A stretch of DNA of 36,771 nucleotides, taken from Halococcus morrhuae DSM 1307. Lineage in GTDB: Archaea > Halobacteriota > Halobacteria > Halobacteriales > Halococcaceae. Location of the stretch: the NCBI RefSeq assembly GCF_000336695.1, contig NZ_AOMC01000063.1, forward strand, positions 1-36,771, written 5' to 3'. The notes under the pieces were generated by a model. It saw only the letters and a program-made list of their open reading frames with translations. It searched no databases and was not told where the DNA came from. The position numbers were made by a program, and so were the translations under genes. Shown one piece after another: positions 1-36,771 of the stretch (the first letter of the stretch is position 1; every line of letters begins with the position of its first letter).

Positions 1-182
1 TCGCCGAGCTCCGCGACGAGGGGCTGACGCTGGTCGTGGTCGATCACAACATGCGCGGGCTGCTCTCGCTCATCGATCGGGCGATCGTCATCCGCTTCGG
101 CTCGAAACTCGCAGAGGGAACCCCCGAGGAGATCCGGGCGAACGAGGCGGTCCAGGAGGCCTACCTGGGAGGAAGTACATGA
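1..182 (+). CDS. ABC transporter ATP-binding protein, LivG-type, C-terminal fragment
   Basis: This is the 3' end of a gene that begins before the window; 59 codons are readable in the frame starting at base 3. The translation has the region after Walker B, with the H-loop histidine in VVDHNM and then a typical ABC tail (RAIVIRFGSKLAEGTPEEI) ending AYLGGST. The DHNM H-loop and the AYLGG ending are usual for LivG ATPases of branched-chain amino-acid-type (HAAT) importers. Its TGA overlaps the ATG of the next ATPase in an ATGA, so the two are translationally coupled. A LivG/LivF pair is the normal arrangement. The substrate cannot be read from this fragment, and Walker A lies outside the window. 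Confidence 0.88.
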   Translation, partial: AELRDEGLTLVVVDHNMRGLLSLIDRAIVIRFGSKLAEGTPEEIRANEAVQEAYLGGST

Positions 183-925
183 GCACCGAGACGAGTGACG
201 GAACTGCGACCGCCAGCGATCAGGAGGGCGCGGCGCTCGCCATCGACGACCTCCGCGTGTCGTACGGCAAGGTCGCCGCGCTCCGCGGCATCGACCTCCG
301 AGTCGAACGCGGCGAGATCGTTTCGGTGATCGGTCCGAACGGCGCGGGCAAGACGACGCTCGCCGAGACCATCACCGGCTTTCACGACTACCGGGGCAGC
401 GTTCGGCATCGGGGAGCGGAGGTGAGCGGGCGCTCGACGAGCGATCTCGTGAGCGAGGGACTCATCCACTGCACCGAGGAGCGCGACCTCTTCGGCCACA
501 TGAGCGTCGCGGACAACCTCTCGCTCGGGACGTTCCGTCGCGGCGACGCCGACGAACGCCGTTCGTTCGTCTACGAGCTCTTCCCGGCGCTCGAAGAGCG
601 CACCGACCAGCACGCGCGGACGATGAGCGGCGGCGAACAGCAGATGCTCGCCATCGGGCGGGCGCTGATGAGCGCGCCCGAGTTCCTGATCCTCGACGAA
701 CCAACGCTCGGGCTCGCGCCGGTCGTTCTCGACGACATCAGCGACGGGCTCGAACGCATCCGCGAGGCCGGCGTCACCGTCCTCCTCTGTGAGCAGAACG
801 TCACCTTCGCGATGGATCACGCCGACCGCATCGCGCTGCTCGAAAACGGCGAACTCGTTCGGGAGGACACGCCCGAGAGCCTCCGTGACGACGACTACAT
901 CCGCGATGTCTATCTCGGCGGATGA
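179..925 (+). CDS. livF: ABC transporter ATP-binding protein, LivF-type
   Basis: A 248-residue ATPase subunit of a branched-chain amino-acid-type ABC importer, which would drive uptake from the cytoplasmic face. Walker A GPNGAGKT is at residues 52-59, the ABC signature MSGGEQQ at 149-155, Walker B LILDEP at about 170-175 and the H-loop region CEQN near 203-206 (LivF proteins often lack the histidine here). The C-terminus DVYLGG is characteristic of LivF. About 18 acidic or polar residues precede the domain, as is common in haloarchaea. The start is the ATG overlapping the stop of the upstream ATPase. The next gene downstream is an acyl-CoA ligase with its own promoter, so import of an organic acid rather than an amino acid is possible; that is inference from context only. 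Confidence 0.9.
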   Translation: MSTETSDGTATASDQEGAALAIDDLRVSYGKVAALRGIDLRVERGEIVSVIGPNGAGKTTLAETITGFHDYRGSVRHRGAEVSGRSTSDLVSEGLIHCTEERDLFGHMSVADNLSLGTFRRGDADERRSFVYELFPALEERTDQHARTMSGGEQQMLAIGRALMSAPEFLILDEPTLGLAPVVLDDISDGLERIREAGVTVLLCEQNVTFAMDHADRIALLENGELVREDTPESLRDDDYIRDVYLGG

Positions 926-993
926 AAAATATTCTTACCGCTGGTAACGAAAAACGCTTGTAAACGAATCACTGGTTGTTCGAGGGGCAACCC

Positions 994-999
994 TTTAAA
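994..999 (+). promoter_or_regulatory. TATA-like box of the acyl-CoA ligase gene
   Basis: TTTAAA centred about 32 nt before the ATG at 1029. The spacing implies a leaderless or nearly leaderless transcript and argues against the upstream in-frame GTG at 1002. Confidence 0.6.
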
Positions 1000-1028
1000 C
1001 CGTGGCGTGCGTCCACACATGGGAATCC

Positions 1029-2681
1029 ATGACGAATCTCGTGACGGACGTCGCGTCGACAGTCGACAAGAATCCCGAGGCGACGGCGATAGCGTACGAC
1101 GGGCAGGAACTGAGCTACGAGGCGTTTTGGTCCCGGACTGGGAAATTCGCCGCCGGTCTCGACGCGGCGGGCATCGACCCCGGCGATCGAGTCGGCATCT
1201 ATCTGCCGAACCTCCCGCAGTACGTCGTCGCCTTCCACGGCGCGCTCAGGGCCGGCGCGGTCGTCGTCCCGATGAACCCCCAGTACAAATCCCGCGAGAT
1301 CGGCCATCTCCTCTCGGACAGCGGTGCCGAACTGGTCGTCACGCTCGCCGATCTCGTACCAGTGGTCGAGTCGGTACGCGAGGAGACGGCCGTCGAGACC
1401 GTGGTGAGCGTCGGTGGTGATGCCGACGGCTCGATCGCGTTCGAGGAGTTCCTCGGCGAGAGCGAACCTTCCGTCGTCGAGCGGGCGGACGACGACGTGG
1501 CGTGCCAGCCCTACACCTCGGGCACCACGGGACAGCCGAAGGGCGTGCTGCTCACCCACCGCAATCTCGCCTCGAACGCACGGATGGCCGCCGATCTCGC
1601 CCCCGACGGGACGGGTGTCGGGGACCGATCGATCGGGGTGCTCCCGCTCTTTCACATCTACGGGATGACCGTCACGATGAACGCCGCGCTGTTCTCGGGG
1701 GCGGCCTACTACCCGCTGCCCGAGTGGGACGCGCAGACGGCGCTCTCGCTCATCGAGAACGAGGAACTGACGATCATGCAGGGCGTGCCGGCGATGTTCA
1801 ACGATCTCGTCAACCAGCCGAACGCCGACGAGTTCGATCTCTCGACGCTGCGGTTCGTCAACTCCGGCGGGAGCAGCCTGCCGATCGAGGTGCTGCGCCG
1901 GTTCGAGGAACGGTTCGGGTTCCCGCTCTACGAGGGCTACGGGCTGACCGAGACCTCGCCCGTCACACACTTCAACATGCCCGATGCCCGCCGTGTCGGC
2001 TCGATTGGCCACACCCTCGACGGCGTCGATGCGATGATCGTCGATACCGACTTCGAGCCGGTCGAACGAGTCTCTGAGGGGCCGGTCGACGAGGGCGAGA
2101 CCGATCTCGATGCGATCACGGGCGAGCTCGTCGTCGCCGGGCCGAACGTCATGAAGGGCTATCACGACCGCCCGGCAGCCAACGAGGAGGTGTTCACCGA
2201 GCAGGACGGCCAGCGGTGGTTCCACACCGGCGACATCGGCTACTGGGACGAGGACGACTTCTTCTACATCGTCGATCGCGAGAAGCACATGATCGTGACG
2301 GGCGGCTACAACGTCTATCCACGTGAGGTCGAGGAACTGCTGTTCGAGCATCCCGACGTGGCCGACGCCGCAGTCGTCGGGATCCCCGACGAGCGCCGCG
2401 GCGAGACGGTGAAGGCGTTTGTCGTCCCCGCGAGCGCAGCGAGTGGGGGTTCGTCGGGCGAGGGAACCGAGTCCGACGGTGTTCCGACGCCGGACGCCGA
2501 TGTGACCGAGGACGAGATCAGGGAGTTCTGTCTCGAACGGCTCGCGGAGTACAAACACCCGCGCGAGGTCGCGTTCGTCGACGAACTGCCGCGAACGACC
2601 ACCGGAAAGGTCCAGAAGTTCGAGCTCCGCGGGCACGAGGACGGTGCGACGGGCGAGGAGAGCGAGGAGGTGGCCGAATGA
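1029..2681 (+). CDS. AMP-forming acyl-CoA ligase (fatty or aryl acid-CoA ligase)
   Basis: A 550-residue member of the ANL superfamily that activates a carboxylic acid through an acyl-adenylate to its CoA thioester. The phosphate-binding motif YTSGTTGQPKG starts at residue 162, the A5 motif YGLTET at 304, the TGD / DREKHMIVTGGYNVYPREVE hinge region lies near 410-435, and the adenylation lysine is in TTGK, K527. An acidic, Ser/Gly-rich insertion lies near 475-492 before the small C-terminal domain. The ATG at 1029 was chosen over GTG at 1002 because of the TATA box at 994. The stop overlaps the start of a PaaG-like crotonase in ATGA, so the acyl-CoA product is probably handled by that partner. 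Substrate chain length cannot be told from sequence. Confidence 0.92.
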   Translation: MTNLVTDVASTVDKNPEATAIAYDGQELSYEAFWSRTGKFAAGLDAAGIDPGDRVGIYLPNLPQYVVAFHGALRAGAVVVPMNPQYKSREIGHLLSDSGAELVVTLADLVPVVESVREETAVETVVSVGGDADGSIAFEEFLGESEPSVVERADDDVACQPYTSGTTGQPKGVLLTHRNLASNARMAADLAPDGTGVGDRSIGVLPLFHIYGMTVTMNAALFSGAAYYPLPEWDAQTALSLIENEELTIMQGVPAMFNDLVNQPNADEFDLSTLRFVNSGGSSLPIEVLRRFEERFGFPLYEGYGLTETSPVTHFNMPDARRVGSIGHTLDGVDAMIVDTDFEPVERVSEGPVDEGETDLDAITGELVVAGPNVMKGYHDRPAANEEVFTEQDGQRWFHTGDIGYWDEDDFFYIVDREKHMIVTGGYNVYPREVEELLFEHPDVADAAVVGIPDERRGETVKAFVVPASAASGGSSGEGTESDGVPTPDADVTEDEIREFCLERLAEYKHPREVAFVDELPRTTTGKVQKFELRGHEDGATGEESEEVAE

Positions 2682-3475
2682 GCGACGACGAGGCGGTGCT
2701 GGTCGCCGTCGAGGATGGGGTTGCGACGCTGACGCTGAATCGACCGTCGGTGCGCAACGCGCTCACCGAAGAGATCTCGTCGGGTATCATCGACGCGCTC
2801 GCGGAGCTGGAGGGCAGCGACGCGCGCTGTCTGGTGATCGAGGGTGCTGGCGGGGCCTTCTCAGCGGGTGGCGACGTGAACGCGATGGCCGAGCGGCTCG
2901 CGGGCGACGTGGCGCTCGACGAGGCCGTCCGCCACATCAGTCAGGAGACCAGCCGGGCGGTCAAGCGCGTCGCGGAGTTCGATCTCCCCGTCGTGGCGAA
3001 GATCGACGGGATCGCCTTCGGTGCGGGCGCGAACCTCGCCATCGCGTGCGACGTCCTGCTGGCGAGCGCCGAATCCAGGATCAGTTTCGGCTTCCGACAG
3101 GTGGGGCTGGCGGTCGATTCGGGCACGTCCTATCTCCTGCCGCGGATCGTCGGCGAGAACACGGCCCAGGAGCTCGTCATGACCGGCGAGCTCGTCGAGG
3201 CCGAGCGCGCCGAAGAACTGGGACTGTTCAACCACGTCTATCCCGACGCCGAGTTCGACGAGCGCGCCGACGAGTTCGTCGAGCAGATCGCCACCGGGCC
3301 GACCGTAGCGCTGCGAACCTCGAAACGGCTCGTCCGGCAGGGGTTCGAGAGTTCGCTCGATCAGGCGATGGAGAACGAGGCCGCCGCGCAGGCCGCCGTC
3401 TTCGAGAGCGACGATCACCGCGAGGGTGCGGAATCGTTCATGGCCGGCGAGGAACCCGATTTCGAGGGGCGATAG
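2678..3475 (+). CDS. Crotonase-family protein, PaaG-like enoyl-CoA isomerase
   Basis: A 265-residue crotonase-fold protein translationally coupled to the ligase (ATGA overlap). The oxyanion-hole segments SAGGDVNAMA and GIAFGAGANLA are present. The two glutamates of classical enoyl-CoA hydratases (E144 and E164 in the rat enzyme) are replaced by N119 and Q139, spaced exactly 20 residues apart as in the hydratase. An aspartate follows in GLAVDSG (D145), matching the layout of PaaG (1,2-epoxyphenylacetyl-CoA isomerase), which also has GAGANLA and a catalytic Asp. It is therefore probably an isomerase of double-bond position or ring-opened acyl-CoA rather than a hydratase. Annotation as plain enoyl-CoA hydratase would be misleading. 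No other phenylacetate genes (paaABC, paaZ) are in the window. Confidence 0.85.
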   Translation: MSDDEAVLVAVEDGVATLTLNRPSVRNALTEEISSGIIDALAELEGSDARCLVIEGAGGAFSAGGDVNAMAERLAGDVALDEAVRHISQETSRAVKRVAEFDLPVVAKIDGIAFGAGANLAIACDVLLASAESRISFGFRQVGLAVDSGTSYLLPRIVGENTAQELVMTGELVEAERAEELGLFNHVYPDAEFDERADEFVEQIATGPTVALRTSKRLVRQGFESSLDQAMENEAAAQAAVFESDDHREGAESFMAGEEPDFEGR

Positions 3476-3477
3476 CT

Positions 3478-3785
3478 GGCGGTGGCCGCCGGCTGCGGCC
3501 GGCGGTTGCGGTTTGCGGTAGCGGTACCTGGCGGATGAAGGGCGAGGCGCGCGAGCGACTGGAAGGAGCGAGTAGCGAACGAAGTGAGCGCGCGCCGAGG
3601 GCTTCGGCGGTGCTGTGCGGTGGCGGGACGGATATGGTGAGCGCCAGCATCCGCGCGAGTGTAACGAGCGCGGTTCACCGGGAGCGACCGAGCGTAGCGA
3701 GGGAGCGAGCGGGACGTTTTTAGCGTAGCTTTTTGCAAGGACCCTGAGCGAGCGCAGCGAGCGAATGGGGACGCAGTAAAAAGGT
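3478..3785 (+). repeat. Dispersed intergenic repeat element, copy 1
   Basis: About 308 bp of non-coding DNA between two convergent genes. It begins with a GGCGGTGGC-rich stretch, then the blocks GGATGAAGGGCGAGG, GAACGAAGTGAGC, GAGGGCTTCGGCGGTG, CAGCATCCG and GCGAGTG. It ends with a module holding two T-tracts (GTTTTTAGCG and GCTTTTTGC), a GAGCGAGCGCAGCGAGCG segment and AGTAAAAAGGT. The same blocks recur in the same order, on the other strand, at 21911-22150. The T-tracts on the plus strand and the A-tract near 3778-3782 (T-tract on the minus strand) could terminate both flanking genes. Confidence 0.75.
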
Positions 3786-3788
3786 ACT

Positions 3789-4943
3789 TTAGAAGCCTTC
3801 GCCGAGCAGTTCGCGCGCGATGACGTTCTTCTGGATCTCGCTGGTGCCCTCGTAGATCTGGGTGATCTTGGCGTCGCGGTAGAACCGTTCGACGTCGAAG
3901 TCGTCGACGTAGCCCGCACCGCCGTGGATCTGGACGGCTTCGTCGGCGACCTCGACGGCGACGCGCGAGGCGTACTCCTTGGCCATCGAGGCGAGCGTGG
4001 TCAGCTGTTCGTTTTTGTTGTCGACGCTCCAGGCGGATTTGTAGGTGAGCTGGCGGGCGGCCTCGATCTGGGTGTGCATCTCGGCGAGCTTGTGCTGGAT
4101 GGCCTGGAATTGGCCGATGGACCGTCCAAACTGCTCGCGCTCTTGAGCGTAGTCGAGCGCGCGTTCGAGCGCGCCTTTGGCGATGCCGACGCCTTGGGCG
4201 GCCACCCCAGTACGAGTAGCGTCGAAGAACTGCATCTGCTGGAGGAAGCCCGCACCCTGCGTGCCGACGAGGTTCTCCTCGGGAACGCGCACGTCGTCGA
4301 GGAGGAGTTCGGCAGTGTCCGAGGCACGGATGCCGAGCTTGCCCGTGATCTTCTCGGCAGTGAACCCGTCTCGGTCCGATTCGACGATGATCTGCGAGAA
4401 GCCGTTGTATCGCCCCTCGGCGTCGGGGTCGGTTTTGCAGAGCACGACGAAGTAGTCACCCACGGAGCCGTTGGTGATCCACATCTTGTTGCCGTTGATC
4501 ACCCACTCGTCGCCGTCCTTTTCGGCGCGGGTCGAGACTGAGGAGACGTCGGAGCCCGTGTCGGGCTCGGAGATGGCCGCGCCCATGATCGCGTCGCCGC
4601 TCGCGATCGGCGGAAGATACTCCTCCTTTTGATCGTCGGTGCCGGCCGCGATGATCGCCTCGGCCCCGAAACCGGTGCTCGCCACACAGAGACCGATGCC
4701 CGGATCGACGGCGAACAGCTCCTCGGAGATGATCGCCGTCTCCAGCGTGGAGTAGCCCGCACCGCCGTACTCGGCGGGGATGGTCGCACCGAGCATGCCC
4801 ATCTCGCCGGCTGTCTCGATGAGATCGTGGGGGTAATTCTCTTCTCTGTCGTACTCGCTCGCGATCGGTGCGATCTCGTTGTCGGCGAAACGGCGCACCT
4901 CGTCACGGATCTGTTTCTGTTCGTCGGACAGTTCGTAGTCCAT
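3789..4943 (-). CDS. Acyl-CoA dehydrogenase
   Basis: A 384-residue FAD-dependent acyl-CoA dehydrogenase that makes the trans-2-enoyl-CoA in beta-oxidation and would pass electrons to ETF. The N-terminal helical domain starts MDYELSDEQ, the middle beta domain has [13 protein letters not shown] and KMWITNG, and the C-terminal helical domain has [19 protein letters not shown] and [12 protein letters not shown]. The catalytic-base motif YEGTSEIQ is present with Glu at about residue 365, as in short/medium-chain enzymes. Length is normal. A TATA-like TTATTTG about 26-34 nt upstream supports the ATG at 4943. It is divergent from the HADH/ECH fusion gene and convergent with the ligase-crotonase pair. 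Confidence 0.95.
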
Positions 4944-4967
4944 AGACGTTCGTTATACATCCCCACA

Positions 4968-4976
4968 TCAAATAAG
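4968..4976 (-). promoter_or_regulatory. TATA-like box of the acyl-CoA dehydrogenase gene
   Basis: CTTATTTGA on the minus strand, centred about 29 nt before the ATG at 4943, consistent with a leaderless transcript. The divergent gene at 5112 has only a weak candidate (TTGAAG at about 5078-5083). Confidence 0.5.
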
Positions 4977-5111
4977 TTCGTAACCTAGAATAAACTCATC
5001 AGACGTTTCTGCAGGAGGTCGGTCGTTCGGCCGGTATCGGAACTCGTTCGAGGAGAATGCTGTGGGGGACAGAAACGTTGAAGCCCCGTCGGCGAGTTCT
5101 AACGATGAATC

Positions 5112-7076
5112 ATGAACGTCGACGAGATCGACACGATCGCGGTGCTCGGTGCCGGGAACATGGGCCACGGCATCGCCGAGGTCGCCGCGCTCGCGGGCTA
5201 CGAAGTCCGTCTGCGTGACATCAACGAGGAGTTAGTTGAAAACGGCTACGACCAGCTCGAATGGAGCGTCGGCAAGCTCGAAGAGAAAGACCAGCTGACC
5301 GAGGAAGAAGCCGACGCCGCCCTGGATCGTGTGACGCCGCTGGTCGATCTGGAGGAGACGGTCTCGGGAACAGACGTCATCATCGAGGTCGTCCCCGAGA
5401 AGATGGAGATCAAACAGGACGTCTACGGCGAGGTCGAGCAGTACGCGCCAGAGGACGCCCTGTTCGCGACGAACACCTCGTCGCTGTCGATCACCGACCT
5501 CGCGGAGGTCACCGAACGACCCGAACGGTTCTGTGGGATGCACTTCTTCAACCCGCCCGTTCGGATGCAGCTCGTCGAAGTCATCTCGGGTGAGCACACC
5601 AGTGACGAGACGCTCGATACAGTCGAGGCGCTCGCCGAGGAGTTCGGCAAGAGCCCTGTCCGGGTTCGCAAGGACAGTCCGGGATTCATCGTCAACCGAG
5701 TGCTCGTCCCGCTGATGAACGAGGCGGCGTGGCTCGTCGAGGACGACGTGGCGACGATGGACGAGGTCGACAGCACGACGACGTTCGAACTTGGACTCCC
5801 GATGGGCAGCTTCGAACTCGCCGACCAGGTGGGCATCGACGTCGGCTACCACGTGCTCGAATACATGCACGAGACGCTCGGCGACGCCTACGAGCCGTGC
5901 CCGCTGCTCGAAGCGAAGGTCGAGGCCGAGGAGCTGGGCAAGAAGACGGGCAAGGGGTTCTACGACTACGAGGATGGCAACGGTGCGGACATCCCGACCG
6001 ATGCCGGCAGCGAGGAGATCGAAGCCAGACTGCTGGCCGTGATGGCCAACGAGGTCGCCAAACTCGTCGGCAACGACGTTGCGCCCGCCGCCGACATCGA
6101 CGAGGCGGTCATGCTCGGCGCTGGCTTCCCCGAAGGGCCCGCCAAACTCGCCGACAGCGCGGGTCTCGACTCGCTCTACGAGACGCTCGTCGATCTCCAC
6201 GACGAGACTGGTGCAGCGCGCTACGAACCCGCCGACGCGCTCGAAGCGCATGCCGACGAGGGGTTCTACGGGAGCGACGACGAGGAGGGCGTCGAGTTCG
6301 AGAGCATCCGGATCGAGCATCCCGGCGACATGGTCGGGACGATCGTCATCGACCGCCCCCACCGGATGAACACGATCAACCCACAGATCCTCGACGAGCT
6401 CGACACCGCGATCGACGTGCTCGAGGACGACGATGACGTGCGCGCAGTGTTGCTCGTCGGTGCCGGCGACGACGCCTTCTCCGCCGGTGCGGACGTCCAG
6501 TCGATGGCGGCGAACGCCGACCCGCTCGACGGGATCGAGCTCTCGCGCAAGGGTAAGGAGACCTTCGGCAAACTGGAGGAGTGTTCGATGCCGGTCGTCG
6601 CGGGCATCGACGGCCACTGTCTCGGCGGCGGGATGGAGCTCGCGATGTGTGCCGACCTCCGGGTGGCCTCCGAGCGCTCGTCGTTCGGCCAGCCCGAACT
6701 CGATCTCGGCCTCCTCCCCGGCTGGGGCGGCACCCAGCGCCTCCAGCATATCGTCGGCGAGGGTCGTGCGAAGGAGATCATCCTCACCGCCGATCGCTAC
6801 GACGCCGCCGAGATCGCCGACTACGGCTTTCTCACCGAGGTCGTCGAAAACGGCGAACTCGAAGAGCGTGCCCACGAACTCACCGCCGATCTCGCGGGCG
6901 GGCCACCGATCGCCCAGGAGTTCACCAAGCGCGCCATGCTGCGCGGCTGGGAGGACACCGAGGCCGGCCTCGAGATCGAATCCCAGGCGTTCGGCCATCT
7001 GCTCAACACCGACGACCTGATGGAGGGCGTCACGGCGTTCATGGGCGACTCAGACCCCGAATTCGAGGGCAAGTAA
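5112..7076 (+). CDS. Fused 3-hydroxyacyl-CoA dehydrogenase / enoyl-CoA hydratase
   Basis: A 654-residue bifunctional beta-oxidation enzyme with the dehydrogenase first. Residues about 8-190 form the NAD-binding Rossmann domain (VLGAGNMGHGIAEVAALAGY), with the catalytic His144 in MHFFNPP. Two copies of the dehydrogenase C-terminal domain follow: GLPMGSFELADQVGID (about 234-249) and GAGFPEGPAKLADSAG (about 336-351). Residues about 395-654 are a crotonase domain with both hydratase glutamates, E509 in GGGMEL and E529 in FGQPEL. Hydration and NAD-dependent oxidation of enoyl-CoA would thus occur on one chain. The order is the reverse of bacterial FadB, which has the hydratase first. The ATG at 5112 is used; an ATG 7 nt upstream is out of frame. 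Confidence 0.95.
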   Translation: MNVDEIDTIAVLGAGNMGHGIAEVAALAGYEVRLRDINEELVENGYDQLEWSVGKLEEKDQLTEEEADAALDRVTPLVDLEETVSGTDVIIEVVPEKMEIKQDVYGEVEQYAPEDALFATNTSSLSITDLAEVTERPERFCGMHFFNPPVRMQLVEVISGEHTSDETLDTVEALAEEFGKSPVRVRKDSPGFIVNRVLVPLMNEAAWLVEDDVATMDEVDSTTTFELGLPMGSFELADQVGIDVGYHVLEYMHETLGDAYEPCPLLEAKVEAEELGKKTGKGFYDYEDGNGADIPTDAGSEEIEARLLAVMANEVAKLVGNDVAPAADIDEAVMLGAGFPEGPAKLADSAGLDSLYETLVDLHDETGAARYEPADALEAHADEGFYGSDDEEGVEFESIRIEHPGDMVGTIVIDRPHRMNTINPQILDELDTAIDVLEDDDDVRAVLLVGAGDDAFSAGADVQSMAANADPLDGIELSRKGKETFGKLEECSMPVVAGIDGHCLGGGMELAMCADLRVASERSSFGQPELDLGLLPGWGGTQRLQHIVGEGRAKEIILTADRYDAAEIADYGFLTEVVENGELEERAHELTADLAGGPPIAQEFTKRAMLRGWEDTEAGLEIESQAFGHLLNTDDLMEGVTAFMGDSDPEFEGK

Positions 7077-7127
7077 CCACGGAACGGAACGCTTAACAGG
7101 CGGTATCGGGAACGAACGGATGCGTTC

Positions 7128-7202
7128 GCTCGGTTGGTGTAGTCCGGCCAATCATTTCGGCCTTTCGAGCCGATGACCGGGGTTCGAATCCCCGACCGAG
7201 CA
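7128..7202 (+). tRNA. tRNA-Glu (anticodon TTC)
   Basis: A 75-nt cloverleaf. Acceptor strand GCTCGGT (7128-7134) pairs with ACCGAGC (7195-7201), followed by discriminator A. The anticodon stem TCGGC/GCCGA encloses the loop CTTTCGA with anticodon TTC. The T arm contains GGTTCGAATCC. No intron is visible and CCA is not encoded. Confidence 0.95.
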
Positions 7203-7230
7203 CTCTTCTGCGGAACGAAGTGGAGAAGAG
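7203..7230 (+). terminator. Hairpin directly after tRNA-Glu
   Basis: CTCTTCT (7203-7209) and AGAAGAG (7224-7230) form a perfect 7-bp stem around a 14-nt loop that contains GAACGAAGTG, a motif shared with the repeat elements of this window. It could help end or process the tRNA transcript. There is no T-tract after it, so the role is uncertain. Confidence 0.35.
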
Positions 7231-7237
7231 CGTGTAG

Positions 7238-7320
7238 GGGATGGTTCGAGCGGACCTGGTGCAGTGGTGGAGAGCACTACCGATGGATCCACAAACATGC
7301 TCCCCATACCGAACCATCCC
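7238..7320 (+). other. Long-range inverted repeat with internal hairpin, possible structured RNA
   Basis: GGGATGGTTCG (7238-7248) is perfectly complementary to CGAACCATCCC (7310-7320), an 11-bp stem closing a 61-nt loop. Inside, GTGGTG (7264-7269) pairs with CACTAC (7275-7280) around a GAGAG loop, with one G-T pair. It does not fold as a tRNA. The rest of the interval up to 7456 shows no gene. It may be an untranslated RNA or a remnant of a mobile unit; nothing in the sequence identifies it. Confidence 0.4.
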
Positions 7321-7456
7321 ATCCGCTCCCCTGTCGGCGAACGATACGATAGCGCACTCCCGGCGAGCCGTATCCGACAACGGTGGACTCCGTGAGCCAT
7401 CGTAAGCGCGTGCAGGCACAACCGTTTCCCGCTGGCTGACAATACGTCTCAAGAGG

Positions 7457-8653
7457 ATGTCTGAGAGAACTCTCGGCCCCCTGTCCGACCGGACACGGTT
7501 CGGGTGGTGGCTGTTCATCTTACTGCTCACTATCGTCGCAGCGTTTCTCGCGTACTCGTTCGTCGGCATGATCGTGCTCGGCGTCTTCGGCTACTACGCG
7601 ACCCGGCCGGTCAACCGCCGTCTCCGGAACACGGTGGACTCGAACAATGTTGCGGCGAGCATCACCGTTCTGGTGGTCGTGGTTCCGATCCTGCTGCTCA
7701 TCGGCTACGTCGGTTTCAATCTCTTCCAGCAGCTCCAGCAAGCGATCGGTACTGGTGGCCCAGCGACGTTTGGACTCGTCGACCTCAGTGCGCTCCCGGC
7801 TGCTCAGCGCGAAACCGTCACCACGCTGCTTCGCGATCCAGCCCAGTTCATCAGCCAACCACAGCAGACGCTTCAAACCGTGGTTCAACTCGGAGGGCAG
7901 GTCGTCGGAGCAGTTGGAGGTGGCATCGTTTTCTTGGGGCTCGTCGTCGCGCTTTCGTTTTTCCTGTTACAGAACGATGTGGCTCTCTCGCGCGGACTCC
8001 GCGAGCTGTTCGGCGGTCGTGATACCACCGCGTATGCGTATGCCATCGCGGTCGACGAGGACCTGGAATCGGTGTTCTTCGGCAATCTCCTGTTCGTCGT
8101 CGCGATGTCGGTCATCGCGGTGGGCACCTACGAGATAACGAACCTGCTCGCTCCTGAAGCGCTCCACGTTCCGATGGCACTCGTGTTGGGGGTTCTGACT
8201 GGCATCGCCAGTCTCATTCCAATCGTCGTCGGCAAGGTGATCTACCTGCCGATCGTCGCCTATCTCGGCTTTCAGGCGGTGCGTTCGAGCGGGAGTCTCC
8301 TGTTCGTCGGCGGAGCATTGGTAGCGTATTTCTTGATTCTCGATATCCTCCCACAGACGTTCTTGCAGCCGTACATCACCGGTCGCCAGCTCGATATGCT
8401 GGTGTTGATGTTCGGCTACATCCTGGGGCCGATCCTGTTCGGCTGGTACGGGTTCTTCCTCCTGCCGATCGTCTTCGTCCTCATGCTCGAAGCGGTTCGG
8501 ATCGTGCTCCCCGAACTGATCCACGGCGAGGAGCTCACTCCGGACGTTTCGATCGGTGAGGGTGTCGGGACCGACCCACGGTCGGCGCGTGAGACTCCCA
8601 CAGAGGAGATGACCGACTCGTCGCCCGAAAACGACGATACGACCACCGACTGA
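7457..8653 (+). CDS. AI-2E family transporter (PerM/UPF0118 type)
   Basis: A 398-residue integral membrane protein. It has two hydrophobic segments at about 16-50, one at 63-89, a soluble loop, then membrane segments at about 150-173, 205-230, 240-270 and several between 278 and 355. The family's conserved C-terminal block (YITGRQLDMLVLMFGYILGP, then FGWYGFFLLP) is present. Family members include export proteins such as TqsA and sodium/proton antiporters of halophilic bacteria, so the substrate is open. The tail of about 50 residues is hydrophilic and acidic (VSIGEGVGTD, SSPENDDTTTD). The ATG at 7457 is preceded by AGAGG close to the start. It is monocistronic; the next gene is convergent. 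Confidence 0.9.
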   Translation: MSERTLGPLSDRTRFGWWLFILLLTIVAAFLAYSFVGMIVLGVFGYYATRPVNRRLRNTVDSNNVAASITVLVVVVPILLLIGYVGFNLFQQLQQAIGTGGPATFGLVDLSALPAAQRETVTTLLRDPAQFISQPQQTLQTVVQLGGQVVGAVGGGIVFLGLVVALSFFLLQNDVALSRGLRELFGGRDTTAYAYAIAVDEDLESVFFGNLLFVVAMSVIAVGTYEITNLLAPEALHVPMALVLGVLTGIASLIPIVVGKVIYLPIVAYLGFQAVRSSGSLLFVGGALVAYFLILDILPQTFLQPYITGRQLDMLVLMFGYILGPILFGWYGFFLLPIVFVLMLEAVRIVLPELIHGEELTPDVSIGEGVGTDPRSARETPTEEMTDSSPENDDTTTD

Positions 8654-8743
8654 CGAACGGGCGAAAAACGGCGACAGTTCTGACTCGTTCTATCTATGAT
8701 GCCGTTCTTCGAGTGAGATTCCTCAGCTCCCCCACTCGCAGCC

Positions 8744-9064
8744 TCACTTCCACGGATTCGAGACGAGTTCCGCCTGCACCGTCGCCCCGACCTCGACGTG
8801 ACAGTCCGAACGCGGCTTCGCGATACAGAGCAGGACGTATCCCTCGGTGCTGTGGCGTGGTTTCAGCGCACGCGCTCGTTCGGTATGGACGAGATCGCCC
8901 GCGATCAGTCGGCCCGTACAGGTGCCACAGGCACCGTACAGGCAGCCATAGGGAAGCGTCTGCTCCGTCCGTCTGGCAGCCTCGACGACGGTTTCGTCGG
9001 CAGCGACCGCGATCGTCCGAGTTGGTCCGTCGCGCCAGTCGAGCGTCACCTCGTGGGTGACCAT
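8744..9064 (-). CDS. 2Fe-2S ferredoxin (plant type)
   Basis: A 106-residue soluble electron carrier. Cluster ligands are C41, C46 and C49 in CLYGACGTC and C80 in LLCIAKP, the Cx4Cx2C...C pattern of plant-type ferredoxins. It lacks the long N-terminal helical extension found in classical haloarchaeal ferredoxins, so it is probably a specialised carrier. Its ATG follows the stop of the selenium-binding-protein gene with no spacer, so it is the distal gene of a two-gene operon and depends on its neighbour for expression. The family assignment is sure; the redox partner is inferred from the arrangement. Confidence 0.92.
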   Translation of the reverse strand: MVTHEVTLDWRDGPTRTIAVAADETVVEAARRTEQTLPYGCLYGACGTCTGRLIAGDLVHTERARALKPRHSTEGYVLLCIAKPRSDCHVEVGATVQAELVSNPWK

Positions 9065-10468
9065 CTACTGCCAGACGTCGCTCGTGCAGTCGCCGCCGGG
9101 CCAGCGGATCTCGTGGGCACGCGCCGGACCGCCGGGTGCGTCGCCGAAATCGACGAGGAACTCCTCGTCGAGCTCCATGCGCCCCTCCTCGGGATAGACG
9201 TCGGCTTTCATCATCAACGAACCCTCGTCGGCGATATCGGGATAGAACTGGTTGTCCCACGACGAGAACAGCGACGTTGTCCAGTAGAGCCGGCGGCCGT
9301 CGCGGCTGAGCTGGAGCATCTGTGGCGCACCGCGGATCTCCGTTCCCTGGATTGACTGCCGATCGCCGAAGTTGCCGCCGGCCCAGATTTGATCCACGAG
9401 TCGCGGGTTCCCCGTGTCGCTGATGTCGTACATCCGGCAGTCGCCGTGCAGCCAGTTCGAGAAGAACAGGTACTGATCGTCGAGCGAGATCAGCGTGTCC
9501 GTGACGAGCCCCGGGACGGGCATCTCCCAGTCGGGATGCTCGCGGTCGTCGATCTCGATGACCGTCTCCCAATCCCATGTACCGTCGTTGCGCTCCCAAA
9601 AGCGGATGATGTTCGATGCAAGCGCCGCGCCGACGTAGCCCTCGGTCGCTTCGGGATTGTGGAGCATCCGGATCTCCAGCGGGATTGCCCCTTCCTCGCC
9701 GAACGACAGCGTCTCCCGATGTTCCTTCGTTTCCCAGTCCCAGATATGGATGCTGTCGCCATACCGACCCGCTTCGACGTCGTCGAGATCGAAGCCCGGA
9801 TAGTAGGTCTTCGGGGCAGCCCACTCCGTCGAGAGCATCACCCCATGCCGGGGCTGATACCAGTAGTCGTACTGCATCTCGACGTCGCCGCGGTCGGCCT
9901 CCCAGCGGCCGTCGATCGAGAAGTCCTCTTGGTCGAGCTGGAGGAATCCGCCGGGAAGTTCGCCGTCGGCGTTGCCGAGCATGCTGATGACGATTTTTCC
10001 CTCGGGTACGCAGTGGACGGTATGTGGTGCCGAGAGGTCGTGCTCGAACACCGCCTCTGGTTCGATGACGCGTTCGATCTCCGGCTCTCGCGGGTCGGCA
10101 GCGTCGATGACGTGGATGCGCGAGGAGCGCTGGCCGGGAACGATCAGGTGGTCGCGCTGGAGGCCATCCATGTGACACGACGACGAACAGGTGTTCCAGC
10201 CGAAGTGATGAAGCTCGTCGCCTTCGTTCGGCATCTCCACCGTATCGATGATCTCACTGTACCGCTCGGAGGTCGGATCGACGTCGATGACGGCGATGAA
10301 ATCCGGTTCGTCGGTGTCCATGCCGACCCGCGGTGCCATGACGAACGCGGTCTCCTCGCGCGCCGATTCGGTGCGCATCGCCGCGGGCGTCGGATAGCCC
10401 GGTCCCTCGACGTCGTGGTGTTCGTGGCCGTGTGCGGCTCCCGGATCGCTCGATTCGTCGCTACTCAT
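9065..10468 (-). CDS. Selenium-binding protein SBP56 family / methanethiol oxidase homologue
   Basis: A 467-residue protein of the SBP56 family; characterised members are copper-dependent methanethiol oxidases that yield H2S, formaldehyde and H2O2. The conserved block DELHHFGWNTCSSSCH lies at about residues 84-99 with Cys94 and Cys98. Further His-containing family blocks include SAPHTVHCVPEGKI and YWYQPRHGVMLSTEW. An N-terminal His-rich stretch (HGHEHHD, residues 13-19) may help bind metal. No signal peptide is seen, so it is probably cytoplasmic. The ATG at 10468 was preferred to an upstream in-frame ATG at 10519 because a TATA-like CTTATTAG lies about 26 nt before it. A 2Fe-2S ferredoxin gene starts at the base after its stop codon. 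Confidence 0.92.
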   Translation of the reverse strand: MSSDESSDPGAAHGHEHHDVEGPGYPTPAAMRTESAREETAFVMAPRVGMDTDEPDFIAVIDVDPTSERYSEIIDTVEMPNEGDELHHFGWNTCSSSCHMDGLQRDHLIVPGQRSSRIHVIDAADPREPEIERVIEPEAVFEHDLSAPHTVHCVPEGKIVISMLGNADGELPGGFLQLDQEDFSIDGRWEADRGDVEMQYDYWYQPRHGVMLSTEWAAPKTYYPGFDLDDVEAGRYGDSIHIWDWETKEHRETLSFGEEGAIPLEIRMLHNPEATEGYVGAALASNIIRFWERNDGTWDWETVIEIDDREHPDWEMPVPGLVTDTLISLDDQYLFFSNWLHGDCRMYDISDTGNPRLVDQIWAGGNFGDRQSIQGTEIRGAPQMLQLSRDGRRLYWTTSLFSSWDNQFYPDIADEGSLMMKADVYPEEGRMELDEEFLVDFGDAPGGPARAHEIRWPGGDCTSDVWQ

Positions 10469-10490
10469 GGCGAGCAGTACCATCGATATG

Positions 10491-10498
10491 CTAATAAG
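10491..10498 (-). promoter_or_regulatory. TATA-like box of the SBP56-ferredoxin operon
   Basis: CTTATTAG on the minus strand, centred about 26 nt before the ATG at 10468. It supports the shorter start and a leaderless mRNA. Confidence 0.55.
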
Positions 10499-10582
10499 TG
10501 CTTGGTGGTACCAACCCACATCTACTATGGGGTCGTCGCCGGCAACCGACCGAGAGCACCGAAACGACCCGGACGACTCGTC

Positions 10583-11275
10583 TCACGTCTCAACCGGCAA
10601 CACGGCCGCTGGAAGCTGACCCCGAACCCCACGGACGGCGTTCGTCGGTGTTTCGAGGTCAAGCGGTGACAGCGTATGGGCCGGCACGCCCGTCATGCGC
10701 TCGATCGCCGCTGGATTCGTCCGCTCGGCGGTGCTCTCGCCGGTGTATTGGTTCAGGACGACCGCGTGGGTCGCGACGCCGCGTTGCGCGAGCGCCTCGA
10801 CGGTGAGCGCGGTGTGGTTCAGCGTTCCGAGGTCGGCGCATGCGACGACGACTGCGTCGAGACCGAGATCGGCGACGAGATCGAGAACGTCGTGCGCCTC
10901 GGTAAGAGGCACCCGTACACCGCCGATCCCTTCGAGAACGCCGACCTCGCTTGCGGCGAGTGCCCGTTCGCATTCCCGGCGGATCGCCCCGTACGAGAGC
11001 TCCACGCCGGCTTCCGCGGCGGCGATCCGGGGTGCGAGAGCCGGCTGCAACCGCTTCCCGCAGGTCGACGCGTCATCGGTGCCACAGACTTCCCTGACGA
11101 ACGTCGCGTCGTCATCCGTCGGAAACCCGGTCTGTACCGGTTTGATCGCGCGGGCATCGACCCCCTCGTCCCGGAGCCAGCCGACCAGCCCGGCAGTGAC
11201 GACCGTCTTCCCGACACCCGTGTCGGTCCCGACGACCGCGAACCCCGTCCTCTCACCCCCGCTTCGCTCACTCAT
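10583..11275 (-). CDS. bioD: ATP-dependent dethiobiotin synthetase
   Basis: A 230-residue enzyme that closes the ureido ring: 7,8-diaminopelargonate + CO2 + ATP to dethiobiotin. P-loop GTDTGVGKT is at residues 16-24, KPVQTG and the later EGIGGVRVPL motif match BioD. The ATG at 11275 overlaps the bioF stop by 8 nt, and the longer open frame upstream runs antiparallel-free inside bioF in another frame, so it is not used. It is the last gene of the bioB-bioU-bioF-bioD operon. The fold, motifs and context all agree. Confidence 0.95.
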   Translation of the reverse strand: MSERSGGERTGFAVVGTDTGVGKTVVTAGLVGWLRDEGVDARAIKPVQTGFPTDDDATFVREVCGTDDASTCGKRLQPALAPRIAAAEAGVELSYGAIRRECERALAASEVGVLEGIGGVRVPLTEAHDVLDLVADLGLDAVVVACADLGTLNHTALTVEALAQRGVATHAVVLNQYTGESTAERTNPAAIERMTGVPAHTLSPLDLETPTNAVRGVRGQLPAAVLPVET

Positions 11276-12515
11276 CGAGCACCCCGACGGCACGACCCGC
11301 CTCACGGAACGCACGCAGACAGCGTTCGAGCTCAGCGTCGGTGTGGGTCGCCATCGGGGCGACCCGGATTCGACTCGTCCCCGTCGGGACCGTTGGCGGG
11401 CGGATGGCTGGCGCAATGACGCCGTGATCCACGAGGCGATCGGCCAGCACCATCGCTCCCGCCCGCTCCCCGACGAGCACAGGCAGGATCTGGGTTTCGC
11501 CGAGCACCGTGTAGCCCATCGCTTCGAGCCCCTCGCGGAGCCGATCGACGGCACTCCACAGCCGGTGGCGGCGCTCGCTCTCACTCGCGATGGCGAGCGC
11601 TTCGCGCGCCGCCCCGGCGGCGGGCGGTGCGAGCCCGGTCGAGAACACGAACGACCGCGCGGCGTTCAGGAGGTGTTCGATCAACGCGTCGCTCCCGGCG
11701 ACGTAGCCGCCCTGGCTCCCGAGCGCCTTCGAGAGCGTGCCGAGCTGGACCTGCACGCGCTCCCCGAGACCCTCGCGCTGGACGATGCCGCCCGCCCCGT
11801 CGTAGAGCCCGGTCGCGTGGGCTTCGTCGACCATCACCCACGCGCCGTGGCGTTCGGCGATATCGCAGATCGCCGCGAGTGGGGCGATGTCGCCGTCCAT
11901 GCTGAACACCGAATCCGTCACGACGAGCCGGGTTTCGTCGTCCGTTGCGCGTGAGCGGTCCGCCAGCGCCGCGGCGAGCGCGTCGGCGTCACAGTGGTCG
12001 TAGACGACCGTCTCCGCGCTCACGAGCCGACAGCCGTCGACGATACTCGCGTGGTTCGACTCGTCCGAGAGGATCACGTCCGGCGCGAGCGCCGTGATCG
12101 CCCCGACGTTCGCGGCGTAGCCCGACGAGAAGACGAGCGCCCGATCGGTCCCCTTCGCGGCGGCGAGATCGCGTTCGAGCGCACGATGGACGGGTGTGTC
12201 GCCGGTGACGAGGCGGCTCGCGCCCGCGCCGGTGCCAACTGCCTTCGCCGCTTCCGTTGCTGCTCGCTGTACGCGTTCGTCGCTGGCAAGTCCGAGGTAG
12301 TCGTTCGTGGCGAAGAGCAGTCGCTCGGGATCGTCGAACGTCGGTGGCTCACCACCGGGATCGGGAGACACCCGGCTTCGTGCCGCGACGCGCTCCGTCG
12401 GAGCGAGATCGCGACGCAGCCCGCGCTCCTCGCGGGCAGCGAGTCGATCGTCGAGATCGAACCCGGCCTCGGGATGACGATGACCGCGTTCACCGGTCGT
12501 GTCGTCGCTGCCCAT
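11268..12515 (-). CDS. bioF: 8-amino-7-oxononanoate synthase
   Basis: A 415-residue PLP enzyme of the alpha-oxoamine synthase family that condenses pimeloyl thioester with L-alanine to KAPA. It contains NDYLGL at 71-76, GAGASRLVTGD at about 96-106, DEAHATG at 230-236 and the PLP lysine in LSKALGSQGG, K263. About 20 extra residues at the N-terminus (GERGHRHPEAGFD) precede the fold. The start codon shares one base with the stop of the bioU-like gene (TGATG) and the end overlaps bioD by 8 nt, so expression is coupled. The source of pimeloyl thioester is not visible here; there is no bioC, bioH or recognisable bioW. Confidence 0.94.
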   Translation of the reverse strand: MGSDDTTGERGHRHPEAGFDLDDRLAAREERGLRRDLAPTERVAARSRVSPDPGGEPPTFDDPERLLFATNDYLGLASDERVQRAATEAAKAVGTGAGASRLVTGDTPVHRALERDLAAAKGTDRALVFSSGYAANVGAITALAPDVILSDESNHASIVDGCRLVSAETVVYDHCDADALAAALADRSRATDDETRLVVTDSVFSMDGDIAPLAAICDIAERHGAWVMVDEAHATGLYDGAGGIVQREGLGERVQVQLGTLSKALGSQGGYVAGSDALIEHLLNAARSFVFSTGLAPPAAGAAREALAIASESERRHRLWSAVDRLREGLEAMGYTVLGETQILPVLVGERAGAMVLADRLVDHGVIAPAIRPPTVPTGTSRIRVAPMATHTDAELERCLRAFREAGRAVGVLDE

Positions 12516-13540
12516 CAGAATTCGGGCATGAGGTCGGCCGGGCCGAACACCCCGTACTCGCCAGCACGATTCCGCTGGACGCCGGCCTTCAGGTAGCCGA
12601 GCGCCGGGCCGTTGACGTTCGCGGCCATGCTGGTCTCGTCGCCCAATTCGAACGTGTTGGTCGCGTGCTCGCCGTCGAACGTACGTCCCGTGACGCTGAC
12701 GGTCGTGGTCGTCGGCTTCTCGTCGCTGCGGACGTCGAGTATCCCGCCGACGGACACGTCGTCGGCGTCGCAGATGCCTGCCCGCTCCAAGAGGACGTCG
12801 TCGGCATGTTCCATCTCCTCGAACTCGATCACGCCGTCGTGCTCGTCGACGATCCCCTCGATCTCCTCGTCGGTCAGCTCCCGCGCGGTCTCGATGTCGT
12901 AGCCCGGCAGATGGGCGATGTCCTCCCGAACGGTCCCCCGATTGTCCTCGTAGCCGGATTTGAGTCCGACACCCCAGTGGATCTCCACCGATTCGATCTC
13001 GACGAACGACTGAGCGGCGAGTGCTGCCGCGCCGGTGAGGAAGCCGGGCGTCGCGCCCGCACCGCAGACGAACGTGATCCCCGACTCCTCGAAACTATCG
13101 GCTCGCCCGTCGAGCATCCCGATCACCCGCGAGCGCTTGAGCACGTCGACGAGGACACCCTCGTAGCCCGCGCCTGTGAACCGTTCCGCGACCCGCGGGA
13201 TGAAGTCGTGTTCGAGGTTCGGGAGCGCGATCAGGACCGCGTCGATCGCGTCGCTCTCGGCGATGATGTCCTCGATCGGTGTCTCGGTCGAGCGCGCCTG
13301 TGCCGAGGCGACGACGCCAGCCCCCGCGCCGTGTTGCTTGACCGCCGCACCGCCGTCGGAAGCGACGTTGCCCTCGGTCGCCGCGAGGAGTTCGTCGACG
13401 TCGAGACCGTCGTGATCGATGGCGATGCCGTTTCGGTCGCAGGCCGCGACGGGGAGCAAACCGGGTTTCTCCCGCGATACGTCGAGTGCTCGTCGCCCGA
13501 TGCCGCCCGTGCCGAGAACCGCGAATCTGATGTCGTGCAT
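12515..13540 (-). CDS. bioU: BioU-like NAD(P)-dependent (S)-8-amino-7-oxononanoate synthase-linked enzyme, KAPA to DAPA
   Basis: A 341-residue oxidoreductase-fold protein. A Rossmann motif VLGTGGIG lies at about residues 8-15, and a second region has CGAGATPGFLTGAAA. It is of the type often labelled saccharopine-dehydrogenase-like or homoserine-dehydrogenase-like. BioU of cyanobacteria belongs to this type and makes DAPA from KAPA using its own lysine as amino donor. Here the gene sits between bioB and bioF in an operon that lacks bioA, exactly the gap BioU fills. A lysine in VDVLKRSR (K135 from this start) is a candidate for the sacrificial residue; this is inference. The ATG at 13540 is chosen because the Rossmann strand follows at once; an in-frame GTG at 13573 would add 11 residues and overlap bioB. 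Confidence 0.82.
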   Translation of the reverse strand: MHDIRFAVLGTGGIGRRALDVSREKPGLLPVAACDRNGIAIDHDGLDVDELLAATEGNVASDGGAAVKQHGAGAGVVASAQARSTETPIEDIIAESDAIDAVLIALPNLEHDFIPRVAERFTGAGYEGVLVDVLKRSRVIGMLDGRADSFEESGITFVCGAGATPGFLTGAAALAAQSFVEIESVEIHWGVGLKSGYEDNRGTVREDIAHLPGYDIETARELTDEEIEGIVDEHDGVIEFEEMEHADDVLLERAGICDADDVSVGGILDVRSDEKPTTTTVSVTGRTFDGEHATNTFELGDETSMAANVNGPALGYLKAGVQRNRAGEYGVFGPADLMPEF

Positions 13541-13562
13541 GTCTGTGATGATCGTCGTTTTC

Positions 13563-14669
13563 TCAGTCGTCACTCGCGTCGATCCTGGCCGATTCGGCCG
13601 GCGTTCCGACCGCCGAGTCGTCCCTGTCGCGCGCCTTCACCGCTTCCGGATCGAACTCGTTCGATTCCATGTTCGGCTCCAGGCCGGCGCGCTCCATCGC
13701 CTCGATGTCAGCACCGGGCGACTGGCCCTCGGTCGTGAGGTAATCGCCCGTGAGGACGCCATCGGCACCCGCCTCGAACGGGAGATGCTGTTCGTCCGGT
13801 CGGAGGTTCACCTCCCGGCCGCCGGTCAGCCTGACCCGCGCCTCGGGATGGAGCAGCCGGTAGACCGCGATCGTCTCGACGAGCTCGGTCGTCGAGATGG
13901 CGGCGTGATCGGCGTCGCCGAGTGGCGTCCCCGCGACGGGGTTGAGGACGTTCACCGGGAACGAGGCGATCCCGATCTCCTGGAGTTCGATCGCCGCCTC
14001 GACCCGGTCGGTCGGCGTCTCGCCCATCCCGAGGATGACGCCGGCACAGAGATCCATGCCAGCATCCTTGGCGACCCGGAGGGTGTGGAGGCGGTCCTCG
14101 AAGTCGTGCGTGGAGACGATCTCGTCGAAGTAGCGCCGCGAGGTCTCGATGTTGTGGTTGTAGTGGTTGAGCCCCTCGTCAACGAGGATCTCGGCCTCTT
14201 CCTCGGTGAGGAGGCCGAGCGAGGCGTCGACCTCGACGGCGGTCTCGTCGCGGACCAGCCGGACGGCTTCGATGACGTCGCGCCACTCCTCCGGTCGGCG
14301 CTCCTTCGAGACGCCCTTCTCGGCGACCACGATGCCGAAGCGCTGTGCGCCGTCGCGTTCGGCGCGTTTCGCGGCCGCGAGAATTTCCTCGGGATCGAGA
14401 AAGCCGTGGGTGTCGATGCCGGTATCGAAGTGGGCTGACTGCGCGCAGAAGCCGCAGTCCTCCGCGCAGTCGCCGGCTTTCGCGTTCACGATCGAACAGG
14501 CGTCGACCGTGCCGTCGCCGAACCGTGCGCGGACGAAATCGGCGGCAGCCGCGAGCTCCTCGACCGGTTGGGCGAGCAGTGCGAGCCCGTCCGTCCGATC
14601 GAGGCGCTCGCCCGCGAGCACGCGCTCGACCGCGCCGTCTATCGTTCGGTTTCCAGTCTCGTAAACCAT
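13563..14669 (-). CDS. bioB: Biotin synthase
   Basis: A 368-residue radical SAM enzyme that inserts sulfur into dethiobiotin. The 4Fe-4S motif is C68-x3-C72-x2-C75 in GDCAEDCGFCAQS. Further conserved blocks are YNHNIETS, AGVILGMGET and FPVNVLNPVAGTPL. Length is slightly above the usual 320-350, with an acidic tail after NMESNEFDPE. It is the first gene of the operon: a TATA-like ATTTATTATT lies about 26 nt before the ATG, and bioU follows 22 nt after the stop. Expression of the whole cluster probably starts here. No BirA-type operator could be recognised. Confidence 0.96.
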   Translation of the reverse strand: MVYETGNRTIDGAVERVLAGERLDRTDGLALLAQPVEELAAAADFVRARFGDGTVDACSIVNAKAGDCAEDCGFCAQSAHFDTGIDTHGFLDPEEILAAAKRAERDGAQRFGIVVAEKGVSKERRPEEWRDVIEAVRLVRDETAVEVDASLGLLTEEEAEILVDEGLNHYNHNIETSRRYFDEIVSTHDFEDRLHTLRVAKDAGMDLCAGVILGMGETPTDRVEAAIELQEIGIASFPVNVLNPVAGTPLGDADHAAISTTELVETIAVYRLLHPEARVRLTGGREVNLRPDEQHLPFEAGADGVLTGDYLTTEGQSPGADIEAMERAGLEPNMESNEFDPEAVKARDRDDSAVGTPAESARIDASDD

Positions 14670-14690
14670 GACTCCGAAGACAGTTTACGG

Positions 14691-14700
14691 AATAATAAAT
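14691..14700 (-). promoter_or_regulatory. TATA-like box of the biotin operon
   Basis: ATTTATTATT on the minus strand, centred about 26 nt before the bioB ATG at 14669. It is the most AT-rich run in this intergenic region. The DNA from 14701 to 14867 holds no recognisable gene. Confidence 0.6.
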
Positions 14701-14867
14701 CCTCCTGTCGACCGTCGGCAAAGAACGACGCGAGGCGGCCGTCGAACCCGTGGACGTTCACGACGGAGGTCGCTCGTCGGGTAACCGGCGTTCCCGAAAC
14801 TATCGGCTGGTGCGGAGCGTACGAAGTCGAACGGTGGTCCTACAGCGGAGAAACTGGCTGGCGAGAA

Positions 14868-14975
14868 TCAGACGTCGATGACGTTGTTGCAGTGCGTACA
14901 CGGGACTCGATTCGAGTCGTCCATCTCGTCGTATTCGGTCTCGTTTCCGCATTCCTCGCAGGTCACTGTCGCCAT
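14868..14975 (-). CDS. Small zinc-finger micro-protein (35 aa)
   Basis: An ATG-initiated frame of 35 residues ending in TGA. It has two CxxC knuckles, C6-E-E-C9-G and C26-T-H-C29, separated by an acidic linker (NETEYDEMDD) and ending NNVIDV. Two knuckles 16 residues apart can bind one zinc ion as a zinc ribbon. Haloarchaea are known to encode many such CPxCG-related micro-proteins, some with regulatory roles. The protein is acidic like its neighbours and the cysteine spacing is unlikely by chance. No clear TATA box was seen. It is divergent from the cold-shock gene at 15210. Function is unknown. Confidence 0.7.
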   Translation of the reverse strand: MATVTCEECGNETEYDEMDDSNRVPCTHCNNVIDV

Positions 14976-15012
14976 AGCTCAGCTACGGTTTCGTGCGGTA
15001 TGAACGTTCGGC

Positions 15013-15026
15013 GTCCTCGTGAGGAC
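15013..15026. other. Perfect 6-bp hairpin between zinc micro-protein and cold-shock gene
   Basis: GTCCTC (15013-15018) and GAGGAC (15021-15026) flank a 2-nt centre. As a 14-bp perfect palindrome it could be a protein-binding site in the divergent intergenic region (14976-15209), which otherwise shows no gene. Confidence 0.25.
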
Positions 15027-15177
15027 CGTCATCTGGGTTCCCCGTCGCCACTCGGCTGTTCGATCGTTTTCGGTTCGGACTCATCACGTGATCCAATACA
15101 CGGTTCATGACGGTCGACGGAGGGAAGATCCACGGTACGCACGCTCCGGGTCCGTGATACCGCCCCTCGCGCAACCC

Positions 15178-15183
15178 TTATCC
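15178..15183 (+). promoter_or_regulatory. TATA-like box of the cold-shock gene
   Basis: TTATCC, about 30 nt before the ATG at 15210. It supports the short start rather than the in-frame upstream codon at 15195. Confidence 0.45.
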
Positions 15184-15209
15184 CCGGATGGGCGTTGGGT
15201 TTGCTTGCA

Positions 15210-15404
15210 ATGGCAACTGGTACGGTTGACTTCTTCAACGACACGGGCGGTTACGGCTTTATCGACACTGAGGACTCCGAGGAGGACGTTTTCTTCCACA
15301 TGGAGGACATCGGCGGCCCGGACCTCGAAGAGGACACCGAAGTCGAATTCGACATCGAACAGGCTGACAAAGGACCGCGAGCGACCAACGTTACCCGACA
15401 GTAA
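15210..15404 (+). CDS. Cold-shock protein (CspA family)
   Basis: A 64-residue single cold-shock domain that binds single-stranded RNA and DNA. RNP1-like GYGFI is at about residues 14-18 and RNP2-like VFFHM at 27-31; the start MATGTVDFFNDTGGYGFI is typical of haloarchaeal Csp. The usual lysine of the KWFN opening is replaced by acidic Asp7, as in halophilic homologues. The start at 15210 is supported by the TATA-like box. A T-tract (TTTTT at 15443-15447) lies 38 nt after the stop and could end transcription. Monocistronic. Confidence 0.95.
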   Translation: MATGTVDFFNDTGGYGFIDTEDSEEDVFFHMEDIGGPDLEEDTEVEFDIEQADKGPRATNVTRQ

Positions 15405-15512
15405 CGCAGCTCAGCGGACGCGGACGAACAACGAACCATCGATTTTTATGCGCAGCTCGAAACCGAGCGACGGCCATCCACAACGTAGAAACCCAGTGGG
15501 AAACCGAAGGGT

Positions 15513-16304
15513 TCAGATCGCCGTCCAGCCGCCGTCGACGAATAAGAGCTGGCCGGTGACGTAGGAAGCGTTCTCGCTGGCGAGGAAGAGCGCCGCACCG
15601 GCGTTGTCGTCGGGATGGCCGGCCCGCCCGAGCGGAACGGGTTTGATGAACCCACCCTCCTCGCCGGCAGCTTCCTGAGCCTCGTCGGACCAGCCCTCGG
15701 TGAACTCGGTGGCGATCTGTCCGGGCGCGATCGCGTTCACCCGGATGTCGTGCTCGGCGAGTTCGAGCGCCGTGCCCTTGGTGATCATCTTGATCGCCCC
15801 CTTGGTCGAGTCGTACTGGACCTGGCCATGCTGAGCGACCCACGAGGAGATCGAGGCGGTGTTGACGATGCTCCCCGGTTCGTCGCGATCGATCATGTCC
15901 CGTGCGGCGGCCTGCGTCCCGAAGAACACGCCCTTGGGGTTCGTCTCATGAAGCCGATCGAAGTCCTCCTCGTCGACATCGAGAAAGGCCTCCGAGTGCT
16001 GGACGCCGGCGTTGTTCACCATCACGTCCACACCGCCGAACTCGCGGGCGGCCTCGACGACCGATTCGAGTTCGTCCGGATCCGAGACGTCCGTCTCGAC
16101 GTACTCGCCGGTGCTGCCCGACTCCGAAATCAGTTGATGGGTCGGCACGCTCTCTCCGTCCATCTTCGGCTCCTCGCGCACGTCGGCGACGATGACTGTT
16201 GCGCCCGCGCGCCCGAACCCGAGGGCGATGGCGCGTCCGATGCCTGCGCTGCCGCCGGTGACGATCACGGTCTCGTCGCTGTAATCGAAGTTCGCCGTTC
16301 CCAT
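15513..16304 (-). CDS. Short-chain dehydrogenase/reductase (glucose 1-dehydrogenase-like)
   Basis: A 263-residue classical SDR with NAD(P)-binding TGGSAGIG at residues 16-23, NNAG at 97-100, a catalytic serine near 151-153 and the Y164-x3-K168 pair (YDSTK). The C-terminus (PLGRAGHPDDNAGAALFLASE, then YVTGQLLFVDGGW) is the usual end of SDRs acting on sugars or small alcohols. The ATG at 16304 was chosen over GTG at 16319 because a TTTAAG box lies about 27 nt upstream. The next gene upstream is an UlaG-like hydrolase on the same strand 42 nt away, but each has its own promoter. Substrate unknown; the neighbouring enolase-superfamily gene suggests sugar or sugar-acid metabolism. Confidence 0.9.
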   Translation of the reverse strand: MGTANFDYSDETVIVTGGSAGIGRAIALGFGRAGATVIVADVREEPKMDGESVPTHQLISESGSTGEYVETDVSDPDELESVVEAAREFGGVDVMVNNAGVQHSEAFLDVDEEDFDRLHETNPKGVFFGTQAAARDMIDRDEPGSIVNTASISSWVAQHGQVQYDSTKGAIKMITKGTALELAEHDIRVNAIAPGQIATEFTEGWSDEAQEAAGEEGGFIKPVPLGRAGHPDDNAGAALFLASENASYVTGQLLFVDGGWTAI

Positions 16305-16327
16305 AGCCCCTGCTCGCACGTCGACCC

Positions 16328-16333
16328 CTTAAA
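16328..16333 (-). promoter_or_regulatory. TATA-like box of the SDR gene
   Basis: TTTAAG on the minus strand, about 27 nt before the ATG at 16304; it lies between the SDR and the upstream hydrolase gene. Confidence 0.55.
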
Positions 16334-16346
16334 TCCGCTGCCGGCG

Positions 16347-17207
16347 CTACTCGCGGCGATCCTGCAACTGCACGACGCCCGGTTCGCCGACGTCCACGCG
16401 ATCGCCGATGGAGACGATCTCGACGACCCGCGGGTACTCGTAGGAGGCCGCGTGTTCGTGGATGACCTTCGGATCGGAGCCCACGCCCTTCCACATGTCC
16501 CAGTGCACGGGCATCAACCGCTGGAGTTCGAGCTGGTTCGCCGCCTCGACGACCTGCTCGCCGTCGTTGTACCAGTCGGTCGGGTAGGTTTCTGGAGGAT
16601 TGTCCTCGGTGTGGAAGACGTTCCCGACGGTGCCGTAGGCGAGCACGCCGAGATCGATGTCGAACTCGTCGGCGATGTCGGCGAACTCGTCGGCGGGACG
16701 GGAGTCACCCGCTGCGAAGAAGGTGCCCGACTCGTGTTCGACGACGTAGGTCACTGGCTCCTCGGCATCGGGGTCGTTCGCGCCGCGGACGTGGATCGAA
16801 AGGTCGCCAACGGTGAAGTCGTCACCGGGCGCGACGGTCTCGGCTGGAGGAGCCTCGACATCACCATCGTAGTTCGGCGCGTCCTGGGAGGCCGCGGGCG
16901 CGTAGAGGTCGCCGCCGCACTCTTCGACGAGCGCGCGGTGGGAGGGCGGATGCATGTGATCGATATGCTCGTGCGTGACGAGGACGGCGTCGCAGAGCGT
17001 TGCGTCGGCGGGGTCCATCGGCACGGGGATCATCCGGATCGTGCGCGGCGGCGACCCGTCGCCGAGATACGGGTCGAGGTAGATCGTCGTTTCGGCGGTG
17101 CGGAGGACGTAGCCATTGCAACCGAGATACCAGACCGCGAGCCCGTCCGGGTCGGCGGCTTCGATCTCGTCCTGTACGAACCAGTCGCCCCACGTCGAGT
17201 GTACCAT
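16347..17207 (-). CDS. Metallo-beta-lactamase-fold hydrolase, UlaG-like
   Basis: A 286-residue MBL-fold protein. The metal site is H79-x-H81-x-D83-H84 in THEHIDHMH, with further ligands in AAGDS and a late histidine in PVHWDMWK. The overall layout resembles UlaG, the L-ascorbate-6-phosphate lactonase, and related proteins. ATG at 17207 is preferred to an upstream start at 17273 because TATATTA lies about 29 nt before it. An enolase-superfamily gene lies upstream on the same strand. Together they could open a sugar lactone and dehydrate the acid, but neither substrate can be read from sequence. UlaG homologues are also mis-named as generic Zn-dependent hydrolases. Confidence 0.88.
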   Translation of the reverse strand: MVHSTWGDWFVQDEIEAADPDGLAVWYLGCNGYVLRTAETTIYLDPYLGDGSPPRTIRMIPVPMDPADATLCDAVLVTHEHIDHMHPPSHRALVEECGGDLYAPAASQDAPNYDGDVEAPPAETVAPGDDFTVGDLSIHVRGANDPDAEEPVTYVVEHESGTFFAAGDSRPADEFADIADEFDIDLGVLAYGTVGNVFHTEDNPPETYPTDWYNDGEQVVEAANQLELQRLMPVHWDMWKGVGSDPKVIHEHAASYEYPRVVEIVSIGDRVDVGEPGVVQLQDRRE

Positions 17208-17232
17208 ACCGCGCAGGTTTCGCCCTCGATGG

Positions 17233-17239
17233 TAATATA
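17233..17239 (-). promoter_or_regulatory. TATA-like box of the UlaG-like gene
   Basis: TATATTA on the minus strand, about 29 nt before the ATG at 17207. It is the strongest TATA match in the window. Confidence 0.65.
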
Positions 17240-17274
17240 CTGCCGGCCGGCTCTCGTCGATCGCCCGCGCCACC

Positions 17275-17410
17275 CATGGCCCGTTGCGGTCGGCGCGCGC
17301 TCGCGCTCGTGTGCGAACGAAGTGAGCACCGAGCGCGGACCGGCGCGTGAGGGATGAGCGAAGCGATGCGACCGTAGGGAGCGAGCGGAGCGAATCGGCT
17401 GGGGAGGTAT
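17275..17410. repeat. Non-coding stretch with GAACGAAGTGAGC-type motifs
   Basis: Between the UlaG-like gene and the enolase-superfamily gene lies a GC-rich segment with GCGAACGAAGTGAGCAC, ATGAGCGAAGCGATGC and GGAGCGAGCGGAGCGAAT. These short self-complementary words are shared with the repeat elements at 3478 and 21911, but the ordered blocks and A/T tracts of those copies are absent. It may be a decayed or shorter relative. The rest of the gap up to 17499 shows no gene. Confidence 0.4.
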
Positions 17411-17499
17411 GTGGGCGGTGCGGTTCTCGTTTGCATCGGGATTCGCTGCGGACGAATCAACTGTTGCCCGATTTCGAACAGGAATGTCTGCGATTCGCC

Positions 17500-18663
17500 C
17501 TACTCGTAGGTTCGCCCGCCGGTTTTGTGCTCGTCGATGAACACCCAGTCGTACTCGATGCCGAGGCCCGGCCCGTCAGGCACGGGCACGGTCCCCTCGC
17601 TATCGATCGAACCGAGCTGGTCACCGTACTCCTCGTAGATCGGTGGGGCGGTGTTCTGACAGTCGGGGTGGACCAGCGCCATCTCGTAGTAGTTCGCGTT
17701 GCGCATCCCGGCCATGCAGTGGCGCTGGGCCGGACCCGGCGAGTGGATCTCGACGTCGAGACCGTGGCCCTCGGCCATGTGGGCGATCTTCATCGCGCCG
17801 GTAATGCCCGCGTCGTATTCGGGATCGGCGCGGACGAAGTCGGTCGCCTCGCGGTCGACGAAGTCGGTGTGTGATTCGAGCCCGCGGACGTGTTCGGTCT
17901 GGAGGATCGGCGTGTCGAGCTGCTGGCGGAGCTTTCGGTGGGCGTGCTGGGAGATGCCGCCGTCGCGGAAGGGGTCCTCGTACCAGAGGAACTCCTGTTC
18001 GTCGCACGCGCGGCCGACCTTCAGCGCATCGCCGAAGGTCTCGTACTCGCAGGCGGGGTCGATCATCAGATCCATCCCGGGCACGCGCTGGCCGACCGCG
18101 CGGACGGTCTCGATCTCACGGTCGATGTCGCGGCGCTCGTCGCTACCGCCCCACCCATGAATTTTGAACCCGCCGTAGCCCATCTCCTGGCACTGTTCGG
18201 CGAAGTCGGCGTAGGCCTCGGGCGAGTCGAGTCCGCCGTTATCGTCGGCGTGATAGGTCGAGGCGTAGGCGGGCAGGCGCTCGCGATACTGACCGAGCAG
18301 TTCGGCGATGGATGCGCCGTAGTGTTTGCCGGCGAGATCCCAGAGTGCGATGTCAACCGGTCCGATCCCCATGCGGTCATACTTTCGAAGGGCGCGTTTC
18401 ATCTCCGACCAGTGGCGCTCGCGCCGGAGGGGGTTCTTCCCGATGAGATAGTCGGCGACCTCGTGAAACTGAGCGAACGCCGGCGAGTTGCCGCCGACGA
18501 ACTCGCCGGTGAGATCGCCGTCGGTGTGGACACGAATGCTGAACAGCCGACGTTCGGTGGTCTCTCCGGGCTCGTAGACGAGGTTGAACCCCGGATCCGA
18601 GCCGACGTCGGAGAGCATGTAGCTAAATTCCGTCGTTTCGATGCGCGTGATTTTCGGCGGCAT
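17500..18663 (-). CDS. Enolase-superfamily enzyme (mandelate racemase/muconate-lactonizing type)
   Basis: A 387-residue enolase-superfamily protein. A K167-x-H169 motif is seen in GGFKIHG; magnesium ligands fit D202 (MIDPACEY), E229 (WYEDPF) and E257 (QTEHV); H307 in VEIHSPG is a candidate general base. These positions suggest a sugar-acid dehydratase or racemase of the MR group, which abstracts the proton alpha to a carboxylate. The N-terminal capping domain covers about residues 1-130. Length is typical. An AT-rich run (TTTTTCTATCA) ends about 26 nt before the ATG at 18663. The UlaG-like hydrolase is the next gene downstream on the same strand. The exact reaction is unknown. Confidence 0.9.
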   Translation of the reverse strand: MPPKITRIETTEFSYMLSDVGSDPGFNLVYEPGETTERRLFSIRVHTDGDLTGEFVGGNSPAFAQFHEVADYLIGKNPLRRERHWSEMKRALRKYDRMGIGPVDIALWDLAGKHYGASIAELLGQYRERLPAYASTYHADDNGGLDSPEAYADFAEQCQEMGYGGFKIHGWGGSDERRDIDREIETVRAVGQRVPGMDLMIDPACEYETFGDALKVGRACDEQEFLWYEDPFRDGGISQHAHRKLRQQLDTPILQTEHVRGLESHTDFVDREATDFVRADPEYDAGITGAMKIAHMAEGHGLDVEIHSPGPAQRHCMAGMRNANYYEMALVHPDCQNTAPPIYEEYGDQLGSIDSEGTVPVPDGPGLGIEYDWVFIDEHKTGGRTYE

Positions 18664-18822
18664 GACGACCCGCTACACAACCGTGATAGAAAAACCCATC
18701 TGATGCCATCGCACTTTCCGCTGTCGACGCTCCACGATCACGCCGATTATCCCGATCACGTCGACCTCGTTGATCACGTGTCTGCGCCATGTTTGCTGGC
18801 CCGTCCGTCGAACCGGTGGCCG

Positions 18823-18828
18823 TATATG
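18823..18828 (+). promoter_or_regulatory. TATA-like box of the membrane-protein gene
   Basis: TATATG, centred about 26 nt before the ATG at 18852; it fixes this start against a longer in-frame option at 18789. Confidence 0.6.
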
Positions 18829-18851
18829 GCAGACGATACAACCCCCGAACA

Positions 18852-20051
18852 ATGACTTCCAGCACGGACCGCACCGCCACGGATCGGTCGGACGGCCGTT
18901 TCGGAAGCCGACGTCTCGGGCGCGCCATGCTCACGGCCGTCCTCCTCGTCGCCGGGCTCGGCTCCATGCCGGTCGCCTCCGCCCACGGCGGAACCGTCAC
19001 GGTCAACGGGTTCAGACTCGAACAGTGGTTCGGGCTCATCCCACTCGTCGTCGGTCTCGGGATCGTCGTCGCCAGCCAGTATCTGCATCGCCTGCGGCCG
19101 GCAGCGGCCCGTTACCGCCTCCAGGGGACCATCGTCGGTCTCGTGGTGGGGATCTTCGGCGCGATCTGGATCGTCCAGCTCTCGCCCTACGAGTGGCTGA
19201 CCGCCCAGCCGATCGTTCCGCGGGCGATCCACGCCCCGCTGATGCTGCTCGTGGGTGCGGGCATCATGCTCGCGAGCGTTCTCGTCGGTCAGTTCCGCTG
19301 GTCCCGGCAACCCCGGTTCGCCGGTCTCGGCGTACTCCTCGGGATGTGGGTCGCCTATCCAGGACTCTCCGCGCTCGGGCTCTATACCGAGACGAACTCG
19401 CTCGGCTATCTCGTCGTCCTCGGACTCGTCGTCGCGCTCGGCTACGTCCTCTATCGGGACGCCGGTGGTCTGATCCGTCGACTCCTTGCCGACCGGACGG
19501 CCCGCCAATTCGGGGTCGCCGTCGGCGCGCTCTCGGTGCTCTTCTTCGCGTTCTCGTCGGGCATGCTCTATCTGATTCCCGACGACGGCACCGGCGTGTC
19601 GCTCTCGGAACAGATCGTCTCCGTGCTGCCGGTGGCCGACCCGCTGGTGATGTGGCCGGCCGTCGAGTTCTGGTATCCCACCGTGCCGATCGGCGGGGTG
19701 ATCTCGGTCGGGACGGTGCTCCTCGTCACCCTGTTCGGCACGCTCATCGGGCTGAATGCGGCGCTCTTCGCCTTCCAGTCCGGTAGCGGGACCTCCCAGA
19801 CGAGTGCAGGGATCGCCGGCATCGCCGCCCCGCAAGCGTGCTGTTGCTGTGGCCCGGCACTCTCACAGATCGCCGTCGTCACGCTCGGCCCGTCGGCCGG
19901 CGCGCCGATCTATCTGCTGTTCGGCGATCCCTCCTCGTCGATCGGCTCGCTGTTTTTCGTCGCCAGCGTGGCCGTTCTGACGGGGCTGCTCGTCCGCGCC
20001 ACCGACCGGCCCGACGAACCCCAGCCCGAACCTGCGACCGCGCCCGCGTAA
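18852..20051 (+). CDS. Conserved multi-spanning membrane protein with CCCCG motif
   Basis: A 399-residue integral membrane protein that I do not recognise as a named family. An N-terminal hydrophobic segment (LTAVLLVAGLGSMPVASAHGG, about 26-46) looks like a signal peptide or first membrane helix. Eight or so further hydrophobic segments follow, in a pattern of short loops (for example LIPLVVGLGIVVA, GTIVGLVVGIFGAIWIV, LMLLVGAGIMLASVLVG). Four consecutive cysteines, C330-C333 in PQACCCCGP, precede a final membrane pair and an acidic-proline tail. The cysteine cluster is unusual in haloarchaeal membrane proteins and suggests metal or thiol chemistry; this is inference. It is convergent with a TetR-family gene. 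Confidence 0.75.
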   Translation: MTSSTDRTATDRSDGRFGSRRLGRAMLTAVLLVAGLGSMPVASAHGGTVTVNGFRLEQWFGLIPLVVGLGIVVASQYLHRLRPAAARYRLQGTIVGLVVGIFGAIWIVQLSPYEWLTAQPIVPRAIHAPLMLLVGAGIMLASVLVGQFRWSRQPRFAGLGVLLGMWVAYPGLSALGLYTETNSLGYLVVLGLVVALGYVLYRDAGGLIRRLLADRTARQFGVAVGALSVLFFAFSSGMLYLIPDDGTGVSLSEQIVSVLPVADPLVMWPAVEFWYPTVPIGGVISVGTVLLVTLFGTLIGLNAALFAFQSGSGTSQTSAGIAGIAAPQACCCCGPALSQIAVVTLGPSAGAPIYLLFGDPSSSIGSLFFVASVAVLTGLLVRATDRPDEPQPEPATAPA

Positions 20052-20220
20052 CTCACGGACGATACTGTCTCTATCGAGCAGTTCGGCTGCTACTGACGAC
20101 GCAGCGGCTATCCATCCAGATGAACCAGCACTGGCTCACAACGAGTAACTCGACTGTAGTAACGAGCAGGGCCTGCGCCCGAGCGATGAAGACGTGATTG
20201 TGTCGCCCGCCCTCGATCGG

Positions 20221-20820
20221 TCAGTCGTCCCCGTCGGCGATGAGCCGTGACTCGACGAGATCGACGACAGCCTCGCGGGCGGCGGTGACGTCGTCGTCGG
20301 TCGTCACGCGGCGCAGCATCGCGCCGGTGACCGTCGACACCAGCAGCGTGGCCGTCTCCTCGACACCGATCTCGCGGAAGCTCCCGTCGTCGACACCGGC
20401 GGCGAGCACGTCGACGAACGCATCGTGGATGAGCCGGTCGACGCGAGTGAACTGTTCGCGGTAGGCTTCCTTCGAGAGCGCCCGCGAGCGCAGTTCGAAC
20501 AGCGCGAGCTGAAACTCCCGATGCTCGTCCGGCGGCGACTCCGGAAGGAATTCGTCGACGAGTGTCCACAGCTGTTCGTCCGGACTCTCGTCTCTATCGA
20601 TCGCGTCCTCGATGGAGAACTGGTCGAGCAGATACGAGAGAAACGCGATGAGGATCTCGTCTTTCGTGTCGTAGTGGTAGTAGAGCAGCGATTTGCTCTT
20701 GTCGAACTCGTCGGCGATCGCCTGGATCGTGAGGTCGGCGTAGCCGTGCTCACAGAGGGCTCGATACGTCGCCTCCATGATCTCGATCTGTGTCTCGTTG
20801 CGGGCGGTGTCCGCACTCAT
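20221..20820 (-). CDS. TetR/AcrR-family transcriptional regulator
   Basis: A 199-residue regulator. The N-terminal DNA-binding domain covers about residues 10-60 and ends in the classic helix-turn-helix words TIQAIADEFDKSKSLLYYHY and TKDEIL. The rest is an all-helical ligand-binding and dimer domain. An imperfect 18-bp palindrome lies 2-20 bp before its ATG and is a good candidate for autorepression. The gene is convergent with the CCCC membrane protein and followed upstream by tRNA-Arg, so its targets are not obvious from position. The ligand is unknown. Confidence 0.93.
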   Translation of the reverse strand: MSADTARNETQIEIMEATYRALCEHGYADLTIQAIADEFDKSKSLLYYHYDTKDEILIAFLSYLLDQFSIEDAIDRDESPDEQLWTLVDEFLPESPPDEHREFQLALFELRSRALSKEAYREQFTRVDRLIHDAFVDVLAAGVDDGSFREIGVEETATLLVSTVTGAMLRRVTTDDDVTAAREAVVDLVESRLIADGDD

Positions 20821-20822
20821 GG

Positions 20823-20840
20823 TAACTAACTATTCAGTCA
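20823..20840. promoter_or_regulatory. Candidate TetR operator
   Basis: TAACTAA (20823-20829), 4-bp spacer CTAT, then TCAGTCA (20834-20840). The half-sites match as an inverted repeat at 5 of 7 positions, both mismatches being transitions. It sits 2 bp before the start codon of the regulator gene, where bound protein would block transcription initiation. Confidence 0.45.
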
Positions 20841-20896
20841 AGATGGAAAAGCGCATCGCTCCGTGTCGGCTCGCTCGTCGCTTCGGTCCTCGTGCA

Positions 20897-20969
20897 CGGG
20901 CGCGACGGGATTTGAACCCGCGACGTCTTGGTCCGGAACCAAGAACTCTATCCACTGAGCTACGCGCCC
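20897..20969 (-). tRNA. tRNA-Arg (anticodon CCG)
   Basis: A 73-nt cloverleaf on the minus strand. Acceptor GGGCGCG pairs with CGCGCCC, D arm GCTCAGTGGATAGAGT, anticodon stem CTTGG/CCAAG with loop TTCCGGA giving anticodon CCG, T arm GCGGGTTCAAATCCCGT, discriminator G. No intron is visible. Confidence 0.95.
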
Positions 20970-21013
20970 ACAGAACAGGAGAAGGAGGTCGGTGGTTTAG
21001 GCGTTGTGATAGC

Positions 21014-21598
21014 TCAGGGCGTCTCGTTCGTTTCGAGCGTCATGTCGGACGTCGGGTAGGCGACACAGGTCAGCGTGTAGCCGTCGCCGACTTCGTCCTC
21101 GCTAAGCATCTCCTGGCCATCGTGGGTGAGATAGTCCTCGGAGGGGCCGTCGGCGACGTGGCCGCCACAGGAGAGACACTGGCCTTCACGGCAGGCGTAG
21201 GGGAGATCCCAGCCCTGCTCCTCGCCGGCTTCGAGCAGCGTCTGGTTTTCGGGCACGTCGAGCGTCTCGCCTTCCTTCTCGTACTCGATCTCGTACACCT
21301 CGGCCTCGTCGTCCGGGATGGCGGCCGGACTTGCGGACTCCTCGCTCTCTTCGCCCTCGGCGAGTTCACCTTCGGCACCGCCCTCGCCACCGATCGCTCC
21401 GGCCGGAGCCCCACCGCCACCGATCGATCGGTTCATCGGCTCGGGGAAGTTCGTCTCCGGAACGCTCTCGGCACGCCGTTCGAGAACCGACTGCGAGACG
21501 TCGTCAGGGATGGGGCGCTCGGTGCCCGAGGAGAGATGCAACACCACCGTCATCAGCACCAGCAGAACGCCTATCGACAGCCCGAATGCCTCGACCAT
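21014..21598 (-). CDS. Membrane-anchored 2Fe-2S ferredoxin
   Basis: A 194-residue protein with one N-terminal membrane helix (about residues 5-22, GLSIGVLLVLMTVVL), a low-complexity linker rich in Gly, Ala and Glu (about 58-95), and a C-terminal plant-type ferredoxin domain. Cluster ligands are C136, C141, C144 in CREGQCLSC and C178 in LTCVAYP. The helix has no obvious cleavage site, so the domain is likely tethered. Which side of the membrane it faces is not certain; the lack of a twin-arginine signal favours the cytoplasmic side. It would feed electrons to or from a membrane complex. A TATA-like GTTAAAC lies about 25 nt before the ATG. No partner gene is adjacent. Confidence 0.9.
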   Translation of the reverse strand: MVEAFGLSIGVLLVLMTVVLHLSSGTERPIPDDVSQSVLERRAESVPETNFPEPMNRSIGGGGAPAGAIGGEGGAEGELAEGEESEESASPAAIPDDEAEVYEIEYEKEGETLDVPENQTLLEAGEEQGWDLPYACREGQCLSCGGHVADGPSEDYLTHDGQEMLSEDEVGDGYTLTCVAYPTSDMTLETNETP

Positions 21599-21619
21599 GT
21601 CCGGCGTATGGAAGGGCGG

Positions 21620-21625
21620 TTTAAC
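21620..21625 (-). promoter_or_regulatory. TATA-like box of the tethered-ferredoxin gene
   Basis: GTTAAA on the minus strand, about 25 nt before the ATG at 21598, consistent with a leaderless mRNA. Confidence 0.5.
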
Positions 21626-21647
21626 TACCTATTGATTCCCCGCACCC

Positions 21648-21703
21648 CACCTTTTGCTGCGCTCGTTCGCTTCGCTCACTCACTGGCAAAATCTGGACCA
21701 AAA
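21648..21703 (-). repeat. Repeat terminal module, copy without the rest of the element
   Basis: Plus-strand order: CACCTTTT, then CGTTCGCTTCGCTCAC, then GCAAAATCTG and ACCAAAA. The same words with the same spacing recur at 21912-21970 and, in the opposite orientation and more diverged, at 3716-3785. This copy is not followed by the GAGGGCTTC and GGATGAAGG blocks of the full element but by a hairpin array. Confidence 0.7.
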
Positions 21704-21724
21704 GCCTCGTCGCTCCCTCGTCTC

Positions 21725-21862
21725 GCGGCTTCGCCGCTCGACATTCGAGGTCGTTCGAGAGGCGCAAAGCGCCTCTCGTGATCTCGAAGTGCCGAAGGCA
21801 CTTCGAAGAGTCATCGGAAGACCGCAGGTCTTCCGAGATGACGAGACGGCTTCGCCGTCTCG
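21725..21862. repeat. Array of five hairpins with three-base loops
   Basis: Five consecutive perfect inverted repeats: 21725-21737 (5 bp, loop TTC), 21756-21778 (10 bp, loop AAA), 21784-21806 (10 bp, loop GAA), 21814-21836 (10 bp, loop GCA) and 21842-21862 (9 bp, loop TTC). Loop centres are 36, 28, 30 and 27 nt apart. The stems do not share sequence, so this is a repeat of shape rather than of sequence. The four larger hairpins are separated by only 5-7 nt. Confidence 0.8.
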
Positions 21863-21910
21863 AACCACGCTTCGCGCCTCGCTTCGGTCACTCCTCGGCC
21901 CGCTCAACTC

Positions 21911-22150
21911 GCACCTTTTTACTTCACCCGTTCGCTTCGCTCACGGGTTCGCAAAAATCTGCACCAAAAACTCCCACTCACTCGCCTGCGGCTCGTTCGC
22001 GGTACGGATGCTGCCGCTCCGCTACAGCCACCGCAGAAGCCCTCGCTCACTCACTCCGTTCGTGACCTCGCCCTTCATCCACCAGGGCCGCCACCACAGC
22101 ACCGCAGCCGTCCGGCGGCCGCACCGCCACCGCCACGCGGCCGTGGGGCT
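21911..22150 (-). repeat. Dispersed intergenic repeat element, copy 2
   Basis: Read on the minus strand it has, in order, a GGCGGTGGCGGTGCGG-type tract, GGATGAAGGGCGAGG, a GAACGGAGTGAG word, GAGGGCTTCTGCGGTGG, CAGCATCCG, GCGAGTGAG, two T-tracts (GTTTTTGGTGCAGATTTTTGC) split as in copy 1, and AGTAAAAAGGTGC. Order and spacing match the copy at 3478-3785. It sits between divergent genes, so it is not simply a terminator. The open reading frame that runs through it into the synthetase gene is an accident of composition. Bases 22151-22223 hold only the weak promoter region of that gene. Confidence 0.75.
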
Positions 22151-22223
22151 GCCACCATCGTCGTCAAATCCCACCGCCTGTGTCCGGGCCAACAGCTATG
22201 GTCGCTGCGTGACATCGACGACC

Positions 22224-24185
22224 ATGAGCGACGGGGATTGGCGCACGGCCGAGCGCGACCACACCGACGAAGTCATCGGCACCGACACCGTCCCGCGACT
22301 GTTCGAGCGGAGCGCGACCCGCAACGCCGACCGACCGGCCCAGCAATACAAGGGCGGCGTCCACGAGCGCTCGCTCGCCGGCACCGTCATCAAACCCGCC
22401 GACGCCGGCGAGTACGTAACGCTCAGCTACGAGGAGCTTCAGTCGATCGTCCGCTCGCTCGCAGCTGGTTTCCGCGATCTCGGCGTCGAGAGCGATGACA
22501 GAATCGGGATCTTCTCCGCGTCGCGCATGGAGTGGGCACAGGCCGATTTCGCCCTGCTGGCCGCTGGTGCGGTCGTCACGACGATATACAAGGAATCCTC
22601 GCCGCGACAGGTCGAGTATCTCCTCGACGATCCCGGAGCCACGGGGGTGATCGTCGACAACCGCGACAGACTGGAACGCGTGCTCGACGTCGAGGACGCA
22701 CTCGATCTCGAATTCGTCGTCGTGCTGGACGACGTTTCGACCGATCGTGACGACGTCTTCACGCTCGCCGATATCTACGAGCGCGGCGAGCAGGCATTCG
22801 ACCGCGCGGCCTACGAGCGCTGGCTGAGCGAGCGCACCCCCGACGATCTGGCGAGCCTCATCTACACCTCCGGCACAACGGGCAAGCCCAAGGGCGTCAA
22901 AATGAGCCATCGGAACTTCCGTGCGAACATCAACCAGCTCAGAAAGCGCTTCGGCGACCGCCCCGACAAGTCCGCGGACCTCCCTTCCGTGGGCCGCGAG
23001 ACGGTCGCACTCTCCTTTCTCCCGCTTGCACACGTCTTCGAGCGCCTCGCTGGCCACTTCTTCCTGTTCGCGAGCGGTGCGACCGTCGCCTACGCCGAGA
23101 GCGCCGACACGGTGGCCGAGGACATTCAAACTGTCCAGCCGACGACGGCAACCAGCGTCCCGCGCATCTACGAACGCATCTTCGACTCGATGCGCGAAGA
23201 CGCCGACTCGGCGATCAAACGCCGGATCTTCGAGCGCGCGGTCGCGGCGGCAAAGCGCACCAGTCGTCAGGACGATCCGGGCCGGACGCTTCGCGTCGAG
23301 CGCGCGCTCGCCGATCGCCTCGTCTACAGCACCGTGAAGGAGGCGATGGGCGGCAACATCGAGTTCTTCATCAGCGGCGGCGGCAGCCTCTCGCCGGAGC
23401 TCGCCAGACTGTTCGACGGGATGGGGCTCCCTATTTACGAGGGCTACGGGCTCACCGAGGCTGCACCCGTCGTCTCGGTCAACCCGCCCGAGGCACCGAA
23501 ACCCGGCACGCTCGGCCCGGCGCTCACCGGTGTCGAGACGAAACTCGACGCGTCGGTCCTGCCGGCGGACCAGTACGACCGCGACGGCACGGTCGGCGAA
23601 CTGCTCGTCCGCGGCCCGAACGTCACCGACGGCTACTGGGAGAACCCCGAAGAGACCGACGCCGCCTTCGAGGACGATGGCTGGCTGCGGACCGGCGACA
23701 TCGTCGAGCGCGATGGGGACGGCTATTTCGTCTATCACGAACGGCTGAAACAGCTGCTGGTGCTCACCACGGGCAAGAACGTCGCGCCCGGGCCGATCGA
23801 GGACTCCTTCGCCACCTCCGAGCGGGTCGAACAAGCGATGGTGCTCGGCGACGACGAGAAGTTCGTGAGCGCCCTGGTGGTCCCGAACTTCGAGGGACTG
23901 CGCGCGTGGGCCGCCCGGAAGAACATCGAACTGCCGAGCGAGCGCGCGGCGCTCTGTCGCGACGAGAACGCCCGCGAATGGGTCGATGCACACGTCGAGA
24001 ACGTCAACGAGGAGCTCGAACCCCACGAGCAGATCAAGCGTTTCGAACTCGTTCCGACCGCGTGGACGCCGGAAAACGACCTGCTCACGCCATCGCTAAA
24101 GAAAAAGCGCCGCAATATCAGGACTCGCTTCGCCGACCGGATCGATCACATCTATGCCGCCGAGCAGCCGGCGGCCGACGATTAG
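22224..24185 (+). CDS. Long-chain acyl-CoA synthetase, AMP-forming
   Basis: A 653-residue ANL enzyme of the long-chain (ACSL/FadD15-like) group, larger than the ligase at 1029. The P-loop YTSGTTGKPKG starts at residue 214, the YGLTEAAP motif at 408, and TGD / KQLLVLTTGKNVAPGPIE forms the hinge and C-terminal region. LAHVFERLAGHFFLF near 270 is typical of long-chain synthetases. The ATG at 22224 (MSDGDWRTAERDHTDE) is the true start: the in-frame extension to 21654 runs through the repeat region and is not acidic or conserved-looking. It probably activates exogenous fatty acids for the beta-oxidation enzymes elsewhere in the window. It is convergent with egsA, 38 nt away. Confidence 0.94.
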   Translation: MSDGDWRTAERDHTDEVIGTDTVPRLFERSATRNADRPAQQYKGGVHERSLAGTVIKPADAGEYVTLSYEELQSIVRSLAAGFRDLGVESDDRIGIFSASRMEWAQADFALLAAGAVVTTIYKESSPRQVEYLLDDPGATGVIVDNRDRLERVLDVEDALDLEFVVVLDDVSTDRDDVFTLADIYERGEQAFDRAAYERWLSERTPDDLASLIYTSGTTGKPKGVKMSHRNFRANINQLRKRFGDRPDKSADLPSVGRETVALSFLPLAHVFERLAGHFFLFASGATVAYAESADTVAEDIQTVQPTTATSVPRIYERIFDSMREDADSAIKRRIFERAVAAAKRTSRQDDPGRTLRVERALADRLVYSTVKEAMGGNIEFFISGGGSLSPELARLFDGMGLPIYEGYGLTEAAPVVSVNPPEAPKPGTLGPALTGVETKLDASVLPADQYDRDGTVGELLVRGPNVTDGYWENPEETDAAFEDDGWLRTGDIVERDGDGYFVYHERLKQLLVLTTGKNVAPGPIEDSFATSERVEQAMVLGDDEKFVSALVVPNFEGLRAWAARKNIELPSERAALCRDENAREWVDAHVENVNEELEPHEQIKRFELVPTAWTPENDLLTPSLKKKRRNIRTRFADRIDHIYAAEQPAADD

Positions 24186-24223
24186 CGAGTTCCCGACCGG
24201 AGCGTCGAAACGCAGGAAGCGGT

Positions 24224-25291
24224 CTACGCCCGATCGATGACGCCCGTCGCCGTGGCGAGCTCGCGGGCGGCGCTCTCGTTCATCCCGTTGCCGAGGATCG
24301 TGTAGCGATCGCGGATCTCGTGGGCGCTCGTGAGCGCCTCGATGATCGCCGCGTCGTCGATCCCGAGCTCGGCGGCGGTCGTCGGCGCGCCGAGGCCGGC
24401 GAGCGCGTCGCGGATGTTCGTCCATCTGCCCGCCTCGCCGCTGTGGAGGTACTCCGTCAGGATCGAGCCCACACCCACCTGATGACCGTGCAGCGCCGTG
24501 CCGGGGGCGATGCGGTCGAGCTGGTGGCTGAAGAGATGTTCGGCCCCGCTGGCCGGCCGCGAGGAGCCGGCGATCGACATCGCCACCCCGGAGGAAACGA
24601 GCGCCTTGACGACGACCCAAGCCGACTCCTCCAGGCCCTGCTTGATCGAGTCGGCGTTGTCGACGAGCATCTCGGCGGTCATCTGACTCAGTGCGCCCGC
24701 GTACTCCGAATATTCCACGTTTTGAAGGCGGTGGGCGAGCTGCCAGTCGCGGACAGCAGTATAATTCGAGATGATGTCGGCACAGCCGGCGGTGGTGAGC
24801 TCCCAGGGCGCGTCGGCGATGATCTCGGTGTCGGCGACGACGGCGAGGGGTGGCTCGGCGGCCACGCTGTGGCGCGAGTCGCCCTCGGGGACCGACCCGC
24901 GCCCGGAGACGATGCCGTCGTGGCTCGCGGCCGTCGGCACCGAGACGAACCCCATGTCGAGCGAGTCGCTCGCCATCTTCGCGATGTCGATCGGTTTGCC
25001 GCCGCCGACGCCGACGAGAAAGCCCGCCTCCTCGGCGCGGGCGGTCTCGATGACGCGCTCGACGGCCTCGAAGCTCGCCTGCTCGACGACGACCGTCGCC
25101 GGCTCCATCCCGTTCGCGACGAAATCGTCGACGACGCGCTCGCCGGCGACTTCGCGGGCCGTCGGACTGGTCACGACGAGGGGATCGCCAGCCAGGTGGA
25201 GTTCGGCGATGGCCTCGGTCGTCTGCGGGAGCACGCCGTGGCCGACCACGACGTTGCGCGGCAGGCGGATCCACGTGGTCTTGTCGAACAT
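24224..25291 (-). CDS. egsA: sn-Glycerol-1-phosphate dehydrogenase [NAD(P)+]
   Basis: A 355-residue member of the iron/zinc alcohol dehydrogenase-like family that reduces dihydroxyacetone phosphate to sn-glycerol-1-phosphate, the archaeal lipid backbone. The nucleotide motif GVGGGKPIDIAK is at about 94-105, TAASHDGIVSGRGSV at about 120-134 is a strong EgsA marker, and metal ligands fit D172 (GCADIIS), H252 (GAEHLFSHQLD) and H268 or H270 (LHGHQVG). Length is normal. The upstream region has a small palindrome, CAAACCGTTTG at 25315-25325, at the position expected for promoter elements. It is the clearest archaeal marker in the window. Confidence 0.97.
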   Translation of the reverse strand: MFDKTTWIRLPRNVVVGHGVLPQTTEAIAELHLAGDPLVVTSPTAREVAGERVVDDFVANGMEPATVVVEQASFEAVERVIETARAEEAGFLVGVGGGKPIDIAKMASDSLDMGFVSVPTAASHDGIVSGRGSVPEGDSRHSVAAEPPLAVVADTEIIADAPWELTTAGCADIISNYTAVRDWQLAHRLQNVEYSEYAGALSQMTAEMLVDNADSIKQGLEESAWVVVKALVSSGVAMSIAGSSRPASGAEHLFSHQLDRIAPGTALHGHQVGVGSILTEYLHSGEAGRWTNIRDALAGLGAPTTAAELGIDDAAIIEALTSAHEIRDRYTILGNGMNESAARELATATGVIDRA

Positions 25292-25386
25292 GGCCCCTCT
25301 CGCCGCCGGGTCGGCAAACCGTTTGTCCTCCGCTGCCGGCTCTCGCCCGGCGAACAGTCATACGTACCCCGCGGGTAGCGCCGCCG

Positions 25387-26730
25387 ATGAACGTCGCACT
25401 CGTCGTCCTGGATACGCTTCGCTTCGACACCTTCCGCGAGCAGTTCGACTGGCTGTCGGGGATCCGGTTCACGAACGCGTGGGCGACGAGTCACTGGACC
25501 GTTCCCGTCCATGCCTCGCTGTTCGCCGGGAAGTACCCGAGCGAGCTCGGCGTCCACGTCGACAATCAGGCGCTCGACTGTCCCGAACCCGTGATCGCCG
25601 AACAGCTCAGCGAGGCCGGTTACACGACGCGTGCGTTCGCCAGCAACATCATCCTCGCCAGACCGTTCGGCTTCGATCGTGGGTTCGACGAGTACACCGG
25701 CACGTGGAAGTTCCGCGCGCTCTCGGGCGACGTCTTCGACTGGGAGGCGTTCACCGACGAGCGCCAGGGACCGACTGCGTACGCACGGGCGGGCTGGGAT
25801 TGTCTCACTGGTCCCTCCGAGACGTGGCCATCGCTCGTACGCGGGGCGCGCGTCGCGCTCGATCGCGTCGACGAGCCGACGGGCCACGAGAGCCGGGCGG
25901 CGCTCGACTACATCCAACGAACCGCCGTCGGCGACCGCGAGTTCCTGTTCGTCAACCTGATGGACGCGCACATGCCGCATACGCCGCCCGAGAGCTACCG
26001 GACCGCCGACACCGACGAGCCGTACGAGACGGCGACCGAGTACAACGGCCTGGTCGCGACCGCCGGCGACGGCCCCGACACTGATCCCTCTGTGCTCAAA
26101 CAGGCCTACGACGACAGCGTGCGCTATCTTTCGGACGTATATCGGGAGATGCACGAAGAACTGCTGGCCGACTACGACGTCGTCGTCACTATCTCCGATC
26201 ACGGCGAACTGTTCGGCGAGCACGACGTCTGGCAGCACTCCTACGGGGTGTATCCCGAACTCGCACACGTCCCCTGCGTGATCTCCGGCGACGGGATCGA
26301 CGACGCGACCCGCACCGAGTCGATCAGCCTGCTCGACGTCCACCGGACGCTGCTCGATCTCGCGGGTATCGAGGGCGAGTCGAGAGGCAACGGACTACTC
26401 GACACCAGCGGCCCGACCGTCACCGCCGATCCGTCCTCGCGGGACTGCCTCGTCGAGTATCTCGGACCTAACCCCCGAAATCGGGAGAAAGTCGAGCGAC
26501 TCGGCTACGATCCGACCCGATTCGACGAGGAGCTGTTCGGCATCGCGGCCGGTTCCTCGTACGGCTACGAGACGACCGACGGCTTCCGCGTCGCCGGTGA
26601 CGCCGACGAGAATGCGCTCCGGGAACGACTCGCCGAGCTCCGTGCGGGGGTCGACCGGCGCGACGCGCGCTCCGAGCGGGGGGTTTCGGAGGCGACGCGG
26701 CGACAGCTCGAACGGCTCGGGTACGCTTAG
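25387..26730 (+). CDS. Sulfatase / alkaline-phosphatase-superfamily hydrolase
   Basis: A 447-residue sulfatase-like protein. Metal-binding starts at LVVLDTLRFDT (D9, D14) and ends in SDHGELFGEHDVWQH (D271, H272). The nucleophile region is TSHWTVPVHASLFAG, with Thr38 in the position where true sulfatases have the Cys or Ser that becomes formylglycine. The consensus CxPSR is therefore absent and the protein is more likely a phosphodiesterase, phosphotransferase or other alkaline-phosphatase-type enzyme. Haloarchaea have many such genes, often linked to glycans. There is no signal peptide. CATACGTA about 25 nt before the ATG may be the TATA box. The 3' end overlaps the convergent TIM-barrel gene by 3 nt. 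Confidence 0.88.
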   Translation: MNVALVVLDTLRFDTFREQFDWLSGIRFTNAWATSHWTVPVHASLFAGKYPSELGVHVDNQALDCPEPVIAEQLSEAGYTTRAFASNIILARPFGFDRGFDEYTGTWKFRALSGDVFDWEAFTDERQGPTAYARAGWDCLTGPSETWPSLVRGARVALDRVDEPTGHESRAALDYIQRTAVGDREFLFVNLMDAHMPHTPPESYRTADTDEPYETATEYNGLVATAGDGPDTDPSVLKQAYDDSVRYLSDVYREMHEELLADYDVVVTISDHGELFGEHDVWQHSYGVYPELAHVPCVISGDGIDDATRTESISLLDVHRTLLDLAGIEGESRGNGLLDTSGPTVTADPSSRDCLVEYLGPNPRNREKVERLGYDPTRFDEELFGIAAGSSYGYETTDGFRVAGDADENALRERLAELRAGVDRRDARSERGVSEATRRQLERLGYA

Positions 26731-27416
26731 TCGCCGACGGCGACCATCCGCGACAGTTCGTTCGACTGCGCCGCAGCGAACGCTTCGAGCGCCGCTCGCT
26801 GGTGGTCGGGCATCACTTCGAGCACGACGATGCCCTCGAAACGACGATCGAGCAGCCGTGCGGTCGCCGCCATGTCGATCTCGCCCGCGCCGAACGCCAG
26901 CCCGTCCTGGACGGGTGTCGAATCGCAGAGATGGACCACTTCGATCCGATCGCCGTACTCCACGAGGAGCGATTCGAGCTCCTGACGGTACTCCCGCTCG
27001 GCCATGAACAGATGGGCGACGTCGAGAACGAGGTCGTGGCCCGGTCGCAGGACCATGTGCCGCAGATGGCGGGCGCTCACGCCGGTCTTGTTCTCGTAGC
27101 CGTACGGCGATCGCAGGGCGAGTTCCTCGACGTCGGCCGTGTCGACGTGGTTGACGTAGCGCGAGTGGAAGACGACGTACGCGTCGCACGCCGCCGCGAG
27201 CCGGTCCGTCCGGTCGAGATACTCCCGCTCGGCCAGCGGGACGTGTGGCGTGTGCACCGACACGACCCGGACGTCGCTGCTGGCGACGGTGTCGATGGTC
27301 TCCTCGACCGATTCGAGATGGTGGCGTTCGAGGTACAGTTCCACCGCCTCGAACCCCCGGTCGGCCGCGGCGGCAAGCGCGCCGGACTCCGGGGGACATT
27401 TGCCGGCAACCAACAT
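26727..27416 (-). CDS. Sugar phosphate isomerase/epimerase-like TIM-barrel protein
   Basis: A 229-residue protein of the xylose isomerase-like / AP endonuclease 2 TIM-barrel superfamily. It starts with a first strand MLVAGKCPP, then ADRGFEAVELYLE, VVSVHTPHVPL, VVFHSRYV, HDLVLDVAHLF, VVHLCDSTP and GIVVLEVMPD, the expected strand series with metal-type His, Asp and Glu residues. The ATG at 27416 was chosen because it starts the first strand; a GTG at 27455 would add 13 residues. Reaction unknown. It is convergent with the sulfatase-like gene, which it overlaps by a few bases. Co-function with that gene is possible but not shown. Confidence 0.8.
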   Translation of the reverse strand: MLVAGKCPPESGALAAAADRGFEAVELYLERHHLESVEETIDTVASSDVRVVSVHTPHVPLAEREYLDRTDRLAAACDAYVVFHSRYVNHVDTADVEELALRSPYGYENKTGVSARHLRHMVLRPGHDLVLDVAHLFMAEREYRQELESLLVEYGDRIEVVHLCDSTPVQDGLAFGAGEIDMAATARLLDRRFEGIVVLEVMPDHQRAALEAFAAAQSNELSRMVAVGD

Positions 27417-27516
27417 TGCCCCATCGTACCAGCCCGATTGCCCTATCGTCACCACTTGCAGTGGAAAGGGCTATTTCACTACTGACATATTTGTTCCGAC
27501 AGTTCCGCCGCGACCG

Positions 27517-28272
27517 TTACCCCGCATCGGTCGGCCGGACGGTCAGTCGATCGACGCTCACGTGTGCTGGCCGCGTGAGCGCGTACCGAACGGCCGCCGC
27601 GACGTCCTCGCCATCGAGTGCGCGCATCGACGCGACGAGCGTTTCGACGTCCGCCTTCGTCCCCTCGTCCGTGACCTGGTCGGGGAGCTCGGTATCGGTC
27701 ACGCCGGGTTCGACGACGGTCACGCGAACGCCGTCGTCGGCGACCTCGGCACGGAGCGAGTCGGCGAACGCCACGACGCCCGCCTTCGTGGCCGCGTACG
27801 CGCCGAAGCGTGCGCTCGGGCTCTGGATGGCGTCGGACGAGAGGGCGACGACGTGACCGCCGTCACCCGCCCGGAGCGCGGGGAGCACTGCGCGCGTGAC
27901 GTTCATCGTCCCGAGCAGGTTGACCTCGACCATCCGTCGCCAGTCGTCCGGGTCGGCACGTTCGACCGGTGCGGGCAGCATCACCCCGGCGTTGTTGACG
28001 AGCGCGTCGAGCCCACCGAACGCCTCGGTCGTCCGCTCGATCATCTCCTCGACGGCCGTCCCGTCGGTGACGTCCGTGGGTATCGCCAGTGCCGTGCCGC
28101 CGTTGTCCTCGATCGCCGTCGCGAGCGTTTCGAGGCGATCGGCCCGCCGTGCGGCGAGCGCGACGCTGGCTCCCGCCGCCGCGAGCGTCTTGGCTGTGGC
28201 CGCGCCGATGCCCGACGACGCGCCGGTGACGAGCGCCACCGTTCTGTCGAGTTCGCCGGTCGCATCATCCAT
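27517..28272 (-). CDS. Short-chain dehydrogenase/reductase
   Basis: A 251-residue classical SDR with TGASSGIG at residues 16-23, NNAGV at 93-97, a catalytic serine at 145-146 and Y159-x3-K163 (YAATK). The C-terminal part (VVEPGVTDTELPDQV, then DVAAAVRYALTRPAHVSVDRLTVRPT) is typical of the YdfG/serine-dehydrogenase-like SDRs of unknown substrate. The ATG at 28272 was preferred to an upstream frame extension that reads through the end of the neighbouring epimerase region. The gap of about 50 nt to the epimerase on the same strand allows an operon. Confidence 0.9.
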   Translation of the reverse strand: MDDATGELDRTVALVTGASSGIGAATAKTLAAAGASVALAARRADRLETLATAIEDNGGTALAIPTDVTDGTAVEEMIERTTEAFGGLDALVNNAGVMLPAPVERADPDDWRRMVEVNLLGTMNVTRAVLPALRAGDGGHVVALSSDAIQSPSARFGAYAATKAGVVAFADSLRAEVADDGVRVTVVEPGVTDTELPDQVTDEGTKADVETLVASMRALDGEDVAAAVRYALTRPAHVSVDRLTVRPTDAG

Positions 28273-28324
28273 ACCTCGTTCACTCCCGGCGAGCGAATGA
28301 AGTTGTCCCCGGCTATGGCCCCAC

Positions 28325-29299
28325 TCAGAGCGTATCGAGCACCGAGAGCACGCGCTCTTCGGCCTCACGATCGGGTCCGTTCTTGCGGCCGGTGCGGTCG
28401 CTCGCGCGGTGCTCGTCGATCGTTCGTGCGAGCGCTTCCTCGATCGGCGTCGCCTCCCAGCCGAGCGCCGAGAGCCGGTGGGTGTCGAGCACGTGCGGGT
28501 ACGAGCGGTACAGCGGGAACTCGTCCGGTTCGAGGTCGGCGACGGCGAGTTCGCGCTCGTTGGCGGTCACGATCTCTACTTCGGTGTCGAGCGCGTCGGC
28601 CGCGAGCTCGATCCACTCCGAGAGGATCGGCAGTCGGCGGTCGCCGACGTTGTAGGCCGCACCCGGAGCACCTTCTTCGGCGACGATCCGGAGCGCGCGG
28701 GCCACGTCCTCGACGAAGACGAGGTGGCGCAGGCAGTCGCCGTCGCCGGGCACCAGCACGCGGTCGTGGTTATCGACCCGATCGAGCCAGTAGTCGAACC
28801 GCTCGGTGTAGTCGTGTGGGCCGTAGACCACCGGCGGGCGTACGCTCATCGCCTCTGCACCGTCGGCAGCGGCGTCGCTCACGACGCGGTCGATTTCGGC
28901 CTTTCGCGGGCCGTAGGTCTCCTGTGAGTCGTCGGTCGCCTGCTCGGCGGTGCAGTCGTGAAGGGCGGTCTCACCCTCGCGTTTGGGGATCTCCTCGCTC
29001 CCGTAGGCCGCGCCGCTCGAGATCACGACGTACCGACTGTCGCCGAACAGCTCGATCGCCGTCCGGACTTCCTCGGGATGGTAGGCCACGCAGTCGATGA
29101 CGACGTCGAGGTCGCGCTCGGCGGCGCGTTCGAGATCAGTCCTCTTGGTGCGGTCGCCCTCCACGTGTTCGACGCGCTCCTCGAATGGATCGTCGTGGTT
29201 GCCGCGATTGAACACCGTGACCGCGTACCCGCTGTCGAGCAGTTCGGTGACGGTGTGGCGGCCGATGAACCGCGTGCCGCCGATGACGAGTGCGTTCAT
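28325..29299 (-). CDS. NAD-dependent epimerase/dehydratase family protein
   Basis: A 324-residue extended SDR. The NAD-binding motif GGTRFIGRH is at residues 7-15, VISSGAAYG at 92-100 and the catalytic Y129-x3-K133 in YGPRK. VRPPVVYGPHDYTERFDYWL and LRHLVFVEDVARA follow the pattern of the family that includes plant CSP41-like and UDP-glucose epimerase-like proteins. Substrate unknown. The start MNALVIGGTRFIG is unambiguous. It lies upstream of the SDR gene on the same strand and is divergent from the acetyltransferase at 29413. Confidence 0.92.
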   Translation of the reverse strand: MNALVIGGTRFIGRHTVTELLDSGYAVTVFNRGNHDDPFEERVEHVEGDRTKRTDLERAAERDLDVVIDCVAYHPEEVRTAIELFGDSRYVVISSGAAYGSEEIPKREGETALHDCTAEQATDDSQETYGPRKAEIDRVVSDAAADGAEAMSVRPPVVYGPHDYTERFDYWLDRVDNHDRVLVPGDGDCLRHLVFVEDVARALRIVAEEGAPGAAYNVGDRRLPILSEWIELAADALDTEVEIVTANERELAVADLEPDEFPLYRSYPHVLDTHRLSALGWEATPIEEALARTIDEHRASDRTGRKNGPDREAEERVLSVLDTL

Positions 29300-29412
29300 G
29301 CCGAAGCCACTCGTGGCCGGGACAAAAGTCGTCGGGAATCGGCGCTACCCGCTCGTTTGTCAGGTCGACGGGAGCACGGAACACTGATACTGTCGGGCGA
29401 AATGTGTCGGGT

Positions 29413-29934
29413 ATGCCCGGACCGGTGTTCCTCGACGGCGAGGCGATCGCGCTTAGAACGCCCGCGGAGGAAGACGTCGCGTTCCTCCAGCGCAACATGA
29501 ACGACCCGCGGGTGCGTCGCCCGATCGGGTCGATCGGGCCGGCGAGCGAGAGCGACGAGGAGGAGTGGATCGAGAACGCCAACGAGGACGGTGTCTCGCT
29601 GCTCGTCTGCGTCGACGGCGAGCCGGTCGGTACGATCGGCCTCTCGGATGTCATGGAGACGTGGGGCTGTGCGGAGGTCGGCTACTGGCTGACGCCCGAC
29701 GCGTGGGGTGAGGGCTACGCGACCGAAGCGACCGACTTGCTCGTCGAATACGGCTTCGACCAGCGCCGCCGCAACAAGATCGTCGCCCACGCCTTCGCCT
29801 TCAACGCGGGTTCGCGGCGCGTGCTCGAAAAGGTCGGCTTCGTCGAGGAAGGGGTTTTCAGAAGGGAGGCGTTCGTCGACGGCGAGTTCGTCGACGTCCA
29901 TCGCTACGGCCTGCTGGCCGACGAGTACGAGTGA
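29413..29934 (+). CDS. GNAT-family N-acetyltransferase (RimJ/RimL-like)
   Basis: A 173-residue acetyl-CoA-dependent acetyltransferase. The acetyl-CoA-binding region has GYWLTPDAWGEGYATEATDLL and the RimL-type end IVAHAFAFNAGSRRVLEKVGF, then GVFRREAFVDGEFVDVHRYGLL. RimJ/RimL enzymes acetylate protein N-termini; many relatives act on small molecules. The ATG at 29413 (MPGPVFLDGEAIALR) was preferred to a longer open frame; a GATACTG box lies about 26 nt upstream. It ends one base before the end of the convergent acyl-CoA dehydrogenase gene. Confidence 0.92.
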   Translation: MPGPVFLDGEAIALRTPAEEDVAFLQRNMNDPRVRRPIGSIGPASESDEEEWIENANEDGVSLLVCVDGEPVGTIGLSDVMETWGCAEVGYWLTPDAWGEGYATEATDLLVEYGFDQRRRNKIVAHAFAFNAGSRRVLEKVGFVEEGVFRREAFVDGEFVDVHRYGLLADEYE

Positions 29935-29935
29935 G

Positions 29936-31075
29936 TCAGAGCCCGAGTTCGCGCCCGATGACGAGATGTTGGATCTCCGATGTTCCCTCGCCGATCTCCA
30001 TCAGTTTGGCGTCGCGATAGAACCGCTGCGGCGCGAAGTCGGTCGTGTAGCCGTAGCCGCCGAGCACCTGGACGGCGTCCTCGGCGACCTCGCGACTGAT
30101 CTCGCTCGCGTCGAGTTTCGCCAGCGCGCTCAGACGGCCGACGTCACCGCCGGCGTCGTAGGTCGTTGCGGCCTTTCGCGTGAGGAGGCGTGCGCGCTCG
30201 ATCTTCCGGTCCATGTCGACGATCGTGTTCCGCACGGCGTCGAACTCCGAAATCGGCTGGTCGAACTGCTCGCGCTCGGTGGCGTACGATTTCGCGGCCT
30301 CGTAGGCACCCTGTGCCAGCCCGACCGAGAGCGCCGCGATCGAGATGCGCCCGCCGTCGAGCGTCTTCTTCGTCTGCTCCCAGCCCTCACCCTCCGCCCC
30401 CAGGAGGCGGTCCTCGGGGAGTCGGACGTCGTCGAGCTGGATCTCACACGTCGGCGAGGCGTTGAGCCCCATCTTGTCCCAGATCGTCGTGACTTCGAAC
30501 CCGTCGTCGTCAGGATCGACGATGAACGTCGAGATCCCGCCGTAGCCAGCCTCGGGATCGGTGACGGCTTTGACGAGCACGGAGCCCGCCTCGCTCGCGT
30601 TCGTGATGAACTGTTTGGTGCCGTTGAGGACGTATTCGTCACCGTCTCTCTCCGCGCGGGTGTCCATGTCGCTGGCGTCGCTACCGCTGCTGGGTTCGGT
30701 GAGCGCCCAGCCACCCATCCGTTCGCCCTCGGCCAGCGGGCGGAGCCACTTCTCCTTCTGTTCGTGTGTGCCGAACAGTTCGAGCGGTTTCGACGCCAGC
30801 GAGACGTGGGCGGCGTAGGAGAGTCCGATCGATCCCGAGACGCGCCCGAGCTCCTCGGTGACGAGCGAGTACATGAGCTGATCGCCGCCGAGTCCCCCGT
30901 ACTCCTCGCTGATCGGGACGCCCATCACGTCGAGTGCTCCCAGCTCGTCGAACACCTCGGCGGGGAAGCGGTGTTCGTCCTCGATCTCCTGGGCGAGCGG
31001 GCTGATCTCCTCCTCGCAGAACTCCCGGACCGTATCGCGCATCATCCGGTGCTCGTCGGGCAGATCGAAATTCAT
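29936..31075 (-). CDS. Acyl-CoA dehydrogenase (second)
   Basis: A 379-residue flavoprotein with the same fold as the one at 3789 but clearly a different paralogue. It has ALTEPSSGSDASD, KQFITNASEAG, REQFDQPISEFDAVRNTIVDMD and VQVLGGYGYTTDF. The catalytic-base motif is GEGTSEIQ with Glu363, lacking the Tyr of YEGTSE seen in the first enzyme. ATG at 31075 (MNFDLPDEHRMM) was chosen over a longer frame because TTTTATC lies about 26 nt upstream. It is divergent from the kinase-like gene. The substrate, probably a short or branched acyl-CoA, is not certain. Confidence 0.94.
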   Translation of the reverse strand: MNFDLPDEHRMMRDTVREFCEEEISPLAQEIEDEHRFPAEVFDELGALDVMGVPISEEYGGLGGDQLMYSLVTEELGRVSGSIGLSYAAHVSLASKPLELFGTHEQKEKWLRPLAEGERMGGWALTEPSSGSDASDMDTRAERDGDEYVLNGTKQFITNASEAGSVLVKAVTDPEAGYGGISTFIVDPDDDGFEVTTIWDKMGLNASPTCEIQLDDVRLPEDRLLGAEGEGWEQTKKTLDGGRISIAALSVGLAQGAYEAAKSYATEREQFDQPISEFDAVRNTIVDMDRKIERARLLTRKAATTYDAGGDVGRLSALAKLDASEISREVAEDAVQVLGGYGYTTDFAPQRFYRDAKLMEIGEGTSEIQHLVIGRELGL

Positions 31076-31097
31076 ACCGCCACTACGATGGCGGGAG

Positions 31098-31104
31098 GAT
31101 AAAA
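31098..31104 (-). promoter_or_regulatory. TATA-like box of the second acyl-CoA dehydrogenase gene
   Basis: TTTTATC on the minus strand, about 26 nt before the ATG at 31075; half of a divergent promoter pair with the box at 31148. Confidence 0.6.
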
Positions 31105-31147
31105 CCCTCGGCAACGATCATTGTCGATCGGTCGCCGGACGCGGGGG

Positions 31148-31153
31148 TTTTAC
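31148..31153 (+). promoter_or_regulatory. TATA-like box of the kinase-like gene
   Basis: TTTTAC, 23-28 nt before the GTG start at 31176. This spacing supports a leaderless mRNA starting with GTG. Confidence 0.55.
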
Positions 31154-31175
31154 GCGCCCGTGTCCGAATTCGGCC

Positions 31176-31973
31176 GTGGCAGTCCGCCGATTCGTCCGCG
31201 GTCACGTCGAATGGCCGCGCCTCGAAGCCGTCTGTCGGGAGGTTGCAGCCCGGTACGATCAGTCGACCGTCCGCGTGAACTTCCTCGACGGCAACAACTG
31301 GCTCTCGACGCCCTGCGTCGTCGACGATCGCTGGTTCGTCAAGATCATCAGCCCACAGAACGCGCTGGTCCACGCGCTGTTCACCGCCGGACGAAACCTC
31401 GGGATGTTTTCGAGCGGCACCGAGGGCTTCTTCGAGCGCCTCAACAGCCCCCTGGAGATGGCCGAACACGAACTCGCCGCCACCCGCCGCATCCGCGAGA
31501 TCGGCGTCAACGCGCCCGAGCCGATCGAGGCGTTCGGCCACGGCGATCTCGGCGTGGTCGTCCTCGAATATCTGCCCGCGTTCCGGACGCTCGCGGAGCT
31601 CTCGCCGGCGGAGACAGCGGCGATCGCACCGGATCTCGTCGCGTCGCTCGCGCGGATGCACGCGGCGGGGTTCGGCCACGGCGACCTCCAGGCCGAAAAC
31701 GTCCTCGTCGCCGACAGCGAGCTATACTTCATCGATGCGACGAGCGTGCGCGAGGACGCCACCGTCGACGCGCGTTCGTACGATCTCGCGTGTGCGCTCG
31801 CGGTGCTCGAACCGACTCTCGGCGGGCGGGCGGCGGTCGATGTCGCCAACGAGCGGTACACTGTCGAAGAACTGCTCGCCGCCCGCGAGTTCGTCGATTT
31901 CGTCGGCGTGCGCCCCGACCACGACTTCGACGCTGCCGTTCTCCGTGCCGAGATCGAAAAGCGTGCGGCGTAG
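31176..31973 (+). CDS. RIO/Bud32-like protein kinase-fold protein
   Basis: A 265-residue protein with a compact kinase fold. The ATP lysine is probably K56 in WFVKII, the catalytic loop is HGDLQAENVL with Asp170, and the metal-binding Asp187 is in FIDAT, in place of DFG. The glycine-rich loop is poor (FLDGNNWLS). These features suit RIO, Bud32 or lipopolysaccharide-kinase-like families rather than eukaryotic-type Ser/Thr kinases. The start is GTG, set by the TATA box at 31148. It might phosphorylate a protein or small molecule; sequence does not decide. It is monocistronic, with the aldehyde dehydrogenase downstream under its own promoter. Confidence 0.85.
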   Translation: MAVRRFVRGHVEWPRLEAVCREVAARYDQSTVRVNFLDGNNWLSTPCVVDDRWFVKIISPQNALVHALFTAGRNLGMFSSGTEGFFERLNSPLEMAEHELAATRRIREIGVNAPEPIEAFGHGDLGVVVLEYLPAFRTLAELSPAETAAIAPDLVASLARMHAAGFGHGDLQAENVLVADSELYFIDATSVREDATVDARSYDLACALAVLEPTLGGRAAVDVANERYTVEELLAAREFVDFVGVRPDHDFDAAVLRAEIEKRAA

Positions 31974-32001
31974 TCCCGTCCCGGTCATGACCGGGAACAG
32001 C

Positions 32002-32006
32002 TATAC
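32002..32006 (+). promoter_or_regulatory. TATA-like box of the aldehyde dehydrogenase gene
   Basis: TATAC, about 27 nt before the ATG at 32031, consistent with a leaderless mRNA. Confidence 0.5.
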
Positions 32007-32030
32007 CCGAGCGCCGCCCCTGAAGGGGGT

Positions 32031-33596
32031 ATGGCAGAGACCACGACACGGCGACCGCCGAGCGAGTTCGCCGACCTGCTCGGCCAGCTCCCGGATGATC
32101 CAGAGGATCGCGAGTCGATCGCCGTCGAAGCACCCGACAGCGGCGACGAGCTCGGCACGGTGCCTGCCCACACCGCGGCGGACGTGCGCGCGGCCACCGA
32201 ACGCGCCGCCGACGCACAGGCATCTTGGGCCGACCGCTCGTTCGACGAGCGTGCAGCCGTCGTCGAGCGCTATCACGATCTCGTGCTCGACGAGCAGGCG
32301 GAACTGCTCGATCTCGTCCAGCGCGAGAGCGGCAAGAGCCGGCGCGCAGCCTACGAGGAGCTGCTCGATATCGCCATCACGAGCCGCTACTACGCCTACC
32401 ATGGCGACGAACACATCCAGTCACGTCGGCGTGCGGGCGCGATCCCGTTGCTGACGAAGACCGTCGAACATCACCATCCGAAGGGTGTCGTCGGGATCAT
32501 CTCGCCATGGAACTACCCCCTCACGCTCGCGGTCTCTGACGCGATCCCGGCGCTGCTCGCCGGCAATTCGGTCGTGCTCAAACCCGCGAAGGAGACACCG
32601 TTCACCGCGCTACGCGCCGTCTCGCTGCTCCGTGAGGCCGGCCTCCCTGACGACGCTTTCCAGGTCGTCACCGGCCGCGGTTCGGAGATCGGCACGCCGC
32701 TCATCGAACAGTCGGACTATCTGATGTTCACCGGAAGCACCGAGACGGGGAGGACGGTGGCCGAACAGGCTGGCGCGAACCTCACCGACTGCTCGATGGA
32801 GCTCGGCGGGAAGAACCCGCTCCTCGTGTTCGACGACGCCGATCTCGGGAAAACCGTCGAGGGTGCCATCCGTGGCGCGTTCACCAACGCCGGCCAGCTC
32901 TGCATCTCACTCGAACGGTTCTACGTCCAGTCGGGCGTCCGCGAGGCGTTCGAGCGGCGGTTCGTCGATGCGGTCGACGAGCTCGAACTCGGAACGAGCC
33001 TCGACTACGACGCCGACGTCGGATCGCTGGCTTCGGCCGATCAGCTGGAGAAGGTCGAATCGCACGTTGAAGACGCCCGTGAGAAGGGGGCGACGGTGCT
33101 CACGGGTGGCGAGGCGCGGCCCGACGTCGGCCCGTATTTCTACGAGCCGACGGTGCTGACCGACGTCACCGACGAGATGACCGTGGCGAGCGAGGAAACC
33201 TTCGGCCCCGTCGTCGCCATCCACGAGTTCGACGACGTGGGGGAGGCCATCGAGCTGGCGAACGACTCCGATCGCGGGCTGAACGCGAGCGTCTGGACCG
33301 AGGATTCCGACCTTGGCCACGCCGTCGCTCGCCGGATCGAGTGCGGCACCGTCAATATCAACGAGGGTTACGTGGCGACGTGGGCCTCGACCGACGCGCC
33401 GATGGGCGGGATGAAGGAGTCGGGGCTCGGCCGACGACACGGCCGCGAAGGAATTCGCAAATACACCGATGCACAGACGGTGGCCGAACAGCGCTTCGCA
33501 CCGATCGCCGCCCCGTCCGGCGTTCCCGAGGAGCTCTACACCGCGGGGATGACGGCCGCGATGCGCGTACTGAAGCGGATTCCCGGGCTTCGATAG
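32031..33596 (+). CDS. NAD(P)-dependent aldehyde dehydrogenase (succinate-semialdehyde dehydrogenase-like)
   Basis: A 521-residue ALDH. The catalytic Cys291 is in NAGQLCISLER and the general base Glu257 in MELGGKNP; the cofactor region has GIISPWNYPLTLAV, VVLKPAKETPFTA and FTGSTETGR. The end has MGGMKESGLGRRHGREGIRKYT. The ER after the active cysteine and the overall pattern resemble GabD2/succinate-semialdehyde dehydrogenases, which oxidise the semialdehyde to the acid; broad-specificity aldehyde oxidation is the alternative. Length is slightly longer than usual because of an N-terminal acidic extension and a C-terminal tail that ends MRVLKRIPGLR. Monocistronic. Confidence 0.93.
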   Translation: MAETTTRRPPSEFADLLGQLPDDPEDRESIAVEAPDSGDELGTVPAHTAADVRAATERAADAQASWADRSFDERAAVVERYHDLVLDEQAELLDLVQRESGKSRRAAYEELLDIAITSRYYAYHGDEHIQSRRRAGAIPLLTKTVEHHHPKGVVGIISPWNYPLTLAVSDAIPALLAGNSVVLKPAKETPFTALRAVSLLREAGLPDDAFQVVTGRGSEIGTPLIEQSDYLMFTGSTETGRTVAEQAGANLTDCSMELGGKNPLLVFDDADLGKTVEGAIRGAFTNAGQLCISLERFYVQSGVREAFERRFVDAVDELELGTSLDYDADVGSLASADQLEKVESHVEDAREKGATVLTGGEARPDVGPYFYEPTVLTDVTDEMTVASEETFGPVVAIHEFDDVGEAIELANDSDRGLNASVWTEDSDLGHAVARRIECGTVNINEGYVATWASTDAPMGGMKESGLGRRHGREGIRKYTDAQTVAEQRFAPIAAPSGVPEELYTAGMTAAMRVLKRIPGLR

Positions 33597-33679
33597 CCGG
33601 ATCCATCGACCCACCGGCTCGTCGCGGAGCCCGAAGAGAAGCGAAACGCGCAACCCCGGAACACGGCTACACGCACCTG

Positions 33680-34261
33680 ATGGCTGATGCCGACACCGAA
33701 CCGTCCCGGCCCGTCCAGGGAGACTACCTCGATACGGTCGCCGAGCGGCTCGAAAACTCCTACGACCTCGAACGCGATCGGTCGGTCGAGGACACGACGT
33801 GGACGCTGTACGGCTGGCTCACGCTCGAACGCGAGAAGTATTTCCTCCATCCGACGGTCTCCTATGCCCGGCACGACTCGGACGAACACCTCTTCGTCCG
33901 GCGGGTCGACGCGATCGACACAAAGATCCTCGACACGGCGATCGATCTCGGACATACTCTCGCCGACGACTGGATCGAGGCGGACGAGCGCCACTACAGC
34001 ACCGACTTCACGTTCGTCTTCGTCGCCCCGACGATCCCGGAAGCGGTGGCCGACCGCATCGAGGGGTTCCGCGACCGAACGCTGCTCAAATACGGCTACT
34101 ACGGCCACTACGAGGTAAACCTCGTCGTCGCTGCTCCACCCTCCGAGGAACTCGTCGCGAGCGAAAAAGCCGACGTCGCCGCGGCGTTTCGGACGTGGAC
34201 GCCGCCCGTCGAACGCGATCATGGTCTCTTCGGCCGGCTCGCGGACGCGATCTTCGACTGA
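33680..34261 (+). CDS. Conserved hypothetical protein (193 aa)
   Basis: A 193-residue acidic, soluble protein that I do not recognise. No signal peptide, membrane helix or cysteine pair is seen. Aromatic and charged segments (TWTLYGWLTLEREKYFLHP, YGYYGHYEVNLVVAAP) and the pattern of strands suggest a mixed alpha/beta domain. The ATG at 33680 is the first in frame after a non-coding stretch; codon use and acidity match a real haloarchaeal gene. It follows the aldehyde dehydrogenase by 83 nt on the same strand and ends 25 nt from the end of the truncated cstA gene, which is convergent. No function is assigned. Confidence 0.75.
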   Translation: MADADTEPSRPVQGDYLDTVAERLENSYDLERDRSVEDTTWTLYGWLTLEREKYFLHPTVSYARHDSDEHLFVRRVDAIDTKILDTAIDLGHTLADDWIEADERHYSTDFTFVFVAPTIPEAVADRIEGFRDRTLLKYGYYGHYEVNLVVAAPPSEELVASEKADVAAAFRTWTPPVERDHGLFGRLADAIFD

Positions 34262-34286
34262 TCGATCAGTAACGAAAACGAGTCGA

Positions 34287-35873
34287 CTACTGGTCGGAGC
34301 CGCCGTCGGCGGCGGTGACGTCCTGCCCGCGGACGTCCCGGATGTTGCCGAGGCCCTGCCGGAACAGCGCGAGCGCGAGCACCAGAAGGATCGTCCCGAT
34401 GACGATTTGCAGAGCGAGCGACCACGCTGCCGTCTCCGCGTTGCCGAGGATCAGCCCCTGATAGAGGTTCTGATAGAATTCGAGATAGACGAGCGCACAG
34501 ACCGTCACGACAGACATCAGCACCATCGGCACCCCGGTCGAGACGAGCTGTTTGCTGTCGTCCCAGTTCGCCAGCCAGACCGTCGCGGTGAGCAGCGCGA
34601 GCGCGGCGAGCAACTGGTTCGCACTGCCGAAGAGCTGCCAGAGCGGCGTCCACGTGCCCGAAGCGATCAGGACGTAGGCGACCAGACACTGGACGGCGCT
34701 GTTGGCGTAGCGATTCGAGGCCACTTTCTGGGTCTTCGTTTCGGACGTGCCGACGATCTCCTCGAAGAGATAGCGGCCGAGTCGGAGCGCGGTATCGGTC
34801 GAGGTGAGCAGGAAACTCACCATCACGAGCGCCATGAACGGTGCGCCGAAGCTCGCCGGGATCCCGAGACTACTCAGGATCACGCCGCCGCCACCCGCGA
34901 ACTTCGGGAGCGCGAGTCCGACGCCGCCGGTGGCGTCGGCCGCGGTGACGCCCACGACCGCGACCGCCGACAGCGCGACGGTGGCGAGCAGCCCCTCGCC
35001 GAGCATCCCGCCGTAGCCGATCAGGCGGGCGTCGGTCTCGCGGTTGAGCTGTTTCGCGGTCGTCCCCGACGAGACGAGCGCGTGAAAACCGCTGATGGTT
35101 CCACAGGCGATCGTGACGAACAACATCGGGAACAGCGGGCTGGACGCCCCGAGCGTGCTGTTGCCGCCGAAGCCGGTGAACGCGGGGATGTTCGTCACGA
35201 GCGCTTCGTTCGCGCTGCCGAGCACCGTGCCGACGATGATCGCGACCAGCGCGCCGCCGACGCCGGCGTACAGCAGGAACGACGAGAGGTAGTCACGCGG
35301 TTGCAGTAGCGTCCAGACGGGCAGCACGCTCGCGATGAACGAGTAGACCAGGACGATCGGGATCCACTGGGTCTGGCTGAGCTGGATCGGAAAGCGGAGC
35401 CCGACGAAGACGCTGGCGAACGTCAGCGTCACGAACAGTACGGTGCCGGGGATGAAGGGAAGATCGAACTGGTAGAGATACACCCCGAAGACGAGTGCGA
35501 GTGCGATGTAGAGCATGCTCGCGGTCGCGGCGCTCGGAAACTCTTGGAACACCAGTCCGACGACGTAGGCGAACACCGCGACGACGAGGATGATCGTGAG
35601 GAAGGCGAACCAGAGCAGGAGATCCTTGCTCTCCTCGCCGACGTACTCGCCGATGATCGAGCCGATCGATCGGCCCTCGTGGCGGAGACTGCCCGAGAGC
35701 GATACGAAGTCGTGTACTGCGCCCATCAGCGGGTTTCCAATGGCGATCCAGAGGACGGCCGGCAGCCAGCCCCAGAGGAGGCCGGCCGTGATCGGGCCGA
35801 CGATCGGCGCACCGCCCGCGATGCTCGAAAAGTGATGGCCCAGGAGGACGGGTTTCTTCGCCGGAACCTCGGC
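34287..35873 (-). pseudogene. cstA: Carbon starvation protein CstA, 5'-truncated by an insertion sequence
   Basis: A multi-pass membrane protein of the CstA family, which imports peptides or pyruvate in bacteria. The frame keeps VPAKKPVLLGHHFSSIAGGAP, then GPITAGLL, IGNPLMGAVHDF and GRSIGSIIGEYVG, and at least a dozen hydrophobic helices to the natural end (QDVTAADGGSDQ), at least 528 residues. Homology stops at about 35873: the usual N-terminus (first membrane helices, about 70 residues) is missing and the DNA beyond is an insertion-sequence end with a transposase gene. No ATG, GTG or TTG lies in frame before ATG 35726, which would give a 479-residue protein without the first helices and the GHHF motif. 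It is therefore probably inactive. Confidence 0.85.
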
Positions 35874-35880
35874 TTGGCAA

Positions 35881-36680
35881 CTTTTCCCTACGCTCGCTGA
35901 CTGGTCAGCGAGCAGTAGGCAGTGACATCGAACAGTGGTTCCCAGAGGAGATCTGATGCTCGTCTACTGTGCTCGGCGTTACTCGTCTTCCGCCGTGGTT
36001 TGAGCAAGCCTTCGCAGCATTCGAACAAGTCTTCTCTGACAGCCGCAACGCTGATTCGTTCAAACACCTCGTGAGCACGCTGATTCTCGGTGAAGCGCAG
36101 TGGACGGTCAGTGGCCTCGCCCGCGGGATTTCGCGTCCCGACGCGGACGCAAAATCCCGCAGAGCATACGATTACTTCTTCGGCGGTGCTGACTGGTCGC
36201 CTACCAATCTCGCCCACTACCACGCTGAGTACGTCTTCGACCAACTCCAAATTGGTGCCGGCGACGACGTCCTCCTTCACATCGACGATACGTTCATTCC
36301 GAAAACCGGCGACGCCACCGATGGCGTCGCCCGGTTGTACAATCCTGTTGCCGGAGAGACGGAGCTGGGCAACAAGATCGTCACTTCCAGCCTCCAGATC
36401 GGGGACGTCTATGTTCCCTACCGTGCGCGGATGTACGTTCCAGAGGATCTTGCGTCGGATTTCGACGAGCCGTTCAAGAAAAAGACCGAGATCGCCGTCG
36501 AAGAGATCGTGACGCCGCTCCAGCTGCCGGCTGGAGCGGCTCTCACAGTGGTTTTCGACGCCGCGTACTACGGTGACGAGAGAATTGTTGCAATCCAAAA
36601 TCAGGGCCATGACGTCGTTTGTCGGCTGAAATCCGACAAACACGTCTCTCCACAGAGCGTCGTCTGGACCCAACGCGTCG
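35881..36680 (+). mobile_element. Insertion sequence (DDE transposase type), left part, inside cstA
   Basis: Foreign DNA begins within a few bases of 35880, where the cstA frame breaks. It contains a terminal-side palindrome, the start of a transposase gene, and ends near 36680 where another element starts. The exact ends and a target duplication cannot be read because the right-hand junction is interrupted or outside the window. Confidence 0.7.
35887..35919. repeat. Palindrome at the insertion-sequence left end
   Basis: GCTCGCTGAC (35892-35901) and GTCAGCGAGC (35904-35913) form a perfect 10-bp stem around TG, with CCTA/TAGG pairing outside it. It lies at the cstA junction and just before the transposase gene, so it may be a transposase-binding site or may limit read-through transcription. 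Confidence 0.6.
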
Positions 36681-36766
36681 ACGCGATAGTCATTTGGATA
36701 ACTTCTGAAGATACGGAGCGAGGAATTTCTCGATCCATGAGACGGCGAAACTCAGCCGATCAGTGA
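35969..36766 (+). pseudogene. DDE transposase, IS701/IS4-like, 3'-truncated
   Basis: The frame opens with GTG (MLGVTRLPPWFEQAFAAFEQ). It has GLARGISRPDADAKSRRAYDYFFGG, then HIDDTFIPKTGD, where the first catalytic Asp would lie, and VVFDAAYYGDERIV with the second Asp. These fit DDE transposases of the IS701/IS4 group, usually about 400 residues. Transposase-like sequence continues to about WTQRVDA (near 36680). The last 28 or so codons (IVIWITSEDTERG onward) lie antisense to another transposase end and are not part of the family, so the third catalytic residue is lost. The gene is interrupted and should be inactive. Family placement is by pattern only. Confidence 0.75.
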
Positions 36767-36771
36767 GGCGG
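36690..36771 (-). CDS. C-terminal fragment of a second element, probable transposase
   Basis: On the minus strand the last 26 codons of a gene run in from the window edge and stop at TGA (36690-36692); the readable tail ends WIEKFLAPYLQKLSK. The plus-strand transposase stops looking like its family exactly where this begins, which suggests a second insertion. The fragment is too short to name a family. It could also be the end of a host gene. Confidence 0.4.
   Translation of the reverse strand, partial: RLTDRLSFAVSWIEKFLAPYLQKLSK

Follow-up and report, generated by a model that had tools for sequence, protein, structure and literature searches.

A biotin operon with a BioU gene and a predicted BirA-type operator in Halococcus morrhuae

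The window analysed here, a 36,771-nt stretch of DNA from Halococcus morrhuae DSM 1307, contains the genes bioB, bioU, bioF and bioD in this order, all on the minus strand (Table 1). A preliminary description of the same DNA had recognized such an operon, and profile matches for all four proteins bear it out. The score of BioF is below the TIGR00858 cut-off of 426.45 bits, yet it is 60 bits above that of the next family. The genes bioU and bioF overlap by one base (TGATG) and bioF and bioD by eight (ATGAGTGA). The genes bioB and bioU overlap by 11 bases if bioU starts at the GTG at 13573 and are separated by a gap of 22 bases if it starts at Met12. The stoichiometry of BioU to BioF is not set by gene overlap alone. 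The same gene order was found in 85 of 131 loci examined. A bioU is also carried by Haloferax larsenii and by H. mediterranei, in which HFX_5078, flanked by bioF (HFX_5077) and bioB (HFX_5079), is presumed to be bioU. This survey includes the single BirA locus, short stretches and bioB-only genomes picked on purpose; it covers part of the 150 genomes with a BioU, with one gene present twice in two overlapping loci (L181 and L230) and one genome (G230) contributing two loci. The TATA box previously noted ahead of the operon corresponds to the TATA-like element in Table 1. Among 118 bioB starts from the haloarchaea examined, a T is found at −29 in 110 and at −28 in 117, and the bioB transcript is probably leaderless.

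Table 1. Positions of the biotin genes and associated features in the window
Feature	Position	Strand	Remarks
bioD, dethiobiotin synthase, 230 aa	10583..11275	-	TIGR00347, 116.3 bits (cut-off 83.3)
bioF, 8-amino-7-oxononanoate (KAPA) synthase, 415 aa	11268..12515	-	TIGR00858, 407.2 bits
bioU	12515..13540	-	341 aa counted from Met12; 352-aa ORF open from GTG 13573
Codon of His245 (H256 of the 352-aa ORF)	12806..12808	-	aligned with His233, replaced by Ala in structure 6k38 (title: H233A)
Codon of Lys135 (K146 of the 352-aa ORF)	13136..13138	-	aligned with Lys124 of Synechocystis BioU, replaced by Ala in structure 6itd (title: K124A)
bioB, biotin synthase, 368 aa, first gene of the operon	13563..14669	-	TIGR00433, 336.6 bits (cut-off 225); radical SAM and BATS domains
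Operator-like repeat (BirA-type), GTAAACT-N14-GGTTTAC on the minus-strand reading	14661..14688	.	covers the bioB start codon
TATA-like element TTTATTA	14693..14699	-	positions -30 to -24 relative to the start of bioB

The second protein of the operon is a BioU. It matches the NCBIfam model NF047886 with an E-value of 2.3e-104 and 348.9 bits, and this match together with the gene order in the 85 loci rules out chance for the operon. The score does not reach the curated cut-off of 600 bits, which is an annotation threshold and not a biochemical trait. With the best few candidates per genome scored, none of 391 haloarchaeal genomes exceeded this cut-off, and the H. morrhuae genome had the top score among them (349 bits). 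Such scores probably explain why the name BioU is missing from the NCBI records of haloarchaeal proteins. The similarity to the structure chains of Synechocystis Slr0355 extends over the full length of the protein (phmmer E = 5.5e-89, residues 13–352) with an identity of 47%; eight haloarchaeal BioU proteins aligned with Slr0355 were 43–48% identical to it. An AlphaFold2 model, for which the alignment took in cyanobacterial relatives, had a pLDDT of 83.1. The first five Foldseek matches of this model were 6k37, 6itd, 6k38, 6ir4 and 6k36, all of them Synechocystis BioU with TM values of 0.86–0.91, and the values for matches after these were about 0.5. The midpoint of a tree without outgroup separates the haloarchaeal from the cyanobacterial sequences that passed a length filter (102 of 107 and 79 of 80, respectively).

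Two residues mutated in the Synechocystis BioU structures have counterparts here. Lys135 had been proposed earlier as the reactive lysine; it aligns with that of the Synechocystis protein, and the numbering holds if translation starts at Met12. The lack of a lysine at this position had been set beforehand as grounds against the assignment, and the lysine is kept in all 105 haloarchaeal loci that span it, as is the equivalent of His233 (two of the 107 haloarchaeal loci with a BioU do not span these positions). Both residues are likewise conserved in 80 of 80 cyanobacterial loci.

The operator-like repeat over the bioB start is new in this analysis. Its right half-site consists of codons 2 and 3 of bioB in the haloarchaea examined: in the pattern GTNAAC...GTTNAC, the GTNAAC lies at −19 in 115 of 118 starts, and codon 2 is GTT in all 118. 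The exact pattern occurs at only two places in the H. morrhuae genome, at the bioB start and before the biotin transporter gene bioY. Over 242 genomes there were 376 forward matches versus 74 for a reversed control, and 225 of these genomes had a match; the reversed control had at least one match on either strand in 81 of the 242, so the pattern also arises by chance. Among 32 site loci, 18 of the 19 two-strand sites and none of the 13 one-strand sites were at bioB or bioY; the one-strand matches lay apart from biotin genes and are further examples of chance matches. The H. morrhuae genome encodes a BirA of 305 aa in which HTH_11 (46.2 bits, cut-off 25), BPL_LplA_LipB and BPL_C domains are all over the Pfam cut-offs, and this BirA is the putative ligand of the predicted operator. 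Binding by some other protein is unlikely. It would fit the score of the BirA repressor domain, which at 50.5 bits is under the 70-bit cut-off of TIGR00122, and the label ‘transcriptional regulator’ that some records in the PLSDB gene table give to an archaeal bioU product. However, the BirA of this genome combines its HTH_11 with the ligase and BPL_C domains, the targets are biotin synthesis and uptake, and the half-sites and their 14-base spacing are similar to those of the BirA site in bacteria, TTGTAAACC-N14/15-GGTTTACAA.

Given that the exact pattern is confined to bioB and bioY in this genome, and that the BirA encoded there has a DNA-binding domain, the bioU operon is probably repressed by biotin. 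Transcription would begin on or beside the first codon of bioB, within the operator, and when biotin is plentiful the DNA-binding biotin ligase BirA would probably occupy the operators of both bioB and bioY. An enzyme that is presumably spent once per biotin thus probably lies under biotin repression. The repeat common to the operon start and bioY gives a concrete basis to the earlier proposal that bioU expression must match the need for biotin.

The mechanism of cyanobacterial BioU, including its single turnover, is described in a published account (PMC12915131). By analogy with the Synechocystis enzyme, biotin synthesis from this operon would start from a pimeloyl thioester, with BioF making 8-amino-7-oxononanoate (KAPA, or AON). 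As an NAD(P)-dependent Rossmann-fold protein, BioU would condense the amino group of its own Lys135 with the ketone of KAPA. The adduct would then be reduced and carboxylated, and its oxidation would free the carbamate of diaminononanoate and leave BioU without the lysine nitrogen, one BioU being consumed per molecule made. Ring closure by BioD and sulphur insertion by BioB would complete the pathway. A search of the accessible literature returned no biochemistry of an archaeal BioU. One review passage lists ‘BioU’ among BioH-type esterases; this contradicts the structure titles and was set aside.

It is conceivable, if improbable, that the haloarchaeal protein is a BioU by descent and yet turns over many times, either by using a free nitrogen donor or because a second enzyme restores the amino group of the spent lysine. 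In the literature searched, single turnover is described only for the cyanobacterial enzyme, and the haloarchaeal sequences form a group of their own at the identities to Slr0355 given above. With a free donor, however, the lysine could vary, and it is conserved in every locus that spans it. Nor is a repair-type gene conserved beside the operon. In 21 regions of 17–23 kb each, no family besides the four bio genes is shared by more than eight, and the one family present in eight comes from the operon itself, read on its opposite strand. Consumption of BioU in a single turnover remains the preferred reading.

The same regions argue against a dedicated pimelate gene next to the operon. BioW was rejected as a general source of pimelate: among 111 genomes none had a bioW over the cut-off and two had one below it, and the H. 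morrhuae genome had no match. One genome (G021) carries the pimeloyl-CoA ligase gene bioW within the operon, in the order bioB-bioW-bioU-bioF-bioD on one strand. Succinyl-CoA ligase-like genes recur near the operon in five of the 21 regions and a hydrolase-like gene in four, as named by eye. The SBP56, 2Fe-2S, SDR and metallo-hydrolase genes that flank the operon are absent from the families found in at least three of the 21 regions; this flank is common to plasmid 2 of Natronococcus occultus.

The distribution of BioU follows that of BioD. With the best few candidates per genome scored, 148 of the 391 haloarchaeal genomes have both proteins, two have BioU only, one has BioD only and 240 have neither. 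The 150 genomes with BioU comprise the listed hits down to an E-value of 9.2e-54 plus one genome (G264) at 1.4e-38; the remaining genomes, counted as negative, have a best hit of 3.7e-8 or weaker, or none. The exceptions do not point to an alternative pathway: two (G186 and G227) are at contig ends, and in the third (G323) bioD is split into two matches with a gap. The bioB gene is likewise split into two matches in a genome with BioU and without BioB (G096). Another KAPA enzyme was also considered for the 28 genomes with BioB and without BioU, and was rejected. Because bioD is over the cut-off in none of the 28 and bioF is present in six, and because bioU is reduced to a stub ahead of bioF in one genome (G182), decay is likelier than another KAPA enzyme, at least in the latter.

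BioA, a class-III PLP aminotransferase (TIGR00508), exceeded the cut-off in none of the 391 haloarchaeal genomes but did so in 6 of 14 control genomes; scoring covered the best few candidates of each genome. In the H. morrhuae genome (94.9% complete, 167 contigs) the best score was 241.1 of 405 bits. A bioA gene elsewhere in the genome had been named beforehand as grounds against the BioU reading, and none is over the cut-off, with 5% of this genome possibly missing. Four of its class-III aminotransferases match bioA below the cut-off; their best models are acetylornithine (PRK03244, with LysJ close behind), PRK06062, PRK05769 and glutamate-semialdehyde (PRK00062/HemL). That one of them aminates KAPA and the BioU-like protein has another role is very improbable: the omega-aminotransferase on contig C124, which has the 241.1-bit score, could in principle use KAPA, but bioA is the best model for none of the four, the operon holds BioU and not an aminotransferase, and BioU tracks BioD across the class.

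In their survey, Chow et al. (2018) report bioA in none of 31 Halobacteria, though bioF, bioD and bioB are present, and describe the archaeal biotin pathways as fragmentary except in two phyla (PMC6138646). BioU most likely fills this gap, because its lysine and histidine are kept, no BioA is over the cut-off in the 391 genomes and BioU co-occurs with BioD. The missing bioA step would thereby be accounted for in the 150 genomes that carry BioU, and the database labels ‘transcriptional regulator’ and ‘hypothetical protein’ can be corrected to BioU. We are confident that a BioU-dependent biotin operon under a BirA-type operator is the overall explanation of this locus. We lean with more reserve towards the broader proposal that a whole archaeal class makes biotin only by way of a consumable BioU, one protein per biotin, with BioA absent and with a BirA-type operator, shared with the importer, over a leaderless start. 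If true, this would explain why haloarchaea lack bioA, and it would be the first description, within the literature searched, of a non-cyanobacterial BioU with its genomic and regulatory setting. Earlier work on BioU may already mention archaeal homologues, and priority is therefore not claimed. A putative single-turnover vitamin enzyme is now placed in genetically tractable archaea, in which one can measure what it costs, how it is regulated and what becomes of the protein once spent, and haloarchaeal genetics gains a candidate biotin-responsive operator.

The closest known counterpart is BioU of Synechocystis sp. PCC 6803 (Slr0355; 6ir4, 6itd, 6k36, 6k37 and 6k38), with which the haloarchaeal protein shares full-length similarity, fold, the reactive lysine and the equivalent of His233. 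It differs in its archaeal host, its 47% identity, its NF047886 score below the cut-off and the operator-like repeat. No bioA is over the cut-off in the Halococcus genome, and to our knowledge the Synechocystis genome has none either. The haloarchaeal gene lies in a bioB-bioU-bioF-bioD operon, whereas haloarchaeal bioB, bioF and bioD queries matched none of 80 cyanobacterial loci (up to 6 kb on each side, often less). BioA, the PLP-dependent KAPA aminotransferase, serves the same pathway step as BioU but was over the TIGR00508 cut-off in none of the 391 haloarchaeal genomes; the two are unrelated in fold and chemistry, and archaeal BioA exists in Methanococcales and Thaumarchaeota. Rodionov et al. 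reportedly described, in 2002, a biotin regulon under BirA in bacteria and archaea. The inverted GTNAACY/RGTTNAC half-sites of the bacterial consensus, the 14-base spacer and a bifunctional BirA recur in haloarchaea, with biotin synthesis and bioY likewise as the targets; in the haloarchaea examined the repeat differs in lying across the start codon of bioB.

The second gene of the bioB-bioU-bioF-bioD operon had been read as BioU in the preliminary description, and our searches bore this out. BioU was the sole family that it matched, Pfam returning a single sub-threshold dehydrogenase match and nothing else, and a phmmer search against the PDB aligned its residues 13-352 with Synechocystis Slr0355 at 5.5e-89 (47% identity in the alignment). 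Chain 6itd, titled BioU (K124A), has an alanine facing a lysine of the window protein (K135 counted from Met12, K146 of the 352-residue ORF), which indicates that this lysine occupies the reactive position, Lys124, as had been anticipated. The alanine in 6k38, whose title reads H233A conjugated with DAPA, faces H256 (ORF numbering). Among 107 haloarchaeal loci with BioU, the lysine is kept in 105/105 that span its position and so is the histidine (105/105); both are present in 80/80 cyanobacterial loci. An AlphaFold2 model (mean pLDDT 83.1, pTM 0.84) was built with 24 cyanobacterial sequences, relatives that favour a BioU fold. Its first five structure matches were Synechocystis BioU (TM 0.86-0.91, rmsd 2.3-2.7), followed by diaminopimelate and amino-acid dehydrogenases at TM of about 0.5. 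In a tree of these two groups alone, 102 haloarchaeal and 79 cyanobacterial BioU proteins fell on opposite sides of the midpoint, with no sign of recent exchange between the groups. In three loci (L168, L188 and L170, from genomes G264, G248 and G150) the bioU matches spread over two or three reading frames; these are frameshifts, real or from sequencing.

Features of the biotin operon in the window
Feature	Position	Strand	Evidence
bioB	14669-13563	minus	curated cut-off passed
bioU	13540-12515 (open from GTG 13573)	minus	348.9 of 600 bits
bioF	12515-11268	minus	407.2 of 426.45 bits, next family 60 bits behind
bioD	11275-10583	minus	curated cut-off passed
operator-like inverted repeat	14661-14688		GTAAACT-N14-GGTTTAC, covers bioB start codon

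Chow et al. 2018 (PMC6138646) record bioF, bioD and bioB in Halobacteria, with bioA in 0/31. The BioU assignment makes this documented gap directly testable. The expectation that no bioA lies elsewhere in the genome also held. The source genome, 94.9% complete at 2.99 Mb in 167 contigs, encodes four class-III aminotransferases that the bioA model hits, with a top score of 241.1 of 405 bits. All four fit other models best: an acetylornithine type (with LysJ close behind), PRK06062, PRK05769 and a glutamate-semialdehyde type. Of 391 genomes of the class, none has a bioA that clears the cut-off or reaches E 1e-100, and the same survey found it in 6/14 control genomes.

BioU follows the pathway genes across these 391 genomes. 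BioB (E<=1e-60) was called in 177, BioD (E<=1e-20) in 149 and BioU in 150. BioU and BioD occurred together in 148, BioU only in two, BioD only in one and neither in 240 (Fisher p 9e-106, a statistic that ignores shared ancestry). On inspection the three exceptions came down to contig ends or a split bioD: the contig of G186 stops soon after bioU, G323 has bioD directly 3' of bioF in two matches with a gap, and G227 carries bioF-bioD on two contigs, in each of which bioF is truncated at the contig edge. Of 28 genomes having BioB without BioU, none has bioD over the cut-off and six have bioF; in G182 (L225) bioB and bioF are separated by what is left of bioU, a stub, and no bioD follows. At two loci (L211 in G033, L218 in G242) bioB is followed by bioF, with no bioU seen and no bioD.

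As PMC12915131 summarises Sakaki et al. 2020, BioU uses NAD(P)H to join AON to its Lys124, the adduct is carboxylated, and release of DAN-carbamic acid uses NAD(P)+ and leaves Lys124 irreversibly altered. Since the lysine, the histidine and the fold are conserved and BioA is absent, the best explanation is that haloarchaeal BioU would follow the same chemistry. One BioU would then be spent per biotin, and repression of the operon by biotin would therefore limit the waste of BioU protein. Slr0355 is also listed in PMC12475003 as an RNA-dependent candidate whose sedimentation shifts after RNase.

The repeat at bioB was compared over 118 bioB starts (117 distinct 81-base stretches), five more loci being left out because the start was missing or unaligned. 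GTNAAC is located at -19 in 115/118, and codon 2 is GTT in all 118, although GTT encodes 7.3% of the valines across the bio genes at these loci. Two of the other three starts read GACAAC and in one (L136) the position is shifted by a single base; L136 reads GTCAAC...GTTGAC, its half-sites forming an exact inverted repeat, as they do in G382 and, by eye, in G285, both among the left-out loci. Two genomes, G286 and G230, carry two bioB copies each, and G230 also has two bioU places; all four starts bear the repeat (L026, L227, L185, L186). The starts also show a TATA-like T-T-A-T from -29 to -26 and, in 118/118, a pyrimidine at -1, a layout that would fit a leaderless bioB transcript.

GTNAAC-N15-RGTTNAC occurs at only two places in the source genome, and its reversed control at none. 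One is the bioB start; the other begins 42 bases before the start codon of the biotin transporter BioY (Pfam, 112 bits, cut-off 25). In a selected, non-random set of 32 site loci, 18 of the 19 with two-strand matches lie at bioY or bioB (the exception by tblastn is L245, G226:C6:39505-39532), against 0/13 of those with one-strand matches. Over 242 genomes the pattern gave 376 forward matches vs 74 for the reversed control, and 17 genomes had none. The mean was 2.07 matches with BioB (104 genomes, control 0.36) and 1.17 without (138 genomes, control 0.27), so that bioB presence corresponds to about one extra site per genome. The biotin ligase of the source genome (305 aa) combines an HTH_11 domain with the ligase domain and a C-terminal domain. 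We conclude from these predicted operator sites that bioBUFD and bioY probably form a BirA-type regulon. In Haloferax mediterranei, PMC10779274 reports that bioD (HFX_5076), bioF (HFX_5077) and bioB (HFX_5079) all decrease when an Lsm mutant is starved of nitrogen; HFX_5078, by number between bioF and bioB, is presumably bioU.

The order bioB-bioU-bioF-bioD was found in 85/131 loci, the remainder including short stretches and bioB-only loci chosen deliberately; bioB lies apart from bioU in G129, G281, G300 and G371. A 1.9-Mb genome of family f6 (G021; locus L290, contig C76) reads bioB-bioW-bioU-bioF-bioD. Its pimeloyl-CoA ligase BioW (3629-2946; NF002360 score 203.4 of 226 bits) links BioU with biotin synthesis from pimeloyl-CoA, and PMC6138646 gives bioW for 0/31 Halobacteria. 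Plasmid examples come from Haloferax larsenii, Natronococcus occultus and Haladaptatus sp. QDMS2, where the bioU product is labelled 'transcriptional regulator' or 'hypothetical protein'. Plasmid-borne bioU occurs in seven records (plasmids of 269-987 kb), and the three plasmid loci examined (L128, L129, L130) all hold the complete operon. The operon in the window is flanked by SBP56 (selenium-binding) and 2Fe-2S protein genes (8744-10519) and by SDR and metallo-hydrolase genes (15513-17273); the same four types flank it on N. occultus plasmid 2 (L129), an arrangement that is not general.

The BioU family is already known, and a sequence search finds its haloarchaeal member at once. No paper on archaeal BioU was among the literature matches listed, most subscription journals being outside their coverage. 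Haloarchaeal BioU adds to it a setting that spans the class and what is probably a regulatory switch, which we did not find described. Chow et al. 2018 (PMC6138646) place possible bio clusters in Methanococcales and Thaumarchaeota only. While haloarchaeal queries (E 1e-12) matched no bioB, bioF or bioD near cyanobacterial bioU in 80 loci covered up to 6 kb either side, often less, haloarchaeal bioU commonly lies within bioB-bioU-bioF-bioD.
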